From assembly GCA_947170195.1 (NCBI GenBank), contig CAMVSS010000002.1:1-54631 (forward strand): a DNA stretch of 54,631 nt, in the 5' to 3' direction. A model generated the notes under the pieces. It was given only the letters and a program-made list of their open reading frames with translations, was not told the DNA's origin and searched no databases. Positions 1 to 54,631 of this stretch are shown here, piece after piece. The position numbers and the translations under genes are program-made. Positions within the stretch are counted from its first letter, which is position 1, and every line of letters starts with the position of its first letter. The stretch is from an uncultured Treponema sp. Its GTDB lineage: Bacteria; Spirochaetota; Spirochaetia; Treponematales; Treponemataceae.

Positions 1-68
1 TGTTGTTCACTACCGTTGGAGCAGGTGCTTGCCATCAAAGAAGAACTTACCACAGCTCACGTATAGCT

Positions 69-3000
69 TTACGGCTCCGGCGGGTCTGTGCTGTCGTCAA
101 GAGAAACAGAGAACCATATTCTGCAACGGTCATAATGACTTATTTGCTCGCCGTTATTGTCCCAGTCAAGACTGTCAAAACTCTTATTAGATTTTAAAGC
201 TGATAAAGTTCTTGTTGTAGTGTACGCGCCTTTTGGAATGTACCCCATATTTCTTCCTGTAAAGTGATCATAGGCAGAACCAGTGTAAAAGTAGAAATTA
301 CTGTCTTTAGATGTAAGCCATACAAAATTTTTGTCAGACGGAGTGTTCCAATAGTAATTATAAGCATAGTTTCCGTCTTTTGAGCTTGATGCGCAATTAT
401 TAAATATATGCGTAAACGACATTTCATCATCGTATTCATCATCTGGATTGCCAGCTGTCAGATAAAATGTTTGTTCTGTGCAAGGACCTTCATCGACATC
501 AAGACCATACCATCCGTGCAATTGTGAATTAATCTGCACCTTTACAGGCTTAACTCTTACCCTCACTCTCGTTATCGCCGTTACGCTTTCACTTTCCTTT
601 GTAAGAGTTGCACTCAGTGTATGGTAGCCGTCGTCTAGTGTTGTTACGGCTGTCGGGTCGGTAGTAGTGCCGTCAAGCTTGAATTCCATATTCCAGCCAA
701 TATCTTCATACGGATTAGTGACACTCATGTTCAGGTTGTCGTATTGAGTATATCTGTATTTGATTACAGCATAGGTTTTATCTTCGTTGTTTTCGTCTTC
801 ATGAATTTCAGTTCCGTAAACAGTTCCGTTAGGGAACGTGCCGTCAAAGGAGAAGATGACGTTCGTAAGGTAGCCGTCGTTCGAGATGTCAAAGAGTTTC
901 AGCTGGTCTGATTGCTTTATGCTGAATTTTGCCCGCTCGTCTGCAGTCGTTGTGGCAGACGAGTCTGTAACGGAAAGAATCTGTGTTCCGTCCGCATATT
1001 CCTGCGGGGTAATCATTGCGACACTGCTTTCAGAAAGAGAGTTTTTAAGCGCAACCGTTTTTCCTGTAACAAGGTAGAGGTCGTTGTTCCTGCCGCTTCC
1101 GGCCGGAACCGAGACCGAGCCGCCGAGAGTCAGGCTTCCGTTGTTCATGAATACGCCGCCGCCTCTTGAAGCTGCGGAATTTGATTCGATGGTTCCGCCC
1201 GAAAGTTCTGTCGTTCCTGAGACATAAATTCCGCCGCCGTCTTCGGTCACGGAGTTGCCTTTTACAAGCCCGCCTGTCATTGCAAGGCTTCCGGCAACAT
1301 AGATTCCGCCGCCCTGCTCGGCAGAGTTTGCTTCTTCCGCTGAGCTTCCGCCGATTGTTCCGCCCTCAAATGTGAATGTTTTTCCGTACTCGATGAAGAC
1401 ACCGCCTCCGAATTTGTTCGCAGTGTTTCCTTTTATTACGGCCGTTCCGCCAGCAGAGACAGTTCCTCCGGCACAGTAAATTCCGCCGCCGCTTGTTGCA
1501 GTAGCCTTATTTCCCGAAATCTCTCCGCCGGTGATGCTTGTGATTCCGCTTTTTGCGTAGATTCCGCCCGCACAAGGAGATTCGTTTCCGCTTATCTTGC
1601 CCCCTGTCATCGTGAATTTCGCCTCATTACATCCTGTTTCAAATGCGACGGCTCCTCCGTCATCTTTTGCGGTGTTTCCTGAAATCTCTCCGCCGCTCAT
1701 GGTAAATGAACCTGTTCCCCGTATGTACACGCCGCCGCCAGCGACTGTTCCGCTGGAATGTGTCGCATGGTTTCCGGAGATTTTTCCATCTTCCATGATG
1801 AACTCAGCATTTTCGCAAAGGTCAATTCCTCCGCCACAGTATGCGCTGTTTCCGCTTATCTCGCCGCCTGTCATCGTGAACTTGGTTTTTCCAATGTAAA
1901 GGGAAACTCCTCCGCCATTTTTATTTGAAAAGGCCGTGTTTCCGCTGATAACGGAATCTTCATCCATGGAAACTTCTGCCGTAACAATGGCGTTTCCTTT
2001 CATACCAATGCCGCCTCCAACTCCCTCATTCTGTGAAGTTGTCTTGTTTTCCGTTATGGAGCTGCCTTCTATCGCAAGTTTCGCACAGTAAACGGCAATT
2101 CCGCCACCGTACCCAGATGACTCGTTCTTTTCGACAACAGAATTTGAAAGCGTTACGTCCGCGCCGCCTCCGATATAGATTCCTCCGCCGGACGAGGACT
2201 TACCGTTCGTAATCTTAAGATTTTTTATCGTTACGGGCTTTGAGGTTGCGATAGTGAGCACGGAGCCTTTCTTCTGACCATCAAGGATGTCAGTTTCGCT
2301 TCCCGTCGTGCCCTGAATCGTGAGTGCATTCACTTTTGAGTCGAGGCCGGACGGAAGCTCCGTCGTTGTCGCACCTGTTTTCGGAACGACGGTTCCGGTT
2401 ATGTTTATCGTGTAGTCTTTTGATGAGTCTCCGGTGGAAAGAATCGAGCTTACAACCTTTGCGACTGTCTTTGCAGGAGCGTAGAAGGATCCCGGATTTG
2501 AGTCGCTTCCGTTCGTTCCATCAACGTAGAAGTTCGTGAGGGCACTCATCTCAATCAGTTCCTGGGTAACCTCGAACGTCCCGTCGCTTTTGATCGCTGA
2601 TATCGAATTCGTCGCAGGCTCGCTCCATTCGTTCGTGGTGAGTCCGTCGTATATGTTGATGGTTTGAAATGCAGTGTAGAGGAGCTTTCGGTTTTCTGCG
2701 TCAGAAGAGTCATAAAATTTCAGCTGCACCCGGTAGATTCCTGATTTTACGCTCATGGCAGATGCAACTTCCCCCATTCCGATGACTATAACTAGATTTC
2801 CTATCGTAACATGCTTTTGCGATCCGTACAGCACGAGGCTTTTTTCTCCGCCCGTAGTAAAGTAGCCCGATGGCCAGTTTGATTCTTCCCCATCTACAAG
2901 CTGCATCGTGACTGCGTTTACGGATGACGGAACTTTTATGTCGAGCAGGACTTTCCCGCTTCCGTCTGCAGTTTGAAGTGGATTGAGCGTAAAATCCGCT

Positions 3001-3662
3001 CGGAAAATAGAGTTCTCCGCGGAAAGCGTGCGCTCAACTTCCTGTGACTTATAGATTACAGTGTCTGCCGAATCTTTTATTGTGGTCTCAAAAATCCATG
3101 TTCCGTAAGGAATGTTCATTGAAAAAGTGACGTTGCCGTCTTCGGAAGAAAAGTCCGAGGCCTCAGTTTCAACCGTTTCGCCTGTTACTGTGTTTACGGC
3201 CTTCGCGTGGTATGTGTAGCTTTCAAGATTGGTTATGTCCGAAGGAACCTGTGCCACGGCTGATTTTGAGATTTCTAGAGGGGAGAAAGTGCCGTCCGAG
3301 TCGTTTTCAGAAGATGCCGTGCCGGAAAGTGACTGGTTGTCAGCTGTTTCGCTTCCGGAAGAAAGTGATTTTCTTGCCGCGTTTACCGCAGCAACTATGC
3401 TTTCAGGATACGCGCCCTGTGGAAGAGAGACCGTGCCCGTTATCGTGGCGTATTGAACGGATTGCGTGGCGGATGAGGCCGTACTGAAATTTGAGATGAG
3501 ATTTTGCAGAAGAAGAAGTTTTTTGTTGTTTTCTGAGTTTGCAGGAGGGTCAAAAAGGTTTGAGCAGGAAGAGAGCGCGAAGACTGAAAGCGAGAGGAGA
3601 GCGGCTGCGGCAAAGGTGCGGAAAGCTTTCCTGCCCTTAGAAAATCCAAGGAAAGAATCCAT
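69..3662 (-). CDS. Large putative lipoprotein with right-handed beta-helix / polymorphic-membrane-protein-like repeats
   Basis: Minus ORF 69..3815. Most likely start is the internal Met (MDSFLGFSKGRKAF...) at about 3662, followed by a lipobox-like signal (LLSLSVFALSSC). Contains YVDGTNGSDSNPGSFYAPAKTV (typical beta-helix entry) and 13 GG[GA][IV] coils with SGN.A motifs. Confidence 0.8.
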   Translation of the reverse strand: MDSFLGFSKGRKAFRTFAAAALLSLSVFALSSCSNLFDPPANSENNKKLLLLQNLISNFSTASSATQSVQYATITGTVSLPQGAYPESIVAAVNAARKSLSSGSETADNQSLSGTASSENDSDGTFSPLEISKSAVAQVPSDITNLESYTYHAKAVNTVTGETVETEASDFSSEDGNVTFSMNIPYGTWIFETTIKDSADTVIYKSQEVERTLSAENSIFRADFTLNPLQTADGSGKVLLDIKVPSSVNAVTMQLVDGEESNWPSGYFTTGGEKSLVLYGSQKHVTIGNLVIVIGMGEVASAMSVKSGIYRVQLKFYDSSDAENRKLLYTAFQTINIYDGLTTNEWSEPATNSISAIKSDGTFEVTQELIEMSALTNFYVDGTNGSDSNPGSFYAPAKTVAKVVSSILSTGDSSKDYTINITGTVVPKTGATTTELPSGLDSKVNALTIQGTTGSETDILDGQKKGSVLTIATSKPVTIKNLKITNGKSSSGGGIYIGGGADVTLSNSVVEKNESSGYGGGIAVYCAKLAIEGSSITENKTTSQNEGVGGGIGMKGNAIVTAEVSMDEDSVISGNTAFSNKNGGGVSLYIGKTKFTMTGGEISGNSAYCGGGIDLCENAEFIMEDGKISGNHATHSSGTVAGGGVYIRGTGSFTMSGGEISGNTAKDDGGAVAFETGCNEAKFTMTGGKISGNESPCAGGIYAKSGITSITGGEISGNKATATSGGGIYCAGGTVSAGGTAVIKGNTANKFGGGVFIEYGKTFTFEGGTIGGSSAEEANSAEQGGGIYVAGSLAMTGGLVKGNSVTEDGGGIYVSGTTELSGGTIESNSAASRGGGVFMNNGSLTLGGSVSVPAGSGRNNDLYLVTGKTVALKNSLSESSVAMITPQEYADGTQILSVTDSSATTTADERAKFSIKQSDQLKLFDISNDGYLTNVIFSFDGTFPNGTVYGTEIHEDENNEDKTYAVIKYRYTQYDNLNMSVTNPYEDIGWNMEFKLDGTTTDPTAVTTLDDGYHTLSATLTKESESVTAITRVRVRVKPVKVQINSQLHGWYGLDVDEGPCTEQTFYLTAGNPDDEYDDEMSFTHIFNNCASSSKDGNYAYNYYWNTPSDKNFVWLTSKDSNFYFYTGSAYDHFTGRNMGYIPKGAYTTTRTLSALKSNKSFDSLDWDNNGEQISHYDRCRIWFSVSLDDSTDPPEP

Positions 3663-3800
3663 TTGTCGCCCCCCCCGCCTATACAGATATATAGCTATAT
3701 TTAAAAAGAAACTTTTCATACTGCGCTCCGAAATTTTTTTTACTTTCCCTGATATTTTAATGCAGTTAAAAAAAAATTTCGAGTTTTTATCAACAATAAA

Positions 3801-3831
3801 AAACGGGACTTGCAAAAAAGAAGTCCCGTTT
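3801..3831 (-). terminator. Rho-independent terminator downstream of fabG
   Basis: Inverted repeat aaacgggact-(11 nt)-agtcccgttt, followed on the minus strand by a T-run. Confidence 0.65.
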
Positions 3832-3856
3832 ACATTGCAGGTTTTGTAAGAAAAAC

Positions 3857-4600
3857 TTACGCGCCCATTCCTCCGTCAACGCCAATGACCTGTGCAGTAA
3901 CGTAGGTGCTCAAATCGCTGGCAAGGAACAAAGCTGCATTAGCGATATCTTCCGGAGTTCCGGCACGCTTGAGTGGAATCTTGTCGATCATAGCTTTCTG
4001 CAAGTCTTCCTTGAGAACAGCAGTCATGTCAGTCGCGATGAATCCCGGTGCGATTGCGTTTACGCGAACGCCACGTCCGCCGACTTCAGCCGCAAGGGAT
4101 TTTGAATATGCGATGAGACCGCCCTTCGAAGCGGCATAGTTTACCTGACCACCGTTTCCATGAATTCCGACGATAGAAGACATGTTGATGATTGATCCAG
4201 AGCGCTTCCTGATCATGTCGTTTGATACGATCTGACAGATGAGGAATGCAGAAGTCAGGTTGATTCTGAGAACATCGTCCCAGTCATCTTTTTTCATGCG
4301 GAATGAAAGTCCGTCGCGAGTGATTCCGGCATTGTTTACCAGAACATCAAATCCGCCAGCCTCAGCAAGAGCAGCCTTTACGACCTCGGTAACCTGCTCT
4401 GCGTTTCCGACATCAGCATAAATCTCATGGAAAGCGACTCCGTTTTCCTTTGCAAGAGCTTCTAAATCAGCTTTTGCAACACTCGGCTTTGAACAAAGTC
4501 CCCAGACCTCACAACCGTTTTTCAGATATGCTTCAACGATTCCACGACCGATACCACGGCTTGAACCAGTAACAAGTGCTTTTTTATTCTTCAACAACAT
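3857..4600 (-). CDS. fabG: 3-oxoacyl-[ACP] reductase
   Basis: SDR family: TGSSRGIGRGI nucleotide-binding motif, NNAGITRD, YAASKGG catalytic motif, PGFIATDMT. Confidence 0.93.
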   Translation of the reverse strand: MLLKNKKALVTGSSRGIGRGIVEAYLKNGCEVWGLCSKPSVAKADLEALAKENGVAFHEIYADVGNAEQVTEVVKAALAEAGGFDVLVNNAGITRDGLSFRMKKDDWDDVLRINLTSAFLICQIVSNDMIRKRSGSIINMSSIVGIHGNGGQVNYAASKGGLIAYSKSLAAEVGGRGVRVNAIAPGFIATDMTAVLKEDLQKAMIDKIPLKRAGTPEDIANAALFLASDLSTYVTAQVIGVDGGMGA

Positions 4601-4614
4601 AATTTTCTCCTTTT

Positions 4615-5574
4615 TTACAGTGCGTTAATTCCGTCCCAGGTATTTACCGGAGTTGCGGCAAGTGAAGTTCCGAATTCAGTCTGTCCCCACAATCCGCTCA
4701 AAACTTTTCCCGGACCAACTTCAAGGACGTTCCAGCCATCAACGCCACCCTCAACTGAAATAACGTTTGCGAGAACAGCTTCCTCATCAGTCCACAAAAC
4801 AGGATGTGTCAGGTGGAGAACCGCGCTTGCCTTTGCATCAGCACCCTTTGTAACTTCTTTACCTGTTACGTTTGAGAACAGGTGGATTTTCGGGTCGTTG
4901 AAAGTAACGTCAGCGAGCACTTTCTCGAACTCGTCGGCAGCTTTCTGCATGAGCGGTGAATGGAACGGACCTGCAACAGCAAGACGAACGGCGCGGCGTG
5001 CACCAGCAGCCTTGGCAGCTTCCTCAGCGGCAGAGAGGGCATCAAATGTTCCAGAGATTACAGTCTGCTTTACACTGTTCATGTTTGCAGCGTAAGCGTC
5101 TTTGATTCCCTTTGCAATCTCGACAACCTTTCCAGGCTCAAGACCGAGAATTGCGCTCATGCCAGGAGCATGTCCTTCATTCTCAGCTGCAATTTCCTCA
5201 CAAACTTTCTGCATGATGAGACCGCGCTGGCGAACAACCTTGATAACGTCCTCAAAGCCAAGAACTCCTGCAGCATACAAAGCAGGGAATTCTCCCAAAG
5301 AAAATCCCATCGCAGCAGACGGCTCAATTCCCTTGTCCTTGAGGGCTGCCATTGTAGCGATTGAAGCTGTCGTGATGGCAATCTGAGAGTTGTCAGAACG
5401 GCTCAGCTCACTGGCCTCGCTGTCCCACATCAACTTTGTCATATCAAGATTTATAATTGAAGAAACATCATCGATTACCTTTTTTGCAGAAGCTGAATTT
5501 TCCGCAATGTCTTTCAACATACCAGGAGCCTGAGCGCCCTGACCTGGAAACAAAAAAGCATACTTCTTAGACAT
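4615..5574 (-). CDS. fabD: Malonyl-CoA:ACP transacylase
   Basis: FLFPGQGAQAPGM, GFSLGEFPAL nucleophile elbow, GPFHSPLM. Start placed at internal Met MSKKYAFLFPGQ. Confidence 0.92.
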   Translation of the reverse strand: MSKKYAFLFPGQGAQAPGMLKDIAENSASAKKVIDDVSSIINLDMTKLMWDSEASELSRSDNSQIAITTASIATMAALKDKGIEPSAAMGFSLGEFPALYAAGVLGFEDVIKVVRQRGLIMQKVCEEIAAENEGHAPGMSAILGLEPGKVVEIAKGIKDAYAANMNSVKQTVISGTFDALSAAEEAAKAAGARRAVRLAVAGPFHSPLMQKAADEFEKVLADVTFNDPKIHLFSNVTGKEVTKGADAKASAVLHLTHPVLWTDEEAVLANVISVEGGVDGWNVLEVGPGKVLSGLWGQTEFGTSLAATPVNTWDGINAL

Positions 5575-5699
5575 ATACCTGTTCTCCTTGTGAATCAGAT
5601 TCATGAGTTTTATTTTGACATTTTTCAAAAGAATGTCATTTTAGTGCTATTTTATATAATGATTTTGTTTTATGCAATACAAAATAAGGACGATTCCGC

Positions 5700-6731
5700 T
5701 CAGTCAAAGACAGGATAGCATTCAAAACCGGCTGTTTTCAGCTCTTTTCCGATTGTGCCATCCTTATTCTCATCAACGATAACTATATAGTAGGTCGTAC
5801 CGCTCGGACGAAGCTCAGAAGTGATTTTTGCATCAAATCCCTTTGCCTTAACTTTATCAACCAAAGCCTGGGCGTTGACTTTATCCTTGAAAAGTCCAAG
5901 CTGCTGTCGGACGATTTTTTCAGAAGAAGATTTATTGGATTTTTCTGGGGCAGATTCTTTTTTTGGCGCAGGCTCAGGAGCAACAGGCGCAGCTTCAGAA
6001 GATGTCGCAATGTCCTCGTTTTTGATGTCAGGAAGATCAACACCACTCCTTGGAACAAAATACCAGAACGGAGTCGGCAGAATTTGAACCTCGCCTTTTA
6101 CAATCGAAGCTTCCATACTGTTCGGGAAAGCTTTCTTGAGCCTGTCGGAGTAAACGGCGTCTCCGGTCAAATGCCAGAGCGTGAGCAAAACAGACGCCTT
6201 GACGCTCGACATCGAATCAAGATCCGAATACGCTTTTAAGAGCGCGACCGCTTCCTTTGTATCCGACTCATTTTTTGCCTTGCACAATGCGCTCCACTGC
6301 TCATACAGCTTCACGTGCGCAATGATTCCGGCGTCTTTTGAATTTCTGACAGATGAATTAAGGTAACTGTCAGCAGAAGTATAATCACCGGCGCAGAGTG
6401 CGCACCTTACCGCATCAACAACCAGCTGCTCGGAGCTTTTATATGGCAGCGACGGATCCGTTCCCGCAGCCCCCTGAAAACCGGCGGCCGTTGCATAGGC
6501 TTTTTGTGCATCAGCATACAGCCCGACATGCTCCAAAACTTCTCCCAAAAAAGTGTAGACGATTCTTTTTTCAGACTGAGACTGAATCTGAGCCACAGTC
6601 TTTTTAAGATAGGCGATTGAATCATCCACCGAGGATTTTTTTGCCGCCTCACCGATTACGCTTTTTGCAGTCTGGGAAAAAGCAAAAGAGATTTGAAGGA
6701 ACAGGAACAAAAGGAATACACTGCGTTTCAT
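5700..6731 (-). CDS. Exported SPOR-domain protein
   Basis: N-terminal signal peptide. C-terminal QLGLFKDKVNAQALVDKVKAKGFDAKI...YYIVIVDENKD resembles a SPOR domain. Confidence 0.75.
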   Translation of the reverse strand: MKRSVFLLFLFLQISFAFSQTAKSVIGEAAKKSSVDDSIAYLKKTVAQIQSQSEKRIVYTFLGEVLEHVGLYADAQKAYATAAGFQGAAGTDPSLPYKSSEQLVVDAVRCALCAGDYTSADSYLNSSVRNSKDAGIIAHVKLYEQWSALCKAKNESDTKEAVALLKAYSDLDSMSSVKASVLLTLWHLTGDAVYSDRLKKAFPNSMEASIVKGEVQILPTPFWYFVPRSGVDLPDIKNEDIATSSEAAPVAPEPAPKKESAPEKSNKSSSEKIVRQQLGLFKDKVNAQALVDKVKAKGFDAKITSELRPSGTTYYIVIVDENKDGTIGKELKTAGFECYPVFD

Positions 6732-6743
6732 AAGCACCGTTTA

Positions 6744-7358
6744 TTACGAAAAACATTCCTCGACTAAACCCGCAAGTTCAGCCAGGTCAAGCGGCTTTTT
6801 GAGGAAACATTTTACACCCAAAGTCTTGACCTTGTTCTCAACCTCAAGATTTTCGAGCGCGGTGACAACAATGATTGCCGGATTTCCGAATTTTCCGCTC
6901 TCGTTTATTTTTTTGCAAAGCTCAAGGCCGTTTATTCCAGGCAAATCAAGATCAAGGATCAGGCAAGCAGGTTTTCGCTCGGACATCTGCGCACCGGCAT
7001 CAAATCCGTCGTAAGCCTGAAAGATATCGACTTCCGGGAATTTTTTCTTCATATACTTTGCAATAACAGCATTGAGTCCGCAGTCATCATCGACAATAAG
7101 AATAGTTTTTTCGGTAAACTTAGGATTTTTACAAAGCGCGAAAAGCTCCTGAGGAATTTTCATTTTTCGGCTGAGCATAAAATCTGTCAAATCATCAGGA
7201 TAGACTCTAAACTGACCGCCAGGGGTCTTGAAAGCCTTTAAAAATCCGCTTCTGATCCAGTTTATGGCCGTCTGATTGACCACTCCACATATTTTTGCAA
7301 CTTCCAAAGCTGAATAAACAACTGGTTTATCTTCATTCTGCTGCATATCAATCTTCAC
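6744..7358 (-). CDS. Response regulator with N-terminal excisionase/MerR-like HTH and C-terminal receiver domain
   Basis: YSALEVAKICGVVNQTAINWIRSGFLKAFKTPGGQFRVYPDDL (HTH), then TILIVDDDCGLNAVI...LILDLDLPGINGLEL...VVTA...KCFLKKPLD (REC). Confidence 0.85.
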   Translation of the reverse strand: MKIDMQQNEDKPVVYSALEVAKICGVVNQTAINWIRSGFLKAFKTPGGQFRVYPDDLTDFMLSRKMKIPQELFALCKNPKFTEKTILIVDDDCGLNAVIAKYMKKKFPEVDIFQAYDGFDAGAQMSERKPACLILDLDLPGINGLELCKKINESGKFGNPAIIVVTALENLEVENKVKTLGVKCFLKKPLDLAELAGLVEECFS

Positions 7359-7845
7359 CTTTATGACTTTTTATGACCCATTGAATCATTCTGTACGGAA
7401 AGCCGCTGTCCATCAAGAATTTCAGCAACTTCTCCCCCTGCTTTCCCTGCGAGGCAGCCTTTTCATATGCCTTGATGCACAGTTCTTCTTCTGGATGATT
7501 ACTAAAATATTCGTTTATTGCGTTTTCTGCAACAGATTTTGCAATCCCTTTTGAAATAAGTTCTTTTAAAACCCTGATTTTTCCATGATTTTTGAAAGCA
7601 CAGTGATTTCGAACCCAAAAAGAGGCATACCGCGCATCATCAAGATAATGCTTTTCTTCCAAAAAATCCAATGCCGCCGTTATATTTTTTGAAGAAAATT
7701 TTTTCTGAGCAAGTTTTCTCTCAAGGCCTGCACGATACTGCTCACACCTGGCAAGATATACACCTGCCTTCTGAATGACAGCCTTATACTCAGCCTTTTC
7801 GTCCAGATATTCCTGTTGATTTTCAGCGTTTTCAAACTCATCCAT
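7348..7845 (-). CDS. recX: Regulatory protein RecX
   Basis: LDFLEEKHYLDDARYASFWVRN...GKIRVLKELISKGI typical of RecX. Overlaps the start of the downstream regulator by 11 nt. Confidence 0.8.
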   Translation of the reverse strand: MDEFENAENQQEYLDEKAEYKAVIQKAGVYLARCEQYRAGLERKLAQKKFSSKNITAALDFLEEKHYLDDARYASFWVRNHCAFKNHGKIRVLKELISKGIAKSVAENAINEYFSNHPEEELCIKAYEKAASQGKQGEKLLKFLMDSGFPYRMIQWVIKSHKGED

Positions 7846-7927
7846 AGGCGCAAGTTTTGCGGAACGAGACTGCAGCCAAGTTTTTGAGCCAAGTCAGATT
7901 TTCGTCCGCCGCATTTAAAATAAATAA

Positions 7928-7949
7928 CGCCAGCAAAAAATTGCCGGCG
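7928..7949 (-). terminator. Terminator of the rplM-rpsI operon
   Basis: cgccagcaa...ttgccggcg hairpin followed on the minus strand by an A/T-rich tract. Confidence 0.55.
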
Positions 7950-7971
7950 CTGATTGATAAGAAAATTTTGC

Positions 7972-8367
7972 TTATCGTTTGCTGAACTGGAAGCGGCGGC
8001 GTGCACCACGCTGACCGTACTTCTTTCGCTCAACCATACGAGAATCTCGTGTGAGGAATCCGTTAGCCTTGAGTGATGTGCGAGCATCCGGATCAATCTG
8101 GAGCAATGCTCTTGAGATTCCGTGCAAGCAAGCTGCAGCCTGTCCCTTAAGACCGCCACCCTGAACGTTAATCAGGATGTCATATTTGTTCTCGTAGCTA
8201 GTTACGAGGAGAGGCTGATGAACTGTGCGAACCTGAGCCTCAGTCGGGAAATATTCTGCAACATCTTTTCCGTTTACAACGATTTTGCCAGAGCCTTCAC
8301 GAACGAAAACACGAGCAACTGATGTCTTTCTTCTACCTGTTCCGATTGCAATGTTTTTTACTGCCAT
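7972..8367 (-). CDS. rpsI: 30S ribosomal protein S9 (uS9)
   Basis: [27 protein letters not shown]...[27 protein letters not shown]. Confidence 0.98.
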
Positions 8368-8379
8368 GACCGACTCCTA

Positions 8380-8808
8380 TTACAACTCAATTGGTGTTGG
8401 GTTCTGTGATGCATGTGGATGCTCAGAACCAGCATAAATTTTTACGTTTGCCATGAGTTTGCGTCCGAGACGACCGTTTGGCAACATTCCAGCGATTGTG
8501 CGTGAAAGAGGATCAGTAGGATGTTTTTCCAACAACTTTTCGAATGTGTAGCTGCGGAGACCGCCTACGAAACCAGTGTAGTGACGATAGAGTTTTTCAG
8601 TTGCTTTATTGCCTGAAACTGCAACTTTCTCAGCATTGATGATTACTACATAGTCACCCATTTCCTGGTTAGGAGTGAAAGTAGGTTTGTTTTTTCCGCG
8701 AAGAAGCATTGCAACTTTAGCTGCAACGCGTCCGAGTGGTTTTCCGGCAGCATCGATGATGTACCAGTCGCGTTTCTGATCTTTTTCGTTTACGAAAATA
8801 GTTTTCAT
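8380..8808 (-). CDS. rplM: 50S ribosomal protein L13 (uL13)
   Basis: WYIIDAAGKPLGRVAAKVAMLLRGKNKPTFTPNQEMGDYVVIINAEKVAVSGNK. Confidence 0.98.
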   Translation of the reverse strand: MKTIFVNEKDQKRDWYIIDAAGKPLGRVAAKVAMLLRGKNKPTFTPNQEMGDYVVIINAEKVAVSGNKATEKLYRHYTGFVGGLRSYTFEKLLEKHPTDPLSRTIAGMLPNGRLGRKLMANVKIYAGSEHPHASQNPTPIEL

Positions 8809-8951
8809 GTATATACCTTTAAATTAAAAAGTTTCTGCACATTTCTGATTTGCATCTTCAGTCATGCACAACAGCAGATGATGAGCAGTCACCTGCAATG
8901 AATATACGGGGAAAATCAATATAAATTTTTTTAGCGTTCTAGTCAATAAAT

Positions 8952-9203
8952 TCAGACGTTCTTTTTTGAATCTTCTGCCTCTGCACGGAGAGCTTCCTCT
9001 TCCTCAAGGCGAGCTTCGCGACGATCTTTTATATCTGCAATTCCGACAAGGATCGCGATCAACGCTATTATCGCCGCAACTACCGGAGAAGCTCCCTTCA
9101 AGAAAAAAAACACCTCGTCATTCCAGCCAAGTCCGCCCGGAAGACATGCGTAAACGGCAAAAGCTATGCACGCAATTCCTAAAATAATAGTAAACATAGT
9201 CAA
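8952..9203 (-). CDS. Small membrane protein of unknown function
   Basis: 83-aa ORF with two hydrophobic segments and a charged tail; no recognisable family. Confidence 0.6.
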   Translation of the reverse strand: MTMFTIILGIACIAFAVYACLPGGLGWNDEVFFFLKGASPVVAAIIALIAILVGIADIKDRREARLEEEEALRAEAEDSKKNV

Positions 9204-9287
9204 ATAATCTCACAGTATTTCTGTCGAATTGTCAATACAAATGCAATTCAATTGAAGAGAATACTTGAAAATGATATTATCCGCATC

Positions 9288-10076
9288 ATGCTGAATAAAA
9301 AAGATTTTAAGCTTGCGCTGCAGGCTTCTTCACCGATTTTTTTCGGATATATCTCAATCGGGCTGCCATTCGGACTTGTCGTTACAAACGCAGGCTATCC
9401 GTGGTGGCTCGCGCCGCTCATGAGCATTTTCATTTACTCGGGAACAGCCCAGTACATAGCGATCGCGCTTTTTGCTTCGGGAATCTCAAAAGGAGACGCA
9501 TACTGGCAGACGCTTCTTACAATCCTCGGAATAGAATTCGTCATCGGAATCAGGCATAGCTTTTACAGCCTTTCCCTGCTCAGAAAATTCGGCGGAACAG
9601 GCAAATGGAAGCTTCCCCTGATTTTTACGATCACCGACGAGACTTATGCTGTACTTGAGTCATGTGAAGTCCCGGAGACCGCGGACAAAGGCGCATTCTA
9701 TGGAACAATTTCATTCCTCGATTATTCCTACTGGCTCATCGGAACGCTTGCAGGCGCTCTCATCGGAAATTTCATTCCGACAGGATACTTGAACGGAGTC
9801 GATTTCGCACTTTCAGCCCTCTTTATCGTAATAATGATAAACCAGCTGCGCGAGACAAAGGATTTTCTTCCATCTATTATTGGCATACTGACATCGGTCT
9901 TTGCAATCACTCTCTCTTACCTCAAAATCGGGGCGCGGACATTGCTTCCGTCCCAGCATATAATTCTTGTTGCGCTGTCGCTCGGAATAGCCGCAATCAT
10001 CCTTCTGCGATCGTTCTCAGATTCAAAACGAAAATCAGATTCTTCTAAACAAAACGAATCTCAGGGAGGGAAATAA
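9288..10076 (+). CDS. azlC: AzlC family branched-chain amino acid exporter subunit
   Basis: GYISIGLPFGLVVTNAGYPWWLAPLMSIFIYSGTAQYIAIALFASG; starts at internal ATG (MLNKKDFKLA). Followed by an overlapping AzlD-type ORF. Confidence 0.88.
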   Translation: MLNKKDFKLALQASSPIFFGYISIGLPFGLVVTNAGYPWWLAPLMSIFIYSGTAQYIAIALFASGISKGDAYWQTLLTILGIEFVIGIRHSFYSLSLLRKFGGTGKWKLPLIFTITDETYAVLESCEVPETADKGAFYGTISFLDYSYWLIGTLAGALIGNFIPTGYLNGVDFALSALFIVIMINQLRETKDFLPSIIGILTSVFAITLSYLKIGARTLLPSQHIILVALSLGIAAIILLRSFSDSKRKSDSSKQNESQGGK

Positions 10077-10432
10077 TGAGTCTCTCAATAGTTCAGGTTC
10101 TGTTCGCTGTCCTCGCGATCGCCATACTGCTGTTTCTTCTCCGGATTCTTCCGTTCCTGATTTACCGAAACAAAAAAGCTCCGGCATTCTTTTCTTTTCT
10201 GGAAAAATACATTCCGCCAATTTCGATTGCAGTTCTTTTTGCAGTCTGCTTTAAGGAAAAAACTACTGACCTTCTCTTTTCTCAAGACGCCAGCCAGGTG
10301 GATATCGGCGCGCTCGTCTCGGCATTTGCAGGAATAGCCGTAACGATCCTCTTCCAAATCTGGAAGAAAAACGCGATGGTCAGCATTTTCGGCGGAACGA
10401 TTGTGTTCATGACGCTTAATTATTTTTTCTGA
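10076..10432 (+). CDS. azlD: AzlD family branched-chain amino acid transport subunit
   Basis: Small polytopic protein (RILPFLIYRNKKAPAFFSFLEKYIPPISIAVLF) with start overlapping the azlC stop. Confidence 0.82.
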   Translation: MSLSIVQVLFAVLAIAILLFLLRILPFLIYRNKKAPAFFSFLEKYIPPISIAVLFAVCFKEKTTDLLFSQDASQVDIGALVSAFAGIAVTILFQIWKKNAMVSIFGGTIVFMTLNYFF

Positions 10433-10565
10433 TTTTTTGTCTTTGCTCAAAAAAATCCTAGACAATTTCAGGCATACAAACTATTGTTATCAAAACATTT
10501 GAGGTTGTTTCAAAGGCAGTTTTTTGAAACGCGCTCATCCATTGATAATCCGTGAGGTAGCAGCT

Positions 10566-11762
10566 TTGAAAGGAAGCCAGATTACTATTAATCATGTGAA
10601 CAAACAGTTCGGTGATTTTGTCGCTCTCGACGAAATCAATTTTACCATCAAACCGGGAGAATTCTTCACTCTGCTCGGGCCGTCAGGATGCGGAAAGACG
10701 ACGCTTCTCAGGATTCTCGCGGGATTCGATTTTCCGGATGAGGGCGCAGTTTTATTCGATGACACGGACGTAACGAACCTTCCGCCGAACAAACGACACT
10801 CGAACACCGTATTCCAGAACTACGCGCTTTTTCCTCACCTCACAGTCTTTGAGAACGTAGCTTTCTCTCTCAGACTCAAAAAAGAAGACAAGAAGGTCGT
10901 GGAGGAAAAAGTCCTCAAATATCTCCGCCTCGTTGACCTTGAGGCGCATATGAACAAAAAGCCAAACCAGCTTTCGGGCGGACAGAGACAGCGTGTCGCA
11001 ATCGCGCGAGCTCTCATCAACGAGCCAAAAGTTCTTCTTCTGGACGAGCCGCTTTCTGCGCTGGATGCAAAACTGCGCTCAAACCTGCTCGTGGAGCTGG
11101 ATCGCCTGCACGACGAAATCGGAATCACCTTCATTTTCGTTACGCATGACCAGAGCGAGGCGCTTGCCGTATCAGACAGAATTGCGGTCATGAACAAAGG
11201 TCATGTCCTTCAGATAGGAACTCCATACGAGATTTACGAAAGCCCTGCGACACAGTTCGTAGCGCAGTTCATCGGCGAGACAAATCTTTTTGAGGCATCT
11301 GTCGTAAACTGCGAAAGCTACAAAGTGCCGGGAAAAGCCGACATCGAGCACATGGTCACGCTCAACGTACCGGCACTCGGAATGCAGGCCCAGCTCACCG
11401 GCGACACTCAGGCAACAAAAGAAGAGGACAAGAACATTCTCGTCACCGACTACGAGCACACCGACGAGGGGCAGAAAGTCGCATTTACCGTTCGTCCAGA
11501 AAAAATCAGGATTACGCTCGAAGAACCGAACGTGAACGGCCGCAAGGACATCAACGTGTTCAAGGGAATCGTCGAGGAGCCGGTCTACACAGGCTTCCAG
11601 TCAAAATTCTACGTCAAGCTTGAGAAGACAGGCACGATCGTCAAAGTCTTCAAGCAGCACCAGAACTATCTCGACGACGGTCCGGAGATCCAGTGGAAGG
11701 ACACGGTGTACATTTCATGGTCAGCAGAAGACGGATACATCGTCGAGGATATTGAAAAGTAG
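10566..11762 (+). CDS. potA: Spermidine/putrescine ABC transporter ATP-binding protein
   Basis: Walker A GPSGCGKTTLL, LSGGQRQRVAIARAL, Walker B VLLLDEPLSALD, C-terminal TOBE-like region. TTG start chosen because AGG lies about 8 nt upstream; the ORF track extends to 10524. Confidence 0.93.
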   Translation: MKGSQITINHVNKQFGDFVALDEINFTIKPGEFFTLLGPSGCGKTTLLRILAGFDFPDEGAVLFDDTDVTNLPPNKRHSNTVFQNYALFPHLTVFENVAFSLRLKKEDKKVVEEKVLKYLRLVDLEAHMNKKPNQLSGGQRQRVAIARALINEPKVLLLDEPLSALDAKLRSNLLVELDRLHDEIGITFIFVTHDQSEALAVSDRIAVMNKGHVLQIGTPYEIYESPATQFVAQFIGETNLFEASVVNCESYKVPGKADIEHMVTLNVPALGMQAQLTGDTQATKEEDKNILVTDYEHTDEGQKVAFTVRPEKIRITLEEPNVNGRKDINVFKGIVEEPVYTGFQSKFYVKLEKTGTIVKVFKQHQNYLDDGPEIQWKDTVYISWSAEDGYIVEDIEK

Positions 11763-11879
11763 CGGACAGCCTGTCCTGGCAAGTTTTTCTGCTGCATGAT
11801 GCAGACTGACGAAAACTTGCGGTCAACTTGCTTTATGCCACATCAGTGTGGCACATTTGTTTGATTATTGGAGACTTTG

Positions 11880-12764
11880 ATGAAAAAGAAAAATTCTGGT
11901 CCATTTTACGCATACCCGATGGGGCTTTGGTTCTCGCTATTTTTCGTCGTGCCGATTCTGATCATCATCGCATACTCGTTCATGAAGCAGGATATGTATG
12001 GCGGTGTAATCCATGAATTCTCTCTGCATGCTTACCGACAGATGTTCTCGAAAGCGTACGGCATGATTTTTTTGCGCACTCTGTGGATGACGCTGATCGC
12101 AACATTCATCTCTATTCTGATTGCGATTCCTTGCGGCTACGCCATGGCCCGTAGCAGGCACCAGACGATGCTTCTCATTCTCATCATCATTCCTTTCCTG
12201 ACAAATTCGCTGATACGAATTTTCGCATGGCAGACTATCCTCGGAGAAAACGGTCTGCTCAACTCAATCTGCAATTTCTTCACCAAAATATGTTTTTTTG
12301 TCACGAGAAATGAGGACGGAGTTTTTGAACCGCACAAATTCATGTACACGAAATTTGCGGTCATTCTCGTCAGCATCTACATGTACCTTCCGTACGCGAT
12401 TCTCCCGGTGTTCACCGCCGTAGACCGATTTGATTTTTCCCTGCTGGAAGCCGCGCGCGACCTCGGGGCTACAAAACCTCAGTCGATGATGAAGGTTCTG
12501 ATTCCGGGAATCAAAAGCGGAATCGTGAGCGCGCTTATCTTTACGTTCATCCCGATTTTCGGAAACTACACAGTGCCGATGCTCGTTGGCAGCACAAAGA
12601 GCTACATGCTCGGTAACATAATCATGGATCAGATCACGAAGGCAAAGAATCTTCCGCTGGCATCAAGTTTCAGCGTCGTTCTTACCGTCGTCAGCATGGC
12701 GGCGATACTCCTGATGATTTCTTCAGACAAAAAAGAAGCTGATCTTAAGAAGATGAGGAGATAG
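11880..12764 (+). CDS. potB: Spermidine/putrescine ABC transporter permease
   Basis: Six-TM permease with EAARDLGATKPQSMMKVLIPGIKSGI (EAA loop). ATG at 11880 preceded by ggag. Confidence 0.92.
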   Translation: MKKKNSGPFYAYPMGLWFSLFFVVPILIIIAYSFMKQDMYGGVIHEFSLHAYRQMFSKAYGMIFLRTLWMTLIATFISILIAIPCGYAMARSRHQTMLLILIIIPFLTNSLIRIFAWQTILGENGLLNSICNFFTKICFFVTRNEDGVFEPHKFMYTKFAVILVSIYMYLPYAILPVFTAVDRFDFSLLEAARDLGATKPQSMMKVLIPGIKSGIVSALIFTFIPIFGNYTVPMLVGSTKSYMLGNIIMDQITKAKNLPLASSFSVVLTVVSMAAILLMISSDKKEADLKKMRR

Positions 12765-12767
12765 CAC

Positions 12768-13643
12768 ATGGATTTTCTCGTTTCGGTAATAATGGCGCTT
12801 TTGAAGCGCAACCCGCACTCAAAGATTGAATCAAGCCGCCACGCAAAGCGCGACTGGAAAAAACGTGCTCCCGCATTCAGCCTCTCGAACACAATCCTCG
12901 TGCTCGCGCTCATGTTCCTTTTCATACCGCTGTTCGTCATCATCTTCTATTCTTTCAATGCGTCAAAGAGCAGCGAATTCACGGGCTTCTCGCTCGTCTG
13001 GTACGAGGAGCTTTTCTTGCATTCGGGCGATTTGTGGCTCAGCCTCTTCTACAGCGCAGTCGTCGCACTGACATCAGCCCTAATCTCCACCGTGCTCGGA
13101 AGCCTTGCGGCGATGGGCATCAACTGGTACAAATTCTTCGGCAAGAACTACATTCAGTCGATAAGCTTTTTGCCGATGGTGCTCCCGGAAGTCATCATGG
13201 GTGTATCGCTCCTGATTTTTCTGAGCGGAATCCACATGAACCTCGGACTCACAACAATCATAATCGCGCACACGACGTTCTGTCTCCCGTTCGTCTACCT
13301 GATGGTGAGCGCGCGCGTCGATGAATTTGACTACTCGATCATCGAGGCGAGCTACGACTTGGGCGCAAACGAAAAACAGACTCTGTTCAAAGTGATTCTT
13401 CCTGCAATTTTCCCGGGAATCGTTTCCGGCTTCATGATGAGCGTAACGATGTCCATAGAAGATTTCGTCATCACCTCGCTCGTAAACGGAAGCGTGGAGA
13501 CATTGCCTGTGTACGTCTACAACATGATCCGCCACGGAGTCAGTCCGGTCATCAACTCGCTGTCATTCATACTGATTCTGTTCATCTGCGTGCTCGCAAT
13601 TCTTCTCAGGCGCAACCTCAAGGGATTTGCGGCTTCTCATTAA
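12768..13643 (+). CDS. potC: Spermidine/putrescine ABC transporter permease
   Basis: Permease with EASYDLGANEKQTLFKVILPAIFPGI EAA loop; immediately downstream of potB. Confidence 0.92.
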   Translation: MDFLVSVIMALLKRNPHSKIESSRHAKRDWKKRAPAFSLSNTILVLALMFLFIPLFVIIFYSFNASKSSEFTGFSLVWYEELFLHSGDLWLSLFYSAVVALTSALISTVLGSLAAMGINWYKFFGKNYIQSISFLPMVLPEVIMGVSLLIFLSGIHMNLGLTTIIIAHTTFCLPFVYLMVSARVDEFDYSIIEASYDLGANEKQTLFKVILPAIFPGIVSGFMMSVTMSIEDFVITSLVNGSVETLPVYVYNMIRHGVSPVINSLSFILILFICVLAILLRRNLKGFAASH

Positions 13644-13746
13644 TCGCTGCGGGGGAAAATCATTCCCCTGCAAAAAAGTTTAAAGATTTTTGACATTTTT
13701 ACTTCTCTTTTTTGTGAATATTTCTATAATACAATTTACAAGGTTT

Positions 13747-13790
13747 AGGAAATCTCTGAAAACTCGTTTTTCAACGATTTTTTAGCATTG
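13747..13790. repeat. Palindromic intergenic element, copy C (degenerate)
   Basis: aGGAAATCTCTGAAAACTCGTTTTTCAACGATTTTTTAGCATTGC aligns with the reverse complement of copy B (GGAACTTCGGAAAACTCGCTTTTTGCGATTTTTTCGAGG). Confidence 0.5.
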
Positions 13791-13846
13791 CTGACGAGTT
13801 TTAATTTCTGAATATAGCAGGAATTAAAACATCGCATTTTCAAAGT

Positions 13847-13883
13847 TACCTCTAAAAACTGAAATTTTTAGAAGTTCCCTTTA
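13847..13883. repeat. Palindromic intergenic element, copy D (short-loop variant)
   Basis: AGTTACCTCTAAAAACTGAAATTTTTAGAAGTTCCC; arms match the ends of copy B. Confidence 0.45.
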
Positions 13884-13915
13884 AAAGTCGTTTTTTTACA
13901 AGGCGGCTTCCCGAA

Positions 13916-13935
13916 GACTCCATCTGACTGGAGTC
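13916..13935 (+). terminator. Terminator/attenuator-like hairpin in the potC-potD gap
   Basis: gactcca-tctgac-tggagtc followed by tttacttttttattttt, ending about 30 nt before potD ATG. Confidence 0.5.
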
Positions 13936-13964
13936 TTTACTTTTTTATTTTTGGAGAATTCGAA

Positions 13965-15008
13965 ATGAAAATCCTCTCTAAAATGACATTGATTGCTGCC
14001 GGAATCGTGGCAGGTCTGGGTCTTGTTTCTTGCGATCAGAAAAAGACATTGCGGGTCTACAACTGGACGTACTACACGCCAAAGACAGTGATTGCGGCAT
14101 TTGAGCAGGAATTCGACTGCAAAGTAAAGCTCACCGAATACGAATCGAACGAAACAATGTTCAACAAGCTGATTAACGGTGGCGCAAAAAGTTTTGATAT
14201 CGTAGTTCCGTCTCAGGACTATGTCTCAATCCTCCTTAAAAAAAACATGCTCCAGCCAATCGTGCAGGAAAAGTTCACCAACAGAAACAAAATCAATCCG
14301 GACGTGCTTGCAAAAATCACATACGACCCGGAAATGAAATATGCAGTTCCGTACTACTTCGGAGCAGCAGGAATCGCCGTAAACAAAACCAAGGCTCCGG
14401 CTGACTACGAGCGCACATGGAACATTTTTGCTGACAAAAGATTTGAGGGACACGCATCCATGCTCGACGATTACCGAGAGGTCATCGGCGATGCTCTCAG
14501 CTACAAAGGCTACAGCGTGTGCACGGTAAATGACAACGAGCTGAACGAGGCAATCTCACTCATCAAGAACGACTGGCTCCCTAACATCATCAAATTTGAT
14601 GCTGACGGCGAAGGAAAGGACTTTGCGAGCGGAAACCTCTGGCTCTGTCAGGGATACGCGGAGCTTTTCTTCGGGGAAGTTCCAGAGGAAAAATGGGACG
14701 AGACGATTGACTTCTTCATCCCGGAGAATGGCGGTCCGTCATACCTCGACAGCATGTGCATCCTCAAGGATTCTCCTAACGCCGAGCTTGCGACTGACTT
14801 CATCAACTTCATCCACCGGCCTGAAAACTACGCTCAGTTCCTCGACTTCTTCCATTTCCCTTGCTATGTAAACCTGGAGGCAGAGAAGCACATGACGAGC
14901 ACGCCTATGTACCCGGCTTCGGCAATGGAAAACTGCGAGCTGAAACATGACTTGGGCGCAGACCTCGGAAAATACTATCAGCAGTGGGAAAAACTCCGAA
15001 TCCAATAA
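13965..15008 (+). CDS. potD: Spermidine/putrescine ABC transporter substrate-binding lipoprotein
   Basis: Lipobox (LGLVSC), LRVYNWTYYTPKTVIAAFEQEFDCKVKLTEYESNETMFNKL. Confidence 0.92.
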   Translation: MKILSKMTLIAAGIVAGLGLVSCDQKKTLRVYNWTYYTPKTVIAAFEQEFDCKVKLTEYESNETMFNKLINGGAKSFDIVVPSQDYVSILLKKNMLQPIVQEKFTNRNKINPDVLAKITYDPEMKYAVPYYFGAAGIAVNKTKAPADYERTWNIFADKRFEGHASMLDDYREVIGDALSYKGYSVCTVNDNELNEAISLIKNDWLPNIIKFDADGEGKDFASGNLWLCQGYAELFFGEVPEEKWDETIDFFIPENGGPSYLDSMCILKDSPNAELATDFINFIHRPENYAQFLDFFHFPCYVNLEAEKHMTSTPMYPASAMENCELKHDLGADLGKYYQQWEKLRIQ

Positions 15009-15024
15009 AAACAACTCAAAACTT

Positions 15025-15055
15025 GCCTGAAAAACACTTTCAGGCGGTTTTTATT
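15025..15055 (+). terminator. Rho-independent terminator after potD
   Basis: gcctga(a)...tcaggc stem followed by ggtttttatttttttt. Confidence 0.7.
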
Positions 15056-15117
15056 TTTTTTAAGTAACCGATAATAAAAAACGAGAGAGATTTCTTTTTT
15101 AAGGAAGTCCCATAGAG

Positions 15118-16890
15118 ATGGAAGACAAAGACTACAAATTCATATTGGAGAAAATATCAGCACCGATTTTAGTAGCCATTCCAGAATATAAAAAAGACGA
15201 GGATTTTGCAGAAGATTTCAAAATCACCTTCATAAACGACAGTTTCAAACGACTCTTTCCTGATTTTATAAAGGACAAAACTGCGTCTGAACTGTGTCTG
15301 CGCCACATGCCCCCGGAAGTTCCATGGACAGAAATTGCAAACGAAGCGATTAAAAGCGGCGAAGGTCAGTCTCTCACATATTATTCACCGAATTATGCGA
15401 CTTGGTTCAAAATCAGCATGAACGCAACCGCAAACAAACTTCTCCTGCTCACATTTACAAATGTGAACAACGAAAAAGAAACAGAGCAGCGACTTTTGAG
15501 GCAGAACCTCAGGCTCGCATCCCTCACGGACGAGCTATCGGATTCGCGCGAGGATCTTAAAAAACGGCTCGAATACATAAATTCCCTGAACGCCCAGCTT
15601 GAATTCAACGCATATCATGACATGCTGACAGGTCTTTACGGAAGAAGAAAATTTCAGGAAGACATAGAACAATTCAACGTTGAGACGGACAAAAAAACCG
15701 GGAAATTCGCAATCTTTATCGCGGACATCGATGACCTGAAGCTCGCAAACGACTCCCTGGGCCACAGACGGGGCGACGAATTGATCTGCACGACGGGCGA
15801 CGTCCTCAAGAGTTTTGAGTCCGAAGATGTGAAAGCATACAGGTTCGGAGGAGATGAATTCCTCATCCTCGTAAAAAACCTCAGCTCGCACGAAGAGTTC
15901 CTCGATTTTGGAAGAAAAATCCTGAGCAATCTGAACGAAAAAGGAATCAAACTCTCTCTCGGATTCTCAATGTATCCTGACGACACAAAAATCCGCGAGG
16001 AGCTTCTAAGATATGCCGACATGGCCATGTACGAAGTGAAACGCCACGGAAAGAACGATATTGATTTTTTCAAATCGATAATGCGGGAACGGTTCATGAA
16101 GAGGGTTCAGATTCAGACAAGGCTCTCATCAGCGATGAGCAATGATTCGTTCCACCTTTATTACCAGCCTCAGTTCGACGCACGGACAAACAAGCTCCGC
16201 GGCTTCGAGGCTCTCTTGAGGTGGCAGGACAGCGAGCTTGGCTGGATAAATCCGGAGCAGTTCATCCCGATTGCGGAGGAAACAAAACTCGTCATTCCGC
16301 TCGGCGACTGGATCCTCGAGACGGCAATCCAGACGCTCAAACAGTGGCAGGACGAATACAACTTCGACGGAATAATGAGCATAAACGTATCACCGATTCA
16401 GCTCAAAAAAACGACATTCATCCAGGATCTCAAGGCTCTGGTCGAGAAATACGAAATCGCGCACGAATCGCTGGAAATCGAGATAACCGAAGGCGTTCTG
16501 ATTGACAACAAGGAAGATGTGATCAACCTGCTCAGACAAATCAGGGAAATGAACATCGGAATTTCGCTCGATGACTTCGGAACTGGCTATTCCTCGCTCA
16601 GCTACCTGCAGATGCTGCCGATTACAACGCTAAAGATCGACAAATCGTTTATCGCAAACATCACCGACAAAAGCGGCGTCGAGGCTAACATAACCGATTC
16701 CATCATCTCGATGGTGACCAAGATGGGGCTGGACACGATTGCGGAAGGAGTCGAAAAACCTGAGCAGCTGAACGTCCTGAAGGATATCAACTGCCGCAAC
16801 ATTCAGGGATTCTTGAAGGGCAAGCCGATGCCAAAAGCCCGATGCGAAACGATCCTGAACGGAAATTACGAGCTGGCAGACCACCTGTAG
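15118..16890 (+). CDS. Bifunctional GGDEF/EAL c-di-GMP protein with N-terminal PAS-like region
   Basis: RFGGDEFLILV intact; GFEALLRWQD, EITEGVLI, LDDFGTGYSSLSYL and LKIDKSFI intact. Confidence 0.93.
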   Translation: MEDKDYKFILEKISAPILVAIPEYKKDEDFAEDFKITFINDSFKRLFPDFIKDKTASELCLRHMPPEVPWTEIANEAIKSGEGQSLTYYSPNYATWFKISMNATANKLLLLTFTNVNNEKETEQRLLRQNLRLASLTDELSDSREDLKKRLEYINSLNAQLEFNAYHDMLTGLYGRRKFQEDIEQFNVETDKKTGKFAIFIADIDDLKLANDSLGHRRGDELICTTGDVLKSFESEDVKAYRFGGDEFLILVKNLSSHEEFLDFGRKILSNLNEKGIKLSLGFSMYPDDTKIREELLRYADMAMYEVKRHGKNDIDFFKSIMRERFMKRVQIQTRLSSAMSNDSFHLYYQPQFDARTNKLRGFEALLRWQDSELGWINPEQFIPIAEETKLVIPLGDWILETAIQTLKQWQDEYNFDGIMSINVSPIQLKKTTFIQDLKALVEKYEIAHESLEIEITEGVLIDNKEDVINLLRQIREMNIGISLDDFGTGYSSLSYLQMLPITTLKIDKSFIANITDKSGVEANITDSIISMVTKMGLDTIAEGVEKPEQLNVLKDINCRNIQGFLKGKPMPKARCETILNGNYELADHL

Positions 16891-17306
16891 ACTTCATAGC
16901 GGACTTTTCCGCGCCGGATGCACTCGCGAATTTCTTTTTCGCGGGTGGAAAGCTGGCTGTCACCGGTCTTGACTTCTATAAAGACGATCTCATCGATCCG
17001 GTTGTTTTCTCCGGCTCCCGAAAATGCAATTATGTCCACCGGCTTTCCGATAAAGCGGCAGTCGGCCGGATTGCACGGAAAATCAGGAAGGAAAGGAGCA
17101 ATCTGCTCGACCATCTGACCGCCAAGAACAGCCCTTGAGCGGTTTACGGAGTCCTTTCTGATTTTTTTTATCTCTTTTGCGAACGACGTCCTGCAGACCA
17201 AAACTCCCAGAAAAAAGAACAGAACCGCAAAATTAATAAAAAAAGCGATTCCAGAAAGACCTGTTTGTGCAAAAAAAATTTGGAGATAATCGATAAATTT
17301 ATTCAT
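16866..17306 (-). CDS. Membrane-anchored Holliday-junction-resolvase-related protein
   Basis: N-terminal TM segment, then GQMVEQIAPFLPDFPCNPADCRFIGKPVDIIAFSG...IDEIVFIEVKTGDSQLSTREKEIRECI, a nuclease-like core (D...EVK). Confidence 0.75.
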   Translation of the reverse strand: MNKFIDYLQIFFAQTGLSGIAFFINFAVLFFFLGVLVCRTSFAKEIKKIRKDSVNRSRAVLGGQMVEQIAPFLPDFPCNPADCRFIGKPVDIIAFSGAGENNRIDEIVFIEVKTGDSQLSTREKEIRECIRRGKVRYEVYRWSASS

Positions 17307-17388
17307 TTTCGGAATAATAATAAAAAATCTTCAGAAGATTCTCAAGATTCCAGAAGATTTTTATCTGTTTTTAGCCGATACTATTGGC

Positions 17389-18639
17389 ATGAAAATATCT
17401 AAATTTTTTGCTGTCATTTCAGCCATTTATTTTTTCTCTGTTTCAGGTGCGCAGGCACAATCTTCATCAGAAAAATTCCTCAAATTCAAATACAAAAAAG
17501 ATGATTCTTACAGGGTTCTTTCGACCGTGAGCGAGGACGTAAAGGTCAACGGAATTCTGAATCATCATGCGGAAATCATAAACCGCGCGACCGTAAAAAT
17601 AACCGATGTGGACAAGAACGGCCGCGGCTACAGCACTGCGAATTTTATGACGACGGAAAGCTCCACCGAAAATCCGACTCACACGACACTGACTTTCGGC
17701 GAAAACTACGAGAGCAAATTCTGGAGGGATGAGCGTGGCGTTTATGAAATCGAAGACAAGTACTTTATGCCTGTTGTCCGTGACGTTCCCCTTTTCCCAG
17801 AAAAAGCACTGAAGATCGGGGACACATGGACGGCAAACGGTCACGAGGCGCACGACCTCAGAAAGACGTTCAATATTCCAACGCCGGTAAAAGTTCCGTT
17901 CACGGCGACATATAAATACGAGCGCGACGAAGAAGGATTCTCATCGGACGAAAAGCACGAGAAGAAGATTTTCCAGGTAATTTCGGTAAAATATTCGCTG
18001 TTTTTTGAAAGCCCGACACCTAAGAGTTCGACCGGAGATTTTATCTGCACTACGATGGGCTACTCAAACCAGACAATCTGGTGGGACAACGAAAAAGGTC
18101 AGATCGACCATTACAAAGAAGATTTCAGGATCCTGCTGGAAACATACTCAGGAAATCAGTTTGATTTTTATGGCACTGCCCATGCGGAGGTAACAGAATT
18201 CACGAGAACCGCGACGGAAAAAAACATCAAGGATGTCGAAGAAAAAATCAAGGACATGAACATTGAGAACGTCTCTGTCGTAAAAAGCGAGATGGGTCTG
18301 ACAATCAGCGTCGAGAATATTCAGTTCAAGCCGGACTCAGCCGAGCTTTTGGACAGCGAGAAAGAAAAGATAAAGAAAATCTCGAAGATTCTTGAAAGCT
18401 ACTCAAACGACCTCCTGATTACAGGCCACACCGCAAAGGCGGGAACTCCGGAGTCATGTCAGATTTTGAGCGAAGAAAGGGCTGAATCGGTGGCGCAATA
18501 CCTGATTGACATAAAAGTCCGCGACAAATATCACATATTCACCCAGGGATTTGGGGCAAGGGTTCCGATAGCGTCGAATGCAATTGAGGCAGGAAGGGCA
18601 AAGAACCGCCGCGTAGAAATAACGATCCTCGATAAATAA
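17389..18639 (+). CDS. OmpA family protein
   Basis: Signal peptide; C-terminal ISVENIQFKPDSAELLDSEKEKIKKIS...ITGHTAKAGT...LSEERAESVAQYL...GFGARVPI...AKNRRVEI. Confidence 0.9.
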   Translation: MKISKFFAVISAIYFFSVSGAQAQSSSEKFLKFKYKKDDSYRVLSTVSEDVKVNGILNHHAEIINRATVKITDVDKNGRGYSTANFMTTESSTENPTHTTLTFGENYESKFWRDERGVYEIEDKYFMPVVRDVPLFPEKALKIGDTWTANGHEAHDLRKTFNIPTPVKVPFTATYKYERDEEGFSSDEKHEKKIFQVISVKYSLFFESPTPKSSTGDFICTTMGYSNQTIWWDNEKGQIDHYKEDFRILLETYSGNQFDFYGTAHAEVTEFTRTATEKNIKDVEEKIKDMNIENVSVVKSEMGLTISVENIQFKPDSAELLDSEKEKIKKISKILESYSNDLLITGHTAKAGTPESCQILSEERAESVAQYLIDIKVRDKYHIFTQGFGARVPIASNAIEAGRAKNRRVEITILDK

Positions 18640-18683
18640 ACGGTCTGCCGCAAAACAAAATTTAAAGAAAAATAATCCGTTTT

Positions 18684-20458
18684 TTGCCGAAAAATGATTT
18701 TCTCTGCTTATTTAAAGGTATGAAATTGGAAGCAGAAATCATTGGCGAAAACGGAGTTTCGTATTCAGAAAATCTGGATGAAATTCTTTTGACCGCGCGA
18801 TCCGCGTTCGGGATAAAATATCTTTTTCCCTGGCAGAATCTCGTCGTATCCAACATCCTTGACTGTGAAAAATCACTTGAGGAGGATTCGTCATTTTCTT
18901 CCCACCATGATGATGACAGCTTTTGCCGGGGCAGGCAGATCGTTCTTCTTCCGACCGGAGCCGGGAAATCGCTTTGCTTTCTGCTTCCTTCCCTGCTCCT
19001 TAAAGGAAAAACGCTGGTAATTTATCCGCTTATTGCGCTGATGGCCGACCAGCAGAGGCGAATGGAGGACAGCGGTATAAGCTGCGTCATGTTCCGTGGC
19101 GGACAAACCACGCAGGAGCGAGAAGAAAATTTCAATCTTCTGAAAGGAACGGACGGCGGAAAGCAGGCAAAGGTCATAATCGCAAATCCAGAAATTCTTC
19201 AGGACAAAAATCTTGTAAAACGACTTTCCGAATGCAATATTTCACACATCGCGATTGACGAGGCGCATTGTGTAGCTGAATGGGGAGATTCGTTCAGGTC
19301 GGCGTATCTTTCGCTTGGCACTGTAATCAGGGAGCTTGGAACAAAAATTGTCACCGCTTTTACGGCTACCGCAAGCCCGCCTGTGCTCAAACGCGTCGGG
19401 GAAGTGCTTTTTGACGGACAGTATCACCTGGTTCAGGGGGCAAGCGACAGGGCGAACATTCATTATGAAGTTCGGCTCGCATACGCAAAGCAGAAAGAGG
19501 CTTTGAGATGCGCAAAGGTCATGCGGAAACCAATGATTTTTGCGGCACAAGAAGACGTACAGAAGACATGGCGAGACTTCTGACAGCATATTTCGGCGAC
19601 GGAAAAGCAAAGTTCTACCATGCGGGAATGACAAAAGAAGAAAAAAATCAGGTCGAAAAATGGTTCTTCGATTCGGATGATGGAATATTGACGGCGACCT
19701 GTGCTTATGGCATGGGCATGGACAAAGGGAATATTTATACGGTCGTGCATCTAGATGCGCCAGAGCACATCGAAAATTTTGCGCAAGAGGCCGGGCGCGC
19801 GGGTAGAAAAGGAGATGATGTGCATTCCGTACTGATATGGAATCATGCGGATGAAATCCGGTACAGGCAGGCGCGCCCGCTCTCCAGGGAAAAGGCAATG
19901 GGCGACTTCGTTCATGCAAAAACCTGCCGGAGAGAAGTTCTTTTGGACTGTCTCGGAGGCGAAAAAACAGTCTGCTCAGGATGCGACATATGCGACGCAA
20001 AGAAAAAGGGCGTAAAACTTCCTGACACAGCGTGGGACGCGGACACAGCATTGCAAAAAATCAAAAAGAACAGGCGGATTTTCAAGAAAGAAGAAGCTGT
20101 AAAAGAAATTTTCGAGGAGCTGAACGAAAAAACGATTCAGATTTTTAAGATGAACATCTGGGAAGCGAAGGACGTGGCGGAAATATTGAGCCAGCTTTTT
20201 TCAGAACGAAAAATCAGGGTTTGCGGCGGTCTCTGGGAAAACCGCCTCGATATAGTAAAAAGAACGGCGAAGCGGGAAAAAATATTGCGCGTTATTCCCC
20301 GGAAGACTCTTCGCCGCCTCCATCTTCTGAGGAGGCTTGTTCGGCAGGTGCTGGAGCCGGAGCCGAAACGATCTTTTTTTTGGTCGGTTTTGGCTTTTTT
20401 CGGTAGCGTACGATGTATGAACAAAAATCAAGATATAAAAACACGACAACCGCGGTGA
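18684..20458 (+). pseudogene. recQ: RecQ family ATP-dependent DNA helicase, split by a single-base frameshift
   Basis: ORF 18684..19583 carries LPTGAGKSLCF and IDEAHCVAEWG. ORF 19508..20458 in another frame continues with FCGTRRRTEDMARLL, GMGMDKGNIYTVVHLDAPEHIENFAQEAGRAGRKG and CRREVLLDCLGGEKTVCSGCDIC. One extra T at 19537..19541 would join them. ATG alternative start at about 18720. Confidence 0.88.
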
Positions 20459-20513
20459 TTATAACTTTTTTGTTCGTCAAAACGGCGATAACAACCGGTA
20501 TTATTTCTTTCAT
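20292..20513 (-). CDS. Small membrane protein with Ala/Pro/Glu-rich tail
   Basis: MKEIIPVVIAVLTNKKVIITAVVVFLYLDF... hydrophobic segment plus acidic low-complexity C-terminus; convergent overlap with the recQ 3' end. Confidence 0.5.
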   Translation of the reverse strand: MKEIIPVVIAVLTNKKVIITAVVVFLYLDFCSYIVRYRKKPKPTKKKIVSAPAPAPAEQASSEDGGGEESSGE

Positions 20514-20700
20514 AGGTCTATTATCGGAAAGAAACAGATATTTTTAAAGCAGGATTCACATTGCGCTCGGAGAAGAAATCCAAAGAAACCGCTGATTAAT
20601 CGCCTCAAGTGTCAACCTATGCCTTCCCAATTCCCTTGACCTTAGTTTCTTATCTTTATAGAATTTGCTAACTTCTGCACGATGCAAAAAAGGACGTAAC

Positions 20701-21318
20701 ATGATTGGAATTGTTGACTACAACGCAGGGAACATAAAGAGTGTTGAACGTGCGCTCGGATTTTTACGCGCGCCATACATTCTTTCAAAGAATCCAAAAG
20801 ATTTGGAGAACTGCGACAAACTGATTTTTCCTGGAGTTGGCGAGGCAAAATATGCCATGGAGCAGCTCAAAATCACGGGATTCGACGGATTTTTAAAAGA
20901 CTGGGCAAAAGCTCAAAAACCATTGCTTGGGATTTGTCTTGGAAGCCAGATCATTTTTGAGCATTCTGAAGAAGGCGACACCGAATGCCTCGGAATCTTA
21001 AAGGGAAGCATCAGGCATTTTTCCAGCCTCTGGAATGGAGAATCTGGCTTAAAAGTTCCACACATGGGTTGGAACAATCTCGAATACATCAACGGTTCCA
21101 GCCCCCTCTTTGACGGTGTGGATTCAAAATCAGACTTTTATTTCGTGCACTCATACCTGATTCAGCCGAAGGACGAGACAATCGTAAAAGCCTTCGCGGA
21201 TTACGGATGCAGAGTTCCGGCCTGTGTCTCCGAGGGAAGCGTAACCGCATTCCAGTTCCATCCGGAGAAGAGCGGAAAAGCTGGTCTAAAAATACTGGAA
21301 AACTATATAAACCAGTAA
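20701..21318 (+). CDS. hisH: Imidazole glycerol phosphate synthase, glutamine amidotransferase subunit
   Basis: IGIVDYNAGNIKSVERAL, PGVGEAKYAM, LLGICLGSQII, VPHMGWNNL, FYFVHSY, FQFHPEKSGKAGL. Confidence 0.93.
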   Translation: MIGIVDYNAGNIKSVERALGFLRAPYILSKNPKDLENCDKLIFPGVGEAKYAMEQLKITGFDGFLKDWAKAQKPLLGICLGSQIIFEHSEEGDTECLGILKGSIRHFSSLWNGESGLKVPHMGWNNLEYINGSSPLFDGVDSKSDFYFVHSYLIQPKDETIVKAFADYGCRVPACVSEGSVTAFQFHPEKSGKAGLKILENYINQ

Positions 21319-21383
21319 TTCCACCGATTCACACGAACTATAAATTGACTATTGATTTGTGGTTATTTTTTTGAGGGCTATTT

Positions 21384-22148
21384 ATGTTAAAAAAACGAAT
21401 AATTGTATGTCTGGATGTTAAGGACGGACGCACCACAAAGGGCGTAAAATTCAAGAACAATGTCGATATAGGCGATCCTGTCGAAATGGCGGCAAAATAT
21501 TACAAGCAGGGCGTTGACGAGCTTGTTTTCTACGACATCATGGCAAGCGCAAGCGGACGCGGACCTATCCTTGACCTGATTTCACGCGTTGCCGAGCAGG
21601 TCTTTATTCCGTTCTGTGTCGGCGGCGGAATCGGTTCTGTCGAGGATATCCGGTCGACGATTCTTGCGGGCGCAGAAAAAATAAGTCTGAATTCTCAGGC
21701 GGTAAAAAATCCGCAGCTCATAACCGAGGGAGCAAGAATTTTCGGAAATCAGTGCATCGTTCTCGGAATGGATGCAAAAAAAGATGATTCTATGAAGAGC
21801 GGCTACCGGGTTTTTATAAACGGTGGGCGTGTCGCAACTGATCTGGACGCACTGGAATGGGCAAAAAAGGCGGTTTCGCTCGGAGCGGGCGAAATAGTCC
21901 TCAATTCAATCGATGCGGACGGAATGAAAAACGGATATGAACTGAACTTAACAAGAATGATTGCAGAAAGCGTTGCTGTCCCGGTTATTGCTTCCGGTGG
22001 CGGCGGAAAAGTCGAGCACCTTGCTGATGTGCTTACGCAGGGAAAGGCCGATGCCGCGCTCATTGCGAGCATGGTTCACTCAATGGGCTACACTGTAGAC
22101 GGAATAAAATCTGATCTTGCAAAAGCCGGCGTACCTGTAAGACTTTAA
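21384..22148 (+). CDS. hisF: Imidazole glycerol phosphate synthase cyclase subunit
   Basis: KRIIVCLDVKDGRTTKGVKF, FCVGGGIGSVEDI, VPVIASGGGGKVEHL. Confidence 0.93.
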   Translation: MLKKRIIVCLDVKDGRTTKGVKFKNNVDIGDPVEMAAKYYKQGVDELVFYDIMASASGRGPILDLISRVAEQVFIPFCVGGGIGSVEDIRSTILAGAEKISLNSQAVKNPQLITEGARIFGNQCIVLGMDAKKDDSMKSGYRVFINGGRVATDLDALEWAKKAVSLGAGEIVLNSIDADGMKNGYELNLTRMIAESVAVPVIASGGGGKVEHLADVLTQGKADAALIASMVHSMGYTVDGIKSDLAKAGVPVRL

Positions 22149-22209
22149 TGTCAGGATTTTAAGGAATTGCTGATTAATAATTGAAGACCGCACCTTTGGA
22201 AGAAAAAAG

Positions 22210-22264
22210 GGGAAAGGGAAAAAGGAAAGCCTTTTGTGAAAGGTGTCCTTTTTCCCTTTTTTTT
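22210..22264. terminator. Long hairpin between convergent hisF and the RNA helicase, possibly bidirectional
   Basis: aaagggaaaaaggaaagcctttt-gtg-aaaggtgtcctttttcccttttttttat. Confidence 0.7.
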
Positions 22265-22317
22265 ATGCGGGCAAGCCAATCAATCATCCGAGAGAGCAAT
22301 CAGCCTGCCTGGGATTT

Positions 22318-24507
22318 TTAGAATTCGTTTGAAGGGATGCTCTTTTTATATGATGAAGCTCCACTTCGCTGAGTCTGCGCATGGGTTCGGCGTCCAAAAT
22401 CGCGGTTTCCGTCACGGGCACCATCGCGTCTGTCCCGACCGAATCTGTCGCGGCCACCAAAGCGTCTTGGTCGATCGCCGTCTCTGTCCGAGCCGAAGCC
22501 TCTGTCGCGTCCTCCGAAACCTCGTCCGCCTCTTCTTCCGCCGTCGCCTGACTTTGTATCCACATGCACGTGCGGGAATCTTCCGTCTGAGCGAGACATT
22601 TCGAGAACTTTGTCTGCGTTTGCAATCGGAAGGCTGACGAGAGAGAAATTGTCAGCGACATCAATCTTGTCTACCATTCGGCCAGGGATGTGGAGCAAAT
22701 CGCTGAAATACTGGGCGATTGCCTTCGCATTGTAACCGTCGCGGCGTCCGAGCTGAATAAACAAACGCTTCTGGTCACTTCTAGGCTCCGCGTCAAAGCG
22801 TCTGCCGCCCATTCCTCGATCTCCTCTTCTTCCACCGCGGTCGCCGAATCTTCCGTCGCGATCTCCGCGCGGACGAACAGGAGTGAGTTTTCCGTAGTGG
22901 CTTTCGTCGAGTGATTTTCCGTAGGTTGCGCTCAGCATTCCTGCCAGAACAGCCTGCGCGTCCTGACCTTCGCAAAGCTCAGCTGCCATTTTTGTATAAA
23001 TCGGGTCAACGGACTTAAGGGCAGGAACAAAATCGTCCTGATTTGCCAAATCCTCGCCCTCGACCTGGGCTTTTCCACCACCGATGTAGACAACGCCGTC
23101 CTTTACATCAGCAGGATCTTTCGCAAGTCCGAGCTGAACTTTGAGCGTGTCGAGCATTCTTTCGCGTTTTACCTCAAGAACCTTCTTAACATCAGGTACT
23201 TCTTCTTCGAGCATCTCGCCCTTTGCTGCCTTTCGGACTGTATTTCGCAAGAAATCAAGCTTTCTGCGCTCTTCCGGTCGGACGAAAGTTACTGCGATTC
23301 CGCTCGTTCCGGCACGACCTGTTCGGCCGATTCGGTGAATATAGGTAGCTCCGTCATAAGGGAGCGAATAGTTTACTACATGGCTGAGACCGTTTATATC
23401 GATTCCTCGCGCAGCTACGTCAGTTGCGACAAGAACGCGCGTCTTTCGGCTGCGGAATCGGGCAAGAATTTTCTCGCGCTGAGCCTGAGGTACATCGCCG
23501 TGCAATGCCGCCGTATCATAGCCCTTTTCGTCGAGCATTCTGGTAACGTTGTCGGCATCGTTTTTAGTCTGAGTGAAGACGAGGCCGTAAAAATTCGGGC
23601 TCATGTCGATGAGGCGGACGAGAGCTTCGATTTTATCGCCCTCACGAACGAACCAATATTTCTGGTCGATCAGAAGAGGCTCTTCTACAAAGCCCTCTTC
23701 CTCGCAGACCTCGTATTCGCCCATGAACTGCTCGGCAATTTTGAGGATCGGCTTAGGCATTGTCGCGCTGAAAAGAAGGATTCTTGCCTCAGGTTTTGCC
23801 TGCTCAAAGATGTGCTCGATATCATCGATGAAGCCCATGTCGAGCATTTCATCGCCCTCATCAAGGATGAAGTAATCGATCTGGTCAATTTTAAGAGTTC
23901 CGCGCTCAAGATGATCCTGAATTCGGCCAGGAGTTCCGACTACGATTTCACAGCCCCTCTTGAGGTCACGAATCTGATCGCGGTAGCTTGCGCCGCCGTA
24001 CAAAACTGTAACGCGAGGATATTTTCCGGTGGTGAAAGTCTGAAGTTCGTTGCAAGTCTGGATTGCAAGCTCGCGGGTCGGCTCAAGAATCAGCGCACGA
24101 ACATGGTCGCTCTCCTCATGAACCCGCTGAACAATCGGCAAACCGAAAGCGGCTGTCTTTCCAGTACCGGTTCTTGCCTTTGCGATAATGTTCGTGTCTC
24201 CGTTCAGAAGACGCGGAATTGCGAGCGTCTGAATCGGACTCGGATGCTTGAATCCTTTTTTCTCGATTGCCGCAAGAATAGTTTCATCGAGGCCGAGATC
24301 AGCGAAAGAAATCTCGCCGTCATCATCAGCGGCATCGTCGGATGCATCAGCATCAGCATCGAAATCTTCTGAATCAGTGTAATCGCGTTCAAGATCAGAA
24401 ACGAACGCGCCAAAATCAGACTCCGCATTATCTGACGATGCGGAATTTTCACTAGAGACAATTGTCTCGTCATTGACGATATTCTCGTCAAACTCATTTT
24501 TTTCCAT
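22318..24507 (-). CDS. DEAD/DEAH-box RNA helicase with RNA-binding domain and RGG-rich tail
   Basis: FADLGLDETILAAIEKKGFKHPSPIQTLAIP, ARTGTGKTAAF, ILDEGDEMLDMGF (DEGD), LLFSATMP, HRIGRTGRAG, DbpA-like RLFIQLGRRDGYNAKAIAQYF, then GRGFGGRDRGFGSDRDGDRPRRFGGRD tail. Start at MEKNEFDENIV. Confidence 0.93.
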   Translation of the reverse strand: MEKNEFDENIVNDETIVSSENSASSDNAESDFGAFVSDLERDYTDSEDFDADADASDDAADDDGEISFADLGLDETILAAIEKKGFKHPSPIQTLAIPRLLNGDTNIIAKARTGTGKTAAFGLPIVQRVHEESDHVRALILEPTRELAIQTCNELQTFTTGKYPRVTVLYGGASYRDQIRDLKRGCEIVVGTPGRIQDHLERGTLKIDQIDYFILDEGDEMLDMGFIDDIEHIFEQAKPEARILLFSATMPKPILKIAEQFMGEYEVCEEEGFVEEPLLIDQKYWFVREGDKIEALVRLIDMSPNFYGLVFTQTKNDADNVTRMLDEKGYDTAALHGDVPQAQREKILARFRSRKTRVLVATDVAARGIDINGLSHVVNYSLPYDGATYIHRIGRTGRAGTSGIAVTFVRPEERRKLDFLRNTVRKAAKGEMLEEEVPDVKKVLEVKRERMLDTLKVQLGLAKDPADVKDGVVYIGGGKAQVEGEDLANQDDFVPALKSVDPIYTKMAAELCEGQDAQAVLAGMLSATYGKSLDESHYGKLTPVRPRGDRDGRFGDRGGRRGDRGMGGRRFDAEPRSDQKRLFIQLGRRDGYNAKAIAQYFSDLLHIPGRMVDKIDVADNFSLVSLPIANADKVLEMSRSDGRFPHVHVDTKSGDGGRRGGRGFGGRDRGFGSDRDGDRPRRFGGRDRFGRDRRDGARDGNRDFGRRTHAQTQRSGASSYKKSIPSNEF

Positions 24508-24819
24508 AATGTGTCCCCTATGGCGTGCATTTGCCTTTGGGAATCGCAAAAAAGTAATCTGTCGAAGGATTGTTATAAGTGCGAAATCAAAAGCGCAATC
24601 AGCATCGAAACCTGTTAAGATTTTGTGCCGTTGACAAACACGCAAGAAAAAGAAAGCCCTCTGCTTTCTCTATAAATGAATGGTTTAAGGAATATACCAC
24701 ATCAATATAGAATATTCAAGCAGACTTTAGAAAATCGTGCACTTTTTTGCAGAAAATACCCCAAAAAAAGAATCGGTATTTTTTGCATTTGAAAGAGTTT
24801 TTTGATATAATGGAAGAAT

Positions 24820-25500
24820 ATGAGTAAAGAAAATCCACAGTTTGAAATCGACCAGCACGTTGTTTATCCAAGCCAGGGTGTTGGTCAGATAAAAGAAATT
24901 TTCGAAAGAAAAGTCGGCGAAGAGACGATTCCTTATTACAGAATTTATCTCGAAGTTTCAGATATGATTGTTATGGTTCCTGTTGCAAACGCTCAGATGC
25001 TCGGAATCCGTGCAATAGTCTCTGCGGAGGATGCAAAAAAAGCCCTCGACTCGCTCGGCGAAGAAATCGAACCGGTCACATCAGACTGGAAACTCCGCTA
25101 CCAGATGAACCTCGACCTTCTCAAAAAAGGCTCGATCTACGATATCGCAAGCATTGTCCGCTGTTTGTACCACCGCTCAAAGGTAAAGGAGCTTCCGATC
25201 CTCGAGCGCAAACTCTATGACAATGCAAAAAAATTGCTTGAGGACGAAATTGCATTCGCAATGGGTCTCTCTTCAAAAGAAGTAGAATCCATGCTCCATG
25301 CAAAACTCGAACCGCTCGGCGCAATAACTGTAAAGAAAGCAATCATCAGCCCGGATGACGAGGATGATGATGACGAATTCGCGGATGATCTGGATGGTGC
25401 TGACAGCAACGATTCAGATGATGACGACGACGATGATGACGATTCAGATGAATCAGATGGAGATGATGCTGATGATGACGGAGATGACGACGACGAGTAA
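24820..25500 (+). CDS. carD: CarD/CdnL-family transcription factor with poly-acidic C-terminal tail
   Basis: FEIDQHVVYPSQGVGQIKEIFERKVGEETIPYYRIYL...VMVPVANAQMLGIR (CarD RNAP-interaction domain); tail DDEDDDDEFADD...DDDDDDDDDSDESDGDDADDDGDDDDE. Confidence 0.9.
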   Translation: MSKENPQFEIDQHVVYPSQGVGQIKEIFERKVGEETIPYYRIYLEVSDMIVMVPVANAQMLGIRAIVSAEDAKKALDSLGEEIEPVTSDWKLRYQMNLDLLKKGSIYDIASIVRCLYHRSKVKELPILERKLYDNAKKLLEDEIAFAMGLSSKEVESMLHAKLEPLGAITVKKAIISPDDEDDDDEFADDLDGADSNDSDDDDDDDDDSDESDGDDADDDGDDDDE

Positions 25501-26266
25501 CCAGGAATACCCGGTTCTTATTCTTGTGGCGGCAGGCTCTTCCAGCCGTATAGGTTTTGACAAGAACGGTAGAAAGATCAAAAAAGAATATCTTCCGCTC
25601 CAAAACGGAACAGTTCTCTCAACCGCCGCAAAAGCGTTCATTTCCGCTTTAAAATTCAAAATCATCGCAGTAACATTTCCGTTCAGCGAAAATAAAGAGG
25701 AGCTTGCGGCAAACGAAGAAAAATGCCGCGAAGCTCTTTTTGCAGACGAAACCGTAAAGAACTGCGGCTGCAAGTTTCTTTTCGTTCCCGGAGGAAAAAC
25801 CCGTCAGGCTTCGGTCTACGAAGCTCTCGAAAAAATAAACGACGAGCTTGGCGACGAAAACCCGATCTGCTTCATTCATGACGGAGCACGCCCGTTCGTA
25901 TCTCAGGAAACGGTTTCGCTAACCTACACTGCAGCCCGCGAATTCGGCGCCGCAGCTCCAGGCCTTCGTCCAATTGACACACAAAAAGAAATCGATGCAA
26001 ACGGCTTCATAAAACGCCACTTGGAGCGGGCAAATCTGATCGCGATTCAGACACCTCAGGCATTCCGCTTCTCAGGAATTCTTGAGGCACACCGCCAGGC
26101 AGAATCTTTCTCCCAGGAATTCACGGACGACACAGAAATCTGGGACAAATATGCCTCAAAGCTCAAAGATAATGACGGAACGACTTTCTCAAAAGTAAAA
26201 GTCATAATCGGCGATCCTGAAAACAAAAAAATCACCTATCAGGGCGATCTGGACTTTCTTAAATGA
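25475..26266 (+). CDS. ispD: 2-C-methyl-D-erythritol 4-phosphate cytidylyltransferase
   Basis: PVLILVAAGSSSRIGFDKNGRKIKKEYLPLQNGTVL, FIHDGARPFVS, FTDDTEIW. Start inside the carD tail at 25475 or 25484. Confidence 0.88.
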   Translation: MTEMTTTSNQEYPVLILVAAGSSSRIGFDKNGRKIKKEYLPLQNGTVLSTAAKAFISALKFKIIAVTFPFSENKEELAANEEKCREALFADETVKNCGCKFLFVPGGKTRQASVYEALEKINDELGDENPICFIHDGARPFVSQETVSLTYTAAREFGAAAPGLRPIDTQKEIDANGFIKRHLERANLIAIQTPQAFRFSGILEAHRQAESFSQEFTDDTEIWDKYASKLKDNDGTTFSKVKVIIGDPENKKITYQGDLDFLK

Positions 26267-26736
26267 TTCGGGTCGGCCTAGGATACGACAAGCATGTCCT
26301 TAAAGAAGGAAGAAAACTCATTCTCGGAGGCGTCGAAATCCCGTTTGACAAGGGCGAAGACGGACATTCGGACGGAGACGTGCTGCTCCACGCAATAACA
26401 GATGCTCTGCTCGGTGCTGCCGGGCTGGGCGACATAGGCTCATATTTTCCGCCAGAAGAACCTCAATGGAAGGATGCGGATTCAAAAAAACTGCTCGAAA
26501 AATGCTGGTCAGATGTACGCGCGAAAGGCTGGCGTCTGGGAAATCTTGATTGCGTCATTGCGCTCGAAAAACCAAAATTCATTCCGTTCCGTGAGCAGGT
26601 CATAAAGTCGATCGCGGACGTGCTCGGCGTTCAAAAAAATCAGGTTTTCGTAAAGGCAAAGACCGGCGAAAAACTCGGTGATGTCGGAACAGGAAAGTGC
26701 GTCGAAGTCTGGTGCACCTGCCTCCTTGAGCAATAA
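26263..26736 (+). CDS. ispF: 2-C-methyl-D-erythritol 2,4-cyclodiphosphate synthase
   Basis: IRVGLGYDKHVL, GGVEIPFDKGEDGHSDGDVLLHAITDALLGAAGLGDIG. 4-nt overlap with ispD. Confidence 0.95.
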   Translation: MIRVGLGYDKHVLKEGRKLILGGVEIPFDKGEDGHSDGDVLLHAITDALLGAAGLGDIGSYFPPEEPQWKDADSKKLLEKCWSDVRAKGWRLGNLDCVIALEKPKFIPFREQVIKSIADVLGVQKNQVFVKAKTGEKLGDVGTGKCVEVWCTCLLEQ

Positions 26737-26780
26737 AAGCATCCCCAGAGACTGAAATTCCCAAAGACTCCCACAATTAA

Positions 26781-26845
26781 AAAAGCAGCTGATTTTCAAA
26801 ATGTTCCCCCACTAGTTGAACACTCCGTTTTGTCAGCTGCTTTTT
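26781..26845 (+). terminator. Terminator-like hairpin with structured loop after ispF
   Basis: aaaagcagctga...tcagctgcttttt with an inner tgttc...gaaca pair. Confidence 0.55.
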
Positions 26846-26907
26846 CAAACTTTTCTACATGAAATTTTTTAATTGGTATTTTTAGATTATTTTTAAATCT
26901 ATATTTT

Positions 26908-26950
26908 GGAGCTTCGAAAAATCGCTAAAAGTGAGTTTTTCGAGGTGCTC
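26908..26950. repeat. Palindromic intergenic element, copy A
   Basis: GGAGCTTCGAAAAATCGCTAAAAGTGAGTTTTTCGAGGTGCTC; self-complementary arms and similarity to the element at 41687. Confidence 0.6.
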
Positions 26951-26961
26951 ATATTTTAAGT

Positions 26962-29900
26962 TTATAATCCTCCCAATTCGAGAACCATTTCAATCTCGCC
27001 CTCGCTTCGCTTCATGCTACGCGAAATCTGGCTGACTGTCCAGCCACGGCGCTTGAGATCGATAATGGCGGCCTTATCCTTTGGCGAAAGCCTTTCTTCG
27101 GATGAAGGCATAGATGATGATGAACTTGGCGAATCCTGAGTTGAAATGCGCTCAAGAAGGTCAATTTTATCATCTATTTCTTTTGAAAGATTCAGAAGCC
27201 TTGTCTCGCTGTTTACGATTCCCTGACGAGAGTTCTTGACAGCTTCCGCCCTCTTTTCTGTCTCGTCGAGCAAGTTCTGCAGAGATGTGATTTTATCAAC
27301 AGCGTCATTGATTTTTCCGGCGTTATTGTTGATGAAATCAATTTTTCCCTGAATGTCTGAAATCGTTTCCGGCAGATTGTTTGCCTTGCGAGTTACATCA
27401 GAAAGACGGCTTTCGATATCCTTGAGGTTGTCGAAAGTGCTGTCAACTTCCTTGCTGACCTGATCAATCATCTCCTGTTTTTTCTCAAGACGGTCATAGC
27501 GTCCCGAAATATCACCAAGGGTTCGCTGGAAATCGCGGACTGTGAGCTGCATTGACTGAAGGTCGTCGCTCGTTGTCTGAAGCTCGCTGATCTTGTTGTC
27601 CATGCTGCTGCTCAGTTCTATAAGTCGCTCGAAATTTCTCTCCATTGAGTCGATTCTGTTTCGCTCGTTGTTGAACTGCTGGAGTTTTCCATCCATATCG
27701 TCATTCATCTTTTTGATGCTGGCGAAATGATTCTCAAGCTCGTTTGCGATTGTCTGATACTGATCTACGCGCGAAATATCGCCCTTAAGCTCAGCGATCT
27801 GATTCTCAAGCTGCGCCTTAAGCTCATCCGCACGCTGATAGACCTGCATCTGAGAAGCAAAAGCCTTGACCTGCTTGTCTATCTCGCTGAATTTAGTCTG
27901 CAGCTCCGTAGCGTCATTCTGCATTTTCATAACGCTGTCAGCCTGCTGAGAAGCGATCTGATCCTTCATAGCCTGAATCTGAGTTCTGATTTCGCGGAGA
28001 GTCTTTTCAGAATCAACATTCTGTTCCTTTACGCGGTTTTTAGTCTCCTCAATCATCTGCTCATAAATCTGCTGCTGCTCTTTTATGATTCTTTCAGATT
28101 CCTCTCTGTAGCCCGCAACAGAATCCTTTACGCGCTGAGAAAGTTCGTCTATATTGCCGGAAATTTCCTGCTGGCGGCTGATGGCATCTTTCTTGAATTC
28201 ATCGATGCTCTGAGCGAATTCGTTCTGCAGCTCCTCAAGCTTCTGCTCGGTACCAGCCCGAACATTTGAGAACTGAGTTTCGTAGAGAGTCTTTGCCTGA
28301 TCAAATTGCTGCTTAAGCTGCGTTCTCCATGAATTGAACTCGCCGACCATAGCGTCGATCGCATTTGTATTTGATTCGGAACGATTTTTTACGTCGGTCT
28401 CAAGTTTTGCGATATTGCCTTCCGTGTCCTTGAGGCTCTTGTTGAGAAGCTCGTTCAAGCGCTCGCCGTAAGTTTTGAGAGTTCCGCGGATGAACGAATC
28501 TGAATTCGCCGTTGCCGATGCGAGATCATTTCTGTTTTTCTCAGAGAAATCACGCATTTTCTGCTCAACATCAGCGATCTGCTTTTGCAAATCTTCCTGC
28601 GTCTTCTGAATGGCAACGCCGAAACGCTCCGAAGTCTCATGATTCTTTGACTGGATTGCGAGAAGTTTGTTCTTAAGCTCCTCCGCATATTTTGCCTCAA
28701 GCTCCCTGCGCGACTCCTCACCTTCAGAGGCAAGGACAGCGAGCCTGGAATCGAAAGTCTGCTTCCAAGATGAAAGATTTTCGTCGATTGCGTTGCTTCT
28801 GCGCTTCAAATCCTGACCGAAGTTCTCCTCGAAATCCTTGAGCGTTGCGCTGACATTGTTGCTTGCTGTCTGCTTTATGACGTTCAGAGAGTTTTCAAGC
28901 TCCGCGAGGCGGTTCTCGACGATCTTTGCGTCTTCCGCAAGCTTAGTCTGGAACTGACCATGACGAACCGACTGCTCCTGAATAAATTTATTGAATTCCT
29001 GAAGGACCTGCTCCTGCGTCTTCTGCAAAGCGCCGTGCAGTGAAGATTCAAGTGCATCGACATCAGCTCCCGTCTGCTCAAGCTTCTCAAAGCGGTATTC
29101 CATGTTCTTTCGGTAGCTCTCAAGCTGCTTGTCCACAACGCCAAGAAGCTCCGTCTGCTTTGAGTCGTATGCATCGGCGATATTCTTGAGCATATCCTTG
29201 AGCATCTTGTTGATGGAACTGATCTGCTCGTCTGACTGAGTTTTGAAACGCTGAAGTTCCTCGTTTGCAGCGACGACCGTATTGGTAATTTTTTTTGCGG
29301 CCTCAAGAGCATCAACCGTAGACTCATCAAGATTCTTCTTTACCTCTGAAAGCGCGCTGTCAACTTTCTGATTTGCGGCAGTTACGCGGCTGTCCACGCT
29401 GCTCTCAAGATTTGCGATTCGGCTCTTTACGTCAGCTTCGAGGGATGTGACTTTTCCGCCGACTTCTTCATGCAAGCTTACAACAGTATCCGTAACGTTT
29501 TTCTGGAGCTGTCCGCATTTTTCCGAGACAGACCGCTCGAGATTGCTTACAGTGTTTATTACCTCACTCTGCAAACCAGAGACCTTGTTCGAAACGTTCT
29601 CCTGAAGGGAAGAAACCTTTCCCTCAACCTCGTCCTGCAAGCCAGAGACAACCTGCTGGACTCCGTTCTGAAGCGCGCTGACTTTTGTATCAACATCTTT
29701 CTGAAGATTTATGACCTTTTCAGAAACATCGCTCTCAACCTTTACTACCTTACCATCAACAGCTCCCTGAAGCTTTTCCATTCGCTCATTGACACCGCTT
29801 TCGAGCGTATTCATGTTTGAAGTGACGGCAGCCTGCAAATCCATAACCTTCTGCTCAACGCCGTCAACAATTACTATAACCTTTGACTCAACGAGATTCT

Positions 29901-32577
29901 GAAGACCGCCGACCTTTGTCTCGACCGTATTCTGAAGACCGTCAACCTTTGAATCAACCAGATTCTGAAGTTCCGAAACTTTCTCGTTTACGCCGCCCTC
30001 AAGTGAAGAGACCTTGGAATCAACCATCTCCTGCAAATCGGAAACTTTCTGGGCGACACCGTTCTCAAGACCTGAGACTTTTTCGACAACAGACTGCTGG
30101 AGACTGTTTACTTTTTCTATTACACCGCTCTCAAGGCTGTTGACCTTAGAGCTGACAGCCTGCTGGAGATTGCTTACCTTTTCGTTCACGCCGTTTTCAA
30201 GGCCGCTGACTTTCGCAGTGACAGCCTGCTGCAATCCTGTAACCTTTGCATTTACGCCGTCCTCAAGCCCCGAAACTTTCTGATCGACAGAGCTTTCGAT
30301 TCCGCTGACCTTTGCGGCAACATTGTCCTCAATTCCACCAACCCGCGACTCAACCATATCGTTAAGATTTTCAACGCGGTCGGAAACATTTTTCTCAAGC
30401 TCGCTGACCTTTGAATCAACCGTGCTCTCAAGGAGATAAACTTTTTCGTTCACGCCGGACTCAAAACCGTTGACCTTTTCCTCAACCATATCTTTAAGCG
30501 ACTGAACTTTCTCATCGATTCCGCCGACAATTTCCTGAACCTTCGAATCGACATCAACATCAAGATTATTTACTTTTTCGATCACAAGATTCTTGATTTC
30601 ATTTACCTTGCTGTCAACAACGCCATCGATTCCCGTGACTTTTGAGTCAACCAGATTCTGAAGATTTGTGACCTTGTCCTCGACCATCTGCTGAAGGCCG
30701 TCAACCTTCTGGGTCATCTCGCCCTGAATTCCGCTGACACGACCATTTATGTCACGCTGAAGATCCGTAACCCGGCCCTCTACAGAGAGATTCAGATCCG
30801 TGACCTTTTTGTCAACTTCGTTCTGGAGGCTTGTGATCTTTGTAACGACGTCCTGCTGAATGTCGCTGACCTTGTCCTCAACACTGTTCGTAAGACCTGA
30901 GAATTTCTGAATGACGCCGCTCTGAAGGGCATTGAATTTTCCTTCCATCTCGCCCGTGAGATTTCCGATCTGAGACTCGATCGTGCTTGAAAGAGAAGTG
31001 ACTTTTCCGTCCGCTTCCGAAGAGAACGAGGATATCTTGTCCTGAACAGCAGAAATTTTTGAATTTATATCACCATGCATTCCGTTGATTTTAGCCTCAA
31101 CGTCCGTTTTGAACGCAGAAAGATGATTTTCTGAGATTTCCTGAAATTTCGAATATGCGACGGACTCTTTTGTGTCCACATCCTTGATCGTCTTCTCGTA
31201 AAGTTTTGCGTAGCGTTCCTGAATGCCCTGAATCTGCTTTCCCAAAGACTCCCGCAAAGACTCCAGCGTTTTGCCATTTCCGTTGACCTCTGCGGCAAGC
31301 TCTTTTGCAGTTTCCTTTGCCGTGCTGAGAGCTTCGGAAAGCATTTTCTTAAGCTCAGAATTTCCCGCATTGAATTCCTGATGAAGAGCGGCTGCTTTCT
31401 CCTTGACTGATTTTTCGAGCGCACCGACCTGAAGATTAACTTTTTCAGTAATTTCTGCACCACTCTGCTCAACAGAATTTTTGATTTCCGTAATATTTGA
31501 GTCAACATTTCCGCGGATATCAGCGATGTTAGACTCCACGCTTCCACGGATTTCTGAAATATTGCCGTCAACTGTTCCGCGAAGATTTTCGATATTCTTA
31601 AGGAAAGTCTGCTGAAAGTCATTTACGTTTGCTGAAAGTCCGTCCCTGATTTCCGTTATGCTCTGGGTCACGTTCTGCTGCAATGCCGCAACGGAATCAT
31701 TCGCAGAAGAAGAAACCTTTTCCACGTTCTGAACAAAATTTTTCTCGATCTCAGAAAGCTTTACGACGCTTTCCTTCTGCGCCTGATCAAGACGGCTGTC
31801 CAAGTGATCCGCAAGCTGTTTTGTCTGCTCGTCAATGACTTTAAGGACGCTGTTTTTGCGATTGTCGGCCTGCTCCGTCAGCTGGCGGAACGATTCATCT
31901 TCCAGATTTCTTGCGCGTTCAGCAGCCTGCGCATAAGCAGCCTTTATGTCGTTTTCGATTCTGCTCATTGCCTCATCAGTTTTCTGAGCTGCCGATGCGG
32001 ACATATCCTCAAGCGACTGCGCGCGCTCTTTGTACTGATTGAGAAGCTCAGTACCAATAAGCTTGAGGCTCTCGTTGTTGCGCTTTGCAAATTCGTTGTT
32101 GATTTGAGGAATATGATTTTCGATTTTCTGAACGGCCTTTTCCTGAGTATCAAGCCGTGCGTTGAGTTTGTCGATGATTGCAGATTCTTTTTTGAGCTGG
32201 AAAAGGTTCTGCTCAACTTTTTCTGTCATTTCCATCAGCTCGTTGAGGACTTTTCCGTAAGCGTCGATTTTTTCGGCTATTGAATCCACTGTCTCAAACT
32301 GTTTGTCAAATTCTGTGCTCGCATTGTCGAATTCTTCAATCTGCTTTTCGAGTCGTTTTACGGCAGCAACAGCCTGAGCCTGCCTTGTCTCAAGGTTTGC
32401 CGATATGGAGTCCAGCTTCTGCTCCTGGCCTTTGAAAAATTCATTAAAATCTTCAATGCGTTTGTCAGCAAAACGCTTTACTTTTTCCATGGAATTGTTG
32501 TCGCGGTCAATTTTTCTGACCACGATAACAACCGCAGACGAAACAATAATTGATATTAAAATAGAGACAGCAAGCAC
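26962..32577 (-). CDS. Giant membrane-anchored coiled-coil protein with hendecad repeats and C-terminal HTH-like segment
   Basis: 1871 aa; N-terminal TM (ILISIIVSSAVVIVV), long coiled coil including 50 consecutive 11-aa repeats, C-terminal DKAAIIDLKRRGWTVSQISRSMKRSEGEIEMVLELGG. Confidence 0.9.
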   Translation of the reverse strand: MLAVSILISIIVSSAVVIVVRKIDRDNNSMEKVKRFADKRIEDFNEFFKGQEQKLDSISANLETRQAQAVAAVKRLEKQIEEFDNASTEFDKQFETVDSIAEKIDAYGKVLNELMEMTEKVEQNLFQLKKESAIIDKLNARLDTQEKAVQKIENHIPQINNEFAKRNNESLKLIGTELLNQYKERAQSLEDMSASAAQKTDEAMSRIENDIKAAYAQAAERARNLEDESFRQLTEQADNRKNSVLKVIDEQTKQLADHLDSRLDQAQKESVVKLSEIEKNFVQNVEKVSSSANDSVAALQQNVTQSITEIRDGLSANVNDFQQTFLKNIENLRGTVDGNISEIRGSVESNIADIRGNVDSNITEIKNSVEQSGAEITEKVNLQVGALEKSVKEKAAALHQEFNAGNSELKKMLSEALSTAKETAKELAAEVNGNGKTLESLRESLGKQIQGIQERYAKLYEKTIKDVDTKESVAYSKFQEISENHLSAFKTDVEAKINGMHGDINSKISAVQDKISSFSSEADGKVTSLSSTIESQIGNLTGEMEGKFNALQSGVIQKFSGLTNSVEDKVSDIQQDVVTKITSLQNEVDKKVTDLNLSVEGRVTDLQRDINGRVSGIQGEMTQKVDGLQQMVEDKVTNLQNLVDSKVTGIDGVVDSKVNEIKNLVIEKVNNLDVDVDSKVQEIVGGIDEKVQSLKDMVEEKVNGFESGVNEKVYLLESTVDSKVSELEKNVSDRVENLNDMVESRVGGIEDNVAAKVSGIESSVDQKVSGLEDGVNAKVTGLQQAVTAKVSGLENGVNEKVSNLQQAVSSKVNSLESGVIEKVNSLQQSVVEKVSGLENGVAQKVSDLQEMVDSKVSSLEGGVNEKVSELQNLVDSKVDGLQNTVETKVGGLQNLVESKVIVIVDGVEQKVMDLQAAVTSNMNTLESGVNERMEKLQGAVDGKVVKVESDVSEKVINLQKDVDTKVSALQNGVQQVVSGLQDEVEGKVSSLQENVSNKVSGLQSEVINTVSNLERSVSEKCGQLQKNVTDTVVSLHEEVGGKVTSLEADVKSRIANLESSVDSRVTAANQKVDSALSEVKKNLDESTVDALEAAKKITNTVVAANEELQRFKTQSDEQISSINKMLKDMLKNIADAYDSKQTELLGVVDKQLESYRKNMEYRFEKLEQTGADVDALESSLHGALQKTQEQVLQEFNKFIQEQSVRHGQFQTKLAEDAKIVENRLAELENSLNVIKQTASNNVSATLKDFEENFGQDLKRRSNAIDENLSSWKQTFDSRLAVLASEGEESRRELEAKYAEELKNKLLAIQSKNHETSERFGVAIQKTQEDLQKQIADVEQKMRDFSEKNRNDLASATANSDSFIRGTLKTYGERLNELLNKSLKDTEGNIAKLETDVKNRSESNTNAIDAMVGEFNSWRTQLKQQFDQAKTLYETQFSNVRAGTEQKLEELQNEFAQSIDEFKKDAISRQQEISGNIDELSQRVKDSVAGYREESERIIKEQQQIYEQMIEETKNRVKEQNVDSEKTLREIRTQIQAMKDQIASQQADSVMKMQNDATELQTKFSEIDKQVKAFASQMQVYQRADELKAQLENQIAELKGDISRVDQYQTIANELENHFASIKKMNDDMDGKLQQFNNERNRIDSMERNFERLIELSSSMDNKISELQTTSDDLQSMQLTVRDFQRTLGDISGRYDRLEKKQEMIDQVSKEVDSTFDNLKDIESRLSDVTRKANNLPETISDIQGKIDFINNNAGKINDAVDKITSLQNLLDETEKRAEAVKNSRQGIVNSETRLLNLSKEIDDKIDLLERISTQDSPSSSSSMPSSEERLSPKDKAAIIDLKRRGWTVSQISRSMKRSEGEIEMVLELGGL
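29368..31017 (-). repeat. 33-bp-period coding repeat array encoding 50 hendecads
   Basis: Consensus xVxxKVxxLxx, e.g. GVNEKVSNLQQ/AVSSKVNSLES/GVIEKVNSLQQ/SVVEKVSGLEN/GVAQKVSDLQE; array boundaries placed by hand from the translation. Confidence 0.85.
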
Positions 32578-32602
32578 TTTTATTCCCCACCCAAGACTTT
32601 TT

Positions 32603-33274
32603 TTATTTTATCATCATGTCCGTAAACTTTCGATAGCTCGAAAACACGATATCAGCTTCTCTCACACTTTTTTTCAAGATTTTTTTCAGAGGCGACGCAA
32701 TTATCGCGCTCTTCATTCCGGCAAGTTTTGCCCCCCTCACATCAAAATGAACGCTGTTTCCGACGTAAAGTATTTCCTCAGGCTTTACATCAAGCGCAAT
32801 TGCCATGATGCCGAACGGATATTTTGAAGGCTTCAGCGCACCGATTTCTTCTGAACCGAGCACGGCATCACAATACGGAAGAACCCCCCAGACATTTCCC
32901 TTCTGTTCCGGAGGAAAATCTGACAGCAGGGCGATTTTATATCCGGCTTCCTTGAGAGCTTTGAATGTCTCAAAGACATATTTAAAAGAATGTATTCGCT
33001 CAAAAAATGGCTTGAGACCGTCGTAAACGATTTGCTTTATCAGAGCCTTCGCATCGGCGATTCCGCAACCGAGCTCCTCCGCAAGAAGACGAGCCTGATA
33101 TTCATAAAAATCAGGAAGAGGCGCCGTATGATGAAGGATCTTGCGGACACGGCTAAAATGCAGGTAAAAACGCATATGCTTAATCACGTACGGAATAAGC
33201 CGCCAATAGAGACTAAATGATGGATATAGAGTTCCGTCGATATCGAAAGCGACGGCTTTTATATTCTGCAACAT
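32603..33274 (-). CDS. HAD family hydrolase
   Basis: KAVAFDIDGTLYPS (motif I), IALLSDFPP (motif II), GALKPSKYPFG (motif III), ILYVGNSVHFDVRGAKLAGM (motif IV). Confidence 0.9.
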   Translation of the reverse strand: MLQNIKAVAFDIDGTLYPSFSLYWRLIPYVIKHMRFYLHFSRVRKILHHTAPLPDFYEYQARLLAEELGCGIADAKALIKQIVYDGLKPFFERIHSFKYVFETFKALKEAGYKIALLSDFPPEQKGNVWGVLPYCDAVLGSEEIGALKPSKYPFGIMAIALDVKPEEILYVGNSVHFDVRGAKLAGMKSAIIASPLKKILKKSVREADIVFSSYRKFTDMMIK

Positions 33275-33395
33275 AACAAGTAATTATATATGAAGAATAA
33301 AAATCGGTCTATGAAAATATGAAATGTCCTTATTTTTACATGAGGTTGTACGAAAATATCGCGCGTGATTTTTAGTTTTTGGAGATTATATGACG

Positions 33396-34529
33396 CTATT
33401 TCTGAATTGTGTAGGCAAAACTTGCTGTGACAGTTCCGCTTCCAGACGTAAAACGCCACTGAGAGATTTGCGCGACGACTTCGCTTCTGACCCGCGACGG
33501 CAAAGTCGAAGGGATATTGATTCCACCGGCGAGGACGGAACCATCCGCGCTGACCAAAAAAGTGATCTCAACGCTTCTCGTAGCATCCACCTGTGCGGCG
33601 GCCTCTTTCGACAGAACGATCACCGGAGACTTCGGATTGAGGATCGCGCGGGAGCTACCATCGGACATCTGGAACAAGAATTTTCCGTCCGAAGATGTTC
33701 CGCCATGCACGTTCACCGTTGACTTTACGCCGTTGCTGTTGTTCGAAACTACGGCGCTTCCGATCTGACCGAGCGCAGCCGATGTCGTGCCAGAGGCAGT
33801 TCCGTTTTTTGAGTTCGAGTTTGAGCTTCCAGACACGCCCTGAGTCCCGGAGACAGAAGCTGCGGATCCGGACGAGCCAGAAAGAGAACTTTCCGCGCTC
33901 GGTGCGACGGCAGTTCGGCTCGCAGACGAAGAAGATTTCTGGGTTTGCGCCGGAGAATCAGCGAACAGCGCGTCAAAATCGGCGGCACTCACCGTCTTTT
34001 TTGAGGAAGAGCTTGTGTTTTTCTGGAAAGCCGCCATAGGATCAGCCTGAAGGACAGGCTCATTAGCCGGCTTAGCAGCAGCTTTTCCAGCTGGTTCATT
34101 AGCCGAAGCCCTGTCCGAGGCGTTAGCTGGCTTCGGGACCGGCGCAGGGGCTGGAGCCGAGGCGGAGGTGGCGGAATCGGCAGCTCTGGTCCTGCTGGAA
34201 GAAGTCGCTTTTGAAGCAGCCGCAGGAGCATCGCTTGGCTTTGCGTTCGCCGGGGCAGCCGAACTTGCGGATGCGCTCGCCGGAGAAGTTTTTGCCGGAG
34301 AAACACTCTCTGCGATTGCAGCAGATTTTGTCTCGGACGAAGAAGCTTCGGTCAAGCTTGCATCACGCGAAACATGGGCAGGAGCTGAATCAAGGCGAAT
34401 CTGAACCGTCTTGAATTTCTTCGGCTTCATAAAAAGCGCGTACAGGGAGAAAAACAGCAGAATAAACGTCCAGATTGCCAGAGTTCCCAAGAATCCGCAT
34501 GTGGAACTTTTTCGCTCGAATTCTCTCAT
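33396..34529 (-). CDS. TonB-like energy transducer with Ala/Ser-rich linker
   Basis: Single N-terminal TM (LAIWTFILLFFSLYALFM), about 200-aa low-complexity A/S/P linker, C-terminal RSVEITFLVSADGSVLAGGINIPSTLPSRVRSEVVAQISQWRFTSGSGTVTASFAYTIQK. Last gene of an ExbB-ExbD operon. Confidence 0.78.
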   Translation of the reverse strand: MREFERKSSTCGFLGTLAIWTFILLFFSLYALFMKPKKFKTVQIRLDSAPAHVSRDASLTEASSSETKSAAIAESVSPAKTSPASASASSAAPANAKPSDAPAAASKATSSSRTRAADSATSASAPAPAPVPKPANASDRASANEPAGKAAAKPANEPVLQADPMAAFQKNTSSSSKKTVSAADFDALFADSPAQTQKSSSSASRTAVAPSAESSLSGSSGSAASVSGTQGVSGSSNSNSKNGTASGTTSAALGQIGSAVVSNNSNGVKSTVNVHGGTSSDGKFLFQMSDGSSRAILNPKSPVIVLSKEAAAQVDATRSVEITFLVSADGSVLAGGINIPSTLPSRVRSEVVAQISQWRFTSGSGTVTASFAYTIQK

Positions 34530-34933
34530 CGTTCAGTCGTCCTGAGATTTACAGAAACAAAATCTTCTTTGCGAAGCTCGTCAAAAATTTTTACGATTGT
34601 TCCATTTGTGACATTTTCGTCGGCCTCAACCGTAACCGGATATTCATCCTTTGCTTTTCCGCCGGTATCAAAATTCGAAAGGAGATTTCCGATTGAAGAA
34701 ATCGAAGTCTCCTCATCATTGAACCATATCTTTCCATCGCTCTGAACCGTAATGGTTATTCCTGCGACGCCCTCCCCTTGCGCAGTCGTGCTGTGAGGAA
34801 GATTAACGTTTATCGCCGGAAGAATCGCAAAAGTGGTGGAGACCAGAAAGAAAAGAATCAGCTGAAAAACGACATCTATCATCGGCGTGAGATCCACGTT
34901 CACGCCACGCTTTTTTCTTCGAGAAACTTTCAT
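34526..34933 (-). CDS. exbD: ExbD/TolR family biopolymer transport protein
   Basis: RGVNVDLTPMIDVVFQLILFFLVSTTF; TolR/ExbD TM with catalytic Asp. Confidence 0.92.
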   Translation of the reverse strand: MKVSRRKKRGVNVDLTPMIDVVFQLILFFLVSTTFAILPAINVNLPHSTTAQGEGVAGITITVQSDGKIWFNDEETSISSIGNLLSNFDTGGKAKDEYPVTVEADENVTNGTIVKIFDELRKEDFVSVNLRTTER

Positions 34934-35553
34934 CAGCCAAGCCTTCCGATTATTTTCAAAATCAGATTTGTTGAAGAAGATTCCATTGCGGAAATCAGCT
35001 TGTCAGACTTCCGAACCAGATAGTTGTTGAATATCAGAGACGGAATGGCAACAAAGAGACCTGCGGCCGTAGTAACAAGAGCTTCCGAGATCGCACCTGC
35101 CAGAAGAGCCGGATCGCCCATCGTTCCGCCGGCACCGAGCACACCGAAAGCCTTGATGTTGCCGGTTACAGTTCCAAACAGACCGAGCAAGGTAGAAATG
35201 TTTGCGATTGTTCCCAAAAGAGTCAGCCAATGCTCAAACTGAGGAACAACGCTGTCCATCTCGCACTGAACCAGCTCCCTCATATCATTTTCCGAGAGAT
35301 TGCGGCATTCGATGGCTTTTTTTGCAACCTGAGCAAACGGAGTTCCCGCAGAAACGCAGAATGCCATAGCTGCAGAAAAATCTTTTTTCGCCATAGCTGC
35401 TTCAAGATTTTTTCTAAACTTAGCATCCCTTTTTTCCACAGAGCTAAAATAAACACATCTTTCGATAATCACGTAAGTTGCAAAAAGACCGCAAATTACG
35501 ATCGGAATAATCAGAACTCCACCGGATTTCAAAAAATCAATCATCAAAAACAC
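34933..35553 (-). CDS. exbB: MotA/TolQ/ExbB proton channel family protein
   Basis: LTLLGTIANISTLLGLFGTVTGNIKAF...ALLAGAISEALVTTAAGLFVAIPSLIFNNYL. Confidence 0.92.
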   Translation of the reverse strand: MFLMIDFLKSGGVLIIPIVICGLFATYVIIERCVYFSSVEKRDAKFRKNLEAAMAKKDFSAAMAFCVSAGTPFAQVAKKAIECRNLSENDMRELVQCEMDSVVPQFEHWLTLLGTIANISTLLGLFGTVTGNIKAFGVLGAGGTMGDPALLAGAISEALVTTAAGLFVAIPSLIFNNYLVRKSDKLISAMESSSTNLILKIIGRLG

Positions 35554-35559
35554 CTCTAT

Positions 35560-37266
35560 TTAAATTTGAAATTTTACCAGCACTTTCGCACAGCCGGCCT
35601 TTTCTATGTAGTCAGAATCAGCATATTTTCTGGTCGTCCGCCTGACTAATTTTATAGCATCGTCGACTTCCAGGGCAACGCTGACAGCCGGAATAATCTC
35701 ATATTCTGCCCATGCGCCCAGGTCCGGACATTTATCGCTTCCAGCCCCGAATGCGACCTTCGCGGATGTTCCCGCGCTCCATTTCTGGCTTTCTGGATAC
35801 ACGGCAGCCTGGGCGTATATGCAATGGCGGTCCTCAAGAACAGGAACATCCTTCCAATGCGATTTCCAGCCCGCATTGAGCTTTACGATCGAAAATTCCG
35901 CGGAAATTTCTGCTTCGCTCGAAACATCGGTTCTGCTCGAGGTCAAATTATCAGACTCATAATTTCCGATTGCATACTGACCGCTCGCCCGACGATTCTT
36001 TTTGTCATAATCGACGTCCCATACTCCGTTTCCGAAAGCGGTTTTTCTAAATTCTCCGCCGCCGCTCAGAATCAGGACAGGAGCAACGGGAATAGAAATT
36101 CTTCCCTGGGCAAACCAATCTGTCGTCTCAAGCGGAATGCAGGTCGCGTAAGCAAAAGTATATTTTCGCTCAAGCTCGCTGATTTTTTCCTGATATGAGT
36201 CGAGACCGCCCTTCGCGATAATTTTCAGATCGCCAAAATCAAAAAATGATGTTCTGACTTCCGTTCCCGCCGTAAACGCAGGGATGACATCGCGTTTTCC
36301 TGTCGCGCTACCGATTATCGCAGAACCGTCGGCAAAAACTTTCAGGAAGCTGTTATGCCATGATCCGGCAAGAGTAAACTGCCCGCGATGACTGTGGTGC
36401 CTGTGCCATGAGCCATCGATTTTTCTAAGCTGTTTTGCAGTCTCAAGGCTTCCCTGAAATCCGTATTTTCCAGTCAAACTAAAATCAAGCCCAAAAGCAC
36501 CGCCCCAACCGACGCTCAAAAAAGGATCGGCCGTAACTGTCGAAACCGCCGCCTCAGAATCAGTGTAGCGCAAGCCGCCCGAAAAACGCTGCCCGTAACG
36601 CCTGTACCATTCGCCGTCAGAGCCGTAGGCGATATAAAAACCTTTCGGAAGATTCCAATGCGCGCTGTACGATGCCGACACATCATGCTTTACGACATCG
36701 GTATAAGAATTTGATTTTGACTGCAATCCGTCATCATCGGTAACATAGCTGGAAGAAAAACTGTGCTCGCAGATGTCGCCATAGTAATTTCCGCTTGCCC
36801 CCACTCCTGTCTCGCGCGCAAAAAATCCCTTCTCCGCTTTTTTCCCGGAAAAGCCTTCCTCGCCCTCGTGAAAGAAATTCAATCTGAACGGAAAACGACC
36901 CGAAGTCCGGTAGACAGAGACATCAGCATCGAAGCAAAGCGGGTAGCCGCCGCCAATCTCTCCATCGGCAAACACAAGCTGCTCCTTCGGATTCTGATCA
37001 ACCGCATTTTTTGCAGGGGCCTCAGATTTCTCAACTTCTGTAAGACGAGGCAGACTGACTTTCGGAGAATCCGATTCGGGCATTATCGCGCGATAATCCG
37101 GAACGGAATCATTTCCGGCCGTAAAAGTATCTCCAGAAATAATAGTCGTCACGTCAGGAAGCTCAATGTTTTCCTCGGATTTTTCTTCCCTGGTTTGAGC
37201 AAAAATCGCGCTCGAAAAAACTGATATTAATAGAACAAAAAATGCAGATTTCAAATTAATCTTCAT
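35560..37266 (-). CDS. Exported beta-barrel-like (putative outer membrane) protein
   Basis: Signal peptide (FFVLLISVFSSAIFAQ), many alternating aromatic/polar strands, C-terminus KVLVKFQI compatible with an OMP final strand. Confidence 0.65.
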   Translation of the reverse strand: MKINLKSAFFVLLISVFSSAIFAQTREEKSEENIELPDVTTIISGDTFTAGNDSVPDYRAIMPESDSPKVSLPRLTEVEKSEAPAKNAVDQNPKEQLVFADGEIGGGYPLCFDADVSVYRTSGRFPFRLNFFHEGEEGFSGKKAEKGFFARETGVGASGNYYGDICEHSFSSSYVTDDDGLQSKSNSYTDVVKHDVSASYSAHWNLPKGFYIAYGSDGEWYRRYGQRFSGGLRYTDSEAAVSTVTADPFLSVGWGGAFGLDFSLTGKYGFQGSLETAKQLRKIDGSWHRHHSHRGQFTLAGSWHNSFLKVFADGSAIIGSATGKRDVIPAFTAGTEVRTSFFDFGDLKIIAKGGLDSYQEKISELERKYTFAYATCIPLETTDWFAQGRISIPVAPVLILSGGGEFRKTAFGNGVWDVDYDKKNRRASGQYAIGNYESDNLTSSRTDVSSEAEISAEFSIVKLNAGWKSHWKDVPVLEDRHCIYAQAAVYPESQKWSAGTSAKVAFGAGSDKCPDLGAWAEYEIIPAVSVALEVDDAIKLVRRTTRKYADSDYIEKAGCAKVLVKFQI

Positions 37267-37292
37267 ATCTCAAAATCTCCTATACTCGCAGC

Positions 37293-40103
37293 TTACTGAA
37301 CAAGTTTTTTTGCTTCTTTCGTATAACTGCTTTTTGGGTAGAGTTTTTTCATCTCGTTGTATGCGGCCTTTGAGTCTCCGTAGAGACCTGCCGCGTCAAA
37401 CGCCTCAACAGCACCGTAAAGCGCTCTCTCAGCAGAACCGTTGTCGCCGCTCTGCCGAGCAAAAAGAGCCGCTTTCAAATACATGTCGGCAGCCTTTTTG
37501 TTCTCTCCGCTGTTTCTAAACTTCGCCGCGAGATTTATTGCGCTCTGAGCATCGGTTACGTCAGCTTCGGAAAGCTCCGGCTTTTTCCCGCTCATCTTCA
37601 GGGCGATTTCCTCCGATTTTTCCCCAATTCCATCGCTGACAGCCTGTTCGCCGTACTCTTCAAGCATTTTCTGAGCCATCTCGTAAGCATTTTTCAGCTC
37701 ACCGTTCGATTCGTACAAATCGATCAGATTTTTCTGGGCCGCATAACGATATGAGGTAGAAAAATCTGACTCTGCGAGCTGGAGATAGCGAAGGACAGCA
37801 CGGTCGCGATCCCCGATGCGGGCCAGACAATCAGCAGAAAAATAGACTGCCGCGTAAAAATATTTTCCCTCAGGCCATCTTTTCCCATAATTCTCAAAAA
37901 TCACGCGGGCACCGGCAAAGTCTTTTGTCATGTACTTAAGCTCGCCACGCCTGTAAAAAGCATCCTCCGCAAAGACCGATGCATTTTTTCCTGAAGAGGA
38001 AGCGACGTCCTCAAAGTAAGAATCTGCCGATTTAAAATCTTTTTTTTGTACAAAAATCTCCGCGGAGCGGAACTTGCATTCATATCCGAAAGAATCTTTC
38101 TTTGCGACATACGGAGAAAGCAATCTCAAAGCCTCGTCGAATTTCTGCGAATCAGAATAAATTCCTGCGCACAATATTACAGCCGCGTGTTTTTCGTCCT
38201 CGCTCCGAGCAGCCGCCACAGCAGAAAGCGCGCGTGAAGCAGCCACATCATATTTCTTTGAAAAAGAAGCGCAGCGCGCGCTGGTAATCAGGGCAGGGAA
38301 CAAAAGGTGATTATCAGGATTTTCGAGCGTGAATTTGTCGAGAGATTCCCGGGCACGCAGATATTCTTCCAGCTGATACTGGCAATACCCGAGATAAAAA
38401 AGCGCGTAAGCGGAGTGCTCTGAGTTCAGAGTTTTTGAGAAAACAACCTTATCAAAGAGGATTTCCGCCTCCATCCAGCGTTTTTGATTGAAAGAAGCCA
38501 GCGCCGAAAGATACAAAGCCTCGTCTCCGTCCGCAAGGGAAGCGAGAGCCTTTGACGAATCATACATCGCGGATTTGAGCAAGGTTCGCGAGTAATCAAG
38601 ATATCCGTCGTTGTTCAGCTTTCCACCCTTTTTGAGCGAAGCAAATACGGCTTCTGATTTAGAGTATTTTCCGTCCTCCGCGAGGGCTTTTGCGTACAAA
38701 GTCATGAGCTGCGAGTCAGACTCAACTGAAAGCTTTCTTTTTGGGGCAAGATTTTTCTCATACTGCTCGATCAGCGCGTAAGATTCCGCATAACGTCCGT
38801 CCGAATAAAGAGCCAGAGCAGACCAATACCACGCCTCTTTCAAAACATCCGCGTTTTTTGAATCCAGAGCGGATTTTGCCCAAGACAGGCACGAATTCCA
38901 GTCCTTTTTATAAGCATAAAATCTTGCGAGCAAAACCGAAATGTACTGACTGATTTCCGATCCGTCTTCAGCACCAGAAATCTTGAATCCGTCCGAAAGG
39001 ATTTTGATAGCTTCATCGCAGCAGTCTTTTCCGCCGGATGCCATTACAATCTGAGAGCGGTACACGCTGGCAAGACAAAGCTCATAATCCGAAGCGGATT
39101 TTTCAGCCTCGTCAAAATAAGAAGAAGACTTTTTAAGATCGCCTGCATTAAAGGCATCTATCGCAAGCCGCGTCCAGAATTCCGCGAGCAGCTTTGGAAA
39201 CTGGGCGAGCCGCCCCTGAGCGCGCGCGATGACATCCCCAGGTTCGCCGCCGACCTCTTTTTTATGCTCGGAAGAGACGGCATACGCTTTCTTCATCGCT
39301 TCGGCGGCAATGAAAGGCGGCGCATTCTCTATAACGTCACAATAAATCTTGTAGGCCAGCGCATAATTCTTAAGCTCTCGCTGAGCATCTCCGCGCAAGA
39401 GCAGCAAAGAATACAAAGCATTGCCAGAAATGGAATTGTCACCGGAAGAAAAAAGACTCTCGAACTGCCTCACAAGGGAATCAGTTTTCTCAAAAAGCAG
39501 GCAGTCATTGTAGCACACGGCAAGATTTACGGCGCATTCCTCAAAATCTGGCTGGGAAAATTTTTCTCCGTTGGAAACGACATATTCGAGCAGGGGGATA
39601 GCTTTCTCCTCGTTGTTTTCCTCACTTCTCAGATTTATGTAAGTTCTGGCGCCCCATAAAATCGCGTCGGAATAGTAATCTTTTTTTCCGTCCTGCCTCT
39701 TCACGCCGGAGAACAAACGCGCGCTCTCAAAAAAATATTTCTGAGCATCCTCAAAGTTTTTCTGACCAAAATAGCACCGGCCGATCCAAAAGTTCCTGGC
39801 AGATTTTAAATATGAGCTTACCGAGTCTTCAGATTTGAGATTATATTTTTTGAGCAGAGAAAGAGCATCGTCAGTCCGTCCCATTCTGAAAAGACTCTCA
39901 CCCTCGTAAACCGCCGCCTTAACAGCGGTAAAAGAAGAGACGTCGCCCTTCAGGATTTCCTCTGCATAGCGGACGACGCCGGGATAAAAGCCAGCCTTGT
40001 AGCTTGACTCAAGCCTGGCAGAGAGCTGGACATCAGACGAGAAACATTCATGCGTCAACAAAAACAGTGGTGCAAGCAAAAAGAAGGTTCGTTTCATACG
40101 CAT
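37293..40103 (-). CDS. Large exported TPR-repeat protein
   Basis: 936 aa with signal peptide and many TPR-like helical pairs (e.g. ALFYLGYCQYQLEEYLRARESLDKFTLENPDN; SKAAYNEMKKLYPKSSYTKEA). Confidence 0.85.
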   Translation of the reverse strand: MRMKRTFFLLAPLFLLTHECFSSDVQLSARLESSYKAGFYPGVVRYAEEILKGDVSSFTAVKAAVYEGESLFRMGRTDDALSLLKKYNLKSEDSVSSYLKSARNFWIGRCYFGQKNFEDAQKYFFESARLFSGVKRQDGKKDYYSDAILWGARTYINLRSEENNEEKAIPLLEYVVSNGEKFSQPDFEECAVNLAVCYNDCLLFEKTDSLVRQFESLFSSGDNSISGNALYSLLLLRGDAQRELKNYALAYKIYCDVIENAPPFIAAEAMKKAYAVSSEHKKEVGGEPGDVIARAQGRLAQFPKLLAEFWTRLAIDAFNAGDLKKSSSYFDEAEKSASDYELCLASVYRSQIVMASGGKDCCDEAIKILSDGFKISGAEDGSEISQYISVLLARFYAYKKDWNSCLSWAKSALDSKNADVLKEAWYWSALALYSDGRYAESYALIEQYEKNLAPKRKLSVESDSQLMTLYAKALAEDGKYSKSEAVFASLKKGGKLNNDGYLDYSRTLLKSAMYDSSKALASLADGDEALYLSALASFNQKRWMEAEILFDKVVFSKTLNSEHSAYALFYLGYCQYQLEEYLRARESLDKFTLENPDNHLLFPALITSARCASFSKKYDVAASRALSAVAAARSEDEKHAAVILCAGIYSDSQKFDEALRLLSPYVAKKDSFGYECKFRSAEIFVQKKDFKSADSYFEDVASSSGKNASVFAEDAFYRRGELKYMTKDFAGARVIFENYGKRWPEGKYFYAAVYFSADCLARIGDRDRAVLRYLQLAESDFSTSYRYAAQKNLIDLYESNGELKNAYEMAQKMLEEYGEQAVSDGIGEKSEEIALKMSGKKPELSEADVTDAQSAINLAAKFRNSGENKKAADMYLKAALFARQSGDNGSAERALYGAVEAFDAAGLYGDSKAAYNEMKKLYPKSSYTKEAKKLVQ

Positions 40104-40135
40104 TCAGGAATACTTTCCGTCCAAAAACCGAAGAC

Positions 40136-41512
40136 CTACTGCGGGAAGAACCTGTCCGAAGAAAGCACTCGGGTCAGATGCACATAGCAATCTGGATAAC
40201 TGCTCACAAACTGATTGAGTGTCATCTCCTCGCCGTTCTCAAAGACCGTGCACGTAAACTGTCCATTCTGATCAAAATACGGCAGAATCACAGCACACTT
40301 GTCAAAAACATAATACTCAGGTTTTCCTTTTGATGGCGGCACGCGACGGCGCACAGCGGCAAGATAAAAGAAAGTCGGTTCGGTCACGCCAAGAACATAA
40401 AGAACAGGGCGCAGCTTTTTTATGGCATATCCGGTGTTGTTAAGATAACCGGCGGTCAAAGTAATTCCCTTTTCATTAACCTCCGCACTAAATGGTTCTA
40501 TATTTACATCAACACCTGAATCTTCATAAAGATACGTTTTTCTTGTCTGAACTGAAAGTCTTGCGGCAGCCAGATTGCGAGTCCAGTCAAGAGTAAAAAA
40601 AAGCGCTTCCTTCTCATTCAAAATTCCGGAATATCCAAGCGGATTATGCTGAACCGTAGGGAGCAGAAGCGGATTCAAAAAGAGACCGGAACCAGTAATC
40701 GGCTCGACGAGGCCGTCAACCACCCATTTCAAGAACCCTGCATCATCCATCGAAAGTCGCTTTCCGTCCTTCTCGCGCTCATCAACCTCGCGAGGCTTTC
40801 CGTCGGAAATTCTGACCGGCTTTCCGTTCTCGTCATACGTCGCGTCCCATTCATAAAAGATTTTCGAAAGCTTTTTTCTGATCACACCGACCATCTGAAG
40901 CTTCTGGTGATACTGATCAGTGTGGATTTCCGCATATTTCCATGGGAGCGATTTCTGAGTAAGGGAAAGCACCTCCGCGAACGATGTCAGATAGAACCTC
41001 TCAAAAGGGATGCCGACAGGAACCGAGCGGGCTGCATAACAGCCGTCAATCACGTAGTCAGCGAGCGTCTTGTTTCCGTCCGGTGAAAACTGAACGTACA
41101 CATCGCTGTCCGCGACAAAATAATACCTGATCCTGACAGGCTTTTCCGTAACAGAATCGCGCATCAATATCCACGAACCCGCGGCATCAGCCGAATATTC
41201 GCTGACAGTATCGCGCTTCATCCCGTTCTGAGTATAAAAATCAACAGACAAAAAAGATTCCGGCGCAACGATGACCGAAAAGATTCCGTCCGTTTCCTCA
41301 AGCCTTATCTGAAATTTCTCACCAACAGAATTAGTTCGAATCTCGTTTCTGTTCATCCGAAGCTCGGAAAGCGGCTTATAAAACCAATTCTCCGCAATCT
41401 GCTTGCGTATTGCCGATGAATCCGGCACCCCGAACTTGTTGTAGTCAGCAAAAACTGCGGCGGAACACAAAAAAACAGCCGCGCATACAAAAATCTTTCT
41501 AAGCAATTTCAT
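40136..41512 (-). CDS. Exported protein of unknown function
   Basis: 458 aa with signal peptide (KIFVCAAVFLCSAAVFA); no family recognised by eye. Confidence 0.75.
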   Translation of the reverse strand: MKLLRKIFVCAAVFLCSAAVFADYNKFGVPDSSAIRKQIAENWFYKPLSELRMNRNEIRTNSVGEKFQIRLEETDGIFSVIVAPESFLSVDFYTQNGMKRDTVSEYSADAAGSWILMRDSVTEKPVRIRYYFVADSDVYVQFSPDGNKTLADYVIDGCYAARSVPVGIPFERFYLTSFAEVLSLTQKSLPWKYAEIHTDQYHQKLQMVGVIRKKLSKIFYEWDATYDENGKPVRISDGKPREVDEREKDGKRLSMDDAGFLKWVVDGLVEPITGSGLFLNPLLLPTVQHNPLGYSGILNEKEALFFTLDWTRNLAAARLSVQTRKTYLYEDSGVDVNIEPFSAEVNEKGITLTAGYLNNTGYAIKKLRPVLYVLGVTEPTFFYLAAVRRRVPPSKGKPEYYVFDKCAVILPYFDQNGQFTCTVFENGEEMTLNQFVSSYPDCYVHLTRVLSSDRFFPQ

Positions 41513-41599
41513 CAGTCAGCTCCCGGAAAAATTTCTCCGCTATAATTTTCGGCAACTTTCAGGCACGTTTTTACAGATTTTGAGCGCAAACCACTAACT

Positions 41600-41674
41600 G
41601 GGGGTGTTCCGTGGCTTGCTGACGCGCGGTCGTGCGCTCCGCTTCGACTGGCTGCGCCACCACTCCATACCCCC
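41600..41674. repeat. GC-rich imperfect inverted-repeat element
   Basis: GGGGGT-gttcc-GTGGc...gCCAC-cactccat-ACCCCC in a non-coding gap. Confidence 0.45.
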
Positions 41675-41686
41675 GCGCGGCATTTT

Positions 41687-41732
41687 AGGAAACCTCGAAA
41701 AAATCGCAAAAAGCGAGTTTTCCGAAGTTCCT
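41687..41732. repeat. Palindromic intergenic element, copy B
   Basis: aGGAAACCTCGAAAAAATCGCAAAAAGCGAGTTTTCCGAAGTTCCt, immediately 3' of the prmC stop; closely similar to copy A. Confidence 0.6.
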
Positions 41733-41733
41733 T

Positions 41734-42669
41734 TTATTTAACGCCCACCACATCGCGCATCATCTCGTTCATGTCGTATTCGATTCTAACGTTGCGGAAA
41801 CCAGCCGATTTGAACAGCTCCGCCGTCTCCTGCGCGTTGTACTCGCCAGTCTCCATTATAAGCACGCCGTTCCGAGACAGATGATCGTAACACTGGGGAA
41901 CGAGCCTGCGAATCAGCGAAAGCCCGTCGTTCGTGCCGGAAAAATCCCCGCTTTCGGTGACATCGCCGTCGAGGGCAAGAAGAGGCTCGCTCCGTCCGTC
42001 CGTCAAAAGCTCCAGGGACTCTTCATGCGGAACATACGGCGGATTCGTGACAATTAAATCAAAGATATGCGGAATGTTCTCAAAAAGATTTGAGTGCACG
42101 AAATGAACGACATCCATGTCGTGACAATTAATCAGCTTTTCGCCGCCTCCATGCGGCGCACTTTCTTTGGATAACAGCCGGCTCGCATTCATCCGCGCGA
42201 CATCGAGCGCTTTTTCGCTTATGTCAACGAGAGAGAGTGAAAGAGATTTTTTTTCGAGCGTTTTTGCAACCGAAATCCCGACACAACCGCTTCCAGTGCA
42301 CATGTCGCACACTGTCGGAATTGCATACGGATTTGCGCGGAATTTATCTTCGAGCGCATCAAGTGCAAGCTCCACCAAAAGCTCCGTGTCAGGCTTTGGA
42401 ATGAGGACATCCGGCGTGACATAAAAATTATAGCCAAAAAATTCTTTGTGCCCCGTAATGTAGGCAATCGGAAAACCAGTTTTTCGCCTTTCTATCGCGG
42501 CAAGAAAACAAGATTCCTGCTCCGATGTCAGTTCGTAATCCCGATTTAAAAGCAGATGCGTCTTGTCCAACCCGGTGATGTGCTGCAGCAAAACAGAAAC
42601 ATCAAGTTCCGGCGTTGGAGAAGAAGGAAGATTTGATTTTCCGTAAAGTTTAGCTTCTTGGATGGTCAT
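41734..42669 (-). CDS. prmC: Peptide chain release factor N(5)-glutamine methyltransferase
   Basis: ITGHKEFFGYNFYVTPDVLIPKPDTELLVELAL, CTGSGCVGISVA, LIVTNPPYVP (NPPY). Confidence 0.93.
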   Translation of the reverse strand: MTIQEAKLYGKSNLPSSPTPELDVSVLLQHITGLDKTHLLLNRDYELTSEQESCFLAAIERRKTGFPIAYITGHKEFFGYNFYVTPDVLIPKPDTELLVELALDALEDKFRANPYAIPTVCDMCTGSGCVGISVAKTLEKKSLSLSLVDISEKALDVARMNASRLLSKESAPHGGGEKLINCHDMDVVHFVHSNLFENIPHIFDLIVTNPPYVPHEESLELLTDGRSEPLLALDGDVTESGDFSGTNDGLSLIRRLVPQCYDHLSRNGVLIMETGEYNAQETAELFKSAGFRNVRIEYDMNEMMRDVVGVK

Positions 42670-43071
42670 AATTTCTGTTTATTTTGCACAAGTGTTAAAA
42701 AAAATCAACACACTGCTGTTTTTGGAATTCAAGAATCTGAATCCATCCGATTCAAATTCCATTTCACTGCTATAAATGCCCATCGGCGAATGCGTAAAAG
42801 AAAACAAACGTTACCATATGACAAAGTTGTTCATGGTAGCAGCCGGTGTTAACATACACAAATAAGAATATTTATTAAGTCTTTAAAGCATATATAATTT
42901 TCCTTCCTATATTATCAAAAAAAATAAAAGTATTGAAAAAAACAAAATATTTACCTCTTTGGGTTGCTGTAAAAGAAAAAATTCCTTTGAAAGGGGCATT
43001 AACTCTAAAGTTTTTATTTTTCTGTTGTTTTTCATAATTTTACTTTTCTCAACAAAATGCGTATCGTATGT

Positions 43072-44292
43072 CTATAATCCTTGTGCCTGTCTGATTAAAT
43101 CTTTAAGTTCGTCCGACTCGTCATATTGCAGAGCTATTTCAAAATCCGCAAGGGCAAGTTTATTTTTATTCTTTGCGAGATATGCAATTCCGCGGTTTTT
43201 ATAAGCAAGACATTTTTCTAATGCTGTTTCAGCATATTTTATTGCCATATTTGAGTCTTCCAAAGCTTTTTTTATATTGTTAAGTTCTTTATAAGTTTCG
43301 CTTCGTGACGAATAGGCAAAACTTGACCTAGGATTTAGTTTTATCGCTTTATTAAAATCATCAAGGGCTTTTTTATATTGCCCCATAAGCAAGTATGTTC
43401 CACCACGTGTATAATAAGCATCTGAAGCGTTTGGAGATGTGTTAATAAATTCATTACACCATTTAAGGGATTTTTCAAAATCATGTGTTCGGGCATACAC
43501 TGACGCCAAAATTTTTATTCCCCAGACAGCTTTGCCACCATTATTGAAATATGTCTCACAATCTGCCACAGCCTTGTCATTTTCAAGTGCTAAATAATAA
43601 ATGGCAGCACGATTTAAATAAGCTTCATTCTTTCCGTTTTGATTAAGTTGAATTGATTCGTTGAAATCAGAGAGAGCATCATTAAAATATCCGAGGTTGT
43701 AATATGCCTTCCCTCGTGAGTTATATTCAACAGCGGATTTTTTTACAAACAATGAAATGGAATAGTTTTTTACAGCCTTTTTATACAATTTCAATTCTGA
43801 ATAGGCATCGCCTTTTATACTAAGGATCTGCTGATTGAATGGAAAATAATATAAAACCTTGTCACATTCTTTGATTGCTAACTCCGGATTAGTTTTGCTG
43901 AGGCACATGAGACGGATAGAAATGCCAATATAATCCTTCGGATTTTTTTTCAGAAAATCTTCGACTGACTGCAAAGCTTTTTCATAGTCGCCATCGGTAT
44001 AAAATTTTATTGTTGGCATAAAGTTTTTTTTCATCTCAGAACTGAAATCGATATTTTGTTTTACTAGTTTTTTCAACTCCTGTACATAAACCGAATCAGG
44101 TGTTTTTTCGAATTGATTGAAGCATTCCTTAGCTTTTTCATAATAATCAGTTTCTAACAGGATTTTCTCCGTCTCATCAAGTATGAGTTTATCTTCATCA
44201 GAAAGCGGAATAGTATCAAATGTCCATTCAATAGAAAAGGCATAGGAAGTTAAAAATATCAGCATCAAAAATGTATATCCGAAACGTTTCAT
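43072..44292 (-). CDS. Exported TPR-repeat protein
   Basis: Signal peptide at MKRFGYTFLMLIFLTSYAFS; repeated TPR units such as AYYTRGGTYLLMGQYKKALDDFNKAIKLNPRS. Confidence 0.85.
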   Translation of the reverse strand: MKRFGYTFLMLIFLTSYAFSIEWTFDTIPLSDEDKLILDETEKILLETDYYEKAKECFNQFEKTPDSVYVQELKKLVKQNIDFSSEMKKNFMPTIKFYTDGDYEKALQSVEDFLKKNPKDYIGISIRLMCLSKTNPELAIKECDKVLYYFPFNQQILSIKGDAYSELKLYKKAVKNYSISLFVKKSAVEYNSRGKAYYNLGYFNDALSDFNESIQLNQNGKNEAYLNRAAIYYLALENDKAVADCETYFNNGGKAVWGIKILASVYARTHDFEKSLKWCNEFINTSPNASDAYYTRGGTYLLMGQYKKALDDFNKAIKLNPRSSFAYSSRSETYKELNNIKKALEDSNMAIKYAETALEKCLAYKNRGIAYLAKNKNKLALADFEIALQYDESDELKDLIRQAQGL

Positions 44293-44308
44293 AAACAGTC
44301 TCCTTTTT

Positions 44309-44788
44309 TTATGGTTTAAGTTTGATTTCAATAATAATATCTGATGGAACACTAATATCAGACGAATCATTTCTTAAATCACATGGGGTAAGTAAAAGTT
44401 CGTCAGAGTTATTATAATTTGCGACTTTTGATAGAGTTCCTTCTGGTGTTGTTATTATAATTGATGCGTTTTTTGATATTGGTAGACCTATTCCATTTTC
44501 ATCCGTTCCACCAGAGGCTTCGAAGTCACTCTTTATATCTGTAATAAAATCTATAACTGCGGAAAACATATCAGAAAACAAGTCTTCTACATTACTCCAA
44601 AAACTGCCATTTTCATTCTTTGATAATTCTGAGGATTCTTTTCCGTTAGTAGTATTCTCATTTTCATTTAATACGTCATTTGTCTCACATTCTTCATAAT
44701 CGGTATCACTAGATGAAATACGGCTATCGTTTATCGCTTCTTCAGTTGAGGCACAGTCTGTCTCATCATTCTGTAAAACCGTTTGCAA
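44309..44788 (-). CDS. Acidic Asn/Ser-rich protein of unknown function
   Basis: 159-aa AT-rich ORF ending just before the TPR gene start; no family recognised. Confidence 0.55.
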   Translation of the reverse strand: MQTVLQNDETDCASTEEAINDSRISSSDTDYEECETNDVLNENENTTNGKESSELSKNENGSFWSNVEDLFSDMFSAVIDFITDIKSDFEASGGTDENGIGLPISKNASIIITTPEGTLSKVANYNNSDELLLTPCDLRNDSSDISVPSDIIIEIKLKP

Positions 44789-44958
44789 TAAACTACCTCT
44801 AATTATAAAGATATAACGCTAAATAGGTTATTGCAAGAAAATTCTATAATTATCTATGGGGAAATTTTTCGTTAGAAAGTTTGCTGATTTTAACAGGAAT
44901 TTTTATCAGGGGCGTTACGGGGGCGCGGTTCAGGCACAGTCTTCACCGAGACTCGACT

Positions 44959-45065
44959 AAAAACTTGCCTCGCAAGTTTTTTCGCCTACGGCGACCGTCT
45001 CCCTACCCCGTAGAGGGGGTAGCGGAAAAGGCGAAGCCTTTGTAGCGAGGGGGAGGCTTCCCCCT
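44959..45065. repeat. Cluster of five tandem hairpins downstream of prfA
   Basis: aaaaacttgc-ctc-gcaagttttt; cgcc-tac-ggcg; ctacccc...ggggtag; aaggc-gaa-gcctt; agggggaggcttccccct. Confidence 0.6.
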
Positions 45066-45075
45066 TTGCTAACTG

Positions 45076-46152
45076 CTAGCTGTCCAGTGCCTTAAACTCT
45101 TCTTCCTTGGCGTAGACGTTGAGCGCGTCAAGCATTTCGTCCATGTTTCCCATCATAAAGCCCGGCAAATTGTGGAGCGAAAGGTTGATGCGGTGGTCAG
45201 TTACGCGGTCCTGAGGATAGTTGTAGGTGCGGATTTTTTCTGAGCGGTCGCCGTTTCCGACCATGCTCTTTCGGGCAGAAGAACGCTCTGCGTCAAGCTT
45301 TGACTGCTCATAGTCAAACAATCGGGCGCGCAAAACTTCCCATGCCTTTTCCTTATTTTTAATCTGAGACTTCTGATCCTGCTGGATTACGACAATTCCC
45401 GTTGGAATATGTGTGAGTCGAACGGCAGAATCCGTTGTGTTTACACACTGACCGCCTGGTCCTCCAGCGCGCATTACATCAACACGAACGTCGCCAGGAT
45501 TGATTTTAACGTCAGCTTCCTCGGCCTCAGGCAAAACAGCAACCGTAACTGTAGAAGTCTGCAATCTTCCCTGAGATTCTGTTGCAGGAACACGCTGAAC
45601 GCGGTGAACGCCGGATTCCCAGCGCAAAGTTCCGTAAACGAATTTCCCGGTAATCTGAGTAACAATTTTGTTGAATCCGCCGACCTCAGTTTCCTGAGCC
45701 TCGACGTTCTCGTATTTCCAGCCCTTGCGCTCACAGAGGTGAATGTACATTTCCCACATGTCGCGCACGAAAAGAGAAGCCTCGTCGCCGCCCGCAGCCG
45801 AACGGATTTCAAGAATGATGTTTTTTTCGTCGAGCGGATCAGGCGGAATGAGCTTGAGTTTAATCTGCTCTTCGAGCTGAGGAACCTTTTCTTCGAGTTC
45901 TTTGAGCTCCTCTCGAGCCATTTCCTTCATTTCGGCATCATCCTCAGCCGTAATCATCATTTTTGCGTCTTCAATGCCCTGCAAACATTTTCGGTACTCG
46001 TTACCGACCTCAAGAACCGCCGTCAAATGACCGTGTTCACGCATCACATCTTTGTATTTTTTCTGGTCTTTTACCAAATCCGGGTCCTGAACCATCTCGT
46101 TGACTTCAACAAAACGAGCATCCAATTCTGTAAGTTTCTTCAATAAATCCAT
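45076..46152 (-). CDS. prfA: Peptide chain release factor 1
   Basis: MRAGGPGGQCVNTTDSAVRLTHIPTGIVV (GGQ motif), IRTYNYPQDRVTDHRI; start at MDLLKKLTELD. Confidence 0.96.
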   Translation of the reverse strand: MDLLKKLTELDARFVEVNEMVQDPDLVKDQKKYKDVMREHGHLTAVLEVGNEYRKCLQGIEDAKMMITAEDDAEMKEMAREELKELEEKVPQLEEQIKLKLIPPDPLDEKNIILEIRSAAGGDEASLFVRDMWEMYIHLCERKGWKYENVEAQETEVGGFNKIVTQITGKFVYGTLRWESGVHRVQRVPATESQGRLQTSTVTVAVLPEAEEADVKINPGDVRVDVMRAGGPGGQCVNTTDSAVRLTHIPTGIVVIQQDQKSQIKNKEKAWEVLRARLFDYEQSKLDAERSSARKSMVGNGDRSEKIRTYNYPQDRVTDHRINLSLHNLPGFMMGNMDEMLDALNVYAKEEEFKALDS

Positions 46153-46321
46153 AGCAAAAGATTCTACCAAATTGTAGCGATTGTGAAAATATGCGTAAAA
46201 AAGGAAACCTGGGACATCCGCGCACTGGCGAGTTTTTATTAAAAAAGTTTAGTTGTTGTTGCAATAGCTATCCACATCATTCCGCTCAACATGCACTGGA
46301 AAATCCATTTATAATCTTCTG

Positions 46322-46867
46322 TCAGAACTCTTTATATTCTTCCTCATTTTTTTCTTGTATAATTCCATAGTTCTCAAGCGCATCATAATCAAATCTTGCA
46401 TAATCTTTTTTATTTCTAAATAATTCGAACAATTCATGATTCTGTGAGTATAAATACAAAGCGTAGTTTATATTTTTTAATGTTACTTCCGATTTCTCAC
46501 AATCCATACCGTACGGTGCAGAATCAAATATATGAAAAGTTTCATTTTCATCAATAAATATGGTTAAACTCTGATTTCCCGGCATTCGTATATAGTCATC
46601 AGCTGGAAATGTCAATTTATAATACTTGCAGGGAATTATATAAGTTCCGTTCAGAGTGTCCCAAACCGTAAAGTCCATGCTGTTGAATTTAACAAAATAA
46701 CGGTTCTCTATCAGAAAAAATGAAATATAAAACCCTATTATAAAAATTACTGCGAAAAATTTAAAAAAACAATGACTTAGGTACATTACCAAAGCGAGAA
46801 AAAATTTAAAAATCGTACTAAAAAAATCACAGAGTGTATAAAACAGGCGTTTAATATTTAACAGCAT
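46322..46867 (-). CDS. Membrane protein of unknown function
   Basis: AT-rich ORF, start at MLLNIKRLFYTL; hydrophobic N-terminal half and soluble C-terminal half. Confidence 0.6.
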   Translation of the reverse strand: MLLNIKRLFYTLCDFFSTIFKFFLALVMYLSHCFFKFFAVIFIIGFYISFFLIENRYFVKFNSMDFTVWDTLNGTYIIPCKYYKLTFPADDYIRMPGNQSLTIFIDENETFHIFDSAPYGMDCEKSEVTLKNINYALYLYSQNHELFELFRNKKDYARFDYDALENYGIIQEKNEEEYKEF

Positions 46868-47106
46868 ATCAAACTCACATTCCAATAAAAGGCGACCAGA
46901 AGCCGACTCTGTTTTTTTCCACCCCGATAAGACGTAAACTTCCAGTGCGATATTACAACACGGCAAGTCGACACAATCCCCCCGCAAAAAAAACATCCAC
47001 AGACCAGCACCGATTTTTACAGATTTTATTTAATCCGTGTCCATCCGCGCAAACCTGTGGATTTATTTTACTACAAAGAGGCAGAAATATTCAATTTGTC
47101 AGAAAA

Positions 47107-49194
47107 TTAAACCTTAAACTGGTCAATCTGAGAACTGATTTCAGAAATTGAATCATTCATCCTGGCGGCCATTCCGTTTAAGGCGGCTCCGGTTTCGTTG
47201 ATCTTTTTTGCACCAATGCTCATCTCTTCCATACCGGTCGTCATGGTCATCGCCGCGTTCTGCAAAAGCTGAACTTCGTTGCGAATCATTTTGTTTCCTT
47301 CTTCCATCTCAAGGGATGCGTTTCGAACTTCTACAGTGCTGTCGTTCATATTGTGAAGGGCTTCGGTTATCTGCTTTGAACCTTCGTTCTGCTCTTCCAT
47401 AGCGGCCTTAATCTGTATGACGAGCGCATCTGTTTCTTCAAGTTTTCTAAACACGGCCTCAAATGCAAGGCTAGATTCATTTGAAGCGGAAACCACTTCG
47501 GTAATTGAATCACGAATATTATTAAGCTGATCTCCAATCGTCTTTGACTGAACTGTTGAAGTTTCAGAGAGTTTTCGGATTTCGTCCGCAACAACAGCAA
47601 ATCCTTTTCCGGCTTCGCCCGCATGAGCCGCCTCAATCGCCGCGTTCATGGCAAGCAAGTTTGTCTGACTTGCAATCGCAGAAATCGCAACGTTCGCCTC
47701 CTGAAGCATCTGCGACTGACTCTCAATTTTGGTGATACGTTCGTTTACAGCCCTTTGCTTTTCAATTCCAGTATGAGAATCTGCACGCAAATCATTAAAA
47801 GACTGCGCCATTTTATCAACAGAATTATTTACGGAAGAAATATTTCCAATCATTTCCTCAACAGCGGCACTCGCCTGAGTAACACCGGCTGACTGGCCTT
47901 CTATCATTTTTTCAAGGGATTCGATGTTTGATGCGATTTCATTTACAGCACCCGCCGTTTGAGATACAGATTGATTTTGAGTTTCAATCTGCCTTTTCAT
48001 GGAATCTATGTTTGCAATGATTTGCGTAATCGAACTTGCGGTATCATCGACACTCGCATTCATATCAGAACCGACAATACCAAGATTTTCGTTTGACTGC
48101 TTTACGTTTGAAATTATATCCTGCAATTTTTCTGCAAATCTATTGAATCCTTTTACAACGTTTCCGATTTCGTCATTGGAAGTAACGACGATACGCTTTG
48201 TTAAATCTGCATTTCCGCTGGCGATTTCCGTTATTGAATTATCAACAGCTTTAAGCGGCTTTAAGTTTACTCCTATTATAATGATGCTTATTATGCTGGC
48301 AAATATCAAAACCGCAATCACAACAAAGGTCATCGAGAACGTCATGCGCTTTATGACACCAAAAAATTCGTCATACGGTGCCATGCAAAATACAGCCCAC
48401 TCGCTGTCTTCACTAACAGGACAATACGAAGCGACCATTTTCTTTTTGCGGTGCGGCTCATAAAAACTCTTGTAGGCCGTCTTGCCGCTCATGGTTTCAA
48501 CTATCGCTTCATTCATTGCACCTGTGGTTACATCTTTTAGAACCTGCCCCTCTTCCACATATTTTACATTTGAATCAGCAACAGTTTTTCCGTTTTTCAT
48601 GTTGATTATAAAAGGATGACTGTCTTTTCCGATAGTAATGTCCTGACACAAGGCAGAAAGGGTATCTCCATAAAAAACCGCCGCTACAACGCCTGATATT
48701 TTGTTGGAATACAAATCGTAAACAGGAACGGAGTAAAAAATCATGAGTTTTCCGACTATAGGGCTGAAATTAGGGTCTGAAACGAAGTGTTCTCCTGCAA
48801 AAGCCCTGATGAAATATTCTCGCTTTGAACAGTCTGCAAGCGCTCCATCACCTGTAATTGACATTCCGTTTTTGTCGTAAAATGTGATGTTCTCATACTT
48901 TGAATCGATCGTCTTTGCACCAACAATGATCGAAACTTTTTCTTCCATAGATATTGAAGGATTTCGAATAACGGACATGCTCGCAAGCGCATCGAGCATA
49001 CGGAATTCCCTCTCGTTTGCATCACGAACTTGAACGGCAACTTTTTCAGATATACCGGTAATAGTCTGCTCTACAGAATCTTCCAAAGCATTCGTTGACA
49101 TGGAATAAGCAAGAAAACCAAGAATTCCGTTGGAAACAATGATAAGCCCAAGCAAAAGCCCCAGGAGCTTCGCTTTTAAACTTGTCGATTTCAT
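47107..49194 (-). CDS. Methyl-accepting chemotaxis protein with extracytoplasmic Cache-like sensor
   Basis: N-terminal TM, sensor region, HAMP-like segment, and signalling hairpin [38 protein letters not shown]. Confidence 0.95.
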
Positions 49195-49429
49195 AAATTT
49201 CTCCTCCGATTATTTTTAGTATAAACTGCCGATAGCATTTTTTAAAGAAAAAACGTCAAAAATTAATTTCCTTCAAGAAAATTGCGCACAAGTAATTTTC
49301 TTTTTCTTATTGAAAACTTCCTATTAAATAGTTATCATAAAGAACTCTATTAAAAAAAGTGCTGATTTTTAGATTTGTCAAAAAAAAGACATTCGCATCA
49401 GCACATGCATATTTTTAAGGAAGTTCCCA

Positions 49430-52400
49430 ATGGAAACAGCAAATACAGTATTTACTCCGGCAGTTACACCTATCAGAATTGGTATCGATGTCGGCTCCAC
49501 AACAGTTAAAGTCGTTTGTATAGACGAAAACGACAAAATGATTTATGGAGATTATCAGCGTCACCGCGCCGATATCCGCAATACGATCATCACTGTTGTA
49601 ACACAGGCTTTGAATGAGATCGAAAAATCTGCAAAACTTGGCGATAAGCATACTGTTTCCGTAAAAGTCACCGGTTCAGGCGGATTATCCGTATCTCAGT
49701 GGCTCGACATTCCTTTCATTCAGGAAGTAGTCGCGGCAACCACAGCCGTCAAAAAACTCATTCCACAGACAGATGTAGTAATCGAGCTCGGCGGTGAGGA
49801 TGCAAAAATCACATATTTCACTGGCGGCGTTGAGCAGCGAATGAACGGTACTTGTGCCGGCGGTACGGGTGCATTCATCGACCAGATGGCAGCCCTTCTC
49901 GAAACTGACGCACCAGGTCTCAACAAGCTTGCAGCAGGATGCAAGCAGATTTACCCGATCGCAGCACGATGCGGCGTTTTCGCAAAGACAGACGTTCAGC
50001 CTCTCATCAATGAGGGCGCGCGACGAGAAGATATCGCCGCTTCTATTTTCCAGGCAGTAGTCAACCAGACAATCTCAGGTCTTGCGTGCGGCAAACCGAT
50101 CCGCGGTCATGTTGCATTTCTCGGAGGTCCGCTCCACTTCCTCGACCAGCTCCGGGTTCGCTTTATAGAAACCCTCAAGCTCAAAGATGACGAAATCATC
50201 GTTCCGGAAGACAGCCAACTTTTCGTAGCTGCCGGTTCTGCTTATTCAGCAGAAAAAGTCTGCAATCCGCTCTCTTCTTCAATGCCAAAAAGCTTCCCTA
50301 CAATCAAAGATTTCCGCGACTCGCTCAAGAATCTTGAAGGAGCAGAGCTCAACGAAGTACAGCGTCTCGATCCGCTTTTCGTCGATGAAGAAGATCTGGC
50401 AAAATTCCGCGCACGTCACGGCGAGGACAAGGCGAAACGCGCTGATCTGAACGCCGAACATGGCGCACTTTTCTTGGGTCTCGATGCAGGCTCAACGACC
50501 ACAAAAGCAGTCCTCATCAACAAAAAGGGCGAAATTCTGTGGGACTTCTACGATGTAAATGCGGGAAATCCTGTCGATCTGGCAGTCCGCGTTCTCAAAG
50601 ATTTGTATAAAATCCTGCCAAAAGACTGCTACATCGCGCGCGCTGTTTCTACAGGTTACGGCGAAGCACTTTTCCAGGCAGCTTTGGGCGTTGATGCGGG
50701 CGAAGTTGAAACAATCACTCACTACCGAGCCGCAGAATTCTTTGTCCCTGGCGTTGAGTTCCTTCTCGACATCGGCGGTCAGGACATGAAGTGCCTCCGA
50801 ATGAAGGACGGTGCAATCACTTCTATTCAGCTCAACGAAGCATGTTCAGCAGGATGTGGTTCATTCCTTGCAAACTTCGCAAACTCAATGAACCTCGATA
50901 TCCGAGAATTCTCAAAACGCGCACTTCTCGCTAAAAAGCCGGTCGATTTGGGTTCACGATGTACAGTCTTCATGAACAGCCGCGTAAAACAGGCTCAGAA
51001 AGAAGGTGCCACAATCGATGACATTTCGGCAGGCCTTTCTTATTCAGTAATCAAAAACGCTCTTTTCAAGGTAATCAAACTCCGCCGCGCTTCAGAAATC
51101 GGCACAAAGGTTGTCGTTCAGGGCGGCACATTCTACAATGATGCGGTTCTCCGTGCATTTGAAAAAATCGCGGGCGTAAATGTATTCCGACCTGATGTTG
51201 CGGGTCTCATGGGCGCATACGGTTCGGCACTCATCGCTTACGACCAGTGGTGCGACCTCACTGCTCCAAAACCGGGGCAGGAAAAGAACTGGACTCCGCC
51301 GAAGATCGTTTCAAACATCGCAACTCTTGAGCAGCTCGAATCATTCAAAGTCGATCTGGAACTCACACGATGCGGCGGCTGTCAGAACAACTGTCTTCTC
51401 ACAATCAACACATTCACTACAAACGGTGCAAAACGCCAGTTCATCACGGGCAACCGATGTGAAAAGGGATTGGAGCGTCATCAGCTCAAAGACGAAAACG
51501 CTCAGACAGTTGACGGCTCAAACAAAGAAAACACAGGCGTTGAGTCAACAGGCTTCGAATTGCCGAACCTCTTCGACTGGAAGTACAAACGACTCTTCAA
51601 CCACTACATTCCGCTCAAGCCGGAAGAAGCTCCTATGGGCTCAGTCGGAATTCCGCGCGTCCTCAACATGTACGAGAATTATCCGCTCTGGTTCACCGTA
51701 TTCACAAAACTCGGCTTCCAGGTAAAAACTTCTCCACGCTCAAGCCGAATGATTTACGAGCGCGGAATCGATTCTATTCCATCAGAGTCGGTCTGCTACC
51801 CTGCAAAAATCTCTCACGGTCACATGGAATCGCTCCTCAAGATGGGATGCAAATTCATATTCTATCCGTGTATTCCTTACGAAAAAGTCGAGGACAAGGG
51901 CGCAGGAAACCACTACAACTGTCCTGTCGTAACTTCATATCCAGAAGTCCTCAAGCACAACCTCGACTCAATCAACGAGGCAAAAGACCTTCTCTTCATG
52001 AATCCGTTCTTGCCGATTTATGATTTGCCTCGCCTGCGCGAGCGAGTCTACGAAGAGCTTCACAAGCACTTCCCGACTCTGACAAAAGAGCAGGTTTTTG
52101 AAGCTGTTGACGAGGGTTGGAAAGAACAGGAACAGTTCAAGATTGACACCCAGCGGGCAGCCGAAGAAGCATTGGAGCAGCTCGTCGTTACGGGCGGTAA
52201 CGGTATCGTACTTGCAGGCCGACCATATCACCTCGACCCGGAAATCAACCACGGTATCCCGGAAATGATTCACGGTCTCGGTCTTGCAGTATTCACGGAA
52301 GATTCAGTTGCGCACTTAGGCTCAATCGAACGTCCGTTGCGAATCATCGACCAGTGGACATACCACAACCGATTGTACCGCGCGGCAAATTTCGTATCCG

Positions 52401-54004
52401 GCATGCCGAACCTCGAAATCGTTCAGCTCACTTCATTCGGATGCGGTCTCGATGCAGTAACCGCTGATCAGGTTGACGAAATCATGAAGTCAAAGAGCCG
52501 CATGTACACGCTCATAAAGATTGACGAAGGAAGCAACCTCGGTGCAGTGCGAATCCGAATCCGCTCGCTCATCGCGGCAGTAAAAGCTCGCCAGCGCAAC
52601 CGCCGAAAGGTCGAGACAAAGAGCGCGGCATACCAGCGAGTAATCTTCACGGAAGAAATGAAAAAAGAATACACGATTCTCTGTCCGCAGATGTCGCCTA
52701 TTCACTTCCGCCTGTTGCAGAAAGCATTCCAGTACTCAGGTTTCAACTTTGTCGTGCTTGACTCGGTTGACCCGAAAGCCGTTGATACAGGTCTTAAATT
52801 TGTAAACAACGATGCATGCTACCCTTCAATCCTGGTAACAGGCCAGCTCATTGAAGCGCTTGAATCAGGAAAATACGATATAAACAAAACTGCAGTCATC
52901 ATCTCACAGACTGGCGGTGGCTGTCGTGCCACGAACTACATCGGATTTATCCGCCGTGCTTTGAACGACGCGGGCTGGAGCCATGTTCCGGTCATCTCGC
53001 TCAACGCATTGGGCATGGAAAAGAATCCTGGATTCACATTCACTCCGGGAATGGTTCACAAGGCAATGATGGCAGCTTTCATCGGCGACCTTCTCATGCG
53101 CGTTCTTTACCGCGTTCGACCATACGAAGCCGAGCCAGGAAGCGCAAACCGCCTGTACGAAAAATGGAACGCAAAAGCCGAAGAAATGCTCAAATCGAAC
53201 TCAATCTTCAAATATCGCAGGTTGATTCGCGGCATCGTGCGTGACTTTGACCGCCTGCCAATTCTTCCGATCAAAAAACCTCGCGTCGGTGTCGTCGGCG
53301 AAATTCTCGTAAAATTCCATCCGACAGCAAACAATGACATGGTAAATGTAATCGAAAAAGAGGGCGCGGAGTGCGTAATGCCGGATCTGATGGACTTCTT
53401 GTTCTACACATTCTCGGACGGCGTTTTCCGCTACAAAGAACTCGCATTCCCGAAATCAGAAGCAAAGAACGGAAAGCTGGCAGTCTGGGCACTCGAGCTT
53501 TACCGAAGGTACATGAAAAAATGCCTGCGAAAGAGCCGCAGATTCGAAGCTCCTAACTCAATCTGGGATATGATGAAGAGCGTAGAAGGATTGATTCAGA
53601 CAGGAAACATCTCAGGCGAAGGCTGGTTCCTGACCGCAGAGATGGTCGAGCTTATTCACTCTGGCGCACCGAGCATTGCTTGTGTACAGCCGTTCGCATG
53701 TCTCCCGAACCACATCACCGGCAAGGGTATGATAAAAGAGCTGCGACGAAGATTCCCGGGATCAAACATCAGCGCGATCGACTACGACCCGGGTGCTTCA
53801 GAAGTAAACCAGCTCAACCGACTCAAGCTTCTTTTGAGCAACGCCCCAATCGGCAAAAACCCGGACGAGCTTCCTAACGGCAAAATCTGGACGAAAAAAG
53901 GCGAAGTAGAGCCGATCATCCAGTACGCAAGCGGTGGCGCACAGTTCGTGGACAACGACCCGATTGACGCAAAGAACTCAGTTCCTGCGACTACAGCGGT
54001 GTAA
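49430..54004 (+). CDS. Acyl-CoA dehydratase activase-related fusion protein (two BadF/BcrA-type ATPase domains plus DUF2229/2-hydroxyglutaryl-CoA dehydratase-like region)
   Basis: GIDVGSTTVKVV...GGEDAKITYF...GTCAGGTGAFIDQMA and GLDAGSTTTKAVLI...GGQDMKCLRM...ACSAGCGSFLANFA; then RCGGCQNNC, SVCYPAKISHGH, YPCIPYEK, NDACYPSILV, GGGCRATNY. Confidence 0.93.
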   Translation: METANTVFTPAVTPIRIGIDVGSTTVKVVCIDENDKMIYGDYQRHRADIRNTIITVVTQALNEIEKSAKLGDKHTVSVKVTGSGGLSVSQWLDIPFIQEVVAATTAVKKLIPQTDVVIELGGEDAKITYFTGGVEQRMNGTCAGGTGAFIDQMAALLETDAPGLNKLAAGCKQIYPIAARCGVFAKTDVQPLINEGARREDIAASIFQAVVNQTISGLACGKPIRGHVAFLGGPLHFLDQLRVRFIETLKLKDDEIIVPEDSQLFVAAGSAYSAEKVCNPLSSSMPKSFPTIKDFRDSLKNLEGAELNEVQRLDPLFVDEEDLAKFRARHGEDKAKRADLNAEHGALFLGLDAGSTTTKAVLINKKGEILWDFYDVNAGNPVDLAVRVLKDLYKILPKDCYIARAVSTGYGEALFQAALGVDAGEVETITHYRAAEFFVPGVEFLLDIGGQDMKCLRMKDGAITSIQLNEACSAGCGSFLANFANSMNLDIREFSKRALLAKKPVDLGSRCTVFMNSRVKQAQKEGATIDDISAGLSYSVIKNALFKVIKLRRASEIGTKVVVQGGTFYNDAVLRAFEKIAGVNVFRPDVAGLMGAYGSALIAYDQWCDLTAPKPGQEKNWTPPKIVSNIATLEQLESFKVDLELTRCGGCQNNCLLTINTFTTNGAKRQFITGNRCEKGLERHQLKDENAQTVDGSNKENTGVESTGFELPNLFDWKYKRLFNHYIPLKPEEAPMGSVGIPRVLNMYENYPLWFTVFTKLGFQVKTSPRSSRMIYERGIDSIPSESVCYPAKISHGHMESLLKMGCKFIFYPCIPYEKVEDKGAGNHYNCPVVTSYPEVLKHNLDSINEAKDLLFMNPFLPIYDLPRLRERVYEELHKHFPTLTKEQVFEAVDEGWKEQEQFKIDTQRAAEEALEQLVVTGGNGIVLAGRPYHLDPEINHGIPEMIHGLGLAVFTEDSVAHLGSIERPLRIIDQWTYHNRLYRAANFVSGMPNLEIVQLTSFGCGLDAVTADQVDEIMKSKSRMYTLIKIDEGSNLGAVRIRIRSLIAAVKARQRNRRKVETKSAAYQRVIFTEEMKKEYTILCPQMSPIHFRLLQKAFQYSGFNFVVLDSVDPKAVDTGLKFVNNDACYPSILVTGQLIEALESGKYDINKTAVIISQTGGGCRATNYIGFIRRALNDAGWSHVPVISLNALGMEKNPGFTFTPGMVHKAMMAAFIGDLLMRVLYRVRPYEAEPGSANRLYEKWNAKAEEMLKSNSIFKYRRLIRGIVRDFDRLPILPIKKPRVGVVGEILVKFHPTANNDMVNVIEKEGAECVMPDLMDFLFYTFSDGVFRYKELAFPKSEAKNGKLAVWALELYRRYMKKCLRKSRRFEAPNSIWDMMKSVEGLIQTGNISGEGWFLTAEMVELIHSGAPSIACVQPFACLPNHITGKGMIKELRRRFPGSNISAIDYDPGASEVNQLNRLKLLLSNAPIGKNPDELPNGKIWTKKGEVEPIIQYASGGAQFVDNDPIDAKNSVPATTAV

Positions 54005-54027
54005 GTAAATTTGAAGCAAAATAAAAA

Positions 54028-54077
54028 ACGCCCGGTGATACGAAGTTCTCGTGTTGCCGGGCGTTGTTTTTTGGGAA
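54028..54077 (+). terminator. Strong rho-independent terminator after the activase-type gene
   Basis: aacgcccgg...ccgggcgtt stem (with inner cga-agtt-tcg pairing) followed by gttttttgg. Confidence 0.8.
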
Positions 54078-54116
54078 ATCTAGCAATAGAAATCTGTACC
54101 TGAAGAGTTTAAGGAA

Positions 54117-54631
54117 CTAGCGTCTTCTTCTGCTTATGCGGAGAAGTGCCAGGAACAGGTTTATAAAATCCAGATAAAGTTCAAGCGCGCCAAGAATGGC
54201 AACTTTACTGTAGTCGTCACTGCCATAGGCATTCTCTGCCGTGCGGATGATTTTCTGAGAATCATAGGCGGTAAGGCCTGTAAACACAATGACTGTTGCA
54301 ATCGAAACAAGAATATTGAACATCGAGAAACTTGCAGCTGTAAAAAAGGACATCACAAACTGAATGAGGTTTGCAATTATTATTCCGACCAAAGCCATAA
54401 ATAGATATCGACCCCAGCCCATCAGATTTTTTGAAGTTCTAGATCCATACACGCACATAACACCAAACATAACGCTGCATCCAACAAATGCAGATGCAAT
54501 TGAATCAATCGTATATATCAAAAAGATGTATGAAAGTGTAATTCCGTTCAGCATGGAATAAATCACAAATCCTGCTGTTGCAGCCCCAACAGAAAGGGTT
54601 CTTATGTTGTAGTGTCGCTTATTTGTGTTAT
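54117..54631 (-). CDS. Bax inhibitor-1/YccA family membrane protein (5' end beyond window)
   Basis: IVFTGLTAYDSQKIIRTAENAYGSDDYSKVAILGALELYLDFINLFLALLRISRRRR. Reading frame stays open to the window edge (NTNKRHYNIRTLSVGAATAGFVIYSML). Confidence 0.88.
   Translation of the reverse strand, partial: NTNKRHYNIRTLSVGAATAGFVIYSMLNGITLSYIFLIYTIDSIASAFVGCSVMFGVMCVYGSRTSKNLMGWGRYLFMALVGIIIANLIQFVMSFFTAASFSMFNILVSIATVIVFTGLTAYDSQKIIRTAENAYGSDDYSKVAILGALELYLDFINLFLALLRISRRRR

Follow-up and report, generated by a model that had tools for sequence, protein, structure and literature searches.

Five minus-strand genes, B-C-D-E-F, within the analysed 54,631-nucleotide stretch of Treponema DNA (the window) probably encode a dedicated TonB system that acts mainly on a receptor-fold pore without a plug (protein C) and includes a TPR protein (B) as partner. 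The fold of C, the absence of a plug, the TonB-box-like motif and its sharing with receptors, the gene linkage and the relation of the transducer F to TonB were established computationally. This reading is favored by a gene order recurring in 13 families, structural matches of C that are all receptors, a conserved box in a disordered leader, the occurrence of the same box in true receptors, the finding of a single ExbD and the identity of F as a TonB.

Gene block and its extent

The six minus-strand ORFs described in the first-pass annotation were recovered at the same coordinates and lengths, with intergenic distances of 32, 26, 6, -1 and -4 nt. We refer to them as A (458 aa), B (TPR protein), C (barrel), D (ExbB), E (ExbD) and F (TonB-like) (Table 1). 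Pfam matches among the window ORFs were obtained for ExbD (1.8e-23), MotA_ExbB (2.4e-30) and TPRs, and the Pfam search of A, C and F from the window gave nothing significant.

Table 1 Features of the gene block and its neighbors in the window
Feature	Position	Strand	Basis
A: exported protein, 458 aa, function unassigned, ancestral neighbor	40136..41512	-	genus and phylum loci
B: exported TPR protein, 936 aa	37293..40103	-	Pfam TPR_6 5e-17; conserved beside C
C: outer-membrane barrel, 568 aa, receptor fold without plug	35560..37266	-	AlphaFold, Foldseek
C, TonB-box-like motif, residues 34-45 (IELPDVTTIISG)	37132..37167	-	conservation; common to true receptors
C, second conserved leader motif, residues 52-64	37075..37113	-	pairwise identity 0.53
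C, barrel domain, residues 99-568, 22 strands	35563..36972	-	AlphaFold model
D: ExbB/TolQ-family proton channel subunit	34933..35553	-	PF01618 2.4e-30; solved TolQ/ExbB relatives
E: ExbD/TolR-family subunit	34526..34933	-	PF02472 1.8e-23; Asp20 invariant in alignment
F: TonB-like force transducer	33396..34529	-	profile to solved TonB; orthologues over TonB_C cut-off
G: HAD-family hydrolase, conserved neighbor, 121 nt after F	32603..33274	-	Pfam; loci of relatives
I: coiled-coil protein, 1871 aa, N-terminal TM segment, conserved neighbor	26962..32577	-	loci of relatives

Do these six genes form a single unit, as had been proposed? The distribution of A contradicts this: A is present in 141 of 146 same-genus genomes and C in 93, and A outlasts B-F. 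In the neighborhoods of 40 loci, the genes B-C-D-E-F are usually found, or missing, all together at the site flanked by A and the HAD gene G, and at locus L082 A and G directly adjoin. Since A, often together with G, is retained where B-F has been lost, the module consists of the five genes B-C-D-E-F, and A, G and I are old neighbors; A as an obligate member was rejected, as it persists in genomes and loci lacking B-F. Replacement genes in cassette-free loci were also considered as diverged parts of the module and rejected, as they include genes for an elongation-factor-G-like GTPase and for a Cys/Met metabolism enzyme. The gene that usually precedes A in relatives is a BcrAD/DUF2229 activase, and its assignment as TamB was rejected; an activase-like gene of this type lies in the window at 49430..54004, on the opposite strand to A and ~ 8 kb away.

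The AlphaFold model of A is confident (pLDDT 92), and none of its PDB matches was significant, the weak ones including protein-glutaminase. In the outgroups (L294-L302, L305, L307), A carries NCSGF.KW and a conserved His, a papain-like pattern, and in the genus of the window these residues are replaced (DDAGF). The identification of A as an NlpC/P60 enzyme was rejected, being without Pfam or PDB support.

Protein C has a receptor fold and no plug

The AlphaFold model of C has a mean pLDDT of 81, with values mostly above 90 in the barrel and mostly below 50 at residues 23-94; the strands of the barrel were counted by eye on the model, residues 240-255 being taken as one interrupted strand. A PDB sequence search with C gave nothing useful. 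In a Foldseek comparison of the model with the PDB, TonB-dependent receptors made up all of the best 50 matches listed, with TM (query) values of 0.48-0.60 and E-values between 4e-14 and 5e-11. Thus, the barrel fold suggested for the 568-aa protein is supported, whereas the contrast drawn between this barrel and TonB receptors is not, its nearest solved folds being TonB-dependent receptors and the receptors of the genus having its box. C has no Pfam match to the plug domain PF07715, and in its predicted model residues 23-94 are disordered and the barrel starts at residue 99; instead of a plug, there is only an N-terminal leader of ~ 75 residues, predicted to be disordered. The first-pass annotation was right that this is not a standard TonB-receptor locus; C combines a receptor fold minus the plug with a TonB-box-like leader.

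C shares with the TonB-dependent receptors (BtuB, FepA/PfeA, FrpB) the 22-strand barrel fold and, at the sequence level, the N-terminal TonB box, and their dependence on ExbB-ExbD-TonB would extend to it. Unlike them, it has no plug domain or Pfam match, and its operon also holds the motor and a giant TPR protein. With 22 strands and no plug, such a pore would be expected to leak if nothing else shuts it.

The leader motif is shared with plug-bearing receptors

The most conserved stretch of C is the leader motif, with the consensus I.LPDVTTVV.G: pairwise identity is 0.71 over residues 34-45 but falls to 0.36 across the barrel and to 0.19 across the linker. The second conserved motif, residues 52-64, is possibly a binding site for B. 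In loci L085-L087, a C-type leader is found on a different, shorter barrel-like protein, and the leader thus behaves as a portable element.

An important question is whether the box is restricted to C. Besides C itself, a search of the genus with the C leader gave weak matches to plug-bearing receptors, at their N-termini and immediately ahead of the plug. The genome of the window contains an orphan receptor of this kind (G000:C24) with the box DIVLPEVVTYI, which was also found by an independent unbiased scan (A9, E 1e-4); the earlier statement that no canonical TonB-dependent receptor is visible holds for the window but fails for the genome. In the loci read, box-bearing receptors have no adjoining motor genes; other Treponema receptor types come with their own ExbBD-TonB, and one type has a DDVIVV-like box. 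Another Treponema receptor type, of ~ 840-860 aa, was seen at L211-L214 and L261, most of these loci having ExbB, a tandem pair of ExbD genes and one more gene, for a small membrane protein.

The start could be read in 61 receptors; 46 of the 50 from genomes with C were scored as having the box, against 3 of the 11 from genomes without it (Fisher p 2e-5, kinship ignored). Regarding the three exceptions, the call in G012 arises from a chance resemblance within the plug, G029 has D-E-F, and a contig end truncates the G120 locus. On the receptor tree, with box calls curated by eye, G029 counted as cassette-bearing and G120 left out, there are six cassette changes and five independent pairs, in ~ 4 of which the box agrees and in none of which it opposes (p 0.125). 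Of the sister genomes G113 and G141, one has the cassette and the box and the other has neither. The box is missing from nearly all cassette-free lineages, although the number of independent losses that can be counted is small. In six genomes (G005, G012, G040, G046, G113 and G131), we observed a receptor homologue without the box and found no ExbD; these are apparently TonB-type receptors without a motor.

The corresponding box of the outgroup genomes, EPEIVLPSVVLEIED, is found on C and on no other protein, which makes C the likely original client. We rejected the idea that the box is a general tag carried by many proteins, as it occurs on one barrel per genome plus receptors. A 2052-aa predicted lipoprotein (L182:6159-12317) has an N-terminus weakly resembling the C leader (E 9e-4); its gene lies, as we read the sequence, upstream of a penicillin-binding-protein-like gene.

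From its linkage, we infer that B is a partner of the barrel or motor. Two single cases touch B: at L316 (G402) the locus has no B and the motif of the C leader is gone, although D-E-F is kept, and at L086 both B' and the leader are kept (no ExbD was found in this genome, which is 83% complete). Together, they hint at a relation between B and the leader.

Motor and transducer

D and E pass the Pfam ExbB and ExbD cut-offs, and a conserved Asp (Asp20) lies in the ExbD helix. E is the only ExbD found in the genome of the window (~ 80% complete); a second ExbB candidate, at C190, was judged from its N-terminal sequence to be a probable MotA and set aside. The best model scores of D and E are to TolQ and TolR, below cut-off, and B matches the NCBIfam model YbgF (5e-12), also below the cut-off of the model. 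A TolQ/TolR-type motor beside a YbgF/CpoB-like TPR gene recalls Tol-Pal, and the module might accordingly be regarded as a Tol-like envelope tether, with D-E-F corresponding to TolQ-TolR-TolA, B to CpoB and C to an outer-membrane anchor replacing TolB-Pal, a proposal that also agrees with the absence of TolB_N (PF04052) from the genome of the window and from 56 of the 59 relatives examined for it. We consider it improbable, as the box is common to true receptors and the repeated losses of the module in Treponema would not be expected of an essential tether; the module further differs from Tol-Pal in having no TolB found, a barrel instead and a transducer box common to receptors.

F has one TM helix, a long disordered linker and a C-terminal TonB-like domain. 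The first match of its family profile is a solved TonB (E 0.0014), and its orthologues in other families and classes exceed the Pfam TonB_C cut-off, the window F itself having no Pfam match; by the profile to the solved structure and the Pfam matches of the orthologues, F is a TonB. The transmembrane His of TonB is absent from F in the order of the window, where Trp or Phe takes its place (Trp in the window), and is kept by nearly all outgroup F proteins. At two loci without B and C (L088:9097-10809 and L090:8644-10767), the TonB-like proteins contain extended charged repeats (EAKRIAEEKR), similar to the helical domain of TolA.

The myxobacterial Agl-Glt/Nfs machinery comprises a TolQR-type motor, a TPR protein, a barrel and a TonB-like protein. 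With this similar part list, and with a weak match of the F C-terminus to AgmX/PglI (E 0.003), the module could be imagined as a relative of that machinery, moving surface components; the AgmX/PglI match reaches 17.5 bits against a cut-off of 40, the GltJ match falls in the low-complexity linker of F, no further Glt component came up in searches directed at other genes, and we regard this relationship as highly improbable.

Distribution in Spirochaetota

The whole-genome searches covered Spirochaetota, the phylum of the window. C was found in at least 62 of 393 genomes with the barrel profile (A1) and in at least 81 of 393, from 43 of 167 genera, with a broader profile (A9), both counts being lower bounds because at most three first-look candidates were scored per genome; named carriers include Treponema bryantii and T. 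parvum. The gene order B-C-D-E(-F) recurs in 13 families, other classes included (f1, f3, f8, f10, f11, f14, f16, f17, f19, f20, f21, f24 and f42; the order in f3 was taken from L295, the second f3 locus ending at a contig end), and such an arrangement is thus not due to chance. A, G and I flank the module in most families of the class to which the window belongs and are absent as flanks in f24 and f42. The proposed tie of the barrel and TPR protein to ExbBD-TonB therefore holds as gene linkage across the phylum. Separation of the barrel from exbBD, named beforehand as evidence against this tie, occurs in a few genomes (L091/G038, G056), but in most the linkage is kept.

At L091, C lies away from the remaining module genes. 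L088 and L090 have D-E-F, or D-E and a TonB-like gene, without B-C, and L263 resembles them, as judged from ORFs alone and not from profile scores; L314 and L086 (the 83% complete genome) have B-C without D-E. The occasional unlinking, as at L091, and the lack of a plug would suit an ordinary passive porin whose linkage to motor genes is incidental. The conservation of gene order in 13 families and a leader box that is more conserved than the barrel and common to receptors leave this explanation very little probability.

Within Treponema, the module has been lost repeatedly. T. pallidum has been described as lacking TonB-dependent uptake (PMC7521688).

Discussion

How might such a module work? 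In the dedicated TonB system that we favor, D and E would convert proton flow into motion of F, which would bind C at the box in its disordered leader. B is probably seated under the barrel as a cap or adaptor and likely binds C, possibly via the second leader motif; force on the leader would then open or close a wide pore for large cargo. In Treponema, the same TonB would also serve the orphan plug-bearing receptor with the same box. The reading is weakened by loci with D-E-F without B-C or B-C without D-E, by the box loss at L316, by the number of independent pairs (only five), by the missing transmembrane His of F and by the leakiness of a plugless pore.

Another question concerns the direction of transport. 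With the same parts list, C could instead take up a large nutrient, such as a glycan or peptide, under the power of TonB, while B binds the substrate or gates the pore, as in RagAB/SusCD. C has a receptor fold and a TonB box, the true importers of the genus carry the same box, and in RagAB a 22-strand barrel is likewise combined with a lid made of TPRs (PMC11817032). We nevertheless think import unlikely: C lacks a plug, the module occurs in spirochaetes of many families, and in the 13 families with the conserved order its neighbors include no conserved gene for a surface lipoprotein, a binding protein or a permease. Since no substrate-specific import gene is seen traveling with the module, we lean slightly toward export or assembly of an envelope component by the dedicated TonB system.

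Several known systems offer comparisons. Oar of Myxococcus xanthus mediates TonB-dependent secretion of PopC and provides a precedent for secretion by a TonB-powered barrel with a receptor fold like that of C; Oar has a plug and an N-terminal extension, and a plugless Oar variant did not support secretion (PMC6434023). RagAB resembles the C-B pair in combining a barrel with a TPR protein under TonB control; the lid described there, RagB, has four TPRs, whereas B has 936 aa and an ordinary signal peptide, and C has no plug (PMC11817032). The vWA force-transducer clusters resemble the module in uniting a TolQR-like motor, a TPR gene and a transducer in one cluster, with function unassigned; their transducer ends in a vWA domain and F in a TonB-like domain, the section consulted mentions no barrel, and the main text of the paper names no spirochaetes (PMC12204202). 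In the open-access papers searched, we found no description of the cluster in spirochaetes.

The combination of a plugless pore with a TonB motor points to an undescribed kind of powered outer-membrane gate. More tentatively, and as a proposal we advance without yet favoring it, this gate may be ancient, phylum-wide and proton-powered, with TonB pulling the disordered leader, and not a folded plug, of a receptor-fold pore whose periplasmic side is capped by the giant TPR protein. TonB action is generally explained by plug remodeling. If the proposal is true, a conserved relative that has the TonB box but no plug would allow the transmission of force to be studied apart from the opening of a plug, so that the question could be tested. 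Spirochaetes, with their poorly understood envelope, would gain a defined energized pore. The joint loss of cassette and box provides a natural means of probing TonB specificity.
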